From Prevotella amnii DSM 23384 = JCM 14753 (GTDB lineage Bacteria; Bacteroidota; Bacteroidia; Bacteroidales; Bacteroidaceae), in assembly GCF_000378745.1 (NCBI RefSeq), contig NZ_KB905275.1, positions 1 through 64,000 of the forward strand: a stretch of DNA of 64,000 nt. The letters are read 5' to 3'. The position numbers and the translations under genes were made by a program. This document shows positions 1-64,000 of the stretch, piece after piece (the stretch's first letter is position 1; each line of letters begins with the position of its first letter). Below the pieces are notes generated by a model that had not been told where the DNA came from, searched no databases, and saw only the letters and a list, made by a program, of their open reading frames with translations.

Positions 1-273
1 TTTGAAACCGCAAATATCAGATTGGAAGTTCCTTATCGGCACAATCAAAAGAATTGGAAACCTACTTTTATTCCTTTTGCGAAGGCGAGAAAAAGGATTG
101 AAACAGACTTCTCGCAGATGTGCGACCAATTTATGATTTGCCGCAACTATGCAAAGGAAACAGTAGGATTGTTTACAAGAATTATCGGTAAAATCAGTGC
201 CTTTACCGCAATGCAATATTTAAATCACATTAATAATAGACCCATTGGAAGAGTCAAGTATGCACTGGCTTAA
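1..273 (+). CDS. IS982-family transposase, C-terminal part
   Basis: This frame is open from the first base of the window to the TAA at 271-273, so it is the C-terminal end of a longer gene. It shows the closing signature of IS982-family DDE transposases: the RKRIETDFSQ segment, where the E of IET is the likely last acidic catalytic residue, then the FTRIIGKISAFT and NRPIGRVK stretches. The protein would cut and rejoin the ends of its own element. Whether the whole element is intact cannot be judged from here. The TTG at 22 is not a real start, since the coding frame continues upstream of it. Confidence 0.85.
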   Translation, partial: FETANIRLEVPYRHNQKNWKPTFIPFAKARKRIETDFSQMCDQFMICRNYAKETVGLFTRIIGKISAFTAMQYLNHINNRPIGRVKYALA

Positions 274-287
274 TTCCGCCAACGGGT
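1..287 (+). mobile_element. Right end of an IS982-family insertion sequence (cut by window edge)
   Basis: The transposase 3' end runs to the stop at 271-273 and is followed by a short GC-richer stretch, ccgccaacgggt, at 276-287. That stretch reads as a plausible terminal inverted repeat, because its reverse complement begins ACCC, as I recall for IS982-family ends. Immediately after it the reading frame becomes recognisable ATP-grasp sequence (residues EEVLKKA from about 289), so the element boundary is placed near 287. The left half of the element, and so the left repeat and any target duplication, lies outside the window. Confidence 0.7.
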
Positions 288-1332
288 AGAAGAAGTACTT
301 AAGAAGGCTCAAAGTTTGCAAATAGATGGTATTATGTCGTTTGCAGTAGATCTTGGTGTTGTTCCTGCAGCATATGTTGCAGAGAAAATGCAATTACCTT
401 TTCAGTGTTCATATAAGGCTGCTACAATTTTGCAAAATAAGCATTTGTTTCGTCAGTTTCTTACAGAAAATGGTTTTAATAGTCCTAAAGCAAAAGGATA
501 TAACAATATAAACAAAGCCTTAGAAGACGTAGACTTTTTCTCTTGGCCTGTTATTGTGAAACCTGTAGATTCTGTAGGAAGCAAAGGAGTAAGCAAGGTT
601 GAAAGGAAAGAAGATTTATCTGAAGCTATTAAGAAAGCTATATCTTTTTCATTAAAAGACTATTTTATAATTGAGGATTTTTTAGATACCTTAGGTACAC
701 AGTCAAGTGCTGATGTTTTTGCATATAATGGTAATCTTGCATATCCAGCATTTTCAGATCAATTCTTTGATATAAAAGCAACTAATCCTTATGTTCCAGC
801 AATAGAAATATGGCCTTCCTCTATGCCATTAAAGTATCAATGTGAGATAAATGAAGAATTAAAAAGATTATTTATATTGCTTAATGTGCGTACTGGTATA
901 TTTAACGTTGAATGTCGTGTAAGTACAAATGGTAAGGCTTATCTTATGGAAGTTTCTCCACGAGGTGGGGGAAACCGTATAGCAGAGTTGCAAGATATGG
1001 CTACAGGACAGTCTTTAATATCTGCTGAAATTTGTAAAGCAGTATCTTTACCTTTACCAAAAATAGAATCTCCTTCTTATAAAGGTGCATGGTGTAATTA
1101 TATTTTACATTCTTCTAAACCAGGTATTTTAGGTTCAATAGATTTTGATAAAGATTTCTTGCATAAATATGTTAAAGACGTTTTTTTAACAGTAAAACAA
1201 GGAGATGCTATTTCTACATTTACAGGAGCAAACACATCTCTTGGAACAGTCTTCTTATATGCTGAAAGCAGACCAGAGCTTGATGAGGTGTTAAGGATGA
1301 TAAATAATTATATACATATAAAATTAAAATAA
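288..1332 (+). pseudogene. ATP-grasp carboxylate-amine ligase-like protein, 5' end removed by the IS element
   Basis: This is an ATP-grasp protein of the kind found in surface polysaccharide loci, which usually joins a carboxylate to an amine or similar nucleophile using ATP. The central ATP-grasp signatures are intact: PVIVKPVDSVGSKGV (ATP-binding lysine), IIEDFLD, NVECRV and LMEVSPRGGGNRI (metal ligands). What is missing is the start of the N-terminal pre-ATP-grasp domain. Homologous sequence begins abruptly at about 289 (EEVLKKAQSL) just behind the IS982 end, without a normal start codon. A TTG at 316 could at best start a shortened protein. It lies 15 bases before a second, related ATP-grasp gene. 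The substrate is unknown. I call it a truncated pseudogene; a shortened active product is possible but unlikely. Confidence 0.75.
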
Positions 1333-1347
1333 ATATAAAATATTATT

Positions 1348-2728
1348 ATGAAATTAGCTGTTATAGGTGCTTCTATAGGACAATATCCTTTATGCTTGAA
1401 AGCAAGGGAATTGGGTGTAGAAACCTTTTGTTTTGCATGGGAAAAAGGAGCTATATGTAAAGATATAGTAGACCATTTCTATCCTATAGATTTTTGATAC
1501 AGAGAAAATTGTTAGTATTTGTAAAGAGGAAGGGGTGCAAGGAGTTGCTTCTAACGGCTCAGAAGTAACCGCTTTAGTACAGTCGCATGTTGCAGAAATC
1601 CTAAAATTAAATGCTACTTCATATAAAGTTTTTAAATTATTACAGAATAAGTATTATGTACGACAATGTCTTGACGATATAAAAGAACTTTGTCAACCTA
1701 AATATTATAAATATCAAGGTAAAGATGAGGGGGTGTATCCTTGTGTTGTAAAGCCATGTTTGGGTGGAGGAAAGAAAGGTGTTACATATGTAGATACAAA
1801 AGAACTGTTTGTAAAAGCTATAGCTTATGCATCTAAAGAAGATGATAAAGAGATTTTAGTAGAAGAATATATCGAAGGTGATGAGCTGTCAGTTGAAACC
1901 ATTTCATACCATGGAAAGCATGAAGTAGTGCAAATAACGCAAAAAGATAAAAGTCAGCCTCCACATTTTGCAGAAACAGGGCATCATCAACCAGCTAATA
2001 TTTCAAAACAGTTGTGGGGGGATATATGTGATGTAGTGATTAAAATTTTAACTAAAATCAACTTTACAGACGGTGCTTCACACATTGAGTTGAAATATAA
2101 CGCTTCAGGTATTTACGTCATAGAAGTAAACCCTCGTGGGGGGGGGAAATATTTCCAGCATGCTAACTTATTTGAGTTCTGGTGTTGATTATTTAGATGC
2201 GATGGTAAAAGTAGCTCTTGATAAATTTAAAGGCGTCAGGAGTGTTAAAAAACTCCGTCAGCTTGCTCGGGAATATACTTTTTGTGTAAACAGAGTTCTA
2301 CTAATCTTCCTTTGTTTACTATGACTTCAGATGAGCCGTGGATAGTAGAAAAGAAAATGGAAAAATCTTTTAGATTGGAAGAGAGTGTTACGAATCATGA
2401 TAAAAAGACTTATTTAATTTATCAATCAAATCATAAGATAGAACCTATAACTTCACATGTTTTTCTATTGAAAGATTTTAATTGTGGAAAAACTAAATTC
2501 ATTGATTTTATAAAGTTATGGTGCCTGCAAAACAATATATTTTATAATAAAAAAGAATATGATGAAATATGGAATAGTAGCATAATACTTGCATATATAA
2601 TAAATGATGAAATAAAAAGTTGTATTACAATAAAAAAACAACAATCAAAAATATATTTATTAGAGAAAACACCAGAAAATATAATAGAAGAGATTTCAAG
2701 TGCTAAGCAAAGAATTATGAAGAAATAA
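1348..2728 (+). pseudogene. Second ATP-grasp ligase-like gene, broken by three homopolymer frameshifts
   Basis: The gene starts at ATG 1348 (MKLAVIGASIGQ, a Rossmann-like start) and is readable to the TAA at 2726-2728 only by changing frame three times. First, a T5 run at 1491-1495 has one base too many: frame 1 stops at 1495, while the homology continues as DTEKIV in frame 2. Second, a G9 run at 2138-2146 must be G8 to give EVNPRGGGNISSM. Third, a T5 run at 2279-2283 is one base short, or a GT has been gained just after it, before CKQSSTN. The ATP-grasp core is seen between the shifts (CVVKPCLGGGKKGV, ILVEEYIEG, HIELKYN, EVNPRGGG). The repaired protein would be about 460 residues with a C-terminal extension. 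It may be decayed, phase-variable at the G tract, or partly a sequencing artefact. Confidence 0.75.
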
Positions 2729-2761
2729 AATGTTCTTTAAGAAGAAGTAGTGTTTTGTGGT

Positions 2762-2786
2762 TATCTATATTTTAGGAATATAGATA
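2762..2786 (+). other. Perfect hairpin in the gap before the flippase gene
   Basis: A 10-bp perfect stem (tatctatatt / aatatagata) with a 5-base loop follows the broken ATP-grasp gene. There is no T run behind it, so it is not a clear rho-independent terminator. The remaining gap up to 2919 is AT-rich. A short readable stretch around 2857-2912 (VGASRGQSK in one frame) may be gene debris but matches nothing I recognise. Confidence 0.4.
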
Positions 2787-2919
2787 ATAATAACTGAGCA
2801 TCAAAAATATTCTAAGAAATTAGGTTCCCCTTTAGGAATATATATATAAGTATAGTAGGTGCAAGTCGAGGGCAAAGTAAATCAATGGTGTGTAAAAGCA
2901 TCACAATATAAAAAAGGAT

Positions 2920-4353
2920 ATGTCAGATAATTTACGTCAGAAGACAAAAAACGGATTAATATGGAGTACGGTAGAACGTTTCTCTAATCAGAGTGTAGGT
3001 TTTGTGTTTTCTATTATTCTTGCGCGTTTGCTTTGCCCCAGTGATTATGGTATAGTAGCTATGATTACTATATTTTTTGCAGTGGCTCAAGCATTTGTAG
3101 ATAGTGGCTTTGCAAATGCACTTATACGAAAAAGCAATAGAACAGAAAAAGATCTTTCTACTTGTTTTTATTTTAATATAGTAGTAGGACTTTTTGCATA
3201 TATAGTGTTTTTTATCGCAGCACCATGGATAGCTAATTTTTATAATCAGCCTATACTGACTATGATTATAAGATTAGAATCTGTTACTATGTTTTTAAAC
3301 TCATTATGTATAGTACAGCAAGCATTGCTTACTATCCAGATCAACTTTAAGACACAGGCTAAAATATCTCTTGCATCAACGATAATGTCTGGTATTATAG
3401 GTGTAATATTGGCATACAATGGGTTTGGCGTTTGGGCTTTAGTATGGCAGGGTATAAGTAATGCTTTAGTTAGAATGATTTTGTTATGGAAGTTTTCTAC
3501 GTGGCGACCACGATATGGGTTTTCTAAAGAATCGTTTCATTATCTTTTTGGTTATGGTTCAAAGCTATTAGCTTCAGGGTTATTAGATACTACATATAAT
3601 AATATTTATCCTATTATTATTGGTAAGCTGTTTACTCCTGCAGACTTGGGATATTTCTCAAGAGCTCAAGGCTTAGCAACATTGCCTTCTTCTAATCTGA
3701 CAAGTGTGTTGCAGCGTGTTACTTTTCCAGTGTTGAGCGAAATACAAGATGATATGGAAAGGCTTGAAACTAACTATAGAAAGCTTTTAAAGATGTCAGC
3801 ATTTATTATTTTCCCGTTGATGATGTTGTTAGCTGCCATTGCCAGACCATTAGTAGATATTTTATTAACAGATAAATGGGATAATTGTGTTATATATTTA
3901 CAAATATTATGTATTGCGCTGATGTGGCATCCTATACATGCTATTAATCTTAATTTGCTGCAAGTAAAAGGCAGGTCTGACCTGTTTTTACGGTTAGAAA
4001 TAATAAAAAAGATATTAGGTGTAATTATTATTTTAATAACATTCTCTATGGGCCTAAAAGCTATGTGCATAGGGTTGGCAATCAACTCAATAATAGCACT
4101 AACTATAAACACTTTTTATACTGGTAAACTTATTTCTATAGGATTTATAAGGCAAGTAAAAGATTTGTTACCTATCATTTTAAGCTCTATATTATTATTG
4201 ATAGTATCAAGTGGTTGTGTCTATTTTATAGAAAATGTGATATTACAAATAATAGTAGGAACAGTTATTGGAATAGGCTGTTATGTAGGTGTCGCAATAC
4301 TATTTAGATATAATGAGATAGAATATATAAAACAATTTATAATAGCAAAATAA
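2920..4353 (+). CDS. Wzx-type polysaccharide flippase (WzxC-like, MOP superfamily)
   Basis: This is a polytopic inner-membrane protein of 477 residues that should flip lipid-linked polysaccharide repeat units to the periplasmic face. The N-terminus has the typical opening of the family, with KTKNGLIWSTVERF, then ILARLLCPSDYGIVAM and VDSGFANALIRK. About 12 to 14 hydrophobic segments follow, including a C-terminal cluster from residue 340 on. It starts at ATG 2920 behind an A-rich stretch containing aaaagga. Its stop overlaps the ATG of the next gene by one base (TAATG), so it is translationally coupled to the glycosyltransferase. With the transferases after it, it belongs to a Wzx-dependent capsule or O-antigen-like locus; the Wzy polymerase is not in the window. 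Confidence 0.9.
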   Translation: MSDNLRQKTKNGLIWSTVERFSNQSVGFVFSIILARLLCPSDYGIVAMITIFFAVAQAFVDSGFANALIRKSNRTEKDLSTCFYFNIVVGLFAYIVFFIAAPWIANFYNQPILTMIIRLESVTMFLNSLCIVQQALLTIQINFKTQAKISLASTIMSGIIGVILAYNGFGVWALVWQGISNALVRMILLWKFSTWRPRYGFSKESFHYLFGYGSKLLASGLLDTTYNNIYPIIIGKLFTPADLGYFSRAQGLATLPSSNLTSVLQRVTFPVLSEIQDDMERLETNYRKLLKMSAFIIFPLMMLLAAIARPLVDILLTDKWDNCVIYLQILCIALMWHPIHAINLNLLQVKGRSDLFLRLEIIKKILGVIIILITFSMGLKAMCIGLAINSIIALTINTFYTGKLISIGFIRQVKDLLPIILSSILLLIVSSGCVYFIENVILQIIVGTVIGIGCYVGVAILFRYNEIEYIKQFIIAK

Positions 4354-5510
4354 TGAGAATATTACATTGTATAGTAGATGATAAATTTATAGATGAAGAA
4401 ATAAATATATTTGAAGATACTAAAGGTAAACACTATATGGAGTATATCTTTATAGCTGAAAATAACAATAATCACTTTACTTATATTAAGAATAAGGAGC
4501 TTATACGTGTTATACCTATGGGAGAAAGTGTAGAATATATTAATAAAGGTGATTTTGATTTAGTTATATTACACAGTCTTAACTCTATACCTATAGACTA
4601 TATCTATAAAATAAAAAACAATGTAAAAATATTATGGAAAGCTTGGGGGTTTGATTTATATAGGTACCCTAATGAGATTAGACCATTTATACGACTAAAG
4701 AGATTGAAACCTTTAACAAAAAAGTATTGGAATAAAAACTATAAGAAGCAAAGAATTATAAATCTGAAGGTTTTTATTTATGATTTAATATATAATAAGA
4801 GGATAAAACAGTCAATAGAGCGTATAGATTATTTTTCTGGTTGCCTACCTATAGAATATAAGCTTATAAAAGATAGTGTACCATATTTTAAAGCTAAACA
4901 TTTACCATTTGCTTATTTTGATAGAAAAGATCCATTTACTGATGAGAACATAGACCATTATCCGCAATTAGATTCTTATATACTTGTTGGGAATGCGGCA
5001 GGAGTACCAAATAATCACCTTGATATATTAGCAAAACTAAAATGTAACACTACAGCGGAACGTAAAATATTGTTGCCTCTAAATTATGGGGGTGATGGAA
5101 AGTATATAGACTATGTGATAAATGATGCTAAGAGCTATTGGGGAGATAATAATATAGTTGCACTTAGAGATTTTATGCCAAAAACAGAGTATTTTAAGCT
5201 ATTAGAAAAATGTGGATATGCTATATTTGGACATGAGCAGCAGGCTGCGTTAGGTAATATATATAAAATGCTGTGGCAGGGAAGTAAGGTTTTTCTATCA
5301 GAAACATCAGTGAACTTTAAATATTTTAAATCGATAGGAATGATAGTTTTCTCTATTCAAAGCGATTTGACATTAAAATCCATTAATAGGTCTTTATCTA
5401 TGGAGGAGAAAAAGAATAATAGAGAAGTGATATTAAAACATTCTTCTGTAAAAGATGCTCTAAATGAGATTTGTAATATATACACAACAGTAGAAAAAGA
5501 CAAGGTATAA
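4353..5510 (+). CDS. Glycosyltransferase family 56-like (WecF-type fucosamine transferase fold)
   Basis: The protein has 385 residues and no membrane segments, and resembles the Glyco_transf_56 family (WecF, which adds Fuc4NAc to lipid-linked intermediates). Family hallmarks are the WKAWGFDLYRYP motif near residue 100, VGNAAGVPNNHLDIL near 215 (nucleotide-sugar site region), LPLNYGGDGKYI, and GHEQQAALGNIYKMLWQG toward the C-terminus. It overlaps the flippase stop by one base and is followed 17 bases later by the TupA-like gene. It probably works at the cytoplasmic face on an undecaprenyl-linked acceptor. The donor sugar cannot be read from sequence, and a plain fucosamine assignment would be an over-call. 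Codon use is very AT-rich, like its neighbours in the cluster. Confidence 0.75.
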   Translation: MRILHCIVDDKFIDEEINIFEDTKGKHYMEYIFIAENNNNHFTYIKNKELIRVIPMGESVEYINKGDFDLVILHSLNSIPIDYIYKIKNNVKILWKAWGFDLYRYPNEIRPFIRLKRLKPLTKKYWNKNYKKQRIINLKVFIYDLIYNKRIKQSIERIDYFSGCLPIEYKLIKDSVPYFKAKHLPFAYFDRKDPFTDENIDHYPQLDSYILVGNAAGVPNNHLDILAKLKCNTTAERKILLPLNYGGDGKYIDYVINDAKSYWGDNNIVALRDFMPKTEYFKLLEKCGYAIFGHEQQAALGNIYKMLWQGSKVFLSETSVNFKYFKSIGMIVFSIQSDLTLKSINRSLSMEEKKNNREVILKHSSVKDALNEICNIYTTVEKDKV

Positions 5511-5527
5511 CCAAAAGTAAAGAAGAA

Positions 5528-6487
5528 ATGAATAAAAGTTATCTTTCATATTTTATAGAGATAATAAGAAATAAGTTTTATGCAGAGCTGTTTCGCTCTA
5601 ATTATTTCAGAAAATTACAGGAAAAGAATCTTAAAAAGGCTTTTTCTTTAAAGTATAGAGCATCACATAAGGAGTCGTTAAACTGGGAAAATCCGCAAAC
5701 GCTCGATGCTAAAATAATGTGGCTTGAAGCTTTGAGCGATACCTCTGTATGGTCTGACTTAGCAGATAAATATAAGGTTAGAGATTATATTATCCAAAAA
5801 GGATATGAAGAGATATTACCTAAGTGTTATGGCGTGTGGGATAGAGTGGAAGATATTGACTTTAATATTTTACCAAAGAAGTTTGTTATAAAATGTACAC
5901 ACGATTGTGGCTCTGCCATAATAATAAAGGATAAGGCTGCGGAAAATTGGGAAAATATAGCTAACTGCTTAAAAACCAAGCTAATACCAATAGGTTGGGG
6001 TATGGTAGTAGAGCCACATTATAAAAAGATAAAGCCTCGAATTATAGTAGAGGAGCTGTTAGAGGACCAAGCAACACAAGGTTTATCGTCTTCGTTGGTA
6101 GATTATAAGGTGTGGTGCTTTAATGGTAAGCCTTATATAGTATTATTGTGTTATGATAGGAAGAAAAAAGAAAATGGACATTCTTCAGTAACCGTCGATT
6201 TATATACCAAAGACACATGGCAGCATAGGCGTGATTTGCTTACTGATAAAAGTGCAAAATATAAGGATATTCCTCGTCCCAAATGCTTAGAGAAGATGCT
6301 TGATATAGCAAAAGATTTGTCTGATGGTTTTCCACAAGTGAGAGTAGACTTTTATATAATAAACAATAAACCATATTTTGGAGAATTAACCTTTACATCT
6401 GCTGCAGCGTCACATTATTATTTTACGGAAGAAGCACAGAGAGAGTTTGCTAAAGCTATAGATCTAACAAACGTAAAACTAAAGTAA
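5528..6487 (+). CDS. TupA-like ATP-grasp protein of polysaccharide biosynthesis
   Basis: This 319-residue protein matches the TupA-like ATP-grasp family, named after teichuronopeptide synthesis and common in capsule loci, where members are often annotated as glycosyltransferases. The diagnostic block is LADKYKVRDYI, PKCYGVWD, DFNILPKKFVIKCTHDCGS, with the nucleotide-binding lysine in VIKC, then PRIIVEELL, DYKVWCFNGKPY and QVRVDFYIINNKPYFGEL (metal-binding acidic residues). It should make an ATP-dependent amide-type bond, for example attaching an amino acid to a sugar acid. That would fit the UDP-glucose dehydrogenase encoded just downstream, but the link is inference. Its last base is shared with the first base of the acetyltransferase start (TAATG). 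Confidence 0.8.
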   Translation: MNKSYLSYFIEIIRNKFYAELFRSNYFRKLQEKNLKKAFSLKYRASHKESLNWENPQTLDAKIMWLEALSDTSVWSDLADKYKVRDYIIQKGYEEILPKCYGVWDRVEDIDFNILPKKFVIKCTHDCGSAIIIKDKAAENWENIANCLKTKLIPIGWGMVVEPHYKKIKPRIIVEELLEDQATQGLSSSLVDYKVWCFNGKPYIVLLCYDRKKKENGHSSVTVDLYTKDTWQHRRDLLTDKSAKYKDIPRPKCLEKMLDIAKDLSDGFPQVRVDFYIINNKPYFGELTFTSAAASHYYFTEEAQREFAKAIDLTNVKLK

Positions 6488-7098
6488 TGATGAGCATATA
6501 TAACATATTAATTAAGATAATTAGCTACGGTTATAACACTATTATTAATATTGTGTTTAAGATATATGTTAAGATAAAGTTTAATAATATTTGGCAACTT
6601 AAAGAGTATCTTAGGTTAAACTATCCTAAAATAGGGGGTAAAAGGCTACTTGCCATTTATGATACTACTTTTTCTAAATATGGTAGCTGGATAGGACATG
6701 AATGTGTTATGGACAGTATACCTTTCTTTCCTCATGGTTTTACAGGTGTTTTTATTTCAAATGGAGCTAAAATAGGTAAGAATTGTATAATATTTCAGCA
6801 AGTTACTATTGGTAGTAATACTATAAAAGGGCATCCTAAATTTGGTTCTCCTACTATAGGTAATAATGTTTATATAGGGGCAGGAGCAAAGATAATAGGT
6901 AATATTAAGATAGGAGATAATTGCAGAATAGGGGCTAATGCTGTTGTTGTTACAGATATTGAGCCTAATACAGTGGCTGTCCCTGAGACAAGGCTAATTA
7001 TAAAGAAAAACATATTGGATAATAAATTTTATTCTAAGAGAAATAATAAGTGGGGCTATTATGATTTTAATAAAGAGAAGTTTGTTTCATGTCAATAA
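6487..7098 (+). CDS. Serine-acetyltransferase-like hexapeptide-repeat acyltransferase
   Basis: The 203-residue protein has a short N-terminal helical part (residues 1-60) and a left-handed beta-helix built from hexapeptide repeats between about residues 85 and 160. Examples are ISNGAKIGKNCIIF, PTIGNNVYIGAGAKIIG and IKIGDNCRIGANAVV. A histidine near residue 76 (GHECVMD) and another in FFPHGF sit where CysE-type enzymes place catalytic residues. In a polysaccharide operon such proteins usually O- or N-acetylate a sugar rather than serine, so I infer a sugar acetyltransferase. It is translationally coupled to the TupA-like gene. A second ATG two codons in (6490) is an equally possible start. It is the last gene of its operon before a strong terminator. 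Confidence 0.75.
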   Translation: MMSIYNILIKIISYGYNTIINIVFKIYVKIKFNNIWQLKEYLRLNYPKIGGKRLLAIYDTTFSKYGSWIGHECVMDSIPFFPHGFTGVFISNGAKIGKNCIIFQQVTIGSNTIKGHPKFGSPTIGNNVYIGAGAKIIGNIKIGDNCRIGANAVVVTDIEPNTVAVPETRLIIKKNILDNKFYSKRNNKWGYYDFNKEKFVSCQ

Positions 7099-7228
7099 AA
7101 GATGAAAGTGAAATGGGTATATAATAAAAAATATTAGTTGATATTAGTAAAAATAATTAATTTTGTTTTATGAAGATGAGCCTTTTATATTAATGCTTCA
7201 TTTTTGATTCTTCTTAGAGTTTTATATA

Positions 7229-7270
7229 AAATATCCCTTAGATGCATTGTTGCATATAAGGGATATTTTT
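7229..7270 (+). terminator. Rho-independent terminator ending the polysaccharide operon
   Basis: A perfect 12-bp stem (5' arm 7229-7240, 3' arm 7257-7268) contains the core CCCTTA / TAAGGG, with an inner GATGCA/TGCAT partial pairing and a T run at 7266-7270. It lies about 130 bases behind the acetyltransferase gene. The rest of the 7099-7397 gap shows no gene. Confidence 0.8.
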
Positions 7271-7397
7271 ATATAGATAAAGAAAGTAAAAAGATAGGAT
7301 ACTTATTTAATATAAAAGATAAAAAAAGGCAATAAGCTACTATGAAAAAAAAAATACTTACCTTTGCTCATATCTATAAAACAACTAACAGATTGTA

Positions 7398-8654
7398 ATG
7401 AGCATAAATAACAATTATAAAATAGCCGTTGCCGGGTCAGGTTATGTAGGACTAAGTATTGCTACGCTGCTTAGCCAACACAACGAAGTGGTTACTGTTG
7501 ATATCATGGAAGAGAAAGTAAGAATGATAAACAATGGTATTTCACCTATTCAAGATGATTATATTGAAGATTATTTAAAAAACAAATCGCTCAATCTTAA
7601 AGCTACCACTAATGGGAAAGAAGCTTATAAAGACGCTCATTTTGTAATTATAGCAACACCTACTAATTATGATCCTGTACGCAACTATTTCGACACGCAA
7701 CATGTGGAAGAAGTAATAAGACTTGTTACTGAGGTTAATCCACAGGCTATTATGATAATAAAATCTACTATTCCTGTGGGGTATACAGAGAGTGTTCGAC
7801 AAAAATATAAAAGTGATAATATTATTTTTGCACCAGAATTTCTACGCGAAAGTAAGGCTCTATATGACAATCTTTATCCCAGTAGGATTATTATTGGGCG
7901 TCCAGAAAATAATGAGGAATTAGATAAAAATGCTCATCTTTTTGCTCATCTTTTACAACAAGGTGCTATAAAAGAAAATATTCCTACCCTTTTTATGAAT
8001 CTTACAGAGGCAGAGGCTGTAAAACTTTTTGCTAATACTTATTTAGCCTTACGTATAAGTTATTTTAACGAATTAGATACTTATGCAGAAGTAAAAGGAT
8101 TAGATACAGCTAATATAATACAAGGGGTATGCTTAGATCCTCGTATAGGAGCATTTTATAACAACCCTTCATTCGGTTACGGTGGTTATTGCTTACCTAA
8201 AGATACAAAGCAGCTGTTAGCAAACTATGAAAATGTTCCAGAAAACTTAATACAAGCAATAGTAGAAAGTAATCGTACTCGTAAAGATTTTATTGCCAAT
8301 CAGATACTACATACTGCAGGATATTATGACTACAATGATTGTGGTGATTATAATCCTAAAAGTGAAAAAGAATGTGTTATAGGGGTTTATCGACTTACAA
8401 TGAAATCAAATAGCGATAATTTTAGGCAAAGTTCAATACAAGGTGTTATGAAACGCATAAAAGCTAAAGGAGCTCAAGTTATTATATATGAACCAACTCT
8501 AAAAGATAATACAACCTTTTTTGGTAGTAAGATAGTTAATAATCTTGACAAATTTAAACAGCTTTCACATGCTATTATAGCTAATCGTTATGATAGCTGT
8601 CTTGATGATATTAAAGAAAAAGTATATACAAGGGACATCTTTAAACGAGATTAA
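7398..8654 (+). CDS. ugd: UDP-glucose 6-dehydrogenase
   Basis: This enzyme oxidises UDP-glucose to UDP-glucuronate with two NAD+, supplying uronic acid for capsule synthesis. The N-terminal Rossmann motif is [11 protein letters not shown] (residues 10-20). The substrate lid block is [15 protein letters not shown] (145-159), the central helix carries [16 protein letters not shown], and the catalytic cysteine is C265 in [15 protein letters not shown]. Length (418 residues) is slightly above the 388-residue E. coli type because of a loop after residue 170 and an insertion near residue 312. The protein resembles the E. coli-type Ugd family much more than the longer TviB/WecC types. It sits alone between two noncoding gaps, behind the operon terminator, so it is probably transcribed on its own. 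Confidence 0.93.
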
Positions 8655-8734
8655 TAATATTATTTACATTATAATAAAACATATAATAGGATAAACTATA
8701 ACCTTACCTACTCTTATATCTCGCATTTATTTCT

Positions 8735-8742
8735 TATCTTTG
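8735..8742 (+). promoter_or_regulatory. Bacteroidetes -7 promoter element for holB
   Basis: The sequence tatctttg matches the Bacteroidetes -7 consensus TAnnTTTG exactly and lies 36 bases before the holB start. No good TTTG is seen at the -33 position, so the element rests on the -7 box. Confidence 0.6.
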
Positions 8743-8778
8743 TACTCTTTAATATTGTAGATAAGAAAAGCGGTTATT

Positions 8779-9924
8779 ATGGCAAATTTTAAAAGGGTTA
8801 TAGGGCAAATAGATGCTATACAACGATTAAAAGCACTTGTAAAGGAAAATCGTGTGCCGCATGCAATACTATTTTGTGGAGAAAAAGGGGTAGGCAAAAT
8901 GGCGCTTGCTATGGATTTTGCTTGCTACCTTCTATCTGAAGGAATGCAAAAAAGCAATACAATATTAAATGCTGACACACATATAGAAGCTATGCTTAGT
9001 AAATGGGAGCACCCTGATCTTCACTTTACTTATCCTACAATAAAAGATGCTTCTATGGGAGCTGAACATCAACCAATAAGTTATGATTACATAAAAGAAT
9101 GGCGAAAAATGATTCTACAAGGTTCTTATTTTACTATACAGCAATGGATGGATCATATTAAAGCCACTAACCAACAGGCAATTATAACAGGTGCTGAGGC
9201 AGATGAACTGACACGTAAATTATCACTTAAATCGAGTCAAGGAGGATTTAAAGTATCTATTATATGGTTACCTGAACGCATGAACCAAACATCGGCTAAT
9301 AAAATGCTAAAACTTTTAGAAGAGCCTCCTTCGGGTACTATCTTTCTTTTAGTAAGTGAAGAGCCAGACCAAATCCTTGAAACTATACGCAGCCGAACGC
9401 AACGTATTGATATTAAACGTATTGATGATGTTACTATAGAGCATTCTCTTATAGAACAACGTGGTATAGATAAAGATATGGCACGCCGTATAGCACATCT
9501 TGCTAATGGTAGCTGGCTTAAAGCTTTAGAAACTATAAATACAGATAATGAAAATAAAGAGTTTCTTAAACAGTTTCAAGTATTAATGCGCCTTGCATAT
9601 CTACGTAACTTAAAAGAGCTAAAGACTTGGTCAGACAATATAAGTATGTACGGTAGAGAGAAACAACGCCGTATGTTATACTATTTCATGCAGCAAATAA
9701 GAGAAAATTTTATGTATAATTTTTCTCAACCAGAGCTAATATATCTGACTATGGAAGAGGAGAATTTTGCAAAGAATTTTTCTCGCTTTATTAATGAAGC
9801 AAATATAATAGAAATAAATGAATTGTTAGAATTAGCATATAGGGATATTCGTCAGAATGCAAATGCAAAAATAGTTTTTTACGATTTAGCATTAAAGATG
9901 ATATTACTCATATTAAAGAAATAA
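8779..9924 (+). CDS. holB: DNA polymerase III delta' subunit (clamp-loader ATPase)
   Basis: This 381-residue AAA+ protein of the clamp loader helps load the sliding clamp onto primed DNA. The opening FKRVIGQIDAIQRLKALV and the P-loop-like GEKGVGKM (residues 34-41) are typical. The sensor region LPERMNQTSANKMLKLLEEPP and SRTQRIDIKR mark the RFC-box part of delta'/gamma proteins. An insertion around residues 70-125 replaces the zinc-binding module in part: the usual cysteine cluster is absent, as I recall for Bacteroidetes HolB. It leads an apparent operon with ricT, 49 bases on, and gldH. Confidence 0.9.
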   Translation: MANFKRVIGQIDAIQRLKALVKENRVPHAILFCGEKGVGKMALAMDFACYLLSEGMQKSNTILNADTHIEAMLSKWEHPDLHFTYPTIKDASMGAEHQPISYDYIKEWRKMILQGSYFTIQQWMDHIKATNQQAIITGAEADELTRKLSLKSSQGGFKVSIIWLPERMNQTSANKMLKLLEEPPSGTIFLLVSEEPDQILETIRSRTQRIDIKRIDDVTIEHSLIEQRGIDKDMARRIAHLANGSWLKALETINTDNENKEFLKQFQVLMRLAYLRNLKELKTWSDNISMYGREKQRRMLYYFMQQIRENFMYNFSQPELIYLTMEEENFAKNFSRFINEANIIEINELLELAYRDIRQNANAKIVFYDLALKMILLILKK

Positions 9925-9973
9925 CAAATACATGTTTATAAGCATATATATATATTAAATAAGAAAGTTTTCA

Positions 9974-11257
9974 ATGGACTATAATAATATGAAATTTAAG
10001 GTTTGGCATGGCTGCGCAAGAGGGCTTAGTAATGCTGGATGTGGGCGCCAAAACAAACAGCTGAACACATATGACTGGTTAGCTGATGTCCCTGGCAATA
10101 GCTTTAGCACTGACCTTGTAGAAATACAATTTAAAAATACAAGAAAAGGATATTATCACAATATTAATCGATTAGATCTGAAGAAAGGAGATATTGTTGC
10201 TGTAGAGGCTAATCCTGGTCATGATATAGGAGTGGTTACTCTAACAGGTAGACTTGTAACGTTACAAATAAAGAAAAATTCTAACATCAAATCGCCCGAA
10301 GACATCAAACGCATATATCGTATAGCAAAAGATGTAGATATGGAAAAATATCACGAAGCAAAAAGTCGTGAGCATAATACAATGATAAAAAGTAGACAAA
10401 TAGCAAAAAGCTTAGGTCTAAAAATGAAAATAGGTGATGTAGAATACCAAGGCGATGGAAATAAAGCTATTTTTTATTATATTGCTGATGAACGAGTAGA
10501 TTTCAGACAGTTAATAAAAGACTTAGCAGCGACTTTTCATGTGAGAATAGAAATGAAGCAAATAGGTGCTCGTCAGGAAGCAGGACGTATTGGTGGCACT
10601 GGACCTTGTGGAAGAGAACTTTGTTGTGCTACATGGATGAAAAACTTTTCAAGCGTTTCTACCACTGCCGCACGCTTTCAAGATATATCTCCAAACCCCA
10701 CCAAGTTAGCAGGTATGTGTGCTAAACTAAAATGTTGTCTTAACTATGAAGTAGATACTTATATGGAAGCTGCACGTAAACTACCAAGCAAAGAGGTTGT
10801 GTTACAGACAATGGATGCTGACTTCTATCTTTTTAAGACAGATATTCTAAGTGGTCAATGTTCCTATTCTACAGATAAAAATTTCCCAGCTAATATAGAA
10901 TCAATAAGTGCAGAGCGTGCTAAAGAAATTATAGAGCTAAATCGCCGTGGAGAAAAACCTCTTTCTTTACAAGAGAATAGTAAGGCAAAGCCTAAAAAAC
11001 TTTCTGCCGATTTATTAGCGAATGCTGATATAAGCCGATTCGACAGAGCTAAGAAAAAAAGACGAATAAACAATTCTCAGCAAAGCTATAGTAAAGAGGA
11101 ACAATTAAATAGTATTACTAAAAAGCAAGAAAATAGTAAGCAGCAACAAAGTACAGAAAGACAAAATAAAAAACAGTCATATAATAATCGTCAGCGTCAA
11201 GGACAACGAAAGTATAATACCAATTCTTCAAAACAAGAAACTAAAAATGAAATTTAA
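9974..11257 (+). CDS. ricT: RicT-like PSP1-domain protein
   Basis: The 427-residue protein is built around a PSP1 C-terminal domain. The central segment has the conserved cysteines GPCGRELCCATW and MCAKLKCCLNYE (residues about 213-258), plus the ARQEAGRIGGTG motif. In Bacillus subtilis the relative RicT (YaaT) is part of an iron-sulphur complex that affects RNase Y activity and developmental regulation; its role in Bacteroidetes is not settled. The last 100 residues are a low-complexity, Lys/Gln/Ser-rich tail, probably disordered. It follows holB directly, and its 3' end overlaps the gldH start by 11 bases in another frame, which indicates tight co-translation. The holB-ricT-gldH order is, to my knowledge, common in the phylum. 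Confidence 0.85.
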   Translation: MDYNNMKFKVWHGCARGLSNAGCGRQNKQLNTYDWLADVPGNSFSTDLVEIQFKNTRKGYYHNINRLDLKKGDIVAVEANPGHDIGVVTLTGRLVTLQIKKNSNIKSPEDIKRIYRIAKDVDMEKYHEAKSREHNTMIKSRQIAKSLGLKMKIGDVEYQGDGNKAIFYYIADERVDFRQLIKDLAATFHVRIEMKQIGARQEAGRIGGTGPCGRELCCATWMKNFSSVSTTAARFQDISPNPTKLAGMCAKLKCCLNYEVDTYMEAARKLPSKEVVLQTMDADFYLFKTDILSGQCSYSTDKNFPANIESISAERAKEIIELNRRGEKPLSLQENSKAKPKKLSADLLANADISRFDRAKKKRRINNSQQSYSKEEQLNSITKKQENSKQQQSTERQNKKQSYNNRQRQGQRKYNTNSSKQETKNEI

Positions 11258-11744
11258 GGGTTGTAACTTATTATGTTTTATAGCGTTTATAGCTTTTATT
11301 ATAAACGCTATTTCATGTAATGACCCACGCATATACGATAAATATCAAAATGTTTCCTTACAAGGTTGGAATCGTAGAGATACTTTGACTTTTGATATTC
11401 CACGTCAATGGGAAGGTAGATATTTGCTTTTTCTAGGAATAAGAACGGCAAAAAACTTTCCCTATCGTAATCTTAGCGTCATAGTTAATGAGCAAATAAT
11501 TTCTGTTAAAGGAAGAAAAAGAACTATTCGTTATAGTAATTGTAATATTATAAGGTGTAAGATTGTTAATAAAAAGGGGCAAATAATTGGTCATGAGAAT
11601 ATTAGTAACAATACTATCCGTTCATATATAAAGTCTTTTTATCTGAAACGTAATGATTCTATACATATTACTATTAATCACAATATGAATGAAGATGTAC
11701 TACAGAGTGTTTCCAATATAGGAATAACACTTATAAAGCAATAA
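11247..11744 (+). CDS. gldH: GldH-family lipoprotein
   Basis: This small lipoprotein has 165 residues with a hydrophobic signal and a lipobox ending NAISC, giving lipid-modified C24. The mature part has the GldH pattern: YDKYQNVSLQGWNRRDTLTF, then YLLFLGIRTAKNFPYRNL. In Flavobacterium GldH is needed for gliding, but non-gliding Bacteroidales keep the gene, so its present role is probably a general envelope function. It overlaps the end of ricT by 11 bases and is the last member of that operon. The C-terminal half, rich in Lys and Asn, is less typical. Confidence 0.85.
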   Translation: MKFKGCNLLCFIAFIAFIINAISCNDPRIYDKYQNVSLQGWNRRDTLTFDIPRQWEGRYLLFLGIRTAKNFPYRNLSVIVNEQIISVKGRKRTIRYSNCNIIRCKIVNKKGQIIGHENISNNTIRSYIKSFYLKRNDSIHITINHNMNEDVLQSVSNIGITLIKQ

Positions 11745-11859
11745 GAATATTTTATAAAAGATAAAAAGATTTAGATAATATGAAATTCTTCCAAAGTATA
11801 GATATATAAACAAAATATAAGGGAAATAGGGGTTGGATTTTTTAGTTTAAGAAAAAGAA

Positions 11860-12729
11860 ATGAGATTAAATGACGTTATAAGTGCCATATTTCGTGGAGT
11901 AGGGCAAGTAATGTTCCAGAATAATATACTTTCAGGAATATTAATGTTAGTAGGTATAGGTTTTAACTCTATATTAATGTGTTTATTTGCATTATTGGGT
12001 ACTATTATAAGTACATTAACAGCAATATTTCTTAATTATAATTCTAATAATATAAAAAATGGTCTTTATGGTTTTAATGGAACTCTTATTGGTATAGCTG
12101 TTCCATGTTTTATGTCTATTAATATTTGGTCTGTTTTGCTAATGATAATTGCTTCTATTGTTACAACTTTCATTGTATATGTTTTTGAAAAGCAAAAAAA
12201 GCTACCCACTCTTACAGCACCTTTTGTAATAATTACATGGTTAATGTTGCTTATAAGTTATGCTTTCCCTATTTTACAGCAATTTACAATAGAACAAAAT
12301 ATATCAAAAGAACCGTTTTTATTACTTCAAGCTTTGTCTTTAAATTTTGGTCAGATAATGCTTCAAGGTAAAAGTCTTTTTACAGGCTTACTATTTTTTC
12401 TTGCAATATTAGTAAATTCACGTAAAATGGCAATAGAATTTTTCTTAGCAGGTTTATTATCTTTAATAGTTTGTTGGCTTCCTTTTGTGGAAACTCATTC
12501 TATAAATAATGGTATGTATGGTTATAACGTTGTTCTAACTGTTTTAGCTATTGCTAATATTCTTAATACAAAGACTCATATATATATTAAGGTTTTAGTA
12601 GGATTTATATTATCTCTTGTAATTCAATTTGTAGGTTTAAAATTAGGTTTTATTACTCTTACAGCACCTTTTGTAATTTCAGTATGGATAGTTGCTTTAT
12701 ATAACACATTCTTTGATAGCAAAAAATAA
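11860..12729 (+). CDS. Urea transporter (UT family)
   Basis: This polytopic inner-membrane protein of 289 residues belongs to the urea transporter family, which forms urea-selective channels. The family's internal duplication is clear. Each half has a signature helix start, GLYGFNGTLIGIAV near residue 68 and GMYGYNVVLTVLAIA near 220, and a matching LTAPFVIITW / LTAPFVISVW block near residues 117 and 266. About ten hydrophobic segments are visible. No urease gene is in the window, so the fate of the urea is unknown. It stands alone between gldH and a converging gene, and its stop codon lies inside a terminator palindrome. Confidence 0.88.
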   Translation: MRLNDVISAIFRGVGQVMFQNNILSGILMLVGIGFNSILMCLFALLGTIISTLTAIFLNYNSNNIKNGLYGFNGTLIGIAVPCFMSINIWSVLLMIIASIVTTFIVYVFEKQKKLPTLTAPFVIITWLMLLISYAFPILQQFTIEQNISKEPFLLLQALSLNFGQIMLQGKSLFTGLLFFLAILVNSRKMAIEFFLAGLLSLIVCWLPFVETHSINNGMYGYNVVLTVLAIANILNTKTHIYIKVLVGFILSLVIQFVGLKLGFITLTAPFVISVWIVALYNTFFDSKK

Positions 12730-12745
12730 AATTTATTTTTTGCTA
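12717..12745. terminator. Bidirectional palindromic terminator overlapping the urea transporter stop codon
   Basis: A perfect 14-bp inverted repeat with a single central base (arms 12717-12730 and 12732-12745), beginning tagcaaaaaa and ending ttttttgcta. The stop codon TAA at 12727-12729 is inside the left arm. A- and T-rich flanks allow it to work for both the transporter and the converging glycosyltransferase gene. Confidence 0.65.
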
Positions 12746-12820
12746 TTTAAAAATATAATATAGTTTTATTTATTTAAAAGTTTTTTCATTTCTCCTTCAT
12801 GTAAATTGTTGTAATACTTT

Positions 12821-13879
12821 TTAAAGGTCGCAAAATTTTTTACATTTATCAAGATAGTATGCTTTAAGTAGGAAAATGTTAGTTCTCCCATCAGGAAGTA
12901 AGTTAGATAAAGACTTGTTATCTTGTCCTTCTAATCTGTTTTCTTTTAATGTTCTTGTTTGTTTAGTTTTTGTTCGTGTAAATTCGTTACGCCATTTTTT
13001 AAAGGCTTTACGTCCATCTATAATAGCTTTAAATTCTTTCCAATTACGTTTTAGTATAAGGGATTGAAAAGCAGCAATATAATCTAAAATTAACCGCATA
13101 CGCATAACGTTTTTGAGATCTTTTTCTGGAAGGTTTTTCCATAACATTGTAAGATTATTACGAAAATTGAGAAAAGTTTTTTTAGGATTTGATTTTGGTA
13201 AAGTTCCACCCCCTAAATGATATACTATACTTTCTGGGAAACAATATAGTTTTTTGCCCATATTGTGTAACCGCCAGCAGAGATCTATCTCTTCATTATG
13301 GGCAAAGAATCTCCCATCTAATCCTCCAGCCTGCCAATAATCTTCTCTTCGTATCATCATGCATGCTCCTGTAGTCCAAAGTATTTGTTGTGCATTATCG
13401 TATTGCCCATTATCATCTTCTATAGTGTTAAATATTCTCCCTCTACAATAGGGGTATCCATATTTATCTAAGAATCCTCCACAGGCTCCAGCATATTCGA
13501 AAGAATCTTTATTAAGGTACGACAGCAGTTTAGGCTGGCAAGCTGCTATATCTTTGTAAGCGTCCATTGCTTCAAATAATGGTGTCAACCAATGGTGTGT
13601 AACTTCTACATCACTATTGAGTAATACATAATAATCAACATCTTTTATTTGTTCTAAGGCCTTATTATATCCTTCAGCAAAGCCGTAGTTTTGTTCAAGT
13701 CTGATGATTCTAATATGTGGATAGTGCTGATTAAGCCACTTTAAAGAATTGTCAGTAGAAGCATTATCTGCTATTATCACTTCGGCTTCTTCGCATGAAT
13801 ATTTTATCACAGATGGAAAATACTTTTTAAGCATTTCTTCTCCATTCCAGTTAAGGATTATTACTGCTATTCGTTTCAT
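12821..13879 (-). CDS. Family 2 glycosyltransferase (rhamnosyltransferase-like)
   Basis: The 352-residue cytoplasmic protein has a GT-A fold. The N-terminal nucleotide-sugar site is AVIILNWNGEEMLKKY and IIADNASTDNS. The DxD-like metal site is VLLNSDVEV (around residue 90), followed by the WTTGACMMIRREDYWQAGG acceptor region and the HNEEIDLCWRLHNMGKK motif with the likely catalytic acidic residues. The C-terminal 80 residues are basic and low-complexity. Such proteins add rhamnose or similar sugars to cell-surface glycans; the actual substrate is unknown. Its ATG overlaps the mtaB stop by four bases (ATGA), so the two are co-translated, although no functional link between them is obvious. Confidence 0.87.
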   Translation of the reverse strand: MKRIAVIILNWNGEEMLKKYFPSVIKYSCEEAEVIIADNASTDNSLKWLNQHYPHIRIIRLEQNYGFAEGYNKALEQIKDVDYYVLLNSDVEVTHHWLTPLFEAMDAYKDIAACQPKLLSYLNKDSFEYAGACGGFLDKYGYPYCRGRIFNTIEDDNGQYDNAQQILWTTGACMMIRREDYWQAGGLDGRFFAHNEEIDLCWRLHNMGKKLYCFPESIVYHLGGGTLPKSNPKKTFLNFRNNLTMLWKNLPEKDLKNVMRMRLILDYIAAFQSLILKRNWKEFKAIIDGRKAFKKWRNEFTRTKTKQTRTLKENRLEGQDNKSLSNLLPDGRTNIFLLKAYYLDKCKKFCDL

Positions 13880-15234
13880 AGTATAATTTTTGCTTTAAGT
13901 GCCGTTTTATCAAAATTGAAATTCCCTAATTGAGTTTTTATTATGTTATTATCATATTCTTCTTTAGCTTCTGTAGGAGATAGTTCTACCCGGATATAGT
14001 TATCTGTAAATCCGTGCATAGATTTACCTCTTGCAGCTTTTTCAAAGAGAACATTAGCTTCTTTTCCAATGTATTTAGCATAGAAAGTTTGTGTTTTAAG
14101 ATCAGATAGTTTTAAAAGGCGATTAGCCCTATGCTTCTTTTCCCTTGGATCTACAATATATGGTATAGATAAAGCACTGGTACCAGGACGTTCTGAATAT
14201 GGGAAGACATGTAGTTGTGTAATAGGAAGTGAGTCTATAAAATTGTAGCTATCTTCGAAAAATTCAGGTTTTTCACCACGGCACCCAACCATGACATCTA
14301 CACCAATAAAAGCATTAGGCATACGTTCCTTAATTAAAAGTATCTTATCTGCAAATAATGCACGGTCATAATGGCGGTGCATAAGTTTTAAAACTTCATC
14401 AGAACCACTTTGTAGGGGTATGTGGAAATGGGGCATAAAGTGTTCAGATGTAGCACAATATTCTATTAAGTCATCATCTATTAAGTCTGGTTCTAAAGAG
14501 CTTATACGATAACGCTCTATGCCTTTTACGTTGTCTAATGCTTTTACAAGATCTAAAAAAGACTCGTTTGTAGTTCTTCCGAAGTCTCCTATATTTACTC
14601 CTGTTAGTACAATTTCTCGTCCTCCTTCTGCCACAGCTTCTTCGGCTTGTTTTACAAGTGATTTTATAGGAGGGTTACGCGAAAAGCCACGTGCATAAGG
14701 TATGGTACAATAAGTACAGAAATAGTTGCATCCGTCTTGTACCTTTAGAAAATAGCGAGTGCGATTGCCACGTGAGCAACTATCTTGGAAGCTCGTAATA
14801 TCTTTTGTTTTAACAGCATGGTATGTTTTTTTCTGTGTATTATCTATAGGAGTTTTTTCTTCTATATTATTCCATGCATTACTGAGATATTGTATTAAGT
14901 TGGCTTTTTCATTGCTTCCTAAAACAAGATCTACACCTATTATATTAGCTATAGTTTGGCTCTCTAATTGTGCATAACAGCCAGTGACTATAACAAAAGC
15001 TCCAGGATTTTGACGAACCATTCGGTTAATAATTTGCCTACACTTATGGTCTGCAACGTCTGTAACAGAACAGGTGTTTATTAAAACAATATCTGCAATA
15101 TCGTTTTTTTTAGCCTCACGCACGCCCATGTTGTATAATGTGCGTGCAAAGGTACTTGTTTCAGAGAAGTTGAGTTTGCACCCTAATGTATAAAATTTGG
15201 CTGTTTTGCCTTGAAAAGCTGCTGTATCAATCAT
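13876..15234 (-). CDS. mtaB: tRNA t6A37 methylthiotransferase
   Basis: This radical-SAM enzyme converts N6-threonylcarbamoyladenosine at position 37 of tRNA to its 2-methylthio form. The N-terminal MTTase domain supplies three cluster cysteines (C19 in LGCKLN, C55 in NTCSV, C86 in TGCYAQ). The radical-SAM triad is C169, C173 and C176 in DGCNYFCTYC. A C-terminal TRAM-like region follows residue 365. I start the protein at the ATG 15234-15232 (MIDTAAF). The TTG at 15246 lies inside a perfect -7 promoter box and cannot be the start. The message would then be leaderless or nearly so. tsaC, needed for the t6A substrate, is also in the window (39954). Confidence 0.9.
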   Translation of the reverse strand: MIDTAAFQGKTAKFYTLGCKLNFSETSTFARTLYNMGVREAKKNDIADIVLINTCSVTDVADHKCRQIINRMVRQNPGAFVIVTGCYAQLESQTIANIIGVDLVLGSNEKANLIQYLSNAWNNIEEKTPIDNTQKKTYHAVKTKDITSFQDSCSRGNRTRYFLKVQDGCNYFCTYCTIPYARGFSRNPPIKSLVKQAEEAVAEGGREIVLTGVNIGDFGRTTNESFLDLVKALDNVKGIERYRISSLEPDLIDDDLIEYCATSEHFMPHFHIPLQSGSDEVLKLMHRHYDRALFADKILLIKERMPNAFIGVDVMVGCRGEKPEFFEDSYNFIDSLPITQLHVFPYSERPGTSALSIPYIVDPREKKHRANRLLKLSDLKTQTFYAKYIGKEANVLFEKAARGKSMHGFTDNYIRVELSPTEAKEEYDNNIIKTQLGNFNFDKTALKAKIIL

Positions 15235-15243
15235 AATTGTCTG

Positions 15244-15251
15244 CAAAGGTA
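15244..15251 (-). promoter_or_regulatory. -7 promoter element of mtaB
   Basis: Read on the minus strand the sequence is TACCTTTG, a perfect TAnnTTTG box, ending only nine bases before the mtaB ATG. With a start site about seven bases downstream, the 5' untranslated region would be only a few bases long. Confidence 0.65.
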
Positions 15252-15557
15252 GTAGAAAAAAGTGGAGATAACAATAATAGATAATTTTAAAGTTATACTT
15301 TTAATCTTAATATATCGTATAGATGGAGCAAAAACAAATAGTTTGGAAAGATATTTTCAGAACAATAATGAGAAGAAGAAATGTTTAACATTTATTTGCT
15401 AATTGTATATCTCTATGTATCAACGCATTATGAAAAAGTTACAGAATAGATGTAAAAAAACCATTAAAATATTTTTGGAGTATCAAAATAATATATAACT
15501 TTGCATCAGTTTTAATAAATAAATGATTGTTTTACAGAATTTAAAAAGCAAAGAAAA
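15252..15557. other. Divergent intergenic region, mtaB to small lipoprotein
   Basis: This gap of about 300 bases separates divergent genes. Apart from the promoter boxes at 15244-15251 (minus) and 15496-15503 (plus, taactttg) I see no gene, hairpin or repeat in it. Confidence 0.5.
15496..15503 (+). promoter_or_regulatory. -7 promoter element of the small lipoprotein gene
   Basis: The box taactttg is a perfect TAnnTTTG match 54 bases before the start codon. A terminator directly behind the gene makes this a single-gene unit. Confidence 0.6.
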
Positions 15558-15740
15558 ATGAAGAAATTAGTATTAATGTTCGTAGCTATCGCAGCTATCT
15601 CTTTCGCATCTTGTGGTGGTAATGCTAAACCAGCAGCTAATGCTGATTCTACAAAGACAGATACTACTCAGGTTGATTCTACTCAGGCTGATTCTACTGC
15701 TGCTGCTGCAGATACAACAGCTGCTGATACTGCTAAGTAA
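15558..15740 (+). CDS. Small Ala/Thr/Asp-rich lipoprotein
   Basis: This 60-residue protein has a clear lipoprotein signal: MKKLVLMFV, a hydrophobic stretch and a lipobox ending FASC, giving lipidated C19. The mature part of about 42 residues is made almost only of Ala, Asp, Thr, Ser and Gln, with repeats of the type DSTQADST and DTTAADT, and no predicted fold. It has its own promoter box and a strong terminator, so it is probably an abundant, short, monocistronic message. I know of similar short acidic lipoproteins in Bacteroidales but no function. The triplet-like repeats could expand or contract by slippage. Confidence 0.8.
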   Translation: MKKLVLMFVAIAAISFASCGGNAKPAANADSTKTDTTQVDSTQADSTAAAADTTAADTAK

Positions 15741-15764
15741 TTTTAGTAGACGAACGAAAAGGAT

Positions 15765-15800
15765 AACCCACCAGACCGATAGGTTTGGTGGGTTTTTGTT
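15765..15800 (+). terminator. Strong rho-independent terminator of the small lipoprotein gene
   Basis: A 13-bp stem with one G-T pair (arms 15765-15777 and 15782-15794), core AACCCACCA / TGGTGGGTT, followed by a T run. It starts 25 bases behind the stop codon. Confidence 0.9.
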
Positions 15801-16127
15801 ATGGTTAGTGTGTCTTTAAACATATAAATATATATACTATAATTATAATATTATAGTCATGTATAAAAAGGTTATAACCTGTTTAAATTTATCATATTAC
15901 GTTTGGAAGTTCTTTTCTATAAATATTTGTCTATTAAAATATTGTTGATGGTTATAGATATAATTAGTGATATTTTAAATATAGGAAAGAAAGGTTATTA
16001 GTAGAGTAGCTTGTGGATATAGCAGATTGATGTAAAAAAAGTAATTTAAAATAAGAAACCCTACTAATAGTCTTATTTGTAAAGACCATTAGTAAAATTA
16101 ATTATATTTGTACTTCTAAGAGTATAT
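15801..16127. other. AT-rich convergent gap with one promoter-like site
   Basis: No gene is visible. On the plus strand, TTTG at 16076-16079 and TATATTTG at 16103-16110 (spacing 23) form a promoter-like pair that would read antisense into the 3' end of the acyl-CoA ligase gene. The spacing is long and the site may be chance. Confidence 0.3.
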
Positions 16128-17789
16128 TTATTTATACAAGTAGCGTTTAATAGATTTCTTTGGCGTTTTTTGAAATTCTTCTTCGCGTATTTCGAATTCA
16201 GCAACTTTACAGTAAGCTGGCATTAGCGAGTTAAGTTGTACTTTGTTTTCTTCCATTTGTTTGTTGATATCTTCTTTTGTTAAGCCTAAGTTAGCAGCCT
16301 CTTCATAGTCGGGATATATTAATCCGATTAATTTTTGATCACGTTGTACTATTAAGCATTCTGAAACGAGGTAGAGGGAACTAAGAGTATCTTCTATTTC
16401 TTCAGGATATATATTCTGACCATTACTACCTAAAAGCATATTTTTAGAACGTCCACGAATAAATACATTCCCATCGGCATCCATTGTTCCTAAATCACCA
16501 GAATGATACCAACCATTTTTATCCAAAGTTTGTGCAGTAGCTTCTTCGTTTTTATAATAACCTAACATAACGTTAGGACCCTTTGTAAGTATTTCACCAG
16601 CTATATTTTCAGGATCAGAACTATCTATTCTTACTTGCTGATGGTAAGCAGCTTGTCCACAAGAACCTTTTACAAAAGTTTTCCAATCACGATAACATAT
16701 AATAGGTGCACATTCTGTAGCGCCATAACCTACGGTATAAGGAAAATTAATTTGGTGTAGAAAGTCTTCTACTTCTTTACTTATAGCAGCACCACCTATT
16801 ATGATTTCATAAAGATTACCACCAAAGGCATTATATACTTCTTCACGTATTTTTTCCTTTACTTTCTTACTAAGCAAAGGTAGTTTTAATAAAAATTGCA
16901 TTTTAGTGTTTTGTATTTTAGGGAAGACCTTTTTGCGTATGATCTTCTCTATGACAAGAGGTACTGCAATCATTATTATGGGCTTTATATCATGTAGGGC
17001 TTGAGAGATAATTGCAGGTGAAGGCATGCGAGTAAGGAAAAAGACATGTACACCTGATAGAAATTCAAAAAGAAACTCAAAAGACATACCATACATATGA
17101 GCTAAAGGTAATATACTAATAATGTTATCACCAGTTGTAACATGATTGTTCATTACATGTTTAGCAAAATCAGTATTACTCCATAAAGCACGATAAGGTA
17201 GCATTACTCCTTTAGAGTGCCCTGTTGTTCCGCTAGTATAATTAATCAAAGCTAACTCTTCAGGACTTTGTTCCTTATAATAATGTATGTGTTCTGAACG
17301 AAAATATTTAGGATACTTATTACCAAACATTTCATTAAGGTGCTCACGTGCGTAAGTGAGCTTATCAGTTCTGCTTATAACAATAGAGTAGTCAGGAATA
17401 TAGATGACACCTTCTAAACTTGGCATTTGTACAGCATCGATTTGAGTTGCAACAACGTCGCCAACAAAGAGAAGTTTTGCTTCGGAATGGTTTACTATAT
17501 GATGTATTTGCTCTGGAGTAAACTCATGGAGAATAGGAACAGCTACTGCACCATAAGTAAGTATGGCAAGAAAAGCTGAAGCCCAAGCTGCAGAATTACG
17601 CCCACATAGAGCAATCTTATCACCTTTTTGTATGCCACTTGCTTCAAACATAATATGAAGCTTTTCTATTTTTCTTGCTACATCGTGATAGCGTAAGGTT
17701 TTTCCTTTATAATCTGTAAGAGCATCAAGATCCCAATGATCAATTATAGCCTTTTCTATTAGCTCGTTAAAACTTGGAATATTCTCCAT
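16128..17789 (-). CDS. Long-chain fatty-acid-CoA ligase family protein (AMP-forming)
   Basis: The protein has 553 residues and belongs to the ANL adenylating superfamily: it activates a fatty acid with ATP to an acyl-AMP and passes it to CoA or an acyl carrier. The P-loop-like motif is INYTSGTTGHSKGVMLPYRA (residues about 183-202). GYGATECAPIICYRD is the adenine-binding motif, and GWYHSGDLGTMDADGNVFIRGRSKNMLLG gives the hinge and the ribose-binding Asp. The C-terminal lysine region reads FQKTPKKSIKRYLY, with the catalytic Lys near the end. It has no signal or membrane segment. It is a single gene with its own promoter, transcribed away from the restriction island. Chain-length preference is not predictable. 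Confidence 0.87.
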   Translation of the reverse strand: MENIPSFNELIEKAIIDHWDLDALTDYKGKTLRYHDVARKIEKLHIMFEASGIQKGDKIALCGRNSAAWASAFLAILTYGAVAVPILHEFTPEQIHHIVNHSEAKLLFVGDVVATQIDAVQMPSLEGVIYIPDYSIVISRTDKLTYAREHLNEMFGNKYPKYFRSEHIHYYKEQSPEELALINYTSGTTGHSKGVMLPYRALWSNTDFAKHVMNNHVTTGDNIISILPLAHMYGMSFEFLFEFLSGVHVFFLTRMPSPAIISQALHDIKPIIMIAVPLVIEKIIRKKVFPKIQNTKMQFLLKLPLLSKKVKEKIREEVYNAFGGNLYEIIIGGAAISKEVEDFLHQINFPYTVGYGATECAPIICYRDWKTFVKGSCGQAAYHQQVRIDSSDPENIAGEILTKGPNVMLGYYKNEEATAQTLDKNGWYHSGDLGTMDADGNVFIRGRSKNMLLGSNGQNIYPEEIEDTLSSLYLVSECLIVQRDQKLIGLIYPDYEEAANLGLTKEDINKQMEENKVQLNSLMPAYCKVAEFEIREEEFQKTPKKSIKRYLYK

Positions 17790-17924
17790 TATAATATATG
17801 CATTAGGGTTAATTATGCAGAGTTTTACCTTATGTCAGAACAAAGCTAATTAATATTCTGAGAGGGATTTACTCTTTTGATAAAATATTTAATAAAATTA
17901 TTATGCAAAATTATTGTTTTCGTG

Positions 17925-17955
17925 CAAAGGTAGTGTATTTTTTGCACAAAGCAAA
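17925..17955 (-). promoter_or_regulatory. Full Bacteroidetes promoter of the acyl-CoA ligase gene
   Basis: On the minus strand, TTTG (17955-17952) is followed after 19 bases by TACCTTTG (17932-17925). Both boxes and the spacing fit the -33/-7 consensus. The leader to the ATG at 17789 is about 130 bases. Confidence 0.75.
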
Positions 17956-17983
17956 AAAAGATGTGCAATAAATGGAACTTGCA

Positions 17984-18239
17984 TACACCTTAGACCGATG
18001 ATTGAGTCGATTACAGATGATAATGTGGAGTCAAATTGCTCCATGACCCGAAAATAATCCCCCAAAAGGAGTGAGTCTCTCAGATTTAATTTGTATCTTC
18101 GCCATGTCTATCGTCAGATTCTCTTTTTTTTTTGCACCACTAAGATAAGTGAAAATTCTGACATGGCAAGCTTCTGAGCAACTTTTTGTTGCTCAGGTAT
18201 TTAAAAAGTTTAATTTGTAATAGTGTAGCAGAATTAAGG
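17984..18239 (+). repeat. Direct repeat copy 1 flanking the restriction-modification island
   Basis: This unit of about 256 bases recurs at 23862-24121. Positions 18002-18125 are identical to 23882-24005, and the rest differs by scattered substitutions and a few indels. Inside are a promoter-like box (TATCTTCG, 18095-18102, one mismatch to TAnnTTTG), an inverted pair GCCATGTC (18101-18108) / GACATGGC (18160-18167), a T10 run, and a perfect 9-bp hairpin at 18174-18196 with a TTTTT loop. It ends directly at the methyltransferase ATG (18240), so it acts as that gene's leader. No gene lies in the repeat. Confidence 0.9.
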
Positions 18240-19739
18240 ATGAGCAAAAAAAAAACATATATTTCCCTTTTTAGCAGTGCTGGTGTTGGTTGCTATGGCT
18301 TTAAAATGAATGATTTTGATTGTATAGCAACTAACGAATTGCTAGATGTTAGGCTTAATGTCCAAAAAGCAAATCACAAGTGCAAATATGGATCTGGCTA
18401 TATTGGCGGTGACATCACTTCTAAAGAAACACACGCAAAGCTCTTTGATGAGATTGAAATGTGGAAAGGAAAAGAGGGGTTAGAACAAGTTGATGTAGTC
18501 TTTGCAACTCCTCCTTGTCAAGGAATGTCAACGGCGAACTACAAGAAGACAGAAGATGAACAAGTGAGAAATTCGCTTGTTGTCCAGGCTATCAAACTTA
18601 TTTCTCAAATACAACCTAAGATATTCATCTTTGAAAATGTTCGTGCTTTTATGAAGACAATATGCACGGATACAGATGGTACAGACAAGCCCATAAGCGA
18701 AAGCATATTTTGTAATTTGGCTGACAGGTACAACATCTTCTATAGGGTTATCAATTTCAAAGATTATGGTGTGCCATCAAGCAGACCTAGGACAATTGTA
18801 ATAGGCACTAGTAAGGAGTGTCCGAATTTATCCCCTCTATCTTTGTTTCCGTCAAGACACAGGGAGATAAAACTGAGAGAGGCTATCGGTGATTTAGCCT
18901 CCTTAGGCTATTGTCAAAAAGACGTTTCTGACTATCTGCATTTTGCCAGACCTTTCCCTAAAGAACAACTAAGTTGGATAATAAATATTAAGGAAGGGCA
19001 AAGTGCCTTTGACCAACCTGTAGAGTTACAGCCTGGTCATATTGACGAACACGGGAATAAGGTGGTCAACAAGGGTGCATATATGGGTAATAAATATCGT
19101 AGACTTGTATGGGACAAAGTATGCTCTTGTATACATACAAGGAATGATGTGTTGTCAAGTCAAGATACAATACACCCTGTAGATAACAGAGTGTTGAGCA
19201 TTAGAGAACTGATGAGAGTAATGACTATACCCAGTTCGTTTCATTGGACAGATTATGATGATTCTGTCACAATGGAGAATGCAGATGAATACCTCAAAGC
19301 TAATGAGTTGAATATTCGTAGATGCATTGGAGAGGCTGTACCTACTCAGATAATGAGAAATGTAGCCTCAAAAATTAAGCTTGCTTTAGAAATGGGTGAT
19401 AAGAATCAAGAAGATTTCTTTATTAATGTAAAAGAACTTGAGGTAAAAGGTGAATCTGTACGAATAAAAGCCAAAGATGCTAACACCCTATTGGATTACT
19501 TACCCCAAATTGTTGGCTTGCTATCTGACAAAACTAAGTTGGAGATACATTGTATTGATTTCTTAACTACAGAGATAGAATCAATAAAGGAAAAAGCTAT
19601 AATGTGGGACTTGGCAGATTATGTAAAGATAGTTGATGCTAGTTCAAAACAGCAATCTCAAAATAATTATCAGTTGTTACTAGCTGATGGTAAACTTTCT
19701 ACTTATAACGCAATTCAGCAACTTTCATTCTTCGACTAA
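18240..19739 (+). CDS. DNA (cytosine-5) methyltransferase
   Basis: This 499-residue m5C methyltransferase transfers methyl from SAM to cytosine in a specific DNA site. Motif I is LFSSAGVGCYGF, motif IV PPCQG with catalytic C93, motif VI FENVRAF with E133, motif VIII PSSRPRTIVIG and motif X GEAVPTQIMRNVA. About 110 residues follow motif X, more than usual, and look like an extra C-terminal domain of unknown role. The ATG at 18240 is chosen because the conserved protein starts there; an upstream TTG at 18186 lies inside the repeat hairpin. Codons 3 to 5 lie in a run of ten A's (18246-18255), a possible slippage switch. Its stop overlaps the next ATG by one base, so it is coupled to the fusion protein and probably protects self DNA for it. 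Confidence 0.92.
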   Translation: MSKKKTYISLFSSAGVGCYGFKMNDFDCIATNELLDVRLNVQKANHKCKYGSGYIGGDITSKETHAKLFDEIEMWKGKEGLEQVDVVFATPPCQGMSTANYKKTEDEQVRNSLVVQAIKLISQIQPKIFIFENVRAFMKTICTDTDGTDKPISESIFCNLADRYNIFYRVINFKDYGVPSSRPRTIVIGTSKECPNLSPLSLFPSRHREIKLREAIGDLASLGYCQKDVSDYLHFARPFPKEQLSWIINIKEGQSAFDQPVELQPGHIDEHGNKVVNKGAYMGNKYRRLVWDKVCSCIHTRNDVLSSQDTIHPVDNRVLSIRELMRVMTIPSSFHWTDYDDSVTMENADEYLKANELNIRRCIGEAVPTQIMRNVASKIKLALEMGDKNQEDFFINVKELEVKGESVRIKAKDANTLLDYLPQIVGLLSDKTKLEIHCIDFLTTEIESIKEKAIMWDLADYVKIVDASSKQQSQNNYQLLLADGKLSTYNAIQQLSFFD

Positions 19740-22700
19740 TGAATACGAACATAGATACAACCATACTAGATGGATTGATTGTGGGTAGAGTAGACCCTCA
19801 CATCTATGCTTTCTCCACTGGAACTGTCCCAAACTATCTCAAAGTAGGGGACACTTATAGACCTGTCAATGTACGTCTGAATGAGTGGAGAGTTCATTTT
19901 AAGGATTTAGTTCCTTTGTATGAGCATATAGCCAAAGTAGACAATGGTAATATCTTTAGGGATTACTCTGTACATTACTTTCTAGAACACGATAAAAAGT
20001 TCAAAAGATTAGAGCAAGGCACTTTTGTACTTGAGTATTTTTCAAAGGAGTTCTTTAAGGATGCAACAACTAGTGATGTAGATGAAGCCATTGCTGATAT
20101 ATGTCGTAGTGCTAGAGAAAATGATGGGAAATACAAATTGTACTCTCCTGATTTTCTCCCCATAGTATATAAGTTTGAACGTGAGGAAAAGCCTTGGTGT
20201 TTAAGACCTAATCAACAAGAAGCAGTATACAATTTTAAGGAAGCCGTTGATAACAAACACAGGACTAATTTACTTATGTATGCAGTAATGAGATTTGGTA
20301 AATCCTTTACTGCTATGAGTTGTGCTGTGGAAATGAAAGCAAAATTTGTGGTGGTTGTTTCTGCTAAGGCTGATGTTAAGTTAGAATGGCAAAAGACAGT
20401 AGAGATACCTGCAAACTTTAAGGGTTACTCTTTTATTGACTCTTCTGCATTGCTTGTAAATCCAGAGGTTATAACACAGGCATTAGCTAAGGGAGAAAAC
20501 ATAGTGTTGTTTTTAACCCTTCAAGACCTTCAAGGAACTGAGGTGAAGGAAAAACACAAGGATGTATTCGCCAATAACATAGACCTGCTCATTGTTGACG
20601 AAACTCATTACGGAGCCAGAGGAGAAGAGTATGGAAAGATACTAAGAAATAGTAAACTCACGAAAGCTCAGATTTTAAAAGAGATGGAAGGAAGTGAGAC
20701 CTCAGATGATTTTGACAACAATGAAAATATCAAAGGGCTGAACTATAAAGTGCAGTTACATCTCTCGGGTACTCCATATCGTATTTTAATGAATGATGAG
20801 GAGTTTGCCAAGGATGACATAATAGCATTCTGTCAATTTACCGATATAGTTAACGAGCAAAGGAGGTGGGACTATGAACATCTATCAGATGATAATGTAA
20901 AGGAGTGGGATAATCCTTATTATGGTTTTCCTCAAATGATACGCTTTGCATTTAACCCTAACGAATCCTCAAGAAGACTATTGGAGAAATTAAGGAAAAA
21001 TGGGGTAACATATGCTTTCTCAGAGTTGTTTAAACCCCAATCCACAACAAAAGACAGGGCAGAAAAATATAAGGAGTTTGTCTATAGAAAAGAGATACTT
21101 GACTTATTGCAAATCATTGATGGCTCTAAACAAGAGGAGAATTTACTAGGTTTCTTGGACTATGATAAAATTAAGGATGGACAAATGTGCAGACATATAG
21201 TTTGTGTGTTGCCCTTTAGAGCATCTTGTGATGCAATGGCAGCACTAATCAAGTCCAACAAAAGACAATTCCAAAATCTCAGTAAATATGAGATAATCAA
21301 TATTGCAGGAGTTGAAGATGAATATGACAGTGCAGGTGCAGTAATAGCCAAGATTAAAGAATGCGAGGAGACAGGTAAAAAGACTCTGACCTTGACTGTA
21401 AACAAAATGCTCACTGGCAGTACAGTAGAGCAATGGGACACTATGCTCTATCTAAAGGACACCGCTTCTCCTCAAGAGTACGACCAAGCCATATTTAGAA
21501 TACAAAACCAATACATCAAGATCTATAAGGATGAAGAGGGTAATGAGGTAAAATATAATATGAAGCCTCAAACTCTACTTGTGGACTTTGACCCAAACAG
21601 AATGTTTAGGCTACAAGAGTTGAAATCTCAGTTTTACAATGTTAATGTAGAGAAGAATGGCAATCTAAAACTAGAGCAGCGCATCAAGGAAGAGCTGCAA
21701 ATTTCTCCGATTATAGTCTTAAACAACAATAAAATCAAGGAGGTTACACCTGCTAATATCCTTGATGCAGTTCGCGAGTACTCAAAATCAAAGAGTGTGT
21801 TGGAGGAGGCTATAGATATTCCTTTTGACACTTCCCTTCTTAATGACCCGATATTAAAAGAGGAAATTGAGAAGATGAAAGAGATTGATGCTAGCAAAGG
21901 ACTTGAGTTTAAGCCCCTTGAAGATGGAGAAGATGATATAGACCTACCAACATCAAGCGAAACATCTGACTCTAATTCAAAAGATGAACTAGAGACGGAT
22001 AATGAAGACAACGGCAAAGACAACAAAAAAGAGTCAACAGAACAAGAAATTCTTAAGTCTTTGGAAAAGAAACTATCGGCTTATTACTCAAAAATACTCT
22101 TTTTTGCTTTCTTGACTAATTCCCGAATTATGTCTCTTGAACAAGTGATAAATAGTATAAATGAGGAAGATGACAATAAGAGAATATCTCGTAATCTAGG
22201 ATTAAGAGTAGGCATACTCAGACTCATACAAGCAAAGTGCAATCCATTTGTACTAAGTAAACTTGATTTTAAGATACAAAACATCAACTCGCTGATGCAA
22301 GACACCTCTCTACAACCACTAGAGAGAGCAAAAATTGCTATAAAGAAATTTACAAGAATATCAGACTCAGAGGTAGTAACCCCCAAGTATGTTGCTGATG
22401 AATTGGTATCATTCTTACCCACAACTGAAATTAATGGTAAAACAAAATTCTTGGATATAGCATCCAAGCAGGGTGAACTGGCAATATCATTATATGAAAC
22501 ATACAACAATATACCAGAAATCAAAAACAACGTATACTCACTACCAACATCCCACCTTACCTATGAGTTGACTCGTAAAATATATGAAATCTTGGGTATG
22601 CCTGTAGAGAATGTTCTAAAGGGATATTTTTCCGCTGATTTCATTAATGGTAAAGAGGAGATGGTGTGTTTCATAAATCAGTTGCAGGCTGATGTTATTA

Positions 22701-23677
22701 TTGGTGGACCTCCATTCAACACAAATGATGGAGGAGGAAGAGGAGACTCTGCCAGTGCTCTGTATCATCAATATGTGCAAGTTGCAAAGGGCTATAATCC
22801 ACAGTACATTTCTATGTATATGAAGGCTGTGTGGTATTCTGGAGGCAAAGGACAGGGCTTGAATGAGTTTCGTCAAGAGATGTTGGATGATACAAGAATC
22901 TCTGTTTTCTCTGATTATCCAGATCCAAAAGAGTGTCACATTCAGGGGATTAATTTAAGAGGCGGTGTTTGTGCTTTTCTTTGGGATGCACAATATCATG
23001 GTTCTTGTAACTTTATAAGCCATATCAATGGGAAAGTATACAAAGATAAGAGGCTGTTAAGGGCATCTGGTGAGAATATACTTATAAGATACACCCAAGG
23101 ATTGAGCATTCTAGAGAAGGTAAAGTCTTTTAATGAAAAAATGTATAGCGAATATGTTTCAAACAGAGATCCCTTTGGCTTAGGTGATAGCTTTAAAGCA
23201 TATAAATCAAATCCTTCGGATACACATAGTGTGCGCTTATATTGTGTAAGAAAAGAGATAGGATATATAAGACCTAGCCAGTTAGATAAGGCATATCTGC
23301 CACTAAGCAACAAGTGGAAGGTTTTGGTGGCAAAAGCCAGTCCTGGTGAGGACACATTGCCACATTCTATCATCAGCGCCCCAATTATATCAGAACCTAA
23401 ATCTGTATGTACAAATGGATTGTTTGTGGTTAGAACCCTAAAAACAAAAAAGGAGGCTCAAAACCTTATTGATTATATGCATACAAGTTTCTTTAGGTTT
23501 ATGATGCTATTGGCAAAGAATGGGCATAACTTGACCAACAATGTGTATAGGTATGTCCCAGTAGTAGACCTATCTCAGAAATGGACTGATGCAAAGTTGT
23601 TCAAACGATATGGCATCACTAAGTCAGAACAAGACTTTATCAAGAGTGTTATCAAAGATATAAGGCTGGTTCTATAA
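19739..23677 (+). CDS. GIY-YIG-like nuclease / SF2 helicase / N6-adenine methyltransferase fusion (restriction-modification enzyme)
   Basis: This single 1312-residue chain carries several activities. Residues about 18-110 resemble a T5orf172-type GIY-YIG nuclease: HIYAFSTG at 21-28, YLKVGDT at 33-39, then R46. The helicase follows with Walker A MRFGKS (184-189), DETH box at 287-290, SGTP at 343-346 and the motif VI arginine region QAIFRIQ at 583-589. An acidic Asp/Glu/Ser-rich linker spans about 720-770. The methyltransferase has motif I FLDIASKQGE (D906) and motif IV GGPPFN (989-994), the latter in place of the usual NPPY/F. The last 300 residues are probably target recognition. The layout resembles type ISP/IIG single-chain restriction enzymes but with a different nuclease and a partner m5C methyltransferase. 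Cleavage is inferred; the nuclease assignment is the weakest part. Confidence 0.85.
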   Translation: MNTNIDTTILDGLIVGRVDPHIYAFSTGTVPNYLKVGDTYRPVNVRLNEWRVHFKDLVPLYEHIAKVDNGNIFRDYSVHYFLEHDKKFKRLEQGTFVLEYFSKEFFKDATTSDVDEAIADICRSARENDGKYKLYSPDFLPIVYKFEREEKPWCLRPNQQEAVYNFKEAVDNKHRTNLLMYAVMRFGKSFTAMSCAVEMKAKFVVVVSAKADVKLEWQKTVEIPANFKGYSFIDSSALLVNPEVITQALAKGENIVLFLTLQDLQGTEVKEKHKDVFANNIDLLIVDETHYGARGEEYGKILRNSKLTKAQILKEMEGSETSDDFDNNENIKGLNYKVQLHLSGTPYRILMNDEEFAKDDIIAFCQFTDIVNEQRRWDYEHLSDDNVKEWDNPYYGFPQMIRFAFNPNESSRRLLEKLRKNGVTYAFSELFKPQSTTKDRAEKYKEFVYRKEILDLLQIIDGSKQEENLLGFLDYDKIKDGQMCRHIVCVLPFRASCDAMAALIKSNKRQFQNLSKYEIINIAGVEDEYDSAGAVIAKIKECEETGKKTLTLTVNKMLTGSTVEQWDTMLYLKDTASPQEYDQAIFRIQNQYIKIYKDEEGNEVKYNMKPQTLLVDFDPNRMFRLQELKSQFYNVNVEKNGNLKLEQRIKEELQISPIIVLNNNKIKEVTPANILDAVREYSKSKSVLEEAIDIPFDTSLLNDPILKEEIEKMKEIDASKGLEFKPLEDGEDDIDLPTSSETSDSNSKDELETDNEDNGKDNKKESTEQEILKSLEKKLSAYYSKILFFAFLTNSRIMSLEQVINSINEEDDNKRISRNLGLRVGILRLIQAKCNPFVLSKLDFKIQNINSLMQDTSLQPLERAKIAIKKFTRISDSEVVTPKYVADELVSFLPTTEINGKTKFLDIASKQGELAISLYETYNNIPEIKNNVYSLPTSHLTYELTRKIYEILGMPVENVLKGYFSADFINGKEEMVCFINQLQADVIIGGPPFNTNDGGGRGDSASALYHQYVQVAKGYNPQYISMYMKAVWYSGGKGQGLNEFRQEMLDDTRISVFSDYPDPKECHIQGINLRGGVCAFLWDAQYHGSCNFISHINGKVYKDKRLLRASGENILIRYTQGLSILEKVKSFNEKMYSEYVSNRDPFGLGDSFKAYKSNPSDTHSVRLYCVRKEIGYIRPSQLDKAYLPLSNKWKVLVAKASPGEDTLPHSIISAPIISEPKSVCTNGLFVVRTLKTKKEAQNLIDYMHTSFFRFMMLLAKNGHNLTNNVYRYVPVVDLSQKWTDAKLFKRYGITKSEQDFIKSVIKDIRLVL

Positions 23678-23861
23678 ATTACCACCGCACATAGTCATTA
23701 AATGTTTATGAAATATGTTTTGTTATCTTTTGGCTTCTTTTTATATAAAACAGGCTGCGCCTCAACAATTCAAACAAGTTTGATTGCATTCGGCTTGCTC
23801 CGTTTTTGGTTCAAAATATAAGTTCGTTCAGTCGTGTAGTTCGCTACACTCCTTCACTCTC
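23678..23861. other. Gap behind the restriction enzyme, with a TTCG-loop hairpin
   Basis: No gene is visible. A GC-richer segment at about 23750-23815 contains a small dyad (caaac / gtttg) and the phrase ggctgcgcctcaacaa, which looks like an intergenic element common in Bacteroidales genomes. At 23834-23849 there is a perfect 6-bp stem, GTGTAG / CTACAC, with a TTCG loop but no T run. Nothing equivalent precedes repeat copy 1, so this segment belongs to the island side. Confidence 0.45.
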
Positions 23862-24121
23862 TACACCTTAGACCGAGGGTGTTGAGTCGATTACAGATGA
23901 TAATGTGGAGTCAAATTGCTCCATGACCCGAAAATAATCCCCCAAAAGGAGTGAGTCTCTCAGATTTAATTTGTATCTTCGCCATGTCTATCGTCAGATT
24001 CTCTTGTTTTTTTTTGCAACACTAAGATAAGTGAAAAATCTGACATGGCAAAATCTTGGACAACTTTTTGTTGTTCAAGTATTTAAAAAGTTTAATTTAT
24101 AATAGTGTTGCGGACTTAAGG
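23862..24121 (+). repeat. Direct repeat copy 2 flanking the restriction-modification island
   Basis: This is the second copy of the unit at 17984-18239, in the same orientation. It keeps the promoter-like box, the GCCATGTC/GACATGGC dyad, and the hairpin just before the end. Here the hairpin reads CTTGGACAAC / GTTGTTCAAG, so a G-C pair of copy 1 has become A-T on both arms, a compensatory change. It ends 46 bases before the DUF4494 gene, which it probably serves as leader. Confidence 0.9.
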
Positions 24122-24167
24122 TAAAGGAGATAATTTTTCTGAATAACTGAACAAAAGAAATAAAATA

Positions 24168-24635
24168 ATGAGGATAAGAACAGCGAAATGGTTTGAGATA
24201 AGAGTGAGATATGATAAGACTATGGAAGATGGTCAAAATAAGAAAGTAATAGAGCAGTATGTGGTAGATGCTTATACATTTTCAGAAGCAGAAGCTGAAA
24301 TAACAAAGGAAATGTCTCATTATATCAGTGGTGAGTTTGAGATAAAAGCTATTACCCCAGCTATTTACAGTGAAGTGTTTTTTTGTGATAGTGATAATGC
24401 TGATAAATGGTTTAAAGCAAAGATAGCATTTATAACGCTTGATGAAAAAACAGAAAAAGAGAAACGTATTATTTCTACACGTCTTGTTCAAGCAGGAAGT
24501 GTTAATGGTGCAGTGAAGAATGTAGAAGATGTTATGAACGGAGGGCTATCAGACTATTCTATAGTATCAATTACAGAAACTAAGATTATGGATGTTTTTG
24601 AGCATCAGAATATAAGTAATATATCAGAATCGTAA
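24168..24635 (+). CDS. DUF4494 family protein
   Basis: The 155-residue soluble protein, without signal or membrane segment, matches the Bacteroidetes-restricted DUF4494 family. Features are the opening RTAKWFEIRVRYDKT, the block YVVDAYTFSEAEAEITKEM, and the pair WFKAKIAFITLDEK and STRLVQAGSVNGAVKN. The two halves look alike: each pairs a strand-rich segment with an alpha segment carrying an acidic or amphipathic helix, which suggests a duplicated small fold. No function is known. It is followed 34 bases later by yggS; to my knowledge this pairing is common in Bacteroidales, so a link to vitamin B6 homeostasis is possible but unproven. Its leader is repeat copy 2. Confidence 0.8.
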   Translation: MRIRTAKWFEIRVRYDKTMEDGQNKKVIEQYVVDAYTFSEAEAEITKEMSHYISGEFEIKAITPAIYSEVFFCDSDNADKWFKAKIAFITLDEKTEKEKRIISTRLVQAGSVNGAVKNVEDVMNGGLSDYSIVSITETKIMDVFEHQNISNISES

Positions 24636-24669
24636 TTTAACGAATAGCACTATTTTTAGAAAGAGGAGT

Positions 24670-25341
24670 ATGTATGATGTAGTAGACAATTTACATAGCG
24701 TACTAAGGGAACTGCCTAATGGTGTTAAACTAATAGCTGTAAGTAAGTATCACCCTATAGAATATATAGAGGCAGCATACGCTGAAGGACAACGCGCTTT
24801 TGGAGAAAGCTTAGTGCAGGAGCTATCTAAAAAAGTAACGTCTTTGCCTAAAGATATAGAGTGGCATTTTATAGGTCATTTGCAAACTAATAAGGTAAAA
24901 TATATAGTACCTTATATATCAATGATAGAAGCTGTCGATTCGGTCAAACTTCTTCGTGAAATAGAAAAGCAAGCATCTAAGTATAATCGTGTAATAAATG
25001 TTTTGTTAGAGCTTCATATAGCAAAAGAAGAAAGTAAATATGGTTTTTCTTTTGAGGATTGTAGAGCTTTTATTGATAGTGGCGAATGGAGAAACATGTC
25101 TCATGTATGTATTTCAGGCTTAATGATGATGGCTTCTAATGTATCAGATAAGGAACAAGTACGAAAAGAAATGTTATCTGCATCTATATTTTTTGATGAA
25201 ATAAAAAAGAAATATTTTTCGGATAAGGCATCTTTTAAGGAACGTTCATGGGGAATGAGTCAAGATTATGATGTTGCTGTGAGCTGTAATTCAACGATGG
25301 TGCGTATAGGAACAAAGATTTTTGGTCCTCGTTTATATTAA
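24670..25341 (+). CDS. yggS: YggS/PLPBP-family pyridoxal phosphate homeostasis protein
   Basis: This 223-residue single-domain TIM barrel binds pyridoxal 5'-phosphate without known enzymatic activity and helps keep free PLP and amino-acid pools balanced. The PLP lysine is K26 in LIAVSKYHP. Further family blocks are RAFGESLVQELSKK, IEWHFIGHLQTNK, and SWGMSQDYDVAVSCNSTMVRIGTKIFG, which holds the phosphate-binding loop. The start ATG at 24670 is preceded by AAGAGGAG, an unusually good Shine-Dalgarno sequence for this genome. It is co-oriented with and close to the DUF4494 gene, so it is probably in one transcript with it. Confidence 0.93.
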   Translation: MYDVVDNLHSVLRELPNGVKLIAVSKYHPIEYIEAAYAEGQRAFGESLVQELSKKVTSLPKDIEWHFIGHLQTNKVKYIVPYISMIEAVDSVKLLREIEKQASKYNRVINVLLELHIAKEESKYGFSFEDCRAFIDSGEWRNMSHVCISGLMMMASNVSDKEQVRKEMLSASIFFDEIKKKYFSDKASFKERSWGMSQDYDVAVSCNSTMVRIGTKIFGPRLY

Positions 25342-25399
25342 ATGTAATATAGGTAAATTTTATTTTTAAGTGTCCATAGTAAATATTATAAAAATATAT

Positions 25400-25407
25400 T
25401 ATCTTTG
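25400..25407 (+). promoter_or_regulatory. -7 promoter element of the Rep_3-like gene
   Basis: tatctttg is a perfect TAnnTTTG box 24 bases before the start codon, which gives a leader of only about 18 bases. Confidence 0.6.
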
Positions 25408-25431
25408 TACTCTTGAAGCTATTTTTAAAGC

Positions 25432-26601
25432 ATGGTAAAGACAAAGGACGCAAGTAGTAGTGGCAAGACATCTACAAAGAAGCCAGTAACAAAAAAGAGA
25501 GGTGCTAAAGCTAAGAAAGCACCTATAAAACGTACTATATCAGATGCTCTTATTCCTATAAAGGATGAGACATGGCTTATACAGCCCATTGCAGTAACGA
25601 TGATGCGTTATGATTATTCGCTTATTCAGGTGCGAATACTTGTTTCTATAGTTGAAAATTTACAAGCTATTTTACTTGGTATTTTAAATAATAAGCAGAG
25701 TGCACAGCTTGATCTGTTTCAGACAAAAGAATTAGATGAAGATGGACGTATGCCTATTAAATTGCCTTTTAAAGAATTAGGTGTTGATCCGAATCATTAT
25801 CCAGAGCTTCGCACATCTTTAAAAATGTTAGCGTCTTTACCTGTAGAAATTCCTTATAAGACTTCAGAAGGTAGGAAATATACCAAATATACTAACCTTT
25901 GTGATGTTTATATTCCTCAAGATCGTTCATATAATAAGTATGCTATTTTAAAGCTTAATCGTGCAGTTGCAGAGCGGTTGGTATCTTTAGATTTAGGTTA
26001 TCATCGTTTAGGAAAGCAGATAGTTTTTGCTTGTAAGAATAAATACACTCAGCGTATTTATATGTTTATAGAGTCATGGGTTAATAAAGGGCGTACAGTT
26101 ATAAAAACAATAGACTTTCGTAAGATGCTTCGTTTAGAAGATAATTATAAGAAGTTTTCTGATTTTTGTCGTCGCGTTCTTGAGCCTGCTATGGCAGAGC
26201 TTAAAGATATGGCAGCTAAGGGATATTGTGATTGTTACTTTGAATATGAAAAGAAATATGATCATGGTCAGCGTGGAGGAGAGCCTGATGAGCTTATTTT
26301 TACTATATTTAAGGCAAATAATAATGTATCAGAGCAATTGGAAGCTATGTCGGAAGCTCAGCGTAGCCAGTTTAAATCAATGCTATTGAAATATTTTGAA
26401 TTTGATGCTGAGCGTGCGCAACAGCTTGCTCTTCGTATAAATGCAGAATCATATCAAGAGGTTATTAGTAAGCTAATTGATCTTCGTGAGCGTTTTCGTA
26501 ATACATATATAAAAGATAAAGCAGCTTATACTTATAAAAGTTTAGATGAATTGTTAAAGCAAAAAGAAAGTGTAGCCTCTGAAGCTGTTGTAGTAGAATA
26601 A
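25432..26601 (+). CDS. Chromosomal Rep_3/RepB-type replication initiator family protein
   Basis: This protein has 389 residues. A Lys/Ser/Thr/Ala-rich tail (residues 1-40) precedes two winged-helix-like domains of the Rep_3 plasmid initiator superfamily. The first starts with TWLIQPIAVTMMRYDYSLIQ, and the second includes the region LGYHRLGKQIVFACKNKYTQRIYMFIESW and FRKMLRLEDNYKKFSDFCRRVLEPAM. Plasmid relatives bind iterons and open the origin. Here no iterons, partition genes or transfer genes are nearby and the neighbours are core genes. It therefore looks like the conserved chromosomal copy known from Bacteroidales, with unknown duty. The basic N-terminal tail suggests DNA or RNA binding. 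A C-terminal helix-rich extension follows residue 300. Confidence 0.8.
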   Translation: MVKTKDASSSGKTSTKKPVTKKRGAKAKKAPIKRTISDALIPIKDETWLIQPIAVTMMRYDYSLIQVRILVSIVENLQAILLGILNNKQSAQLDLFQTKELDEDGRMPIKLPFKELGVDPNHYPELRTSLKMLASLPVEIPYKTSEGRKYTKYTNLCDVYIPQDRSYNKYAILKLNRAVAERLVSLDLGYHRLGKQIVFACKNKYTQRIYMFIESWVNKGRTVIKTIDFRKMLRLEDNYKKFSDFCRRVLEPAMAELKDMAAKGYCDCYFEYEKKYDHGQRGGEPDELIFTIFKANNNVSEQLEAMSEAQRSQFKSMLLKYFEFDAERAQQLALRINAESYQEVISKLIDLRERFRNTYIKDKAAYTYKSLDELLKQKESVASEAVVVE

Positions 26602-26747
26602 AAATAGTATTTTACAGGGATATAATATATCTATAATATATTATTATATTTAGCAGATTGCTATTTGTTGTTTATTTTAGCATATATTAAACACTTAAAT
26701 ATATAAGTTATTTTATATAAGATGGATATTTTACCATTTTATTTTTC

Positions 26748-26755
26748 TAACTTTG
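26748..26755 (+). promoter_or_regulatory. -7 promoter element of fabD
   Basis: taactttg matches TAnnTTTG and lies 53 bases before the fabD ATG. Confidence 0.6.
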
Positions 26756-26808
26756 TACACATTAATAGTGTTTAATTATAAATAAATATAAATAATAGAT
26801 AAGTAGAA

Positions 26809-27693
26809 ATGAAAGCATTTGTATTTCCTGGTCAAGGCTCACAATTTGTGGGTATGGGTAAAAATCTTTATGATAGTAATGAGTTAGCAAAAGAGTTATT
26901 TGATAAAGCTGATAGTATTTTAGGTTTCAAAATAACAGATGTAATGTTCACAGGTACTGATGAACAGTTAAAGGAAACAAAGGTTACGCAGCCAGCTGTG
27001 TTTTTACATAGTGTTATTTCAGCATTATGTCAGGGCAAAGAGCTTAAGCCAGATATGGTAGCAGGTCATTCTTTAGGTGAATTTTCAGCTCTTGTGTTTT
27101 CTGGTGCTTTAAGTTTTGAAGATGGATTAAAGCTTGTAGCTGCTCGTGCAAATGCGATGCAGAAGGCTTGCGAGCAAAATCCAGGTACTATGGCAGCAAT
27201 TATAGGTTTATCTGATGATAAGGTTGTAGAGATATGCAAGAAGGTAAGTAGTGAAGGTAAGGTGGTAGTAGCTGCTAATTTTAATTGTCCTGGTCAGTTG
27301 GTTATTTCAGGTAGTACCGATGGTATAAAAGAAGCTTGTGAATTATTAAAGTCTGCTGGTGCTAAGCGTGCATTGCCTTTAAAGGTTGGGGGTGCTTTCC
27401 ATTCTCCATTAATGGATATTGCTAAGCATGAGCTTCAAGTAGCCATAGAAGCAACTAATTTTAATACGCCTAAATGTCCTGTTTATCAGAATGTAGATGC
27501 TTGTGCACATACAGACGCTGCAGATATAAAACTTAATTTGATAGCACAGCTCACATCAAGTGTCCGTTGGACAGAAAGTGTACAGAATATGATAGCCGCA
27601 GGTGCAACGGAGTTTATAGAGTGTGGTCCAGGAACAGCTTTGCAAGGCATGATAGGTCGTATTAATAAAAGTGTAACAGCACGTAGTTTGTAA
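26809..27693 (+). CDS. fabD: Malonyl-CoA:ACP transacylase
   Basis: This 294-residue enzyme moves malonyl from CoA to acyl carrier protein to feed fatty-acid elongation. The nucleophile is S88 in AGHSLGEFSAL, preceded by the oxyanion-hole segment FPGQGSQFVGMG (residues 6-17). The catalytic histidine is H198 in GGAFHSPLM, and the C-terminal block is FIECGPGTALQGMIGRI. Length and motif spacing are normal. It is encoded alone, not in a fab cluster, with its own promoter box; the GH13 gene begins 151 bases downstream on the same strand. Confidence 0.96.
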   Translation: MKAFVFPGQGSQFVGMGKNLYDSNELAKELFDKADSILGFKITDVMFTGTDEQLKETKVTQPAVFLHSVISALCQGKELKPDMVAGHSLGEFSALVFSGALSFEDGLKLVAARANAMQKACEQNPGTMAAIIGLSDDKVVEICKKVSSEGKVVVAANFNCPGQLVISGSTDGIKEACELLKSAGAKRALPLKVGGAFHSPLMDIAKHELQVAIEATNFNTPKCPVYQNVDACAHTDAADIKLNLIAQLTSSVRWTESVQNMIAAGATEFIECGPGTALQGMIGRINKSVTARSL

Positions 27694-27844
27694 GTTTTTT
27701 AAAAAGATTTTTGTTAGAGGGGTTATCTTTTTTAGTATTAAAACCATATTATTTATTGTTTATGCTAATGGTTTTAATCCTAAATACTTACGATAACTCC
27801 TTGTTGTTTTATAATGTCATTAAGGCATTTTAAGTTTTTAAATA

Positions 27845-29509
27845 ATGGTAATATATCAAATCTTTACTCGTACCTTTGGTAATAAGCATATAGCTTGCAG
27901 AGAGAATGGTTCTATACAAGAAAATGGTGTAGGAAAGATGAAAGATCTTTCCACAAGAATACTTCATAAGATACAGCAAAGTGGTTTTACGCATGTATGG
28001 TTTACTGGTATTATTCGTCATGCAACAACAACAGATTATTCGATGTACGGTATTCCTAAACAGCATGCACAAGTAGTAAAGGGAAAGGCAGGTTCACCTT
28101 ATGCTATAACCGATTATTATGATATTGATCCAGATATAGCTACAGATGTACCACATAGAATGGAGGAGTTTGAGTCTTTAATTAAGCGAACTCACGATCA
28201 AGGTCTAAAGGTAATCATAGATTTTGTACCTAATCATGTAGCACGTGAATATAAAAGTATTGCTAAGCCTAAAAATGTGTGCGATTTGGGGGCTGATGAT
28301 AACATTTGTAAGCATTTTGATGCCCAAAATAATTTTTATTATTGTCCAGAGGTTGCTTTAGATTTATCTGCTATTAATGTTTTAGATACTGGAGAAACTT
28401 ATTATGAATATCCAGCAAAGTGTACTGGAAATGACTGCTTTAAGCCTAATCCGGGACAGAATGATTGGTATGAAACGGTAAAATTAAATTATGGTGTTGA
28501 TTATTGTGACTTAGGAGGTCGTAGCGAACATTTTAATCCTATACCATCTACATGGAAGAAAATGACTAAAATTCTTTTGTTTTGGGCTGCAAAAGGAATA
28601 GATTGTTTTCGCTGTGATATGGCAGAGATGGTACCTACAGCTTTTTGGAAATATGCAATATTGAATGTAAAAAAATATTTCCCACATATCAAATTTATAG
28701 GTGAAGTCTATAACCCTGGGTTATACAGAGAGTATATTAAGGCAGGTTTTAATTATTTATATGATAAGGTTGGAATGTATGATACTCTTCGTGGGGTAAT
28801 ATGTGGATATAAGCCAGCTTCAGATATTACTAAGGCATGGCAGGCTGTAGATGATATCCGTTCTAATATGTTGTATTTTTTAGAAAATCATGATGAGCAG
28901 CGTATTGCTTCTGATTTTTTTGCAGGAGAAGGACGTAAAGGTATTCCTGCATTGATAGTTTTTGCCCTTTTTCAGTCGAATCCTATTATGATATATTCCG
29001 GACAAGAATTTGGTGAAAAAGGAATGGAAAAAGAAGGATTTTCAGGAGTTGATGGAAGATCTACTATATTTGATTATTGGAGTACGTCTACTATACGTAA
29101 AGCCTTTTATAATGTAGGTAAATTATCTACAAAACAAAGATATCTTCGAGATATATATTATAAAATACTTTGTTTGAGAGAAGAGGCATCTATATCAAGG
29201 GGGCTAACTTACGATTTGATGTATGCTAATTTTAATAAATCTACATTTGATACCAGCAAGCAATTTGCATTTATGCGTGGACAAGATAAAGAACGTTTAT
29301 TGATAGTTGCTAATTTTGATGATAAAGCATCTACTATATTTGTAACAATTCCTGAGCATGCTATGAAATTTTTAAAGATAAAACGAGATTATTATCTTTT
29401 GACAGATCTTTTAACAGGTGAACAGCTTGATGCTATTATATCGCCTAATGGAGAAGTAAGAATGCAGATAGAGGGTAATAGTGGAAGAGTATGGAAGTTT
29501 GAGGTATAA
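27845..29509 (+). CDS. Cytoplasmic GH13 alpha-amylase family enzyme
   Basis: The 554-residue (beta/alpha)8 glycoside hydrolase has no signal peptide, so it acts on cytoplasmic alpha-glucans or oligosaccharides. The four GH13 regions are present: I DFVPNH (126-131), II CFRCDMAEM with nucleophile D258, III KFIGEVYN with acid/base E287, IV FLENHDEQR with D350. The B-domain is short and rich in Cys and Asp (CDLGADDNICKHFD). A beta-rich C-terminal domain follows residue 465. Substrate specificity (alpha-amylase, glucosyltransferase or maltogenic type) cannot be decided from motifs. It begins at ATG 27845 with no close partner gene. Confidence 0.88.
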   Translation: MVIYQIFTRTFGNKHIACRENGSIQENGVGKMKDLSTRILHKIQQSGFTHVWFTGIIRHATTTDYSMYGIPKQHAQVVKGKAGSPYAITDYYDIDPDIATDVPHRMEEFESLIKRTHDQGLKVIIDFVPNHVAREYKSIAKPKNVCDLGADDNICKHFDAQNNFYYCPEVALDLSAINVLDTGETYYEYPAKCTGNDCFKPNPGQNDWYETVKLNYGVDYCDLGGRSEHFNPIPSTWKKMTKILLFWAAKGIDCFRCDMAEMVPTAFWKYAILNVKKYFPHIKFIGEVYNPGLYREYIKAGFNYLYDKVGMYDTLRGVICGYKPASDITKAWQAVDDIRSNMLYFLENHDEQRIASDFFAGEGRKGIPALIVFALFQSNPIMIYSGQEFGEKGMEKEGFSGVDGRSTIFDYWSTSTIRKAFYNVGKLSTKQRYLRDIYYKILCLREEASISRGLTYDLMYANFNKSTFDTSKQFAFMRGQDKERLLIVANFDDKASTIFVTIPEHAMKFLKIKRDYYLLTDLLTGEQLDAIISPNGEVRMQIEGNSGRVWKFEV

Positions 29510-29729
29510 AGTCTTGGATATATATATGAAATGATATATTTATACAATAGTTGTTTCCTTAATATGGAAAAATAATATTTTTCATACATTTTAGTATCTT
29601 ATAAAATGCTATTTTTAGTGGGACAAGAAGTAAAAATGCTAAGATAAGAAGCTAAATGTTTTATTATTTGCAAGATAGGTTGATTTATATCAATAAATAG
29701 CGGCTTCGATGTAAAATATTATAGAAATA
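29510..29729. other. AT-rich gap before the candidate RNA gene
   Basis: I see no gene or strong hairpin in this stretch. It is the 3' flank of the GH13 gene and the upstream region of the RNA promoter. Confidence 0.5.
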
Positions 29730-29761
29730 TTTGTTAGGTATTGTTGAAGGTCGTACCTTTG
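29730..29761 (+). promoter_or_regulatory. Full Bacteroidetes promoter of the candidate RNA
   Basis: TTTG at 29730-29733, a 20-base spacer, and TACCTTTG at 29754-29761 fit the -33/-7 consensus. The start site should be near 29768. No protein-coding gene follows within its transcript. Confidence 0.7.
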
Positions 29762-29767
29762 CATTGC

Positions 29768-29985
29768 AATTAAGAGATACACACTAGCTTGCTAGTTATA
29801 GATAATATTCAAATAGATATTTATTCTAGGTAATCAAGATTGCTCAGGATTATAGAAAATTGTTTAGGTTAGTAATAGATTTAGGTTTTTAGTTATATTT
29901 TAGGTAAAGATTGTAGAGAATTAGCGTCGTGAGACGGTAGTTTATCGGAGATAACGGTGGGGCAGTTGCTCAGCCGTTTTTTCTT
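29768..29985 (+). ncRNA. Candidate structured noncoding RNA, about 220 nt
   Basis: This stretch lies between a complete promoter and a strong terminator, with no credible open frame. It holds a perfect ACTAGC/GCTAGT dyad (29783-29796), a CGTC-GTGA-GACG hairpin with a GNRA-type loop (29925-29936), a TTATC-GGA-GATAA hairpin (29942-29954), and the terminator stem. The series of hairpins at the 3' end and the independent promoter argue for a small RNA or a long leader that ends before the ABC-F gene. A 6S-like RNA, another Bacteroidales RNA family or an attenuator for the ABC-F gene are all possible. I cannot place it in a family. Confidence 0.6.
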
Positions 29986-29990
29986 TTTAT
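29953..29990 (+). terminator. Rho-independent terminator of the candidate RNA
   Basis: Stem AACGG / CCGTT with an inner GGGC-AGTT-GCTC helix separated by a 2x2 internal loop, then a T6 run followed by more T's (29977-29989). It is the strongest terminator in the 29510-30229 gap. Confidence 0.75.
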
Positions 29991-30187
29991 ATAAGTTATA
30001 ATTCTTCTTATGTATATTTGTGTGATAGAGGAAATTATATAGTATTAAAGTTTAGCTAATCTAAAAAGAAAGACATTTTTATTTAAAGCTTTTTTTATAT
30101 TAGTTTTAAATATCAAAATCAAAAGAAAATATTTTACATTAGTACGAGTTTTAGAAAATATTTTGTATGTATAAAGAAATATTTTTT

Positions 30188-30195
30188 TATCTTTG
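30188..30195 (+). promoter_or_regulatory. -7 promoter element of the ABC-F gene
   Basis: tatctttg is a perfect TAnnTTTG box 34 bases before the start, so the ABC-F gene has its own promoter separate from the upstream RNA unit. Confidence 0.6.
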
Positions 30196-30229
30196 TAACT
30201 TATATTATTTATAAGAAGCGGGAAGATAT

Positions 30230-32230
30230 ATGATATCTATAGAGAAGTTGAAGGTAGAGTTTGGCGTTAAGCCATTGTTTGAAGATGTATCGTTTGTTAT
30301 CAATGCTAATGATCGTATAGCGTTGGTAGGTAAAAACGGTGCAGGCAAATCTACTATGCTTAAGATATTAAGTGGGCTACAAGTACCCACTTCGGGGAAG
30401 GTTTCTATTCCTAATGATATTAAGGTGGGATATTTACCTCAGGTAATGAACTTATCTGACGATACTACATTGCGTGAGGAGACTCGTAAGGCTTTTGCTG
30501 ACAATACGAGGTTAGCTCATAAGATAGAGAAGTTACAAAATGAGCTTGAGACACGTACCGATTATCAGAGCGATAGTTATACCGACTTGCTAAATAGGTT
30601 TACCTTAGAGCATGAGCGTTATAACATGATGGGAGGCGAAAGTTATGAAGCAGAGATGGAGCGTACACTTATTGGTTTAGGCTTTGTGCGTAGCGATTTC
30701 GACCGTCCTACAAAAGAGTTTTCTGGTGGTTGGCGTATGCGTATAGAGTTAGCAAAGATATTGTTAAGTGCCCCTGATGTGTTATTGCTCGATGAGCCTA
30801 CTAACCATTTAGATATAGAGTCTATAGGTTGGTTAGAAGAGTTTTTAGTGCAGAGTGGTAAGGCTGTTGTGTTAGTATCTCATGACAGAGCCTTTATTGA
30901 TAATGTAACCAATCGGACGATAGAGATAACCTGTGGTCATGTGGAGGACTATAAGGTAAAATACGATGAGTATTTAGTACTTCGTAAAGAGCGTCGTGAG
31001 CAGCAAATGAGAGCTTATGAAAACCAGCAAAAGGAGATAGCCGATATAAAGGCTTTTGTAGATCGCTTCCGTTATCAAGCTACTAAAGCAGTGCAGGTGC
31101 AGCAGCGTTTGCGACAGTTAGAAAAGATAGTTCCAATAGAGATAGACGAGGTAGACAATTCTGCCATGCATTTAAAGTTTCCTCCTTGTCTTCGCTCGGG
31201 CGATTATCCTGTAATAGCTTCAGAGCTATCTAAGAGCTATGGTGAAAAGGTAGTGCTTCGTGGTGTTGATCTTACAGTAAAGCGCGGTGAGAAAGTGGCT
31301 TTTGTGGGTAAAAATGGTGAGGGAAAGTCTACGTTGGTTAAGTGTATCATGGGCGAGATACCTTTTGAGGGTAATCTAAAAGTGGGGCATAACGTTCATA
31401 TAGGTTATTTTGCACAGAATCAGGCGCAGCTATTAGATGAGAATATTACTATCTTTGACACAATAGATAGTGTTGCCAAAGGTGAGATGCGTTTACGGGT
31501 AAACGATCTTTTAGGTGCTTTTATGTTTGGTGGTGAGACATCTGATAAATATGTAAAAGTGCTCTCTGGCGGCGAGCGTTCACGTTTAGCAATGATAAAG
31601 CTTTTATTAGAGCCTGTAAACTTGCTTATATTAGACGAGCCTACTAATCATCTTGATATAGCATCTAAAGAGGTATTAAAAGAAGCAATTAAGGCTTTTG
31701 ACGGTACAGCTATTATAGTATCTCACGACCGTGAGTTTTTAGATGGCTTAGTGAGCAAGGTCTATGAGTTTGGAGCAGGTAAGGTACGTGAACATATTGG
31801 TGGTATTTACGACTATCTTCGCCATCATAATGCTGTGAGCATAGAGCAGGCTGTGAGTAATGGTAAGATAGTGAAAGATGAAAAGAAGCCTGATGTTTCT
31901 GTTAAGGAAAAGCTCGTTAAGCCAGATGATAGCTTATCTAAAGACACTCTGGAAGACAGCAAGGCATTATATGCTAAGCGTAAAGAGTTGCAGAAAAGGA
32001 TAAAGAAAGCAGAGCGAGTAGTAGAACTTTTGGAAAAGAAGATAGATAGTTTAGAGGCTCGTAAGAAGGAGCTTGATGCTATGCTTATGCAGGAAGAAAA
32101 TGCGTCTAATATGGATCTTGTAAACGAATATACTATTTTACAGCAAAATATAGATGCGGAGAACGATAATTGGCTTAAGAACAGCGAAATATTGGAAGAG
32201 CTTAAAAAGGAGGGGCTTAAGCTGTTATAA
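30230..32230 (+). CDS. ABC-F family ATPase (ribosome-associated, Uup/YdiF-like)
   Basis: The 666-residue soluble protein has two ABC ATPase domains and no membrane part. Domain 1 has Walker A GKNGAGKST (34-42), the ABC signature FSGGWRMRIELA and Walker B LLLDEPTNHLD. Domain 2 has Walker A GKNGEGKST (from 360), LSGGERSRLAMI and LLILDEPTNHLD. Between them lies the charged P-site tRNA interaction linker (about residues 240-310, with YENQQKEIADIKAFVDRFR). The C-terminal 120 residues form a predicted coiled coil rich in Lys and Glu. ABC-F proteins bind the ribosomal E site and resolve stalls or give antibiotic protection. Length and coiled coil favour the Uup/YdiF housekeeping type over a resistance factor. 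Confidence 0.9.
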   Translation: MISIEKLKVEFGVKPLFEDVSFVINANDRIALVGKNGAGKSTMLKILSGLQVPTSGKVSIPNDIKVGYLPQVMNLSDDTTLREETRKAFADNTRLAHKIEKLQNELETRTDYQSDSYTDLLNRFTLEHERYNMMGGESYEAEMERTLIGLGFVRSDFDRPTKEFSGGWRMRIELAKILLSAPDVLLLDEPTNHLDIESIGWLEEFLVQSGKAVVLVSHDRAFIDNVTNRTIEITCGHVEDYKVKYDEYLVLRKERREQQMRAYENQQKEIADIKAFVDRFRYQATKAVQVQQRLRQLEKIVPIEIDEVDNSAMHLKFPPCLRSGDYPVIASELSKSYGEKVVLRGVDLTVKRGEKVAFVGKNGEGKSTLVKCIMGEIPFEGNLKVGHNVHIGYFAQNQAQLLDENITIFDTIDSVAKGEMRLRVNDLLGAFMFGGETSDKYVKVLSGGERSRLAMIKLLLEPVNLLILDEPTNHLDIASKEVLKEAIKAFDGTAIIVSHDREFLDGLVSKVYEFGAGKVREHIGGIYDYLRHHNAVSIEQAVSNGKIVKDEKKPDVSVKEKLVKPDDSLSKDTLEDSKALYAKRKELQKRIKKAERVVELLEKKIDSLEARKKELDAMLMQEENASNMDLVNEYTILQQNIDAENDNWLKNSEILEELKKEGLKLL

Positions 32231-32276
32231 AAAAAATATATATTACAATATTAAATATTAAAAACGAAAAGAAAAC

Positions 32277-34310
32277 ATGCAAATTAAACAAATTTTACCT
32301 ACGATGATGTTATTATCAGCTCCTGTGGTATCTTTTGCTCAAGGAGCAGCAGGTATCAAGGCAGAGAATTTAGATAGGTCGGTTAATCCAGCTACCGACT
32401 TTTATCAGTTTGCTACAGGTGGTTGGCAAAAGCTACATCCGCTTCCTGCAGCCTATTCACGTTATGGTTCTTTTGATTTACTTCAAGAAAACAATAATAA
32501 GCGTATAAACAGTATTCTTACAAGTCTGCTTAAATCTAAGAACAAGAAAGGTAGTGTAGAGCAGAAATTAGGCGACTTCTATAGACTTGCAACTGACTCT
32601 GTTCGTCGCAACAAAGAAGGGATAGCTCCTGTAAAGCCTTTGTTAGATGAGATGGAGCAAGCTAAGAGTATAGCCGACCTTAATGCTCTTCGTAAGAAAT
32701 ATGCTATTTTTGGTTATGGCGAAGTGGCAGGTACATTTTTTGGAGCAGATGAAAAGAATGCTACACAGAATATCTTTAATGTTTATCAAGGTGGGTTAAC
32801 ACTGGGACAGAAGGAATATTACCTCGATAATGATAAAGCTACAACTGACATTCGTAATGCATACAAGAGGCATATTGTAAATATGTTTAAGCTTTTTGGC
32901 TTTACCACACAGCAAGCAGAGCAGAAACGTGATGCTATTATTCGTTTTGAGACTATGTTAGCTTTAGTTTCTAAGAATAGAACAGAACTTCGTGACCCTG
33001 AGGCTAATTACAATAAGATGACTTTAAAGGAGTTTGAGCAAAAATATCCTAACCTCGATATAGAGGCTATGGCAAATGCCAGCGGTATAAAGAGCGAATA
33101 TATACAAACAATGGTGGTAGGTCAGCCAAAGTTTTTAGAAGGCTTGGATAAGATAATAGCTACACAAGGGGTAGAAGAGCTGCGTGCTCGAATGGAATGG
33201 GACGTTATAATGTCTTCGGCTAACTATCTGAGTGATGATATTCGTGCAGAATATTTTAACTTCTTTAGTAAGACAATGCGTGGGGCTAAGGAGGATTTTC
33301 CACGTTGGAAGCGCGCCACATTACAGATAGAAAACCTAATGGGTGAGGCGCTTGGTCGTATATATTGTAAGCGTTATTTTACTGCTTCGAGCAAGCAACG
33401 TATGATAAACCTTATTAACAACCTAAAGTCTGCACTCTCTGATCGTATTAACGCACAAGATTGGATGTCGGAACAGACAAAGAAAGCAGCACAAGAAAAA
33501 CTTGCAACTTTTTACGTTAAAGTGGGCTACCCTGATAAATGGAAGGACATCTCTGCATTAGTTATAGACCCTACAAAGTCTTATTATGACAATGTGCTTG
33601 CTGCACGTGCTTTCTGGGCTAAGCAAGAGATAAAGGAAAAGGCAGGAAAGCCAGTAGATAGAGATGAATGGGGCATGACGCCACAGACAGTTAATGCTTA
33701 TTATAATCCAACTACTAATGAGATATGTTTCCCTGCAGGTATTTTGCAATATCCTTTCTTTGATGCTAAGGCTGATGATGCTTTCAATTATGGTGCTATT
33801 GGCGTAGTAATAGGTCATGAGATGACACACGGATTTGATGACCAAGGGCGTAAGTACGATAAGAATGGTAATATGAGCGATTGGTGGACAGATGCTGATA
33901 GCAAGAAGTTTGATGAGCGTACAGGTAAGTATGCTGATTTCTTTAGTGCTATAAAGGTACTTCCAGACCTTAATGCAAATGGTAAGTTTACACTTGGAGA
34001 AAATCTTGCCGATCATGGAGGTTTGCAGGTAGCTTATGCTGGACTTCAAAAGGTAAGCAAAACAAAGAGATTAAAAAATCTTCTTGGCTTCACTCCTGAG
34101 CAGCGTTTCTTTTTAGCATACGCAGGAGTATGGGCTAATAATATCACAGAAGCAGAGATACGCAATCGTGTAAAGAGCGATCCTCACTCATTGGGTAAGT
34201 GGCGTGTAAATGGGGCTCTTCCACACATAGATGAATGGTATAAAGCTTTTAATGTAAAGTCTACCGATAAGATGTATCTTCCTGAAAATGAGCGTTTGAA
34301 GCTTTGGTAA
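32277..34310 (+). CDS. pepO: Secreted M13-family zinc endopeptidase (PepO/neprilysin-like)
   Basis: The protein has 677 residues and an N-terminal signal peptide (cleavage near SFAQG, residue 22), so it acts in the periplasm or beyond. Zinc ligands are H514 and H518 with catalytic E515 in VIGHEMTHGFDDQG, and E575 in GENLADHGG. The substrate-binding NAYYNPTTNEICFPAGILQ block and the C-terminal RVNGALPHIDEW segment are classic M13 features, and the N-terminal half is the M13 helical domain. It cleaves peptides of up to some tens of residues, often to supply peptides as nutrients. It lies 46 bases after the ABC-F gene and ends in a strong terminator, so the two may be co-transcribed. Confidence 0.93.
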   Translation: MQIKQILPTMMLLSAPVVSFAQGAAGIKAENLDRSVNPATDFYQFATGGWQKLHPLPAAYSRYGSFDLLQENNNKRINSILTSLLKSKNKKGSVEQKLGDFYRLATDSVRRNKEGIAPVKPLLDEMEQAKSIADLNALRKKYAIFGYGEVAGTFFGADEKNATQNIFNVYQGGLTLGQKEYYLDNDKATTDIRNAYKRHIVNMFKLFGFTTQQAEQKRDAIIRFETMLALVSKNRTELRDPEANYNKMTLKEFEQKYPNLDIEAMANASGIKSEYIQTMVVGQPKFLEGLDKIIATQGVEELRARMEWDVIMSSANYLSDDIRAEYFNFFSKTMRGAKEDFPRWKRATLQIENLMGEALGRIYCKRYFTASSKQRMINLINNLKSALSDRINAQDWMSEQTKKAAQEKLATFYVKVGYPDKWKDISALVIDPTKSYYDNVLAARAFWAKQEIKEKAGKPVDRDEWGMTPQTVNAYYNPTTNEICFPAGILQYPFFDAKADDAFNYGAIGVVIGHEMTHGFDDQGRKYDKNGNMSDWWTDADSKKFDERTGKYADFFSAIKVLPDLNANGKFTLGENLADHGGLQVAYAGLQKVSKTKRLKNLLGFTPEQRFFLAYAGVWANNITEAEIRNRVKSDPHSLGKWRVNGALPHIDEWYKAFNVKSTDKMYLPENERLKLW

Positions 34311-34337
34311 GCTAAAACATATTATTTGAAAATAATA

Positions 34338-34382
34338 AATGAGGCACATTAGTATAAAAAACAATGTGCCTCATTTTTTTTA
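34338..34382 (+). terminator. Strong rho-independent terminator behind pepO
   Basis: A perfect 13-bp stem (34338-34350 with 34363-34375), core GAGGCACATT / AATGTGCCTC, followed by at least eight T's. Confidence 0.92.
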
Positions 34383-34389
34383 TGTGAAC

Positions 34390-34799
34390 TTGTTTATAGA
34401 TAGAATTTCATAGCAGTACATATAAAAACATATATACAGGAAAGTATTAGTTTATAGTATAACGGTAAACAAAGGCTTTTTTGATAAATAAAAATAGTCG
34501 TTGATAGAAGGATAAAGAATGTATAAGGACTAAAAATAAATTATTTTTAGTCCGTTTTTAATTTATTTTTGTATTAAAAATAAATTATTTTTATTTTAAG
34601 TAGGTGTTATTTTCCCTTTTTATATATGATGTATCTTAACCCTAAAACTTATTGTTTCTTTTTAATAGTGTATATATCTTTCATATTACTCAAGAGATTT
34701 CCTAAGAGTAACAATTCTATATATGTTAATTTAATAGATGTGTTATTAAAATCTTAAATGCCTTTTGCACAGGATTAAGCAAGATAAATATATTTAAAA
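34390..34799. other. AT-rich convergent gap between pepO and prfC
   Basis: No gene is visible. A perfect 27-base palindrome (13-bp arms) lies at 34527-34553, reading GGACTAAAAATAA and its complement around one A, followed by a T5 run. Its inner part (aaaaataaattattttt) occurs again at about 34575-34592 without the GC arms. The palindrome is probably a terminator for prfC transcripts coming from the other side. Confidence 0.5.
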
Positions 34800-36368
34800 T
34801 TAAAACTCACTGGTAAAATGGAACTTGATATGTTCAAAGTCTTGCTGTGCCATGCTAAGAACATAGCCGGAGTCTGCTAAGAAGACATCTCGTCCCTCTG
34901 TATCTTTTGCCATGTATTGATATTTGCGCTTTTTGAAGTTTTCAAGTTCTTTTTCATCGTCAGCTTCTACCCAACATGCTTTATATAGGTGGACAGGCTC
35001 CCAACGACATTTTGCGTTATATTCGTGTTCTAAGCGGTATTGTATGACTTCAAACTGTAGCTGACCCACTGTGCCTATGATGCGACGGTTGTTAAACTGG
35101 TTAACAAACAGCTGTGCCACACCCTCATTCATAAGCTGCTCAATGCCTTTTAAGAACTGTTTAGACTTCATAGGGTCGTCGTTTTCTATGTATTTGAAAA
35201 GCTCAGGAGAGAAGCTTGGTAAGCCTTTAAAATGTATGTGTTCGCCTTCTGTGAGCGTATCGCCAATTTTAAACACTCCACCATTATCGGGCAAGCCTAC
35301 AATATCTCCGGGATAAGCCTCTTCTACTGTGTTTTTACGTTGTGCCATAAACTGTGTTGGTGAAGAGAAGCGCATAGTCTTATTATTGCGGACATGTAGG
35401 TAAGGCTGATTTCGTTGAAACTTACCAGAGCATACTTTACAAAAAGCTATGCAAGAACGGTGGTTAGGGTCAATATTGGCAGTTATCTTAAATATGAAAC
35501 CAGTAAACCGCTCTTCTTTAGGGTCTACCATTCTTTCTTCGGCTTTAACAGGTCGTGGGCTTGGAGCTATCTCTACAAAGCAGTTAAGCAACTCTTGTAC
35601 ACCAAAATTGTTTAGTGCAGAGCCAAAAAACACAGGTGCTACTTCTGCTTTACGATAGCTTTCTTTTTCAAACAGAGGGTATACTCCTTCTACAAGTACT
35701 AACTCTTCACGTAGCTTTTCTGCAAAATCGGCTCCCACCTGCGAGTCGAGCTCTTCAGAATTGATGTCCACTTCCACTTTTTGTGTAACACGTTGTTTGT
35801 TAGGGGTGAAGAGATTAAGCTGCTTTTCGTAGATGTTATATACTCCTTTAAATCGTTGTCCTTGTCCTATGGGCCATGACAGTGGGCGCACTTTAATGTT
35901 TAGTTCTTGTTCTAACTCGTCAAGGATATCGAAAGGATCGCGCCCCTCACGATCCATTTTGTTAATGAATATTATAACGGGAGTGTTGCGCATACGGCAT
36001 ACTTCCATGAGCTTTCGTGTTTGTGTTTCTACACCTTTTGCAGCATCGACAACGATAATGGCAGAGTCGACAGCGGTGAGAGTACGATAAGTGTCTTCAG
36101 CAAAATCTTGGTGACCGGGGGTATCAAGTATGTTTACTTTATAGTTGTTATAATCGAACTCCATTACAGATGTCGACACAGAGATGCCACGTTGTTTTTC
36201 TATATCCATCCAGTCCGATGTAGCACTCTTCCTTATTTTATTACTTTTAACAGCTCCTGCTACTTGTATTTGTCCTCCAAAGAGTAAAAACTTTTCAGTA
36301 AGTGTGGTCTTTCCAGCATCAGGGTGAGAAATAATAGCAAAAGTGCGCCTACGTTGTATTTCGTTCAT
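34800..36368 (-). CDS. prfC: Peptide chain release factor 3
   Basis: This 522-residue translational GTPase recycles RF1/RF2 from the ribosome after peptide release. G1 is [12 protein letters not shown], the switch region is [13 protein letters not shown]3 is [14 protein letters not shown] and G4 is [11 protein letters not shown]. Domain II follows, and a C-terminal RF3 domain contains [15 protein letters not shown]. Length matches the family (about 525). The start ATG at 36368 gives the standard [16 protein letters not shown] opening. It is the last of four minus-strand genes (LysE-type, DUF4924, rfbD, prfC). The gap of about 100 bases from rfbD leaves room for its own promoter. Confidence 0.96.
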
Positions 36369-36470
36369 ATTGTTATCTAATATGTTCTTATAGTTTTTAT
36401 ATATATGTTTTATATTATATATCTTGTATTCTTTGTGGCAAGTTTATATGCCTTATAGCAAGAATAAATG

Positions 36471-37340
36471 TTATAATTCTGAGATACATTTTTTAAGTGA
36501 GCTAACCCAGTATGGTATCTTTAAGCCAAATGTATCTTTTATTTTTGTTTTATCCAGTACAGAATAAGCAGGGCGTTTTACATTAGAGGGAAACTCATTG
36601 CTATGGCATGGAAGTATTTCACAAGCAGTATTACCCGAGAGCTCGGCTATTTTTATGGCAAAGTCGTACCAGCTGCAAACACCTTCATTAGAATAGTTGT
36701 ATATTCCTGTATGGTTTTCATAGAGTCTATGTTCTATGATATTAAAAATAGCTTCAGCCAAATCGCCTGCATAGGTAGGTGTGCCACATTGGTCGAACAC
36801 TACTTTTATTTGTGGTTTATTAGCTGTAAGATTAATCATAGTCTTTACAAAGTTATGTCCAAACTTGCTGTAAAGCCATGCTGTACGTATGATGATATGT
36901 TTTACCTTAGTGAGTTTTATTTTTTCTTCCCCATGCAGCTTAGTGAGCCCATATACTCCTGTTGGCGTACCTTCTTGGTTCTCGAGGCATGGAGTGTTGT
37001 AAGGGTCGGCACCAAAAACATAGTCGGTACTTATATGTATGAGTAGCCCCTCTACCTCTTTCATAGCTTTAGCAAGGTTTTCAGGGGCAGTGGCGTTGAG
37101 TGCTTCTACTATGGGTCCTGCAGTTTCGGCAGAATCTACATTAGTCCATGCAGCACAATTTATTATGCACCTTATGTCTTTTTCTTTTACTATTTTACGG
37201 ATAGCATCAATATTTGTAATATCCAGATGGGTGTAACCTTCACATATATCAGTAAAGATATAGCTGTCTTTACTTTTTTTAGATATTAATTGTATTTCGT
37301 TACCAAGCTGTCCATTAGCTCCTGTTACAAGAATATTCAT
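36471..37340 (-). CDS. rfbD: dTDP-4-dehydrorhamnose reductase
   Basis: This NADPH-dependent short-chain reductase makes dTDP-L-rhamnose, the last step of the pathway. It has a Rossmann motif ILVTGANGQLGNE at the N-terminus, ISTDYVFGADPYNTPCLE (catalytic Thr region) and GVYGLTKLHGEE (the YxxxK motif reads YGLTK). A dyad-domain block for sugar binding follows near residue 200. I start it at ATG 37340 (MNILVTGANG, 290 residues). An upstream ATG at 37370 would overlap the preceding gene by 17 bases and adds ten residues not typical of the family. The companion genes rfbA, rfbB and rfbC are not in the window. Rhamnose could be the donor for the GT2 gene at 12821, which is inference. Confidence 0.92.
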   Translation of the reverse strand: MNILVTGANGQLGNEIQLISKKSKDSYIFTDICEGYTHLDITNIDAIRKIVKEKDIRCIINCAAWTNVDSAETAGPIVEALNATAPENLAKAMKEVEGLLIHISTDYVFGADPYNTPCLENQEGTPTGVYGLTKLHGEEKIKLTKVKHIIIRTAWLYSKFGHNFVKTMINLTANKPQIKVVFDQCGTPTYAGDLAEAIFNIIEHRLYENHTGIYNYSNEGVCSWYDFAIKIAELSGNTACEILPCHSNEFPSNVKRPAYSVLDKTKIKDTFGLKIPYWVSSLKKCISEL

Positions 37341-37353
37341 GTTGTGTGTGTTT

Positions 37354-37965
37354 TTAGTTTTGCTGACCAAAGTCTATTCCTTCTGTTTTGTCTTTTATAT
37401 AATAGTCGGATAACATTCCTATGAAAGTAGTTATCTCTTTAAGTGCAATATTAGTTTCTGAGGTAATTTCCTTTTTTTGCAAACGAAGCATCATCACGCC
37501 ATATAATAGGTCAAAGCATGTTTCTATTTCGCTATGAGATAAAGTAGCAGCAATTGGTTTTAGGTTTTCATCACCTTTGCGTGCCATAGTGTCGGCTACT
37601 CTCTTTGTTTTTCCTCTGAGCTCTACAATAAAGGGCAATACGCGATAATATTCTGCTGAATAGAAAGGAAATTTAGAAGAGTGTAATAGCTCAGAGTGAA
37701 GTTCTGTGAGTGCCTGCATAACAACTTTGTTTATTTGTAAGTGTCCAGACTTTGTGCAGCCTTCTTGCTTCATCATGCGCACTAAATTGCCAAACCAGTC
37801 TTCCTCATCTTCTTTTTGCTCTTCTGTATAGTTAAAGCTTTCTATATATTCTTTACGGATGCGTGTGAGAGAGCAGTCGTATGCTCGTATAACATCTTCT
37901 ATTTGCCACATATATAGCAAATACTCTGCAATGCTTTTTTTACGTAATTGTTTAGCAACAAACAT
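37354..37965 (-). CDS. DUF4924 family protein
   Basis: The 203-residue soluble, mostly helical protein has no signal or membrane segment. The start MFVAKQLRKKSIAEYLLYMWQIEDVIRAY and the internal WFGNLVRMMKQEGCTKSGHLQI fit the Bacteroidetes-specific DUF4924 family. The charged N-terminal helix and repeated amphipathic helices suggest a protein-protein or nucleic-acid contact, but nothing is known. It lies between the LysE-type gene and rfbD, with 13 bases to the rfbD start, so it is co-transcribed with both. To my knowledge this gene order is conserved in Bacteroidales. Confidence 0.8.
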   Translation of the reverse strand: MFVAKQLRKKSIAEYLLYMWQIEDVIRAYDCSLTRIRKEYIESFNYTEEQKEDEEDWFGNLVRMMKQEGCTKSGHLQINKVVMQALTELHSELLHSSKFPFYSAEYYRVLPFIVELRGKTKRVADTMARKGDENLKPIAATLSHSEIETCFDLLYGVMMLRLQKKEITSETNIALKEITTFIGMLSDYYIKDKTEGIDFGQQN

Positions 37966-37993
37966 AATTTATTTTGCTTTGAAAGTGTAGTTT

Positions 37994-38668
37994 TTAATAA
38001 AAGGAAGGAAGATGATATAGATTGAATATTATTCCAAACAATATAATTAAAGAGAATAATATAACTATAGCTCCAATAATCTTGTTTATTATGATAATTC
38101 CTTTTTTGTTAAACTTTCCTTTAATTTTACTAATAATCCATGTAAGACCATACCACCACATCATAGCCCCTATGGGTATGGCTATAAAACCTGCTATCAT
38201 CTCAAAAGTGTGTGCAGGCTGTATAAAGGCAAATTGTGCAAAGGTGGCCATGAAAAGAAATATAATAAGTGGATTAGAAAAGGTTACAGCAAAGGCTGTT
38301 AAGCCGTTATGAATAATACTTCCTTTACTTTTGCCAGACTTGTGCATGTTCTTAGTAGGGTCTGAAATGAAGCAATAAATGCCAAATAAGAGCAGCAGTA
38401 TGCTGCCTACCATCTGTAATATGAATTGGTACGAGGGATTAGATAAAGGTTTCATTATAAAGCTCATGCCAAAACCTACTATGAGCGCGTATATAACATC
38501 GCTTAGGGTAGCTCCTAAGCCTGTAATAAAGCCATACCAACGCCCTTTGTTAAGTGTACGCTGTATACAAAGTATACCTACCGGCCCCATAGGAGCTGAG
38601 GCTATAATGCCTATAAGAAGACCTTTAAAAATAAAATCTAATATATCTAACTGAATAGGAAAATCCAT
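37994..38668 (-). CDS. LysE-family amino acid exporter
   Basis: The 224-residue inner-membrane protein has six hydrophobic segments and the LysE/RhtB hallmark ASAPMGPVGILCIQRTLNKGRWYGFITGLGA near its N-terminus. A second conserved spot is FSNPLIIFLFMATFA near residue 130. It should export amino acids or related small molecules. I use the ATG at 38668 (MDFPIQLDILDFIFKG). The longer frame starting at 38731 adds 21 residues that are not family-like and lies in the upstream region. It is the first gene of the minus-strand set that ends with prfC. Confidence 0.85.
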   Translation of the reverse strand: MDFPIQLDILDFIFKGLLIGIIASAPMGPVGILCIQRTLNKGRWYGFITGLGATLSDVIYALIVGFGMSFIMKPLSNPSYQFILQMVGSILLLLFGIYCFISDPTKNMHKSGKSKGSIIHNGLTAFAVTFSNPLIIFLFMATFAQFAFIQPAHTFEMIAGFIAIPIGAMMWWYGLTWIISKIKGKFNKKGIIIINKIIGAIVILFSLIILFGIIFNLYHLPSFY

Positions 38669-38760
38669 TATTGTTATTATAATTGAACTGCAAAATTGCG
38701 AAAAATATGTGAGATAGGCAAAAATAAGCATTAAAAGTTTGTAGACTTAGGCTTTTTTTC

Positions 38761-38768
38761 TACCTTTG
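38761..38768 (+). promoter_or_regulatory. -7 promoter element of the ROK kinase gene
   Basis: tacctttg is a perfect TAnnTTTG box 36 bases before the ATG at 38804. It lies in the short divergent region shared with the LysE-type gene. Confidence 0.65.
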
Positions 38769-38803
38769 CGAAAAGATTTTTTTGAACTAAAAACTACAGC
38801 AAT

Positions 38804-39781
38804 ATGGAAATGCAAGAACAAAAACCTTTTGTAATAGGGTTAGATTTAGGCGGTACTAATGCCGTTTTTGGTATTGTTGATCAGCGTGGTCATGTGTTAG
38901 CTACCAATTCTATCAAGACTCAGGCATATAAGACAGTAAACGATTTTGTTGACGCTGGTATAGAAGCTCTAAAGCCTATTATAGCAAAGGTGGGAGGTAT
39001 AGACAGCATCAAAGCTATGGGAATAGGTGCTCCTAATGGTAATTTTTATCGTGGTACAATAGAGTTTGCACCTAATTTGTCATGGGGTCATACAGGAATA
39101 GTTCCTTTAGCAGATATGTTTGCTAAACGGCTGAATATTAAGGTAGGCTTAACTAACGATGCTAACGCTGCGGCTATTGGTGAGATGCAGTACGGAGTGG
39201 CTCGTGGTATGAAGAATTTTATTATGATTACTCTTGGAACAGGGGTAGGCTCTGGTATTGTTGTTGATGGCAAGATAGTATATGGTTCTGATGGTTTTGC
39301 GGGCGAATTAGGTCATGTTATCATGGTGCGCGGGAAGGAAGGCCGTAGCTGTGGTTGTGGTCGTTTGGGCTGTTTAGAGGCTTATTGTTCGGCTACAGGT
39401 GTGGCACGTACAGCTCGTGAGTTTTTAAAGAAGTCGGAAGAATATTCTCTCTTACGTGAGATGAATCCTGAAGACATTACTTCTCTTGATGTTTCTATTG
39501 CAGCAGGTAAGGGCGATAAGATAGCTCTTGAGGTATATTCTTTTACGGGTAAGATGCTTGGTGAGGCTTGTGCTGACTTTGCTAACTTCTCTTCTCCAGA
39601 AGCATTCATCTTCTTTGGTGGGTTAACAAAAGCTGGCGATCTTATTATGAAGCCTATAGTAGATACTTATAGAAAGAGTGCTTTGCTTATCTTTAGAGAT
39701 AAGCCAAAGTTTTTAGTAAGCTCACTTGATGACGCTGCAGCAGCTGTATTAGGTGCTTCTGCTATAGGTTGGGAGCTTTAA
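38804..39781 (+). CDS. ROK-family sugar kinase (glucokinase-like)
   Basis: This 325-residue sugar kinase is probably a glucokinase. The phosphate-binding motif is GLDLGGTNAVFG (D14, GGT 16-18). The catalytic and sugar-binding segment is LTNDANAAAIGEMQYG, and the zinc site uses H171 in GHVIM with C183, C185 and C190 in SCGCGRLGCLEAY, which is the ROK signature. No helix-turn-helix domain precedes it, so it is an enzyme rather than a repressor. It is a single gene between its own promoter and a terminator. It could phosphorylate glucose released by the GH13 enzyme at 27845. Confidence 0.92.
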   Translation: MEMQEQKPFVIGLDLGGTNAVFGIVDQRGHVLATNSIKTQAYKTVNDFVDAGIEALKPIIAKVGGIDSIKAMGIGAPNGNFYRGTIEFAPNLSWGHTGIVPLADMFAKRLNIKVGLTNDANAAAIGEMQYGVARGMKNFIMITLGTGVGSGIVVDGKIVYGSDGFAGELGHVIMVRGKEGRSCGCGRLGCLEAYCSATGVARTAREFLKKSEEYSLLREMNPEDITSLDVSIAAGKGDKIALEVYSFTGKMLGEACADFANFSSPEAFIFFGGLTKAGDLIMKPIVDTYRKSALLIFRDKPKFLVSSLDDAAAAVLGASAIGWEL

Positions 39782-39834
39782 GAAATTTGTTTATTTTCAT
39801 TCATAGTAAGCCTCTTTGATGAGAGGTATATTTT

Positions 39835-39884
39835 TAAAAGCGAAAAGTATATACTTATAAAAGTATTTTCTTTTCGCTTTTTTT
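39835..39884 (+). terminator. Rho-independent terminator behind the ROK kinase
   Basis: Stem AAAAGCGAAAAG (39836-39847) with CTTTTCGCTTTT (39870-39881), an AT-rich inner extension, then a T run. The same GCTCTTTCG phrase repeats twice just downstream. Confidence 0.8.
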
Positions 39885-39922
39885 ATTTTGCTCTTTCGTT
39901 TTGCTCTTTCGCTTTTTTATTT

Positions 39923-39930
39923 TATCTTTG
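39923..39930 (+). promoter_or_regulatory. -7 promoter element of tsaC
   Basis: tatctttg is a perfect TAnnTTTG box 23 bases before the ATG I use for tsaC (39954). Its position rules out the upstream start at 39888. Confidence 0.65.
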
Positions 39931-39953
39931 CGTGTATTTATATTTTTAAGAGT

Positions 39954-40523
39954 ATGAAAAGAGAAGATGATATAAAGAAAGCAATAGAAGTAATGCGAAA
40001 AGGTGGCATAATCCTTTATCCTACTGACACTGTTTGGGGTATCGGTTGTGATGCTACTAATGCTGATGCAGTGGCAAAGGTTTATAAATTAAAACGTAGA
40101 GACGATTCGAAAGCTCTGATTTGTCTTGTCGATTCGGAAGATCGTTTGCAAAGATATGTAAGAAATGTTCCTCAGGTGGCATGGCAACTTTTAGAAGCTG
40201 TTACAAAGCCTACAACACTTATACTTGATAATGCAGTCAATTTAGCATCTAACCTTATAGCTGAAGATGGATCTATAGGTATGCGTATTACTAACGAGCC
40301 TTTCTCAAAAGAGCTTTGTTACCGTTTTCAGAAAGCCATAGTAAGTACTTCTGCAAATATTAGTGGTGAGCCAGCAGCGCAAAATTATCGTGATATTTCA
40401 CAAGAGGTATTAAATGGAGTAGATTACGTTTGTTTTGCACGTCGTCAGGAACATGAGCCCCACACACCTTCAAGTATTATAAAATTGAGTAAAGATGGTA
40501 CTGTAAATATCATTCGTAAGTAA
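39954..40523 (+). CDS. tsaC: L-threonylcarbamoyladenylate synthase (Sua5/YrdC family)
   Basis: The enzyme makes threonylcarbamoyl-AMP from threonine, bicarbonate and ATP, the first step of t6A37 tRNA modification. Family blocks are MRKGGIILYPTDTVWGIGCDA, KVYKLKRRDDSKAL (positively charged groove), TKPTTLIL, GSIGMRI and VSTSANISGEPAAQNY. It has 189 residues from ATG 39954 (MKREDD); the longer frame from 39888 adds a hydrophobic tail that overlaps the promoter box. No C-terminal Sua5 domain is present, so it is the short TsaC/YrdC form. It is followed 21 bases later by the ClC gene and then fmt, forming a translation-related operon. The t6A product is the substrate of MtaB (13876). Confidence 0.92.
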   Translation: MKREDDIKKAIEVMRKGGIILYPTDTVWGIGCDATNADAVAKVYKLKRRDDSKALICLVDSEDRLQRYVRNVPQVAWQLLEAVTKPTTLILDNAVNLASNLIAEDGSIGMRITNEPFSKELCYRFQKAIVSTSANISGEPAAQNYRDISQEVLNGVDYVCFARRQEHEPHTPSSIIKLSKDGTVNIIRK

Positions 40524-40544
40524 AACATAAACTTCCACATCCAA

Positions 40545-42359
40545 ATGGATATTTTGGAAAATAGTAGTACTTCAAAGCATTTAGGCATAATAGAACGTTT
40601 TGATAAATGGCGGTCAGACTTTATCTCTGATAAGCAGTTTGTATATATTCTTGCGTTTTGTGTAGGCTTTTTAGCTTCTGTGGCAGCATACGTTCTGCAC
40701 ACGATGATACGTGAAATAGAAGCTCTTCTTACTTCAGGTTTTAAGATTACCAATGTTAACTGGCTTTATTTACTTTATCCGGTTATAGGTATATGGCTTA
40801 CTTCTTTGTTTATAAAATATGTGGTTAGAGATAGCATTTCTCATGGTATTACGAGAGTGCTTTATGCTTTAGCTACTAATAAATCGAAGATAAAAGGTCA
40901 TAATACATGGTCTTCTATAGTAGCATCTGCAATAACAATAGGGTTTGGAGGGTCTGTAGGAACAGAAGCTCCTATTGTTCTTACAGGTTCAGCTATAGGT
41001 AGTAACTTGGGAAAGTTATTTAAGTTAGAAGATAGAACCTTAATGCTGCTTGTTGGCTGTGGTGGTGCAGCTGCCGTTTCAGGCATATTTAAAGCTCCTA
41101 TAGCAGGTCTTGTTTTTACGCTTGAAATACTTATGGTAGATCTTACAATGGCTTCGCTATTACCAATATTGATAGCTACTGTAACGGCTACATGCTTTTC
41201 TTATCTTTTTACAGGAACTTCTCCTATGTATGCCTTTCATGTAGATTATGAATGGCAGCTTAACCGCATTCCTGCAACAATACTATTTGGTGTTTTTTGT
41301 GGCTTTTTATCGCTTTATTTTATACGCGTGATGACATGGTGTGAAAACTGTTTTGGCAAGCTTTCTAAATATCCTTATACCAAGCTCCTTGTTGGTGCTT
41401 TGATGTTGTCGTCTTTAATATTCTTATTTCCATCTCTTTATGGTGAGGGATATAACTGTTTGCGTGTGTTTATAGAAGGTAAGACTATAGAAGAGTGGCA
41501 AACTGTTATGCGAGGGTCTTTGTTTTCAGGCCATTCGCAGCTATTAGTATTGTATGTAGGGTTAGTTATGATGACAAAAGTGTTTGCCACAAGTGCTACT
41601 AATGGTTCGGGAGGCTGTGGAGGAACGTTTGCTCCTACACTTTTCATAGGTGGTTTTGCAGGATTTTTCTTTTCTCGTATATGGAATATGCAATTGATAG
41701 GTTTGTATGTCCCTGAAAAGAATTTTGCTCTCTATGGCATGGCAGCCTTAATGTCGGGGGTGATGCATGCTCCGCTAACTGGTATTTTTTTGATAGCTGA
41801 GCTAACTGGTGGCTACCAGCTTTTTATACCATTACTAATAGTAAGCATTAGTTCTTACCTAACTATAAACCTATTTGAGCATCATAGTATTTATGCTATG
41901 CGTTTAGCAAGGCAAGGTAAGCTGCTTACCCATCATACCGATCGTTCAGTGCTGACACTTATGACAATGGATAAGATGTTAGACCGTAGCTATACCCCTG
42001 TTCACCCAGACATGGATATGGGTAAGCTAATACAAGTTATAAGTGGTAGCTATACCGATTATGTCCCAGTATTAAATGATAGTGGGGTGTTAGTAGGGGA
42101 AATAGATATAGTAAAGATACGTCATGTATTGTTTCGTACAGAGCTATACCATCGTTTTATAGTAAGCCAACTGATGACACCGCCTTTAGCTACGCTTGGC
42201 GTAAACGATCCTATGAAAGATGTAATGAAAGTGTTTGAAAAAACAGGTGCCATCGCCCTGCCGGTGGTAGATGTAAATAATTGCTTGGTAGGCTATATAT
42301 CGCGAGTAAAACTCTTTGATAATTATCGTAAGCTTGTGGCTGATTATAGTACAGAATAG
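40545..42359 (+). CDS. ClC-family chloride channel/transporter with C-terminal CBS pair
   Basis: This 604-residue polytopic membrane protein has ClC selectivity-filter motifs. They are FGGSVGTEAPIVLTG (the GSxGxE/P site; the E is the likely external gate), GIFKAPIAGLVF, GSGGCGGTFAPTLFIGG and MSGVMHAPLTGIFLIAEL. From about residue 460 two CBS domains follow (MDKMLDRSYTPVHPDMDMGKL and MTPPLATLGVNDPMKDVMKVF), which usually bind adenine nucleotides and regulate gating. It probably exchanges chloride for protons. It lies between tsaC and fmt on one strand. The operon link to tRNA biology is conserved in related genomes as far as I recall, though the reason is unclear. Confidence 0.92.
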   Translation: MDILENSSTSKHLGIIERFDKWRSDFISDKQFVYILAFCVGFLASVAAYVLHTMIREIEALLTSGFKITNVNWLYLLYPVIGIWLTSLFIKYVVRDSISHGITRVLYALATNKSKIKGHNTWSSIVASAITIGFGGSVGTEAPIVLTGSAIGSNLGKLFKLEDRTLMLLVGCGGAAAVSGIFKAPIAGLVFTLEILMVDLTMASLLPILIATVTATCFSYLFTGTSPMYAFHVDYEWQLNRIPATILFGVFCGFLSLYFIRVMTWCENCFGKLSKYPYTKLLVGALMLSSLIFLFPSLYGEGYNCLRVFIEGKTIEEWQTVMRGSLFSGHSQLLVLYVGLVMMTKVFATSATNGSGGCGGTFAPTLFIGGFAGFFFSRIWNMQLIGLYVPEKNFALYGMAALMSGVMHAPLTGIFLIAELTGGYQLFIPLLIVSISSYLTINLFEHHSIYAMRLARQGKLLTHHTDRSVLTLMTMDKMLDRSYTPVHPDMDMGKLIQVISGSYTDYVPVLNDSGVLVGEIDIVKIRHVLFRTELYHRFIVSQLMTPPLATLGVNDPMKDVMKVFEKTGAIALPVVDVNNCLVGYISRVKLFDNYRKLVADYSTE

Positions 42360-42404
42360 TAAGAAAGAAACTGTTATTTAACAATTTTATTAATATAGAC
42401 ATTG

Positions 42405-43427
42405 ATGAGAAAAGAAGATCTTCGTATTGTTTTTATGGGTACTCCAGAGTTTGCTGTAGAGTCGTTGAAATCATTGGTAGAAAACAATTTTAATGTTGTA
42501 GCAGTGGTAACACAGCCAGACAAACCTGTAGGTAGGCATCAGGAACATTTACAGTCTTCACCTGTAAAACAATATGCCTTAGCTCATAATTTGCCAGTAT
42601 TGCAGGCAGAAAAGCTAAAAGAAGAGCAGTTTCTTTCTACGTTAAGAGCTTATAAAGCCGATATACAAATAGTAGTAGCATTCAGAATGTTACCAGAGGT
42701 AGTATGGGCTATGCCTCGTTTGGGTACGTTTAATGTTCATGCTGCTCTTTTACCACAATATCGTGGAGCAGCACCGATAAATTGGGCAATTATAAATGGA
42801 GAGAAAAAGACAGGTGTTACTACGTTTTTTTTAGATAAGAATATAGATACAGGTAGAATGATACTTCAGCGTGAGTTTCCTATACCTGATGAGGCTGATG
42901 TAGAATATGTTTATAATGGGTTAATGCGTTTGGGGGCAGAAATAGCAATAGACACGGTTAGTTATATTTTAAAACAACTTCCAGATAACTGTTTGGAAGG
43001 TATAAACTTTTCTAAAGTACTTGATAAGATAAGTACTCCTCAGGTTAATGAAGAATCTCTTCATAAAGCTCCAAAAATATTTAAGGAAACATGTCGTATT
43101 TGTTGGAATGCAGAAGCAAAGAAGATTTATGATTTTGTGCGTGGTTTAAGTCCATATCCGGGTACATGGACTACGATGCTATTACTTGATGATACTCTTA
43201 AAACATCTAAGAATAATATTGTTTTAAAGGTGTTTAAAACGTCAAAGACAATGCGTATAGCAGAGTCCGAGCCAGGTACCTTGTTAGTAGAGAAGGGCCA
43301 TTTGTATGTAAATACTACCGATTATCTTTTAGAACTGCTTGATATGCAGCTACCAGGCAAAAAGCGCATGGATGTAAAATCGTTTTTAAATGGTTTTAAG
43401 ATGATAGATCACTACAAGTTAGAGTAA
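42405..43427 (+). CDS. fmt: Methionyl-tRNA formyltransferase
   Basis: The enzyme formylates initiator Met-tRNA with 10-formyl-THF. N-terminal motif: IVFMGTPEFAVESL. The catalytic triad is N110, H112 and D148, in TFNVHAALLPQYRGAAPINW and DKNIDTGRM. The C-terminal OB-like domain has VRGLSPYPGTWT. I use the ATG at 42405 (340 residues); a TTG directly before it is not needed. It is the third gene of the tsaC-clc-fmt unit and ends about 95 bases before a terminator hairpin. Confidence 0.95.
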   Translation: MRKEDLRIVFMGTPEFAVESLKSLVENNFNVVAVVTQPDKPVGRHQEHLQSSPVKQYALAHNLPVLQAEKLKEEQFLSTLRAYKADIQIVVAFRMLPEVVWAMPRLGTFNVHAALLPQYRGAAPINWAIINGEKKTGVTTFFLDKNIDTGRMILQREFPIPDEADVEYVYNGLMRLGAEIAIDTVSYILKQLPDNCLEGINFSKVLDKISTPQVNEESLHKAPKIFKETCRICWNAEAKKIYDFVRGLSPYPGTWTTMLLLDDTLKTSKNNIVLKVFKTSKTMRIAESEPGTLLVEKGHLYVNTTDYLLELLDMQLPGKKRMDVKSFLNGFKMIDHYKLE

Positions 43428-43522
43428 TGGCTTAAGTTATCTTTTTATTTCTCTTTTTATTTATATAAGCAATAACAATAGTTAGTATAAATAGAGTTAG
43501 ATATTTTTCTTTGTGTAATGAT

Positions 43523-43553
43523 ACCTTTATACATTAGTGTAAAGGTTGTTTTT
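43523..43553 (+). terminator. Terminator behind fmt
   Basis: A 10-bp stem with one G-T pair (43523-43532 with 43537-43546), core ACCTTTA / TAAAGGT, followed by a T5 run. The same acctttacac word recurs near 43607-43616, just before the TonB receptor gene, where it may belong to that gene's promoter. Confidence 0.65.
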
Positions 43554-43633
43554 AAAGAGGTATTTACTTATTTTTAGGTATTTCCTAAAGGTTTTTGTAT
43601 GCTTACCTTTACACCTTTAAAAAGGATTGGTAA

Positions 43634-46363
43634 ATGAAACGAACAAGAATATTATTTTTTATATGTTGTATTTTTAACATACTAACTATTTATGCGCAGA
43701 ATAGAATAAAAAGTCTTGTTCTTGAGGAGTCAACTAATCAGCCTGTTATAGGAGCTACGGTAATGTTAGAAGATAGCAAACGTGTACTGGCAGTAACCGA
43801 TGAGAATGGACAGTTTTATGCTGAAAATATTCAGGGTAAAACTATTCGTATAAGTTATATAGGCTATAAGCCTTTGAAAGTAAAAGCAAAAAGGAATGCT
43901 ACCTATTATTTAGTAGGCGATACAAGTGCATTAGCAGAGGTAGTAGTAACAGCACAAGAATCTCAAGGATTAGTAACGGCTTCTACAATAGGCAAACAAG
44001 CTATGGAGCATTTGCAGCCATCAAGTTTTACAGACTTGTTAGAATTGTTGCCAGGTGGTCGTTCTTTAGATCCTAATTTGAGTGTTCCTAATTGCATTCG
44101 TTTACGCGAAGCAATGCCTTATGGAAGTGTAAATTACAGTACATCTTCGTTAGGGACAAGTTTTGTGTTAGATGGTGCTCCTATATCAAATAATGCTGAT
44201 AAGCAATATATATCAGGAGCATGGGAGCCACAAGTAACTAATAGGACATTTATAAATAAAGGAGTTGATATGCGAGCTATATCAACAGATGATATAGAAA
44301 AGGTGGAAGTGGTACGTGGAATACCTTCTGTAGAATATGGAGATCTTACATCAGGATTGATAAAAATAGAACGTAGGCATGGGGGACATGACACTAATGC
44401 TCGCCTGAAATCAGATATGAGTAGTAAATTGTTTTATTTAGCCAAAGGTTTTGAGCTAGGAAAGCTATGGACACTTAATCTTAGTGCAGACTATTTAAAA
44501 GCTAATAACGATCCTCGTAACACCCTTGAGGGCTACTCTCGTGTAACTTTTTCTCTTCGGAGTGATGTAAAGTGGAGAAAAGAAAGCTATAATATAAGGT
44601 GGGCAAACAATTTAGATTATAGCGGTTCGTTTGATGGAGAGAAGTTAGATCCTGATCTTAACAAAGGTAAACGTGATATATATAAATCAAGTTATAATCG
44701 TTTTGCTTTCAATTCTTCTTTGAACCTTATTTTACAAAAGAAGTTCTGGCTAAAAAGTGTGAACGCTGTTGTTTCAACAAGTTATCAACACAATTTTACT
44801 TCACGTTTGCGCTTAGTGCAACTATCACGTATGATGCCTGCTCTTTCTACTACAACAGAAGGAGAACATACTGTTTCTATTTTACCTTATACCTATTATG
44901 GGCAACATGACGTAGACGGGAAACCGCTTAATGTGTTTGGTAAAGTGAATGCTCATTTACAAATTCCACTTTATAGAATAAGCAATAATCTTTTATTAGG
45001 TTCTGATTTTTCCTTAGATAAAAATTATGGTAGAGGTCAGGAGTTTAATCCTTTAGCTCCACTTTATACTGGAACATCTGTAAGACCACATAAGCTATCG
45101 TTAATACCTGCAATGAGCATGATAGCTTTTTATGGTGAAGAGAAATTACAGATTCCAATTGCTCGTAATATATTCTTTTTAGAAGGAGGTGTTAGGATTA
45201 GTCAGATGCTTAATTTGTCAAGGGTATATGCTATGCATGGGCAATGGTATGCCGACCCTCGTATAAATATAGGGTGGTTATTCCCACAAATAAACATAGG
45301 AAAACGTACTGTTAATATACGCTTACATGGAGGGGTAGGGCAGCACACAAAGTTTCCTACTATGGATTACATATATCCAGATAAAAACTATTTAGATATT
45401 ATTCAGTTAAGTTATTATCACCCTAAGGAGTATTTAAGGACAATTAATGTGCGTACATTTGTACTTGATGTGACGAATAAAAATATACATCCTGCTTGTA
45501 ATCTTAAATGGGAAATGGGTACAGATATAAGTTTTGCAGGTAATAAGCTGTCTGTGATATTTTTTCATGAAGACATGAAAGATGGTTTTCGTCCTAATAT
45601 TATATATAGACCTTATAGGTTTAAGCAGTTTAACACATCTATGATAGATGGTAAAAATATAACAGCACCTCCAGATGTAAATAATCTTCCTTACACAATG
45701 GAACAAGAACTGTTAGGATCGACAGAATATTCAAATGGTAGCAGAACGTTAAAGAAGGGTTTGGAATATACTTTTTCTACTCGGCGCATTCCTTCTCTAT
45801 ATACTCGATTAACTATAAATGGAGCGTGGTTTAAAACTATTTATACCAATTCGCAGTTAGTAGCTTATCGTCCATCTGAAGTTATAAACGGAAAACAAAT
45901 ACAGTATGTGGGCTTATATAGAGATAATGATGGTTTGAAAACAGAAATGGCAAATACCAATTTTACGTTCGATACCAATATTCCTAAGCTCAGATTGGGT
46001 TTTTCGTTGTCTGCTCAATGTCTTTGGTTTACATCTTCACAGCGTTTACCATTAAGTAATGAGCCAGAACGATATATAGACTCTGATGGAACCTTACACG
46101 AATGGAAAACAGAAGATAAAGATAATGTTTTTTTATATTATCTTATTCGTAATCATAATGAAAAAGAATATATTAAATATACAGTACCTTTTTCTATGAA
46201 TTTAAATTTGAAGGTAACAAAGAAGTTATTGAATGATCGTTTAAACATAGCTATGTTCTGTAATAGAATGTTAGATTATACACCAGACTATAAGCAGGAT
46301 AAAATAACTATTCGACGCAGTGTGCGACCTTATTTTGGATTAGAAGTGAACTTAAAGTTATGA
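43634..46363 (+). CDS. TonB-dependent outer-membrane receptor (with carboxypeptidase-like N-domain)
   Basis: This 909-residue outer-membrane barrel has a signal peptide (ends near IYAQ, residue 22). An N-terminal carboxypeptidase-regulatory-like domain follows (about 25-100, with NQPVIGATVMLEDSKRVLAV). The plug domain has the segment DTSALAEVVVTAQ as the probable TonB-box region and IEKVEVVRGIPSVEYGDLTSGLIKI. The barrel ends in FGLEVNLKL, with a terminal aromatic/Leu pattern. No SusD partner gene follows, so it is not a typical polysaccharide-utilisation receptor. Instead the operon holds a small lipoprotein, a DUF6850 barrel, a DUF4876 lipoprotein and an M16 peptidase. A metal, haem or metalloprotein substrate is plausible. 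The next ATG overlaps its stop by four bases. Confidence 0.9.
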   Translation: MKRTRILFFICCIFNILTIYAQNRIKSLVLEESTNQPVIGATVMLEDSKRVLAVTDENGQFYAENIQGKTIRISYIGYKPLKVKAKRNATYYLVGDTSALAEVVVTAQESQGLVTASTIGKQAMEHLQPSSFTDLLELLPGGRSLDPNLSVPNCIRLREAMPYGSVNYSTSSLGTSFVLDGAPISNNADKQYISGAWEPQVTNRTFINKGVDMRAISTDDIEKVEVVRGIPSVEYGDLTSGLIKIERRHGGHDTNARLKSDMSSKLFYLAKGFELGKLWTLNLSADYLKANNDPRNTLEGYSRVTFSLRSDVKWRKESYNIRWANNLDYSGSFDGEKLDPDLNKGKRDIYKSSYNRFAFNSSLNLILQKKFWLKSVNAVVSTSYQHNFTSRLRLVQLSRMMPALSTTTEGEHTVSILPYTYYGQHDVDGKPLNVFGKVNAHLQIPLYRISNNLLLGSDFSLDKNYGRGQEFNPLAPLYTGTSVRPHKLSLIPAMSMIAFYGEEKLQIPIARNIFFLEGGVRISQMLNLSRVYAMHGQWYADPRINIGWLFPQINIGKRTVNIRLHGGVGQHTKFPTMDYIYPDKNYLDIIQLSYYHPKEYLRTINVRTFVLDVTNKNIHPACNLKWEMGTDISFAGNKLSVIFFHEDMKDGFRPNIIYRPYRFKQFNTSMIDGKNITAPPDVNNLPYTMEQELLGSTEYSNGSRTLKKGLEYTFSTRRIPSLYTRLTINGAWFKTIYTNSQLVAYRPSEVINGKQIQYVGLYRDNDGLKTEMANTNFTFDTNIPKLRLGFSLSAQCLWFTSSQRLPLSNEPERYIDSDGTLHEWKTEDKDNVFLYYLIRNHNEKEYIKYTVPFSMNLNLKVTKKLLNDRLNIAMFCNRMLDYTPDYKQDKITIRRSVRPYFGLEVNLKL

Positions 46364-46743
46364 AAAGATATTTTTTTATTATATGTTTTGCTTTTATTGC
46401 TTGCATATTAATATCGTGTGATAACAGAACAGAAGAATATATGGCTAACGTTACAATTATTGTAAATTGTGATGACGCTAAAGATATAGATAGAATTCAG
46501 GCTACAGCTACAATTACCAACTTGAATAGTAAGCAGGTATTTAGGTCAGTAAAGTTTATAAAAAACACTCTTACAGAAGTGGTTTTACGTGGTGCATACA
46601 AGATAACACTTGATGGGGTAATACGTTATATTGATAAAAATAATAAAGTTAGAGTACGAACGTTTCGTAGTACAACCAATTTTGTTAGTATAACAGGGAG
46701 TAATGACACTCATCTTTTAATGCAAACTATATTTACCGACTAA
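46360..46743 (+). CDS. Small lipoprotein of the TonB-receptor operon
   Basis: The 127-residue lipoprotein has an N-terminal hydrophobic stretch and a lipobox ending LISC (lipidated C20). The mature part is predicted to be beta-rich: alternating Val/Ile/Thr strands such as ANVTIIVNCDD, QATATITNLN and EVVLRGAYKITLDG, which resembles a small immunoglobulin-like or transthyretin-like fold. No family name is recognised. The start ATG overlaps the receptor stop (ATGA), and its stop is followed at once by the ATG of the next gene, so it is translated as part of a tight chain. It may be a surface or periplasmic cofactor of the receptor. Confidence 0.8.
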   Translation: MKRYFFIICFAFIACILISCDNRTEEYMANVTIIVNCDDAKDIDRIQATATITNLNSKQVFRSVKFIKNTLTEVVLRGAYKITLDGVIRYIDKNNKVRVRTFRSTTNFVSITGSNDTHLLMQTIFTD

Positions 46744-48252
46744 ATGAGACATCTTCGTTTTTTACATATAATCTTTTATATAATGTATGCAACAAGCTAT
46801 AGTGTTGCACAAGATTCTGCGCGTATAGAGCGGGCTACTTTAAAAGAAATAAGTTGGCAAAAGGATTGGGAAAATCCTGCAAGTTATGGAGATACATATA
46901 AATACAATCTTTCTGAACTTACGCTTACAGGCAATTTTAAAAGTAGTACATCTCCTTTTATTCTTGAAAATGGAAAAGGAAATAAAGATATTGAGGCAAA
47001 AGTAATATCATATCTTCATCTTAATAAGCATATAACCGTATGGGGTAATGCTTCGTATGTTGCCGGGCATAGGTTAAATGTAAGCTGGAATTCTACTGCC
47101 GACTATAATTTGCTTGCACCATATATACTTGCCGATTCTGTAGGAGGGGATACAGAACGTGAAAGATATAATTTCTTAGGAGGGTATGCCAGAAGATCAG
47201 GGAACTGGAGAATTGGAACAGAATTACAATTTCGTGCAGAACAAGAATGGAGAAGGCAAGATCCACGTATGAGGGGGATTGTTTCAGATTTAAGTATTAA
47301 GCTGGGAGCTTCTTATTTATTAAATAATTATAGTATAGGAGTAGTAACTTTAGTAAATATCTACAAACAAACTACTGGCGTAGACTTTTATAATGAATTG
47401 GGAGGGGTGCCAGAATATATCATGACAGGATTAGGAACATATTATAAACGCTTTTCAGGGACTAATACAAATATTAGTTACAAGGGGAAAGGTGTTGCTT
47501 TCTTATTTTCAGTAACACCAGTTTCAGGAAAAGGATTTTTTAGTAAAATAAGCTATTCAAAGCAAAGTTACAATGAAATATCTGATGAGTATAACTCATT
47601 ACCATTGACAACACTTAACAATAACAAAGCAGTAATAATAATAGGATATAATTTTAAAAAAGCAAGAAATATGTTTTCTATATATGGATATTATAAAGAT
47701 TTACAAAAGCATGGTATAGAGCATATAGCTGGCGATGCAAAATTGGGCGACTATCCCATAATAGCTAATCTTACAATGTATAAGCATTATATACGAACAG
47801 TTTATCTTGGGGCTAAATATATTGTGAGAACGCAAAGTGAGTGGACTTTTGGAGGTAAAGTGGGTTTTGTTGATAATAACTCCAAATATATATATCCGTA
47901 TAGGGAAATAGGTGTTTCCCATTTCTTTAGCGAGCTTTCAATAAATTATATATATTCTTTTGCAAAGCAATGGTTGTTAGATTGTGGAGTTACGACTATT
48001 TATTTTAGAAAAAGTAACAACAAAATAGATATGCCATATACAGATATAGAAAAGTCTTTTGTTAAGTATATAAACTATAACTATGCTCAATTGAAGAGTA
48101 ACACGGCAGAGTTAAAAGCCAATATGCGTATCGATTACAAGTTAAAAAAATCTCGCTATGGTGTGTTTGCTGATATTTATGGCGGTATAATATCTAATTC
48201 TGAACATGTGAAAGGTGTAACAACAAGTCTAACATTAGGTTTGCTGTTTTAA
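46744..48252 (+). CDS. DUF6850 family outer-membrane beta-barrel protein
   Basis: This protein of 502 residues has a signal peptide (cleavage near YSVAQ, residue 23). The body is made of many alternating amphipathic strands rich in Tyr, Gly and Asn, ending in TTSLTLGLLF, an outer-membrane barrel C-terminus. The segments EISWQKDWENPASYGD and YVAGHRLNVSWN, and the lack of a plug domain, fit the DUF6850 family, a TonB-receptor-associated barrel found in Bacteroidetes. It begins directly after the stop of the lipoprotein gene. Its function is unknown; it may form a second channel or a surface partner of the receptor. Confidence 0.8.
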   Translation: MRHLRFLHIIFYIMYATSYSVAQDSARIERATLKEISWQKDWENPASYGDTYKYNLSELTLTGNFKSSTSPFILENGKGNKDIEAKVISYLHLNKHITVWGNASYVAGHRLNVSWNSTADYNLLAPYILADSVGGDTERERYNFLGGYARRSGNWRIGTELQFRAEQEWRRQDPRMRGIVSDLSIKLGASYLLNNYSIGVVTLVNIYKQTTGVDFYNELGGVPEYIMTGLGTYYKRFSGTNTNISYKGKGVAFLFSVTPVSGKGFFSKISYSKQSYNEISDEYNSLPLTTLNNNKAVIIIGYNFKKARNMFSIYGYYKDLQKHGIEHIAGDAKLGDYPIIANLTMYKHYIRTVYLGAKYIVRTQSEWTFGGKVGFVDNNSKYIYPYREIGVSHFFSELSINYIYSFAKQWLLDCGVTTIYFRKSNNKIDMPYTDIEKSFVKYINYNYAQLKSNTAELKANMRIDYKLKKSRYGVFADIYGGIISNSEHVKGVTTSLTLGLLF

Positions 48253-48281
48253 AATAATAAATTAATAATAATTCAAAGAAA

Positions 48282-49514
48282 ATGAAAATGACAAAGAAAG
48301 TTTTATTTAGTATTACGTTGCTGCTTAATTTATGTTTCTTTTTAGTATCTTGTTCTACAGACCACGAACCTGAAACAGTATCTAAAACATCTGTAAAAAT
48401 TAATCTTGAAACACCTATTAACATTCAGGTGAAAGAACTAACAAACACAGTTGTTTTGCTTACAAACAAGCAGACAAAAGAAGTTTATAGTATAAAAGAT
48501 TTTAGTAAGACTGAAAAAGGTTATACAGCAGAGCTTAAAGAAATACCAGTAGGTTCTTATTCTGTTAAAGCTTCAGGAAAATTAACCTATGAGGCAAATG
48601 GAAAAGAGGCGTTTATGGAGGTAAACAGTGTAAACGAAAACGTAGAAATAGCAGGAAATAGTGCTAATGAGATAAGCCTTTTATTAAATGGGTACACAGG
48701 GAAAGAAGGTTTTGTTATATCTGAAATATTTTTCCGTGGCACACAAACTAAAGCAGGTAAACCTTATTTTGCCGATCAATATATTAAAATAGCTAACAAT
48801 ACAGATAAAGTAATGTATGCTGATAGCTTAGTTATAATGGAATCTATTTATACAAATGGAAACAAACATGAATATATTAAAGATTATAGAAATGAAGGTT
48901 TCGCAGCTCAAGCTATATATATGATACCGGGTAATGGTAAAGATGTTCCTGTAAAACCGGGTGAAACATTATTATTGGCTTTAAATGCTAAAAATCATAA
49001 AGCTGTAAATCCAAATTCTTTCGATTTAAGTAATGCAAACTTTGAGTTTTATGATGTTTCTACCAATACTTATAAAGATGAGCAGAATGATAATGTAAAG
49101 GATCTTGAGCGCTTGTTTACCTATTCAGCATCTATTTTAATGTTAAATATGAGCGGTGTTAAAGCGTATGCAATAGCTAAAATACAAGGCTCAAAGGACG
49201 ACTTTTTAAAAAATTATAAGTATGCAGCTCAATATCATAATGAATTCAATGGTAAGCTGATGACGCAACAGGCTTATTTCGTTCCTTCTCTTTGGGTTAT
49301 TGATGCTGTTAATGTAGATATGAAGGATAATCCTCATGATTGGAATATTATACCTGTTTCTATGGATAGCGGCTATACTTATTGTAATGATAATAAAAAA
49401 GATAAGAGCGGAATAGGTACTGCTGTAGTACGTAAAAAGAAGAATGGTAAGTATGTAGATACTAATAACTCAACTGAAGATTTTATTCCTAAAGCTACAC
49501 CAACTGTAAAATAG
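48282..49514 (+). CDS. DUF4876 family lipoprotein
   Basis: This 410-residue lipoprotein has its lipobox ending LVSC (C24). A beta-rich first domain (about 35-140) is followed by a region that starts EGFVISEIFFRGTQTKAG and IKIANNTDKVMYADSLVI. That region resembles the lamin-tail-like (LTD) fold seen in DUF4876 proteins, a family recurring next to TonB-dependent receptors in Bacteroidetes. The C-terminus is Lys/Asn/Thr-rich. It is probably exposed at the outer membrane and helps capture or hold the substrate of the receptor. It is separated from the M16 gene by a hairpin (49523-49559), so expression of the two may differ. A start two codons further in (MTKKVLF) is possible. Confidence 0.8.
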   Translation: MKMTKKVLFSITLLLNLCFFLVSCSTDHEPETVSKTSVKINLETPINIQVKELTNTVVLLTNKQTKEVYSIKDFSKTEKGYTAELKEIPVGSYSVKASGKLTYEANGKEAFMEVNSVNENVEIAGNSANEISLLLNGYTGKEGFVISEIFFRGTQTKAGKPYFADQYIKIANNTDKVMYADSLVIMESIYTNGNKHEYIKDYRNEGFAAQAIYMIPGNGKDVPVKPGETLLLALNAKNHKAVNPNSFDLSNANFEFYDVSTNTYKDEQNDNVKDLERLFTYSASILMLNMSGVKAYAIAKIQGSKDDFLKNYKYAAQYHNEFNGKLMTQQAYFVPSLWVIDAVNVDMKDNPHDWNIIPVSMDSGYTYCNDNKKDKSGIGTAVVRKKKNGKYVDTNNSTEDFIPKATPTVK

Positions 49515-49522
49515 AAAATGTA

Positions 49523-49559
49523 ACTCCTCCTCTAAAAAATATAGTTAGAGGAGGGTAGT
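49523..49559 (+). promoter_or_regulatory. Intercistronic hairpin between DUF4876 and M16 genes
   Basis: A 10-bp perfect core stem (CCTCCTCTAA at 49526-49535 with TTAGAGGAGG at 49545-49554), extended by weaker pairs. No T run follows (gtagtttataaa), so it is better read as an RNA-processing or attenuation hairpin inside the operon than as a full terminator. It ends 18 bases before the M16 ATG. Confidence 0.5.
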
Positions 49560-49577
49560 TTATAAATAAAACATATT

Positions 49578-52388
49578 ATGATAAAGTTTTTTTTAACCTT
49601 ATTTTTCTCTACATTATTGCCATTATCCGTGTCTTCGCAAAAAGTAGAGGCAGATAAGTCTTATAGAATAGGGAAATTAAGCAATGGGCTTACTTATTAT
49701 TTAAAATATAATGCAAAGGAAAAAGGATTAGCCGAATTTTTCATAGCACAGCGTGTAGGATCCATTCTTGAGGAGCCTCGACAGCGAGGATTGGCACATT
49801 TTTTAGAGCATATGGCTTTTAATGGTACGAAAAATTTTCAGGGAAAGGGAAAATCACTTGGCATTGTGCCATGGTGTGAAACCATTGGCGTGAAATTTGG
49901 TGCGAATCTTAATGCTTATACAAGCGTAGACCAAACAGTTTACAATATTTCAGCTGTACCTATTATGCGTGAAGGAATTATAGACTCTACTTTGTTAATT
50001 CTGCATGATTGGAGCCATTTTTTATTGCTTGAAGATAATGAAATAGATAAAGAGCGTGGTGTTATTCATGAAGAATGGCGTACGCGCCGAGCAGGAATGG
50101 CTATTCAACGTATGATGGAACGTGTTATGCCTACTATATATAAAGGAACAAAATATGAAGATTGCCTCCCTATAGGCTCAATGGATATTATAGATAATTT
50201 TCCTTACAAAGACTTACGAGATTATTATCTAAAATGGTATAGACCAGATTTACAGGCTATTATTATTGTAGGAGATATTGATGTGGATAAGATGGAGCAA
50301 AAGATACATAGTGTCTTTTCTGATATTCAAAAGCCAGAAAATCCTGCAAAAAGGATATATTATCCAGTACCAGATAATAAAAAAATGATAGTTGCCATTG
50401 ATAAAGATAGCGAACAGCCTATAATGCTTGTTACTCTTTATATGAAACAAGAAGCAACTCCTGACAGTGAAAAGGATCTTATATTAACGCAACGTAAAAA
50501 ATATTTAAGTTCTTTGATTATAAAAATGCTTAATAACAGATTAAGTGATATAAGAAAACAATATAAGCCTCCTTTCCATAGTGCTTCTGTAAATGATGGG
50601 AGCTTTTTTATATCAAAAACAAAAGATGCGTTTTCAGTGTCTTTCGGGTGTTTACAAGAAAACGTAAAAGGATCATTCGATGCTGTTATAGGAGAAGTGG
50701 AGCGTGCACGGCAAAACGGATTTACAATGAGCGAGCTGCAACGTGCAAAAACTACTTTGCTTAAATCTGTAGAACATAGGTATGCAGAGCGGAAGGAACA
50801 GCGTAATCGTACTTTTGTAAAAAAGGCTTTGCAAAATTTTTTAGATAACGATCCTATCATGTCCATAGAGTATTATTATAAGCTTATACAAACTTTTAAT
50901 GCACAGATAACTTTATCAGAGGTTAATAAGGAAGTAGCCGAACTTATATCAAATAAAAATCAGGTACTTACTATTTATGCCCCATTAAAAAAAGATTTTC
51001 CTATTGCAGATAAAGAAACATTTGAAAAATATGTACTTGATGCTCAATCGAGGAGATATAAGCCTTATAAAGAAAAGCCATTGCATGAAAAGCTTATAAG
51101 TTTTTTACCTAAGAAAGGAAAGATAATAAAAGAAATAGATTGGGATAAATTTGGAGTAAAGAAACTTATATTAAGTAATGGGGTGGAAGTTTATATAAAG
51201 AAAACTTCTTTCGCAAATGATGACATAAGTATGCGTTTTTATGGTGAAGGTGGTACATCTTTATATCCCGACTCAGATGCTATTAATTTTCCGATGCTTT
51301 CAAGTGCTATCGTTAATGCAGGAGTAGCTAACTTTGATAAGGTAAAATTGGATAGAATACTTAATGGGAAAAATGTTAGAGTATCTCCTAATGTTGGCGT
51401 TGAGACGCAGGCTATTAATGGAAGATCGTCGGTAAACGATTTTGAAACTATGATGCAACTAACTTATCTTTATTTTACATCCCCTCGTAAAGATTTAAAG
51501 CAATTTAGAAGCAGTATAGAGACTATGCGATCTTTTTTAAAGAATCGTGAGGCTAATCCACAAGTAGCTTATAATGATTCAGTTTCGGCTATTCTTTATG
51601 GAAATAATCCACGAGTACAACCTATGAAAAGGAAAGATCTTGACCGTATTTCATATAATAGAATATGGAAAATTTACACTGAACGTTTTAGTGATGCTTC
51701 TGCTTTTAAGATGGTTTTGGTGGGAAATGTAAGCATGGAAAAGTTGCGTCCGTTGCTTTGTAAATACATTGCTACGTTACCAAGCAAAAGGGAACACAGT
51801 GTGGCTAAAGATAGTTATCCTCAAGTGCGTAATGTAAATGAAACGCATATATTTATGAAGAAAATGAATACTCCTTCTGCTTTAGTAAATGTTTTTTACA
51901 CTTTTAATGAGCCTTTTAATGTTAGAACAGATGTTGCTCTTGATGTGTTAAAGCGTGTACTTACAATAGCTTATACTGATTCTGTACGTGAAGAGAAAGG
52001 TGGAACTTATGGAGTGAGAGTGCAAAGTAGATTAGATAATACTTCGAAGCCACGTGGACTTCTTAAGATAAGTTTTCGTACAGATCCAAAAAAATACGAA
52101 ATGTTGATACCCATAATATATAAACAAATAGAAAATATAGCTAAAAAAGGACCTTTAAAAGAAAGTTTGTCTAAAGTAAAAGCATATTTAATTAAAGCAT
52201 ATAACCAATCTATACAGACCAATGATTATTGGGATTATGTAATTTATAACCGTTTGCGTCATAATATAGATTTCTTTACTGATTATAAGAAGATAGTAAA
52301 TAATATTACCTTGCAGGATATACAATTAATAGCAAAAGATATATTGAAGTCTGATCGTAGAATAGAAATTACAATGATATCTGAATAG
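49578..52388 (+). CDS. Secreted M16-family zinc metallopeptidase (pitrilysin-like)
   Basis: The 936-residue peptidase has a signal peptide (MIKFFLTLFF... cleavage near VSSQK), so it works in the periplasm or outer membrane. The inverted zinc motif HFLEH sits at H74-E77-H78, and the third ligand is probably E166 in GVIHEEWRTR. Two M16 halves are present: an active N-terminal half, and a C-terminal half beginning near residue 530 with LSNGVEVYIKKT that lacks the motif. The closing RGLLKISFRTDP and SLSKVKAYLIK are typical of the inactive half. Such clamshell enzymes degrade unfolded or small protein substrates. Being in one unit with a TonB receptor recalls FusC/FusA of Pectobacterium, where an M16 protease digests imported ferredoxin; that comparison is inference. 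Confidence 0.9.
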   Translation: MIKFFLTLFFSTLLPLSVSSQKVEADKSYRIGKLSNGLTYYLKYNAKEKGLAEFFIAQRVGSILEEPRQRGLAHFLEHMAFNGTKNFQGKGKSLGIVPWCETIGVKFGANLNAYTSVDQTVYNISAVPIMREGIIDSTLLILHDWSHFLLLEDNEIDKERGVIHEEWRTRRAGMAIQRMMERVMPTIYKGTKYEDCLPIGSMDIIDNFPYKDLRDYYLKWYRPDLQAIIIVGDIDVDKMEQKIHSVFSDIQKPENPAKRIYYPVPDNKKMIVAIDKDSEQPIMLVTLYMKQEATPDSEKDLILTQRKKYLSSLIIKMLNNRLSDIRKQYKPPFHSASVNDGSFFISKTKDAFSVSFGCLQENVKGSFDAVIGEVERARQNGFTMSELQRAKTTLLKSVEHRYAERKEQRNRTFVKKALQNFLDNDPIMSIEYYYKLIQTFNAQITLSEVNKEVAELISNKNQVLTIYAPLKKDFPIADKETFEKYVLDAQSRRYKPYKEKPLHEKLISFLPKKGKIIKEIDWDKFGVKKLILSNGVEVYIKKTSFANDDISMRFYGEGGTSLYPDSDAINFPMLSSAIVNAGVANFDKVKLDRILNGKNVRVSPNVGVETQAINGRSSVNDFETMMQLTYLYFTSPRKDLKQFRSSIETMRSFLKNREANPQVAYNDSVSAILYGNNPRVQPMKRKDLDRISYNRIWKIYTERFSDASAFKMVLVGNVSMEKLRPLLCKYIATLPSKREHSVAKDSYPQVRNVNETHIFMKKMNTPSALVNVFYTFNEPFNVRTDVALDVLKRVLTIAYTDSVREEKGGTYGVRVQSRLDNTSKPRGLLKISFRTDPKKYEMLIPIIYKQIENIAKKGPLKESLSKVKAYLIKAYNQSIQTNDYWDYVIYNRLRHNIDFFTDYKKIVNNITLQDIQLIAKDILKSDRRIEITMISE

Positions 52389-52434
52389 AAAAGAAATAAA
52401 AGCAAACTTTTATACATAAAGATAGGTATAAAAA

Positions 52435-52477
52435 TTAACTCCCTATTTCCTTTATAATTAAGAGAATAGGGAGTTAA
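52435..52477. terminator. Bidirectional terminator between the M16 gene and htpG
   Basis: A perfect 13-bp stem (52435-52447 with 52465-52477), core TTAACTCCCTATT / AATAGGGAGTTAA, lies between converging genes with A/T tracts on both sides. Confidence 0.8.
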
Positions 52478-52499
52478 AATATAAAAGTAAATGTAATGT

Positions 52500-54554
52500 T
52501 TATTTAATCATACTTACCGATCGTTTTATAAAGTTGTCTAGATCTTTGCCCTGAAGCATACCATTTTGTAATAGAGCAAGATCTATAAGCTGATGAATGG
52601 CAGAATTATCTTTTGCAGCATTAGCTATAATCTGTTTTTGCTTTTCGGTTAATTCTGTGATATTCTTTCTTGTATTTTGCAAATCTTCTTTTTCTTTTTC
52701 TGGAATATCTTCTGCTTTTTTATCTTTTTGAGCTTGTTGTAAAGCTGCTTCGCGAGCTTTTTGTCCCTTTATTTCACTATTGATAGGTTTTAGCTCATTA
52801 TCTGTTTTAGCAGAGATATCAGATAAAATCTGTTTTATAAGAGTATGATCGATATTTAACACAATATTGTAAGAGTCTGGCATTTGTCCATAGAAAGCCA
52901 TTCCTTGTTGGAATTGGCTCATTTCTTTCATACGCCTCATATACTCATTTTGAGTAATTAAAATAGGCATACAGCTATTACCCATAGCTTGTACTTCTAC
53001 AGAAAAACTACGTTTTTCATTTACAGGTATCTGTGAGCTGAATGCATTTGACAACTTGTTATTATCCTCTTTTGAAAGGTTTTCTTTTTTATCATCTCCT
53101 TTAGGAATAATTCTATCTATTATATCAGAGTCTACGCGCACAAAACGACTCTTCTCCATTTTTTGCTCTAACATAGATAGAGTAGGAACATCTATTTGTC
53201 CATCTGCTAAGATAACACTATAGCCTTTTTGCTTAGCAGCTTCTATATAAGAAAATTGCTCTTCTTTATTATTAGTGTAAAGATATACTACTTGCCCATC
53301 TTTATCAGTTTGGTTATCTTTAATAAGAGTTTTGTATTCGTTAAGAGAAAAATACTTACCTTCTGTATCTTTTATAAGGGTAAAGTCTTTTGCACGTTCA
53401 TAGAAATCTGATTGTGATAACATACCATAATTTATAAATAATTTAAGGTCGTCCCACTTTTGTTCGTACTCTTTACGGTTATCTTTAAAAATACTATTTA
53501 AACGATCGGCAACTTTTTTCGTAATATAAGTAGAAATTTTCTTTACATTAGCATCACTTTGTAGATAAGAACGGCTAACATTTAGAGGAATGTCTGGAGA
53601 ATCTATTACGCCGTGTAGTAATGTGAGGAATTCTGGTACAATACCTTCCACTTGGTCTGTAACAAATACTTGATTACAATAAAGCTGGATCTTATTACGC
53701 TGCAATTCTATATTATTCTTTATCTTAGGGAAATAAAGAATGCCTGTTAGGTTGAAAGGGTAATCTACATTTAAATGGATCCAAAACAAGGGATCGTCAT
53801 TCATAGGATGTAGAGTTCGATAGAACTTTTGATAATCTTCATCTTTCAAGGTAGAAGGTGCTTTTGTCCAAAGAGGTTCTACTTTGTTTATGATATTATC
53901 CTCATTAGTTTCAATTGTTTTACCATCTTTCCATTCTGTCTTTTTACCGAAAGCTATTGGTATTGCCATGAACTTGCAGTATTTATTAAGTAATTCTTCT
54001 ATTTTAGCTTTTTGCAAGAATTCCTTACAATCATCATCTATATAAAGAATAACGTCACTACCGCGGTCAGTTTTTTCTATTTCTTCTATACTAAATTCAG
54101 GGCTGCCATCACAACTCCATTTTACTGCTTTAGAACCTTCTTTATAGCTTTTTGTAACTATTTCAACCTTTTTAGAAACCATAAATGTAGAGTAGAAACC
54201 TAATCCAAAGTGTCCAATTATAGCTTCTGCTTTATCTTTATATTGTTCTAAGAAATCATTTACACCAGAGAAAGCTATCTGATTAATATACTTATCTATT
54301 TCTTCAGCTGTCATGCCTATACCATGGTCGCTTATAGTTAAAGTGCCTGCTGTTTCATCAAGTTTTACATGTACAGTAAGATCGCCTTGTTCTCCTTTAA
54401 AGTCGCCAGTTGCTGCTAAAGTCTTTAATTTTTGTGTAGCATCAACAGCATTTGAAACTATTTCGCGAAGAAATATTTCATGATCTGAATATAAGAACTT
54501 TTTAATAACAGGGAAAATGTTCTCTGTGGTAACCCCGATATTTCCTTTCTGCAT
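52500..54554 (-). CDS. htpG: Hsp90-family molecular chaperone
   Basis: This 684-residue ATP-dependent chaperone has an N-terminal GHKL ATPase: FLREIVSNAVDATQKL, SDHGIGMTAEEIDKYINQIAFSG and IGHFGLGFYSTFMVSKKVE. The middle domain has PLNVSRSYLQSD and the RNKIQLYCNQVFV block. The C-terminal dimer domain is preceded by a Lys/Glu-rich stretch (about residues 600-650). Length is near the Bacteroidetes norm. It runs on the minus strand, with its own upstream region of about 180 bases that also holds the terminator of pepD. Confidence 0.96.
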   Translation of the reverse strand: MQKGNIGVTTENIFPVIKKFLYSDHEIFLREIVSNAVDATQKLKTLAATGDFKGEQGDLTVHVKLDETAGTLTISDHGIGMTAEEIDKYINQIAFSGVNDFLEQYKDKAEAIIGHFGLGFYSTFMVSKKVEIVTKSYKEGSKAVKWSCDGSPEFSIEEIEKTDRGSDVILYIDDDCKEFLQKAKIEELLNKYCKFMAIPIAFGKKTEWKDGKTIETNEDNIINKVEPLWTKAPSTLKDEDYQKFYRTLHPMNDDPLFWIHLNVDYPFNLTGILYFPKIKNNIELQRNKIQLYCNQVFVTDQVEGIVPEFLTLLHGVIDSPDIPLNVSRSYLQSDANVKKISTYITKKVADRLNSIFKDNRKEYEQKWDDLKLFINYGMLSQSDFYERAKDFTLIKDTEGKYFSLNEYKTLIKDNQTDKDGQVVYLYTNNKEEQFSYIEAAKQKGYSVILADGQIDVPTLSMLEQKMEKSRFVRVDSDIIDRIIPKGDDKKENLSKEDNNKLSNAFSSQIPVNEKRSFSVEVQAMGNSCMPILITQNEYMRRMKEMSQFQQGMAFYGQMPDSYNIVLNIDHTLIKQILSDISAKTDNELKPINSEIKGQKAREAALQQAQKDKKAEDIPEKEKEDLQNTRKNITELTEKQKQIIANAAKDNSAIHQLIDLALLQNGMLQGKDLDNFIKRSVSMIK

Positions 54555-54627
54555 ATTTTTATGTTTTATGTTATTTTTATATTATGTAATTCTAAATACA
54601 AATATTGTGCCAAAATATTAAAAGAAA

Positions 54628-54677
54628 AAGCTCATTTAGTATATAGCCTATAATAAGGTGTAATGCTAAATGAGCTT
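54628..54677 (-). terminator. Terminator of pepD
   Basis: A 15-bp stem with one mismatch or G-T pair (54628-54642 with 54663-54677), core AAGCTCATTTAG / CTAAATGAGCTT. Read on the minus strand it is followed by TTTTTCTTTT, which fits transcripts from pepD. Confidence 0.8.
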
Positions 54678-54738
54678 AGTTAGTTAGATTTTTTATTAAA
54701 TATAATTATAATGCTATGAATAACAGATAGAAAAATAA

Positions 54739-56190
54739 TTATTTAATGTTTTGTAACACAGCGAGCAAGTGATCCCAAACCATTTGAACCGTAGGAATAA
54801 GTAAACGCTCTTCTGGTGTATGAACATATCGTAATGTAGGACCGAAACTAACCATATCTAAATCAGGATATTTTTCAGAGAATAGTCCACATTCTAAACC
54901 AGCATGAATACCTTTTACTACAGGTTTTTTTCCAAATAGCTTCTCATATTGTTCAACAGCAACCTTTGTAAGTTTAGAATTAGGATTCATTTTCCAAGCA
55001 GGGTAACCATCGTTCTGAATTATATCAGCACCTGCCAGCTCAAAACAAGCTTTTATACTGTTAGCCATATTTGTAAGATTACTCATAACGCTAGAACGTT
55101 GTGAGGAAACAATGACAACTTGTCCTTCTTCAGATTGGATAGAAGCTATATTACTAGACGTTTCTACCAAATCTTTTAAATCTTCATCTTGGCATGTTGT
55201 TAAAGGACCATTATCAACAGCTTGTAAAGAAAGGATTATACCACGAGAAATGTCTTTTGGCATAACTTTTTGTTCAGTGGTACTTGTTAAAGACCATTTC
55301 ATGGTAGTATCTGTTACGTGGAATTCATCTTCTACAGCTGCTGTGAAAATATTCCATTCTGCTTTCACTTCATCTTTTTTATCTGCAGGAATAGCAAAAA
55401 TTATCTTACCATCTCGTGGAATAGCATTATGCATCTTGCCAGAGTTCCATTGTGCTAAGCGTAGATCCATCTTGTCTTGTAAAAGATATAAGAAACGAGA
55501 GAATATTTTTATAGCATTAGCACGCTTTTTATTAATATCATCTCCAGAATGTCCACCTGTTAAACCCTTTAAAGTAGCTTCAAAAAAGAAGTATCCAGAA
55601 GGAGCTTTTTCACGAGTAAATTTAAAAATTGCTTGTGTGTTAATTCCACCAGCACAACTTACAAACATTTCCCCTTCATCTTCAGAATCAAGATTAATTA
55701 AGTAATCGCCAGACATAAAACCTGCTTGTAACCCAAAGGCACCAGTTAGTCCTGTCTCTTCATCTACGGTAAATAAACACTCTATAGGGCCATGTTTAAT
55801 ATCGTCAGAATCGAGTAAAGCTAATTCCATGGCACAACCTATACCGTCGTCTGCCCCGAGAGTAGTGCCCTTTGCTTTTAGCCAATCTCCATCTATATAA
55901 GTTTGGATAGGATCTGTTTCAAAATTGAAATCAACATCAACAAGCTTATCACAAACCATATCCATATGGCTTTGAAGTATTACAGTAGGAGCTGTTTCCA
56001 TACCAGCAGTAGCTGGCTTACATATTAGAACATTACCTGTTTCATCTTCTTTAAAAGGTAGATTATGTTCTTTCGCAAAATTCTTAAGATAAGTTCTTAT
56101 TTTTTCCTCATGTTTAGATGGTCGAGGAATTTGATTAATCTTAGCAAACTGTTCGAATACGTTTGCTGGCTTTAATTCTTGATTTGTCAT
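54739..56190 (-). CDS. pepD: Aminoacyl-histidine dipeptidase (M20 family)
   Basis: This 483-residue di-zinc peptidase splits Xaa-His and other dipeptides. Zinc ligands are H75 in LQSHMDMVCDK with catalytic D77, D114 in GADDGIGCAM as the bridging ligand, and the pair E144/E145 in TVDEETGLTG (catalytic base and ligand). Later come D173 (DSEDEGE region) and the C-terminal GIHAGLECGLF histidine. A lid/dimer domain with TGGHSGDDINKKRANAIK sits in the middle. No signal peptide is present, so it acts in the cytoplasm. Its -7 box (56260-56253) is inside the transcribed start region of the divergent small-protein gene, so the two promoters occlude each other. Confidence 0.94.
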   Translation of the reverse strand: MTNQELKPANVFEQFAKINQIPRPSKHEEKIRTYLKNFAKEHNLPFKEDETGNVLICKPATAGMETAPTVILQSHMDMVCDKLVDVDFNFETDPIQTYIDGDWLKAKGTTLGADDGIGCAMELALLDSDDIKHGPIECLFTVDEETGLTGAFGLQAGFMSGDYLINLDSEDEGEMFVSCAGGINTQAIFKFTREKAPSGYFFFEATLKGLTGGHSGDDINKKRANAIKIFSRFLYLLQDKMDLRLAQWNSGKMHNAIPRDGKIIFAIPADKKDEVKAEWNIFTAAVEDEFHVTDTTMKWSLTSTTEQKVMPKDISRGIILSLQAVDNGPLTTCQDEDLKDLVETSSNIASIQSEEGQVVIVSSQRSSVMSNLTNMANSIKACFELAGADIIQNDGYPAWKMNPNSKLTKVAVEQYEKLFGKKPVVKGIHAGLECGLFSEKYPDLDMVSFGPTLRYVHTPEERLLIPTVQMVWDHLLAVLQNIK

Positions 56191-56206
56191 TTTTATTAGT
56201 CTTTAT

Positions 56207-56260
56207 TTTGTAATGTTACTGATTTGTATTAACTTTGTCGCTAAATATATTGCAAAGATA
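56207..56260. promoter_or_regulatory. Face-to-face promoters of pepD (minus) and the small membrane protein gene (plus)
   Basis: Plus strand: TTTG at 56207-56210, 19-base spacer, TAACTTTG at 56230-56237, start site near 56244. Minus strand: TATCTTTG at 56260-56253, start site near 56246, with no clear -33 box. The two -7 boxes point at each other with 15 bases between, so polymerase cannot occupy both at once. Confidence 0.6.
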
Positions 56261-56266
56261 GCCAAA

Positions 56267-56461
56267 ATGTTAATAACATTATTATATACTCTGTTAATTA
56301 TTGCTATATCAATGGTATTATTGAGTATTCGGGTGTTGATTAAAAAGAGAGATTCTTTTAAATCGCAACATATTCATGATAACGAATACCTTCAAAAAAA
56401 AGGAATACATTGTGTGTTAGATCAAGATAAAGAGGCACGTCATACTAATAGAGCATTTTAA
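56267..56461 (+). CDS. Small single-pass membrane protein
   Basis: The 64-residue protein has one hydrophobic helix (LITLLYTLLIIAISMVLLSI, residues 2-21). A basic cytoplasm-side stretch (RVLIKKRDSFKSQ) and a His/Asp-rich tail ending KGIHCVLDQDKEARHTNRAF follow. The start is ATG 56267, because the promoter at 56230-56237 lies downstream of the alternative start at 56213. I do not recognise a named family; short proteins with this CxxxxDxEAR tail occur before OmpH-like genes in Bacteroidales, as far as I recall. It precedes the OmpH-like gene by 43 bases and is probably co-transcribed with it. The single cysteine in the tail may matter. Confidence 0.65.
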   Translation: MLITLLYTLLIIAISMVLLSIRVLIKKRDSFKSQHIHDNEYLQKKGIHCVLDQDKEARHTNRAF

Positions 56462-56504
56462 AATTTATAGAATATTATTATTGAAAATCAAATAAGAAAT
56501 AACA

Positions 56505-57107
56505 ATGAAAAAAGGTTTTAGAAATATTGCTTTTTGCTCATTTACAGCATTAGCATTTACAGCTTGTAATAACCAACCAAAGTTGAATGATACTGCATCT
56601 GATAATACTTCTACAAAAACAACATCAGTAACATCATCTACACAAAAATTTGCTTATGTAGAAATAGATTCTATTATGAGTCAGTATAATTATTGGAAAG
56701 ATGTAAAAAAGATGATTAAGGCCAAAGAAGCTAATATACAGAGAACATTAGCTAATAAGCAAAAAGCATTGCAAGCAGCAGCTGCCAATTTTCAACAAAA
56801 TCTGCAGGCTAATAAGTATACTCAAGCGCAAGCACAACAGATACAAGCTTCTATTCAGAAGCAAGCTCAAGATGCTGAAGCCTTACAGCAACGTTTGGGG
56901 GCTGAGTATCAAAGCGAAGTTGCTAAATATAATAAAGCTTTATCTGATAGTGTACATAACTATTTAAGAGTATTCAATAAAAACAGAAAATATTCTATTG
57001 TTTTTGCAAAGAGTGGAGATAATCTTCTTTATGTTGATCCTGCTTATAATATAACTAATGATATAATAAAAGGATTAAATCAAGAATATAAAGGATTGAG
57101 TAAATAA
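56505..57107 (+). CDS. OmpH/Skp-like periplasmic chaperone lipoprotein
   Basis: The 200-residue lipoprotein has its signal ending FTAC (C21). A Thr/Ser-rich spacer (25-47) precedes the OmpH/Skp fold: the strand FAYVEIDSIMSQYNYWK, then a long Gln/Ala/Lys-rich helical hairpin (about 68-145) that forms the tentacles, and the closing YSIVFAKSGDNLLYVDPAYNIT strand. Skp-type proteins hold unfolded outer-membrane proteins in the periplasm. Being lipidated, this one is membrane-anchored, as I recall for several Bacteroidetes paralogues. It follows the small membrane protein gene by 43 bases and shares its promoter. Confidence 0.88.
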   Translation: MKKGFRNIAFCSFTALAFTACNNQPKLNDTASDNTSTKTTSVTSSTQKFAYVEIDSIMSQYNYWKDVKKMIKAKEANIQRTLANKQKALQAAAANFQQNLQANKYTQAQAQQIQASIQKQAQDAEALQQRLGAEYQSEVAKYNKALSDSVHNYLRVFNKNRKYSIVFAKSGDNLLYVDPAYNITNDIIKGLNQEYKGLSK

Positions 57108-57144
57108 GGTGGAAATAAGGCATTATGCTTTTATCTAAAAATAT

Positions 57145-57173
57145 TTAAAGATTAAGTTTCGAGGATATAATAA
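57145..57173 (+). repeat. Duplicated motif, copy 1
   Basis: The core aaagattaagtttc followed by a gag/tataat-like tail is shared with the copy at 57450-57478. A direct repeat in front of the PepSY gene could be an operator pair or a duplication scar. Confidence 0.45.
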
Positions 57174-57449
57174 TAAAAATATTTAGGTTTATTGTAAAGG
57201 CTGTTATTAAATAGATAGAATAAATACTTTGTTAAAGGCTATAATTTTATTTTTGTTGTGGCTATAAAATCATTTAAAGGTTATTTGTGAGAGTGCTGCA
57301 ATTGAATTATTCTTTCTTTTAAGATATAAGATTTAGTGTTTCTTTTTATTATATTAATAAAGAAGGGGTACTATAGCTGATGATGAAGTTTTTTTTATTA
57401 TAGAAACTTATTATGCCTTTCCTATGAATATGTATTATGTTTATAATAT

Positions 57450-57478
57450 TCTAAAGATTAAGTTTCCGATGTTATAAT
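57450..57478 (+). repeat. Duplicated motif, copy 2
   Basis: Here the core is ctaaagattaagtttc, followed by cgatgttataatg. It lies 60 bases before the PepSY gene start, where a regulator binding site would be expected. Confidence 0.45.
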
Positions 57479-57537
57479 GTCTTTTGTGTTACTTAATAAA
57501 TGTTTACTATTATCCTTATACTTATTAAATAAATAGT

Positions 57538-59007
57538 ATGAAGAAATCAACTTGGCGAAAATGGCATAAATGGTTAGGTCTAATATTAGGCTTTTTCCTT
57601 ATTATGTTTTGTCTTTCGGGTATATTTCTTAACCATTCTTCGTTAATAAAAAATTATAGTATAAGTAGAGCATATCTTCCCATAGAATATCAATATAAAA
57701 AATGGAACAATGGACTACTACGCGGTACTAAAAAGTGGGGCAAAAATATTATAGTTTACGGATATAGTGGATTGTGGCTTACTGATAGTTATGGTAAAAA
57801 GTATTATGATTTTAATAAAGGATTACCAGTAAATACTGATTATAGGAGTATTCGTGGAATAGTAGAAACTCCTTCACATCAGCTTTTTATGGTTAGTCAG
57901 TACGACCTTTATACGTTAACAAAAGATACAGTATGGCAAAAGATTAATCTTCCAGGAGGAGGAAAGGAGCGTCTTAGTGATATAACAGTAAAAGGTGATA
58001 GCCTTATAATTGTGGGAAGGTCATGCATTTATTTATCAATAAAGCCTTATAATATTTATAGTAAGATAATGCTTGCTAAACCTACTAATTATGATGGTAA
58101 GGCTTCATTATTTGTTACCGTTAGGTGTTTACATACGGGTGGCTTGTTTGGATTTGTAGGTAAGATCATTGTTGATTTTATAGGTATAGTCTTGATATTT
58201 TTAACTATTTCAGGAATAGTTTATTGGTTTATAATAAGGCGACATAGTCATAATAGTAGAAATTCAGGGAAAAAGTGGTTGCGATGGCATAATTATATTG
58301 GACGTATATCTATAGTATTTACCCTTTTTGTAAGTATAACAGGTTGGTTTCTTCATCCGCCTGCAGTTATAGCGATAGCTTCAGGACGGGTTCCTATAAT
58401 ACCATATTCATCAATGGATACTAATAATCCTTGGAAAGGTAAGTTGCGTATATTACGATATGATAGATTATCAGGTGATTGGCTTTTGCATACCACAGAA
58501 GGCTTTTATACGATGACAAGTTTTAATGTAGCTCCAAAACCTCTTTCGTTTCAGCCACCTATTAGTGTTATGGGTATTAATGTTATGGAGCAAAAAAAAG
58601 ATGGTACATGGTTAATAGGTTCTTTTAGTGGTATGTATGAATGGAATCGTAAGAAGCATACTCTTATTGATTATTTTACTCATCAGCCAGCAAAACCTGT
58701 AAAAGGAAAACCTTTTGGAACTCATGCAGTATCAGGTTATAGCAGTGATTTTGCATGTGGCGATGTAGTAGTCGATTATAAAAAAGGTTGTAACAACCTT
58801 GTGCAACCACAGTGGATGTCAGTCTTGCCAATGTCTTTGCGTAGCATTTGTTTAGAAGTGCATACTGGACGTATTTATACCTTTTTAGGTTTAGGCACTA
58901 TTTTATATATATTTATTGTGGGGCTTGGTTGTATTTGGTGTCTATGGAGTGGTTGGAAAATACGAGAAAATATGAGTAAAAGATGTAAGAAAAAACCTAT
59001 AAAATAA
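57538..59007 (+). CDS. PepSY-domain membrane protein
   Basis: The 489-residue inner-membrane protein of the PepSY-TM group has four hydrophobic helices: residues about 11-31 (WLGLILGFFLIMFCLSGIFL), 205-235, 255-285 and 455-480. Histidines at helix ends (WHKWLG, RWHNYIGRIS) could be metal or haem ligands. Large extracytoplasmic parts lie between helices 1 and 2 and between 3 and 4. Related proteins are often linked to iron or siderophore uptake, sometimes as reductases. There is no partner in the same operon here, but the TonB-receptor operon at 43634-52388 may belong to the same metabolic theme. It ends in a strong terminator. Confidence 0.82.
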   Translation: MKKSTWRKWHKWLGLILGFFLIMFCLSGIFLNHSSLIKNYSISRAYLPIEYQYKKWNNGLLRGTKKWGKNIIVYGYSGLWLTDSYGKKYYDFNKGLPVNTDYRSIRGIVETPSHQLFMVSQYDLYTLTKDTVWQKINLPGGGKERLSDITVKGDSLIIVGRSCIYLSIKPYNIYSKIMLAKPTNYDGKASLFVTVRCLHTGGLFGFVGKIIVDFIGIVLIFLTISGIVYWFIIRRHSHNSRNSGKKWLRWHNYIGRISIVFTLFVSITGWFLHPPAVIAIASGRVPIIPYSSMDTNNPWKGKLRILRYDRLSGDWLLHTTEGFYTMTSFNVAPKPLSFQPPISVMGINVMEQKKDGTWLIGSFSGMYEWNRKKHTLIDYFTHQPAKPVKGKPFGTHAVSGYSSDFACGDVVVDYKKGCNNLVQPQWMSVLPMSLRSICLEVHTGRIYTFLGLGTILYIFIVGLGCIWCLWSGWKIRENMSKRCKKKPIK

Positions 59008-59036
59008 TAATATATATTTATTATCGTTAATGTTTA

Positions 59037-59086
59037 AGCTACTGTCTATAAAATAAATTTATGGACAGTAGCTGTGTTGTTTTTTA
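59037..59086 (+). terminator. Terminator behind the PepSY gene
   Basis: A 14-bp stem with one G-T pair (59037-59050 with 59060-59073), core AGCTACTGTC / GACAGTAGCT, followed by a T6 run at 59080-59085. Confidence 0.85.
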
Positions 59087-59124
59087 AGAGATGTATATTT
59101 TATAGATGATTATATAATAATTTG

Positions 59125-60648
59125 TTATATATTTTGATGCTCTTTTCGTAATAAATCGTTAACAGTTTTAACAGGATTAAAAGTGGAAGCAGGTACTTCT
59201 ACAAAAATAGTATTCCAGTGGCTCATAGCCCCATTCCAAAGACCGGGTAGTTCTAAAGCTTTTAGAGGGCGTCCATTTTTCGACTTATTACTTATAAATC
59301 CTGTTGTTTCATCGATGTATTTTTTTAAGTTGAATCTATTATTGTGAAAATCTTTTATTCCACATACTAAATCAACAGGGTTGAAATGAGTGCCATTTTT
59401 AAAGAGATCCATATCTTTTTTATTGTTTTTATTAATCTGTGAGCTTTCTAAAATCTGTAAACTAATATCATTAGTATCTGAAATGGTAATAAAAGGACCT
59501 CCTCCAGGTTCTCCGTTATTACGTACCATTCCACAAACTCGTATGGGTCGATTTAGCTTATCTTTAATATATGTTACTAAAGTATCATTGTCAATATTAG
59601 AGATGTTTATATTTTTACAATATAATTTATTCTGTAGGAAAAGAAGCATTTCTTTAATATCTGTAGAAGAATAATCCCCAGTTTCTATAGAATGTAAATA
59701 TTTAAATATTTGTTTTTGTAATTTTACTAATAATCCAGCTATTGTTTTTTTCCAAATAACAGTGTCTTTTTTTATGTTATCAGGGGAAATGTTATCTATA
59801 GTTTTTATAAATAAGATGTCAGCATCAATGTCATTAAGATTTTCTATTAAAGCTCCGTGTCCACCTGGACGAAACAAGAGTGAGCCATCATCATTACGAA
59901 AAGGTGTATTATCAGTGTTTACTGCTATAGTGTCTGTGCTTGATTTTTGTTCAGAGAAACTAATATGAAAGGATATTCCAAACTTCTTTTCTAATGAAGC
60001 GGCTTTCTCTGCTACTGTTTTTTTAAATAGTGGAAGATGTTCATGTGATACAGTAAAGTGAAGTTCTGCTTTATTATTTGTAGAAGCATAGAGTGCGGCT
60101 TCTATTAAATGTTCTTCCATTGCAGTACGAGCACAGTCTTCATAATTATGAAATAATAATAGTGCTTTAGGCAACTGACCATAATTCATGCCTTTAGGTA
60201 GAAGTAAATTTCTCACTATAGTTTTGTAATTGCCTTGTTGTAATAAATTTTCTATAGTCAAAGAGTTGTTAGTCAGGCATGTTTTATTTAACTCATTATA
60301 AAATGCAAAGTTTTTTAGATGTTTGAAAAAATTCTTTTCGAAGCTGGATGTTGGTGTATCATAAGTAGCATTAATGAAAGAAAATAAGTCTTTAAACATT
60401 CTACTGGCCGCACCAGAAGCAGGGACGAATTTTACAATTTTAGCACCCTTTTTAAGATATTCTTCCCATAACGAGATAAGATGTTTTTGTTGTGTTTCAT
60501 TTATTACGTTGATACCATGCCCAATGGTAGCTGCCCCTTTTAATTTTATATAAGGGAATCCTGATTTAAAACGATTTAGTTGCTTTTCTAAGGTAGCTTC
60601 GCTAATGCCTTTTTGGGCTAATAGCTTTTTGTCTTCTATTGTTAACAT
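59125..60648 (-). CDS. DUF4301 family protein (nucleotidyltransferase-like)
   Basis: The 507-residue soluble protein belongs to the Bacteroidetes DUF4301 family. VKFVPASGAASRMFKDL near residue 75 resembles the glycine-rich nucleotide loop of sugar-phosphate nucleotidyltransferases. Later blocks are FRPGGHGALIENLNDIDADILFIKTIDN, CGMVRNNGEPGGGPF and LWNGAMSHWNTIFVEVP, which would fit the sugar-binding part of such a fold. I infer a GT-A-like nucleotidyltransferase with unknown substrate. It is a single minus-strand gene with its own -7 box about 30 bases before the start. No sugar-metabolic neighbour is adjacent. Confidence 0.8.
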   Translation of the reverse strand: MLTIEDKKLLAQKGISEATLEKQLNRFKSGFPYIKLKGAATIGHGINVINETQQKHLISLWEEYLKKGAKIVKFVPASGAASRMFKDLFSFINATYDTPTSSFEKNFFKHLKNFAFYNELNKTCLTNNSLTIENLLQQGNYKTIVRNLLLPKGMNYGQLPKALLLFHNYEDCARTAMEEHLIEAALYASTNNKAELHFTVSHEHLPLFKKTVAEKAASLEKKFGISFHISFSEQKSSTDTIAVNTDNTPFRNDDGSLLFRPGGHGALIENLNDIDADILFIKTIDNISPDNIKKDTVIWKKTIAGLLVKLQKQIFKYLHSIETGDYSSTDIKEMLLFLQNKLYCKNINISNIDNDTLVTYIKDKLNRPIRVCGMVRNNGEPGGGPFITISDTNDISLQILESSQINKNNKKDMDLFKNGTHFNPVDLVCGIKDFHNNRFNLKKYIDETTGFISNKSKNGRPLKALELPGLWNGAMSHWNTIFVEVPASTFNPVKTVNDLLRKEHQNI

Positions 60649-60677
60649 ATTGAATTGTTTTGGTTTTTAATTAATAG

Positions 60678-60685
60678 CAAATATA
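60678..60685 (-). promoter_or_regulatory. -7 promoter element of the DUF4301 gene
   Basis: On the minus strand the sequence is TATATTTG, a perfect TAnnTTTG box, 29 bases before the ATG at 60648. Confidence 0.55.
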
Positions 60686-60795
60686 CTCATTTTATATTAT
60701 ATATAGTACATCTTGGTCATAAAAATAATTATGAAAGTAGAATATGTCCATGTCCCGTATTGTTTAGTATATTTGGTATTGTGTAAATATTTTAT

Positions 60796-60803
60796 TAAAT
60801 TTG
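60796..60803 (+). promoter_or_regulatory. -7 promoter element of the YycJ-like gene
   Basis: TAAATTTG matches TAnnTTTG, 88 bases before the ATG at 60892. Confidence 0.5.
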
Positions 60804-60891
60804 CATATTATAAGTTTGGCAGATTTTATCTTTATAATGTTTTAAATAGAGAAAGGATAATGTTATATCTGCTGTAAAGAAAGAAATATCA

Positions 60892-61695
60892 ATGCTAAAT
60901 TTTATATCTTTTGGGAGTGGTAGTAGTGGTAATTGTTATATACTTTATTCAGAGACAGATTGTTTAATGATAGATTGTGGGGTAGGAATGCGTCTTTTGA
61001 AAAAGTATTTCCAAAATTATAATCTTCCAATAAAAATGATAAAGCATATTATTCTTACCCATGATCATGCAGATCATGTAAAAGCAGTAGGCTCTATTAG
61101 TAAAGATTTAAATATACCTGTTTATGCTACTGGGTTAGTTCACCAAGGAATTCGTAAAAATTTGGCTGTACATAGAAAGATAGATTCTAAACTTGTTGTA
61201 GAGATAGAAAAACAGAAAAGAATAGACATAGGTGAGTTTTCTGTAACACCATTTAGTGTTCCTCATGATAGTACAGATTGTGTAGGATATTGTATTGAGC
61301 ATGAAGGTGTAAGCTTTGTGTTAGTAACAGATTGTGGGCAAGTAACAGAAGAGATTTTGAAATATATAAGCAAGGCTAATTATTTAGTGTTAGAGTCTAA
61401 TCATGAGCCTGAAAAGCTTATAGCCGGGTCTTATCCTGCTCACTTAAAAAAACGTATTTTAGGAGCTACTGGTCATTTAAGTAATGAAGATTGTGGTAAG
61501 GCTCTTGTTGAGGGAGCAACTTCAAAGCTTAAGCATGTATGGCTTTGTCATTTAAGTGATGAGAATAATCACCCAGAGTTAGCTCGTAAGACAATCGAGG
61601 CTATCTTGCGCACTAATGGTATAATACCAAATGTAGATTTTGTTTTAGATATATTAAAACGTAAAACGCCAAGCGAAATTCAACCTCTCGTTTGA
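60892..61695 (+). CDS. MBL-fold metallo-hydrolase (YycJ/WalJ-like)
   Basis: This 267-residue metallo-beta-lactamase-fold protein opens with ISFGSGSSGNCYIL, the YycJ/WalJ signature. The metal site is THDHADH (56-62), with further ligands in PHDSTDCVGY, VTDCG and LWLCHLSDENNHPE. In Firmicutes WalJ is linked to DNA replication or repair and cell-wall signalling; it is a likely exonuclease, but no WalRK system is encoded here. It is transcribed alone, converging with the patatin-like gene. Confidence 0.87.
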   Translation: MLNFISFGSGSSGNCYILYSETDCLMIDCGVGMRLLKKYFQNYNLPIKMIKHIILTHDHADHVKAVGSISKDLNIPVYATGLVHQGIRKNLAVHRKIDSKLVVEIEKQKRIDIGEFSVTPFSVPHDSTDCVGYCIEHEGVSFVLVTDCGQVTEEILKYISKANYLVLESNHEPEKLIAGSYPAHLKKRILGATGHLSNEDCGKALVEGATSKLKHVWLCHLSDENNHPELARKTIEAILRTNGIIPNVDFVLDILKRKTPSEIQPLV

Positions 61696-61858
61696 TACAT
61701 TGGACTTTTATTTAAATTAGTAAAAGTATTAATTTTGGAATCACTATTATAAAGGCTATTTATAATATCTTTTTGTTTTGTTAAAAATGTCAAAGCAGAA
61801 TAAATGATAAATAGTATATAGAGAGATTGTATTATGAGTATTTAGTTTTTTAATAAAG

Positions 61859-62710
61859 TTATTTTAAATCATAAAATATTTTCAACTTATCTAAATTTTC
61901 TTTGGCAATTTGTCTTCCTATGTCATATGTTAGTTGCATTATCTTGGGGTTATGGCAAAGATGATTTATAGGTAGTTTAGTCTTAGGGCGAATAACAAAT
62001 GTGTTTCCTTTTTTTTCTTCTTCTTCTAAAAAATCTAATTGTTTGTTATACATGATGTGGCGTTCTTGCATAGCACGAATTGTGCGAGGATAGCGACGTA
62101 ACCATATTTTAAGTATAGGCATGAGCTTATTAGGAAGCTTTCTATAACCTTGTGGCTGTGTTGTAACCACAATGTTACGGTCATATCCCTGTGCTTGAAA
62201 GAATGCTAAAGGTATGGAGTCGGCTATTCCTCCATCAAGAAATTTTCTCCCATTGATATTTACAACTTTAGCAAATAACGGCATAGAGGCAGATGCACGT
62301 ATATACTCTAAGGCAGTGTCATTTATAGTATCTATGCGTTGATAATGAGCTTTTCCTGTACCTACATTAGTACATACAACCCAAAATTCTTGTGTATTTT
62401 TATTAAAAGTTTCTATGTCAAATTTATCTAAAATGAAAGGAACATAATGATAGGCATAATCTCCCCCGAAGTAGTCGCCGGTAAATAGTAGGGAGCGATA
62501 AGAAGCATAACGCCAATTGTGTGCTAATTTCTTATTATAGCGAATAACACGACCAGGCTGCATAGAAGTAACATTACAACCAAAAGCGGCTCCTGCTGAT
62601 ACTCCTATGACACCATCAGGTTTTATATCATTCTCTAAAAGAACGTCTATAACACCTGCAGAAAATAATCCACGTAGTGCACCACCTTCTAAAACTAATC
62701 CTCTTTTCAT
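61859..62710 (-). CDS. Patatin-like phospholipase (RssA/YjjU type)
   Basis: This 283-residue lipid acyl hydrolase has a Ser-Asp dyad. The oxyanion loop is LEGGALRGLFSAGV (7-20), the nucleophile is S38 in GVSAGAAFG, and the catalytic Asp lies in KFLDGGIADSIPLAF. There is no signal peptide, so it acts in the cytoplasm, probably on membrane lipids from the inside. The C-terminal part resembles the DUF6363-type helical extension of YjjU proteins. It is a single gene on the minus strand. Confidence 0.9.
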   Translation of the reverse strand: MKRGLVLEGGALRGLFSAGVIDVLLENDIKPDGVIGVSAGAAFGCNVTSMQPGRVIRYNKKLAHNWRYASYRSLLFTGDYFGGDYAYHYVPFILDKFDIETFNKNTQEFWVVCTNVGTGKAHYQRIDTINDTALEYIRASASMPLFAKVVNINGRKFLDGGIADSIPLAFFQAQGYDRNIVVTTQPQGYRKLPNKLMPILKIWLRRYPRTIRAMQERHIMYNKQLDFLEEEEKKGNTFVIRPKTKLPINHLCHNPKIMQLTYDIGRQIAKENLDKLKIFYDLK

Positions 62711-62852
62711 ATTTAGTTTGTTCTTTTATCTTAAAAAACTTGATATATTTTTCTTAATATCAATAGTCTTTATGTTATGCAAAAATACATATAATTGTCT
62801 TATTATGGCTAAATTAAATAAAAAATATTGTGTTTTTACTATAAAAAAATAG

Positions 62853-62860
62853 TACCTTTG
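62853..62860 (+). promoter_or_regulatory. -7 promoter element of the GH92 gene
   Basis: TACCTTTG matches TAnnTTTG, with a predicted start near 62867 and a leader of about 63 bases that contains a short open frame. Confidence 0.6.
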
Positions 62861-62879
62861 CAGCGTAAAAAAATAAAGT

Positions 62880-62927
62880 ATGAGTAGGTGTAAATACTTG
62901 TTTTTGTTATACTTATATACAGCCTAA
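62880..62927 (+). CDS. Possible 15-codon upstream open frame before the GH92 gene
   Basis: ATG at 62880, then a short Leu/Tyr-rich frame (MSRCKYLFLLYLYTA) with TAA at 62925-62927. It lies wholly in the predicted leader and stops two bases before the GH92 start. It could affect re-initiation on the main gene, or be chance in an AT-rich leader. No start-site signal supports it. Confidence 0.25.
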   Translation: MSRCKYLFLLYLYTA

Positions 62928-62929
62928 AG

Positions 62930-64000
62930 ATGAAAAAAATAGTTTTTGTAACAACCTTTATATTAACGATTATTATAAATGTTTATGGGCAAACTCCTGT
63001 AGATTATGTGAACACTTTAATGGGGAGTGCTTCTAAGGCTTCGCTTTCTACAGGTAATACTTATCCGGCTATAGCACGTCCATGGGGAATGAATTTTTGG
63101 ACACCGCAAACAGGTAGAATGGGAAATGGCTGGATTTATACTTATGATGCTGATAAAATAAGAGGTTTTAAGCAAACTCACCAACCAAGCCCATGGATAA
63201 ATGATTATGGTCAGTTTGCTGTAATGCCTGTTGTCGATATAAAATATTTTGACGAGGAGCATAGGGCAAGTTGGTTTTCTCATAAAGCAGAGGTAGCTAC
63301 ACCTTATTATTATAAGGTGTATCTTGCCGATTATGATATAACGACAGAAATAGCACCTACATCGCGTGCTGCAGCTTTTCGTATAAGTTATCCTAAGAGT
63401 AATAAAGCTTATTTCGTAGTAGATGCTTTTGATAAAGGCTCGTATGTTAAAATATTACCTAAGCAGCGTATGATAGTAGGGTATTCTACTAAGAATAGCG
63501 GAGGAGTGTCAGCTAACTTTAAAAATTATTTTGTTTTACAGTTTGATCATTCATTTGAATATACATCAGTGCAACATGATAGTATGTTAGTGGAAGGAAA
63601 ACTTGAGTTAGCAGCAGATCATGCTATGGCTATTGTAGGTTTTAAGTTAGGTAGTAGAGATAAAGTAAATGTTAAGGTAGCATCATCGTTTATAAGCTAT
63701 TCTCAAGCTATACAAAATCTTAATGAAATAAAATCGAAGAGTTTTGATGAAGTGAAAAAAGAAGGTAAGGCAGAATGGAACGATGTGTTAGGGCGTATAT
63801 CTATAAAGGATAAGAATACAGATCATTTGCGCACATTTTACACTTGCTTGTATCGATCAACGTTATTTCCTCGTTCATTATATGAGATAGATAAGAATGG
63901 CAACCCCGTTCATTATAGTCCTTATAATGGGAAGGTGTTAACAGGGTATATGTTTACAGATACGGGTTTTTGGGATACTTTTCGTTCACTTTTCCCTTTG
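62930..64000 (+). CDS. GH92-family alpha-mannosidase, N-terminal part (runs off the window)
   Basis: An open frame of 357 codons starts at ATG 62930 and continues past the window end. It has a signal peptide (ends near VYGQ, residue 23), then TPVDYVNTLMGSASKA and STGNTYPAIARPWGMNFWTPQTG, the start block of GH92 exo-mannosidases. Next come GWIYTYDADKIRGFKQTHQPSPW and, near the end, TGYMFTDTGFWDTFRSLFP, part of the catalytic (alpha/alpha)6 barrel. GH92 enzymes remove alpha-mannose from host N-glycans or yeast mannan with Ca2+. The lost C-terminal part (usually to about 750 residues) holds the catalytic base, so activity cannot be judged. Neighbours beyond the window would show whether it belongs to a utilisation locus. 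Confidence 0.9.
   Translation, partial: MKKIVFVTTFILTIIINVYGQTPVDYVNTLMGSASKASLSTGNTYPAIARPWGMNFWTPQTGRMGNGWIYTYDADKIRGFKQTHQPSPWINDYGQFAVMPVVDIKYFDEEHRASWFSHKAEVATPYYYKVYLADYDITTEIAPTSRAAAFRISYPKSNKAYFVVDAFDKGSYVKILPKQRMIVGYSTKNSGGVSANFKNYFVLQFDHSFEYTSVQHDSMLVEGKLELAADHAMAIVGFKLGSRDKVNVKVASSFISYSQAIQNLNEIKSKSFDEVKKEGKAEWNDVLGRISIKDKNTDHLRTFYTCLYRSTLFPRSLYEIDKNGNPVHYSPYNGKVLTGYMFTDTGFWDTFRSLFPL

Follow-up and report, generated by a model that had tools for sequence, protein, structure and literature searches.

Linkage of restriction-modification (R-M) genes to chromosomal IS copies has been obtained experimentally with PaeR7I, some products having a direct IS repeat at either side of the R-M pair, and the paper anticipates that a locus built in this way could amplify or move (PMC3031569). 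An R-M pair flanked by near-identical sequences of 152 and 155 bp is described in a protist mitochondrion (PMC8099122), and complete outward promoters have been confirmed experimentally in the IS1380 family (PMC9330008). On the side of the enzymes, CglI and NgoAVII, as presented in PMC4267653, combine an m5C modification with a helicase-dependent nuclease, the nuclease (PLD) with a B3 domain and the helicase being separate proteins.

The locus described here lies in the window, which is the whole stretch of 64,000 nucleotides that was analysed, and is best filed as an IS-linked R-M locus of the PaeR7I kind in which IS1380 right ends are the repeats. Direct IS repeats, both of them truncated copies, stand on the two sides of the R-M genes. 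The systems compared in PMC3031569 involve IS1 or IS5 and were tested at the bench, whereas the window holds an IS1380-family element, of which only right ends of about 257 bp are left, and a MITE remnant at one junction, and is known from its sequence. The acquisition of R-M genes in linkage with an IS is a known and ordinary kind of arrangement; it is the enzyme pair itself that shows an unusual change. The features are the following.

16128..17789, minus strand: fadD-like AMP-binding acyl-CoA ligase (PF00501), left flank.
17984..18239, plus strand: repeat copy 1, which holds positions 1338-1594 of an ISBf12-like IS of the IS1380 family, a truncated right end; its tip TTAAGG ends at 18239.
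18240..19739, plus strand: m5C DNA methyltransferase of 499 aa with a PPCQG motif (PF00145, 2.1e-37; PADLOC MTase_II); the homologues in genomes G351 and G140 align from residues 5 and 1.
19739..23677, plus strand: restriction fusion of 1312 aa with a T5orf172/GIY-YIG-like N-terminus, an SF2-helicase region and an Eco57I-type methyltransferase fold (ResIII and Eco57I matches).
23664..23861, plus strand: remnant of the MITE E2 with TIR GGCTGGTTCTATAAATTA, broken off at about position 133 of 193 and carrying an insert of about 60-65 bp.
23862..24121, plus strand: repeat copy 2, which holds positions 1336-1594 of that IS (the two bases 23860-23861 included), again a truncated right end; its tip ends at 24121.
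24168..24635, plus strand: DUF4494 gene (PF14902), right flank.
24670..25341, plus strand: yggS-like gene (Ala_racemase_N, PF01168), right flank.

The repeats are direct and 92% identical (17984-18239 against 23862-24121, E 2e-104), with 99% identity between 18002-18133 and 23882-24013 and 124 consecutive identical bases (18002-18125 and 23882-24005), a similarity that is far above chance. The earlier note had recognised two direct repeats of about 257 bp with this identical run, and between them an m5C methyltransferase and a 1312-residue restriction fusion; the alignment bears out the former, and the open reading frames with their domain matches the latter. It had also taken each repeat for the leader of the gene that follows, and this does not hold: the repeats are right ends of an IS1380-family element that occur at unrelated sites, and the supposed leaders are solo IS right ends. 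Each consists of the noncoding end of the IS and the first 40 or so transposase codons on the minus strand, which run out of frame after about 19 codons; the left end of the IS is missing from both, so that neither is complete, and both have the same orientation. The statement that no transposase or integrase lies inside is right insofar as no complete gene of this kind is found among the open reading frames between the repeats, but each repeat holds the minus-strand start of an IS1380 transposase gene.

A search of the same genome for the repeat, which the earlier note had called for, finds three more copies that it had missed. One of them belongs to a complete IS of 1594 bp (G000:C26:2372-3965), with TTTAA on both sides and ends CCTCAAATCCGCAACTAAGC and CCTTAATTCCGCAACACTAT that match as inverted repeats at 13 of 20 positions. 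Its transposase scores 342.6 bits with the IS1380-family model NF033539 against a cut-off of 180 (L006:2543-3829), and reads inwards from the right end that bears the repeat; the other copies, on contigs C49 and C38, are further remnants. Among plasmid records, three from Bacteroides match the entire repeat at 94.2% identity, two annotated there as ISBf12 and one unannotated, and records annotated as IS613 or IS612 match it at 82.6-83.3%. The right end is thus like that of ISBf12 and of the IS612/IS613 group, IS1380-family elements of Bacteroides, from which the window copies differ as solo ends without the left inverted repeat or a complete transposase.

We considered whether the 256-bp unit could be an independent mobile mini-element, for which a pseudo-end, CCTTAGACC, near its inner boundary looked suggestive, and rejected this: no target duplication is found at either copy, and the inner breaks of other IS copies are scattered (1324 twice, 1330, 1334, 1336, 1347, 1348, 1362, 1363, 1380, 1382, 1383 and 1241 twice, leaving out 1240 in L348, which is a contig end), with a mild and unexplained cluster at 1330-1338. 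A riboswitch-like RNA leader was dropped because the IS end folds as expected of a palindromic IS end (z -1.7 to -5.8 over five folds) and because Rfam gives just four chance-level matches in 17500-24700, below their gathering scores, and no match within the IS. Its right end (e.g. L006:3846-3965, window 24002-24121) forms a long palindrome, with z -5.8 in the full IS, and the inner hairpin of copy 2 stays paired (by eye), with two changes compensated on the opposite strand of the stem and one G-U pair. In most rows of the genus survey of IS ends, two candidates were scored per genome. An inside-out remnant lies in G010:C3 (L177:2803-3812), where two ends of this IS, one right and one left and about 257 bp each, face each other around a 147-aa open reading frame.

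The two copies in the window do not differ evenly along their length. The alignment of IS ends, whose input of 36 records is smaller than the genus survey, kept 33 copies (at least 196 bp, 85% identity, reaching the tip), which become 28 after removal of identical sequences, 26 of them in addition to the window pair; gapped columns were excluded from the difference counts, and of the 325 other pairs 249 could be compared at more than 100 positions in each part. The window pair shows 0 differences in 124 inner positions and 14 in 114 tip positions (Fisher p 2e-5). The 249 other pairs show the opposite tendency, with a mean of 13.6 differences in the inner part and 7.8 in the tip part, and the smallest inner count among the 85 of them with at least 10 tip differences is 2. 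This mosaic suggests gene conversion or a crossover within the inner tract as its simplest reading, although collapsed assembly could mimic it, the genome being a draft of 77 contigs. Two independent IS insertions without later exchange are made less likely by the 124-bp identical tract. The variant GACCCG, common to both window copies, is found in G255:C30 as well, so that the kinship of the copies rests mainly on this tract. The direct repeats bound the R-M pair, and the earlier proposal that one crossover between them would remove it is supported. The mosaic likewise makes the repeats look mutually recombined; no other cassette was seen between two copies at this site.

The surroundings were compared with those in relatives, including Prevotella and Segatella species, with one genome per species. 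In a first set of 25 loci, 11 have the order DUF4494 / aspC-permease-fadD (ten with a further fadD copy, G010 with one), L089 and L209 have DUF4494 / aspC-permease with no fadD in reach, in L198 and L199 aspC lies beyond yggS, G017 has permease-fadD without aspC, seven have DUF4494 without aspC, permease or fadD, and L088 and L092 lack DUF4494. Of 80 named fadD loci forming a second set, 24 contain DUF4494, all with aspC and permease (20 as yggS-DUF4494 / aspC-permease-fadD, four in other orders), and the other 56 have no DUF4494 within the stretch compared. The window itself retains 83% identity to the region upstream of fadD in G010 (17898-17972), and the aspC-permease genes of this genome, 80% identical to those of G010, are found on C27 (L088:6720-9271) beside polysaccharide genes, a place that gives no IS match. 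The IS end is absent (blastn, E 1e-5) from the 105 loci, 47 of which have DUF4494 (23 and 24 from the two sets); near yggS in G010 there are only 68-70% matches to a different IS1380 element. The comparison of gene orders, with aspC-permease next to DUF4494 in most of the relatives examined, points to a site between fadD and DUF4494 that is remodelled in this lineage. In G003 and G026 fadD lies 80 kb or more from DUF4494, and 7 of the 25 loci have DUF4494 without aspC, permease or fadD; rearrangement of the region is thus not confined to this lineage, which makes the sequence of events at the present site uncertain. That the R-M pair is foreign to the site, as first proposed, is supported in the relatives examined. 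The idea of an ancestral chromosome with a single repeat copy between fadD and DUF4494 finds no support, with the IS end in 0 of the 47 loci bearing DUF4494, and comparison of the locus among relatives revealed no other cassette between two repeat copies. In the right flank, a gene for a Rep_3-type replication initiator lies between yggS and fabD (25432-26601); it has no match in the relatives' loci compared, which mostly stop short of the fabD region.

The two IS tips stand immediately before genes. Tip 1 abuts the ATG of the methyltransferase (18239|18240) and tip 2 ends 46 bp before that of DUF4494. In G351 and G140 a TATCTTTG box starts 35 bp before the ATG of the homologous methyltransferase (by eye), and in G010 DUF4494 has upstream of it a TACTTTTG box, the G010-type promoter of that gene; both boxes are absent from these places in the window. 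Since the tips occupy the place of the relatives' promoters, an outward IS promoter probably drives both the methyltransferase and the DUF4494 operons, and promoter capture by the IS ends may be inferred. The candidate outward boxes are each one base off TAnnTTTG (TATCTTCG in both copies, TAGTGTTG in copy 2 only), and matches this imperfect count against the promoter part of our explanation. A similar placement is known from a B. xylanisolvens plasmid (NZ_CP072214), one of the three records with 94.2% identity, in which a tip like those of the window lies 50 bp before the cargo gene ermF. In the present genome, on C49 (L007:9432 and below), a third right-end tip lies 21 bp before the start codon of a long open reading frame, listed as 1217 aa from an earlier TTG, and could be a further case of promoter capture.

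We consider it likely, from the arrangement of the IS ends and the state of the site in relatives, that the R-M pair joined the site in the company of a common Bacteroidales IS, of the IS1380 family and ISBf12-like. IS copies near the R-M donor and near DUF4494 would have offered the homology for a recombination, or for an IS-linked co-integration, that brought the R-M genes to the site, and later deletions would have removed the left ends of the IS. The outward promoter of each tip would then drive the methyltransferase and DUF4494 operons, and recombination between the two ends could still excise the R-M genes as a circle of 5.88 kb, leaving one IS end before DUF4494. The cut of both copies at nearly the same IS position (1338 and 1336) is not predicted by independent deletions; it is unexplained and counts against this course of events. 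A misjoin at the 124-bp repeat may also have occurred in the 77-contig draft. Target duplications are absent (by eye) both around each single copy and around the complete unit, whose outer flanks are TTGCA and TAAAG, so that no transposition step is shown. The GC3 of the R-M pair is 0.33-0.35, and eight of the nine neighbours measured lie at 0.20-0.24, with one at 0.36, a contrast that fits acquired DNA weakly. If correct, the explanation implies that what look like common leaders around a defence cassette can be IS ends, and that an IS remnant which recombines may have two effects, assisting the arrival of an R-M pair and giving the neighbouring DUF4494-yggS operon a different promoter.

Other origins would leave a comparable layout. 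The shared orientation and tip of the copies, their nearly common inner boundary and the position of the R-M genes between them would be accounted for if an IS remnant between fadD and DUF4494 had been the target of an R-M insertion and had been duplicated by it, a mechanism cited for R-M systems (PMC3031569); five alignment columns shared by the pair, in which it differs from the majority of the 26 other copies (one being found in none of the 26), point the same way. Such a long target duplication nevertheless appears unlikely to us. The target it needs, a single IS end, is found in 0 of the 47 DUF4494-bearing loci; copy 2 adjoins the MITE and not the end of the R-M genes itself; and with 14/114 tip and 0/124 inner differences the copies do not look equally old along their length, although a later conversion could also cause this.

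Transposition by the IS, with two copies or a single one moving the R-M genes as a composite or one-ended transposon, has precedents in the IS1380 members ISEcp1 and ISPme1, which mobilise neighbouring DNA (PMC9330008), and in the discussion of R-M genes between direct IS repeats as a composite transposon (PMC3031569). We hold it to be improbable here, both left ends and nearly all of the transposase being gone and no target duplication of the kind left by a composite transposon being visible around the unit; moreover, the cargo lies beside the 5' end of the transposase gene, while the DNA mobilised by ISPme1 is described beside the 3' end (PMC9330008). As for the exchange of alternative cassettes at a promoter or leader shared by the copies, which the earlier note proposed, the repeats do stand at leader positions and seem to have recombined with each other, yet they are IS ends that occur at unrelated sites, and the relatives examined have neither the repeat nor an alternative cassette between repeats at this site, which makes the idea very improbable. 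We thus retain the recombination or co-integration of IS-linked R-M genes as the preferred origin.

As to the enzymes, the fusion matches the type IIG family model REase_MTase_IIG of PADLOC (PDLC03626) with 1138 bits over residues 8-970, and is to this extent like a type IIG REase-MTase fusion. It is unlike one in that the Asn of motif IV is replaced and a separate m5C methyltransferase gene lies upstream. Indeed, motif IV of the fused methyltransferase is degenerate, reading GGPPF (residues 989-993, window 22703-22717) instead of an intact NPPY/F. It is established for enzymes of this kind that m6A transfer is abolished by loss of the motif-IV Asn. The motif was read in 18 full-length fusions from the genus search and in two more; the partial fusions L112 and L113, which end before it, and the weaker genus matches beyond L123 were left out. 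It is GGPPF or GVPPF in 3 of the 20, those of the window, G351 and G140 (loci including L095 and L096), and NPPY in all 17 others, as it is in ten shorter relatives (L114-L123). The same three are the only ones among the 20 whose fusion adjoins an m5C methyltransferase gene. Upstream of the 17 NPPY fusions, no m5C gene or PPCQ-type motif is found in a flank of up to 1.5 kb (about 0.9 kb in L110), the one PPCS match, in L100, lying in a frame broken by a stop. The three fusions form one clade (support 100/100), and the trio is therefore best taken as a single evolutionary event and not three.

The N-terminus of the fusion is conserved, with 31 invariant columns in 18 sequences including that of the window; Lys35, Gly37 and Asp38 in its GIY-YIG-like region are invariant. 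T5orf172 is a member of the GIY-YIG superfamily; it is matched by 7 of these 18 N-termini (best 2.6e-6), the window's own giving no match. Comparison with solved structures returned four matches only, with E 0.45-1 and unrelated names, and structure prediction of two window fragments reached a pLDDT of 35 (single-sequence) and 33, too low for the models to be used. The helicase motifs are conserved across the 11 fusions compared. The pair resembles CglI and NgoAVII (PMC4267653) in joining m5C modification to a putative helicase-dependent nuclease; in place of the separate proteins of those systems it has a single chain, GIY-YIG-like at the N-terminus and with an MTase fold at the C-terminus. 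In the literature, mainly open-access papers, we found no description of an m5C gene combined with a fusion of degenerate motif IV. We tentatively put forward, as a possibility that we would not yet favour over its negation, that the R-M pair could belong to a clade of restriction enzymes not described before, single chains with a helicase whose built-in adenine methyltransferase would by now serve as a DNA-recognition module, the separate m5C methyltransferase having taken over the marking of self DNA; the window pair would have lost its own promoter, would use that of the captured IS1380 right end and could be released as a circle by way of both ends. With the linked loss of the motif-IV Asn, a switch of the protecting mark from adenine to cytosine within one family of restriction enzymes becomes open to test.

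The same R-M cassette was sought at other locations and was not found in the contig, plasmid, genus or phage searches. A scan of the fusion against genome contigs and viral contigs, which detects close relatives only, returned nothing; its plasmid relatives, in 76 records of which 15 span 80% or more of the query, are all below 60% identity; and megablast of 17700-25400 against phages gave two small records covering 6% and 3% of the query. Some match to the fusion at E <= 0.001 is present in 123 of the 398 genomes of the genus searched, where the full-length fusions other than that of the window reach at most 54% identity and the contig-edge fragments in G067 and G034 56-58%.

Finally, the region between the repeats contains the MITE remnant at 23664-23861, which the earlier note, otherwise correct about the genes there, had missed. 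The restriction gene takes its stop and its four final codons (RLVL) from this remnant, and homologues of the gene have other ends. The remnant is cut off at 23861, and at the join it has a TCT in common with IS copy 2 (by eye). Intact E2 copies of 193 bp, with an 18-bp TIR and the TSD TTAA and TATA, are found in C10 of the same genome (G000:C10:73598-73716) and in G010 (G010:C3:808061-808179), and G029 contains 49 matching pieces; the element thus has the TIRs, target duplication and several copies of a MITE, the copy in the window being truncated. The insert of about 60-65 bp in the window MITE has weaker matches in other genomes.
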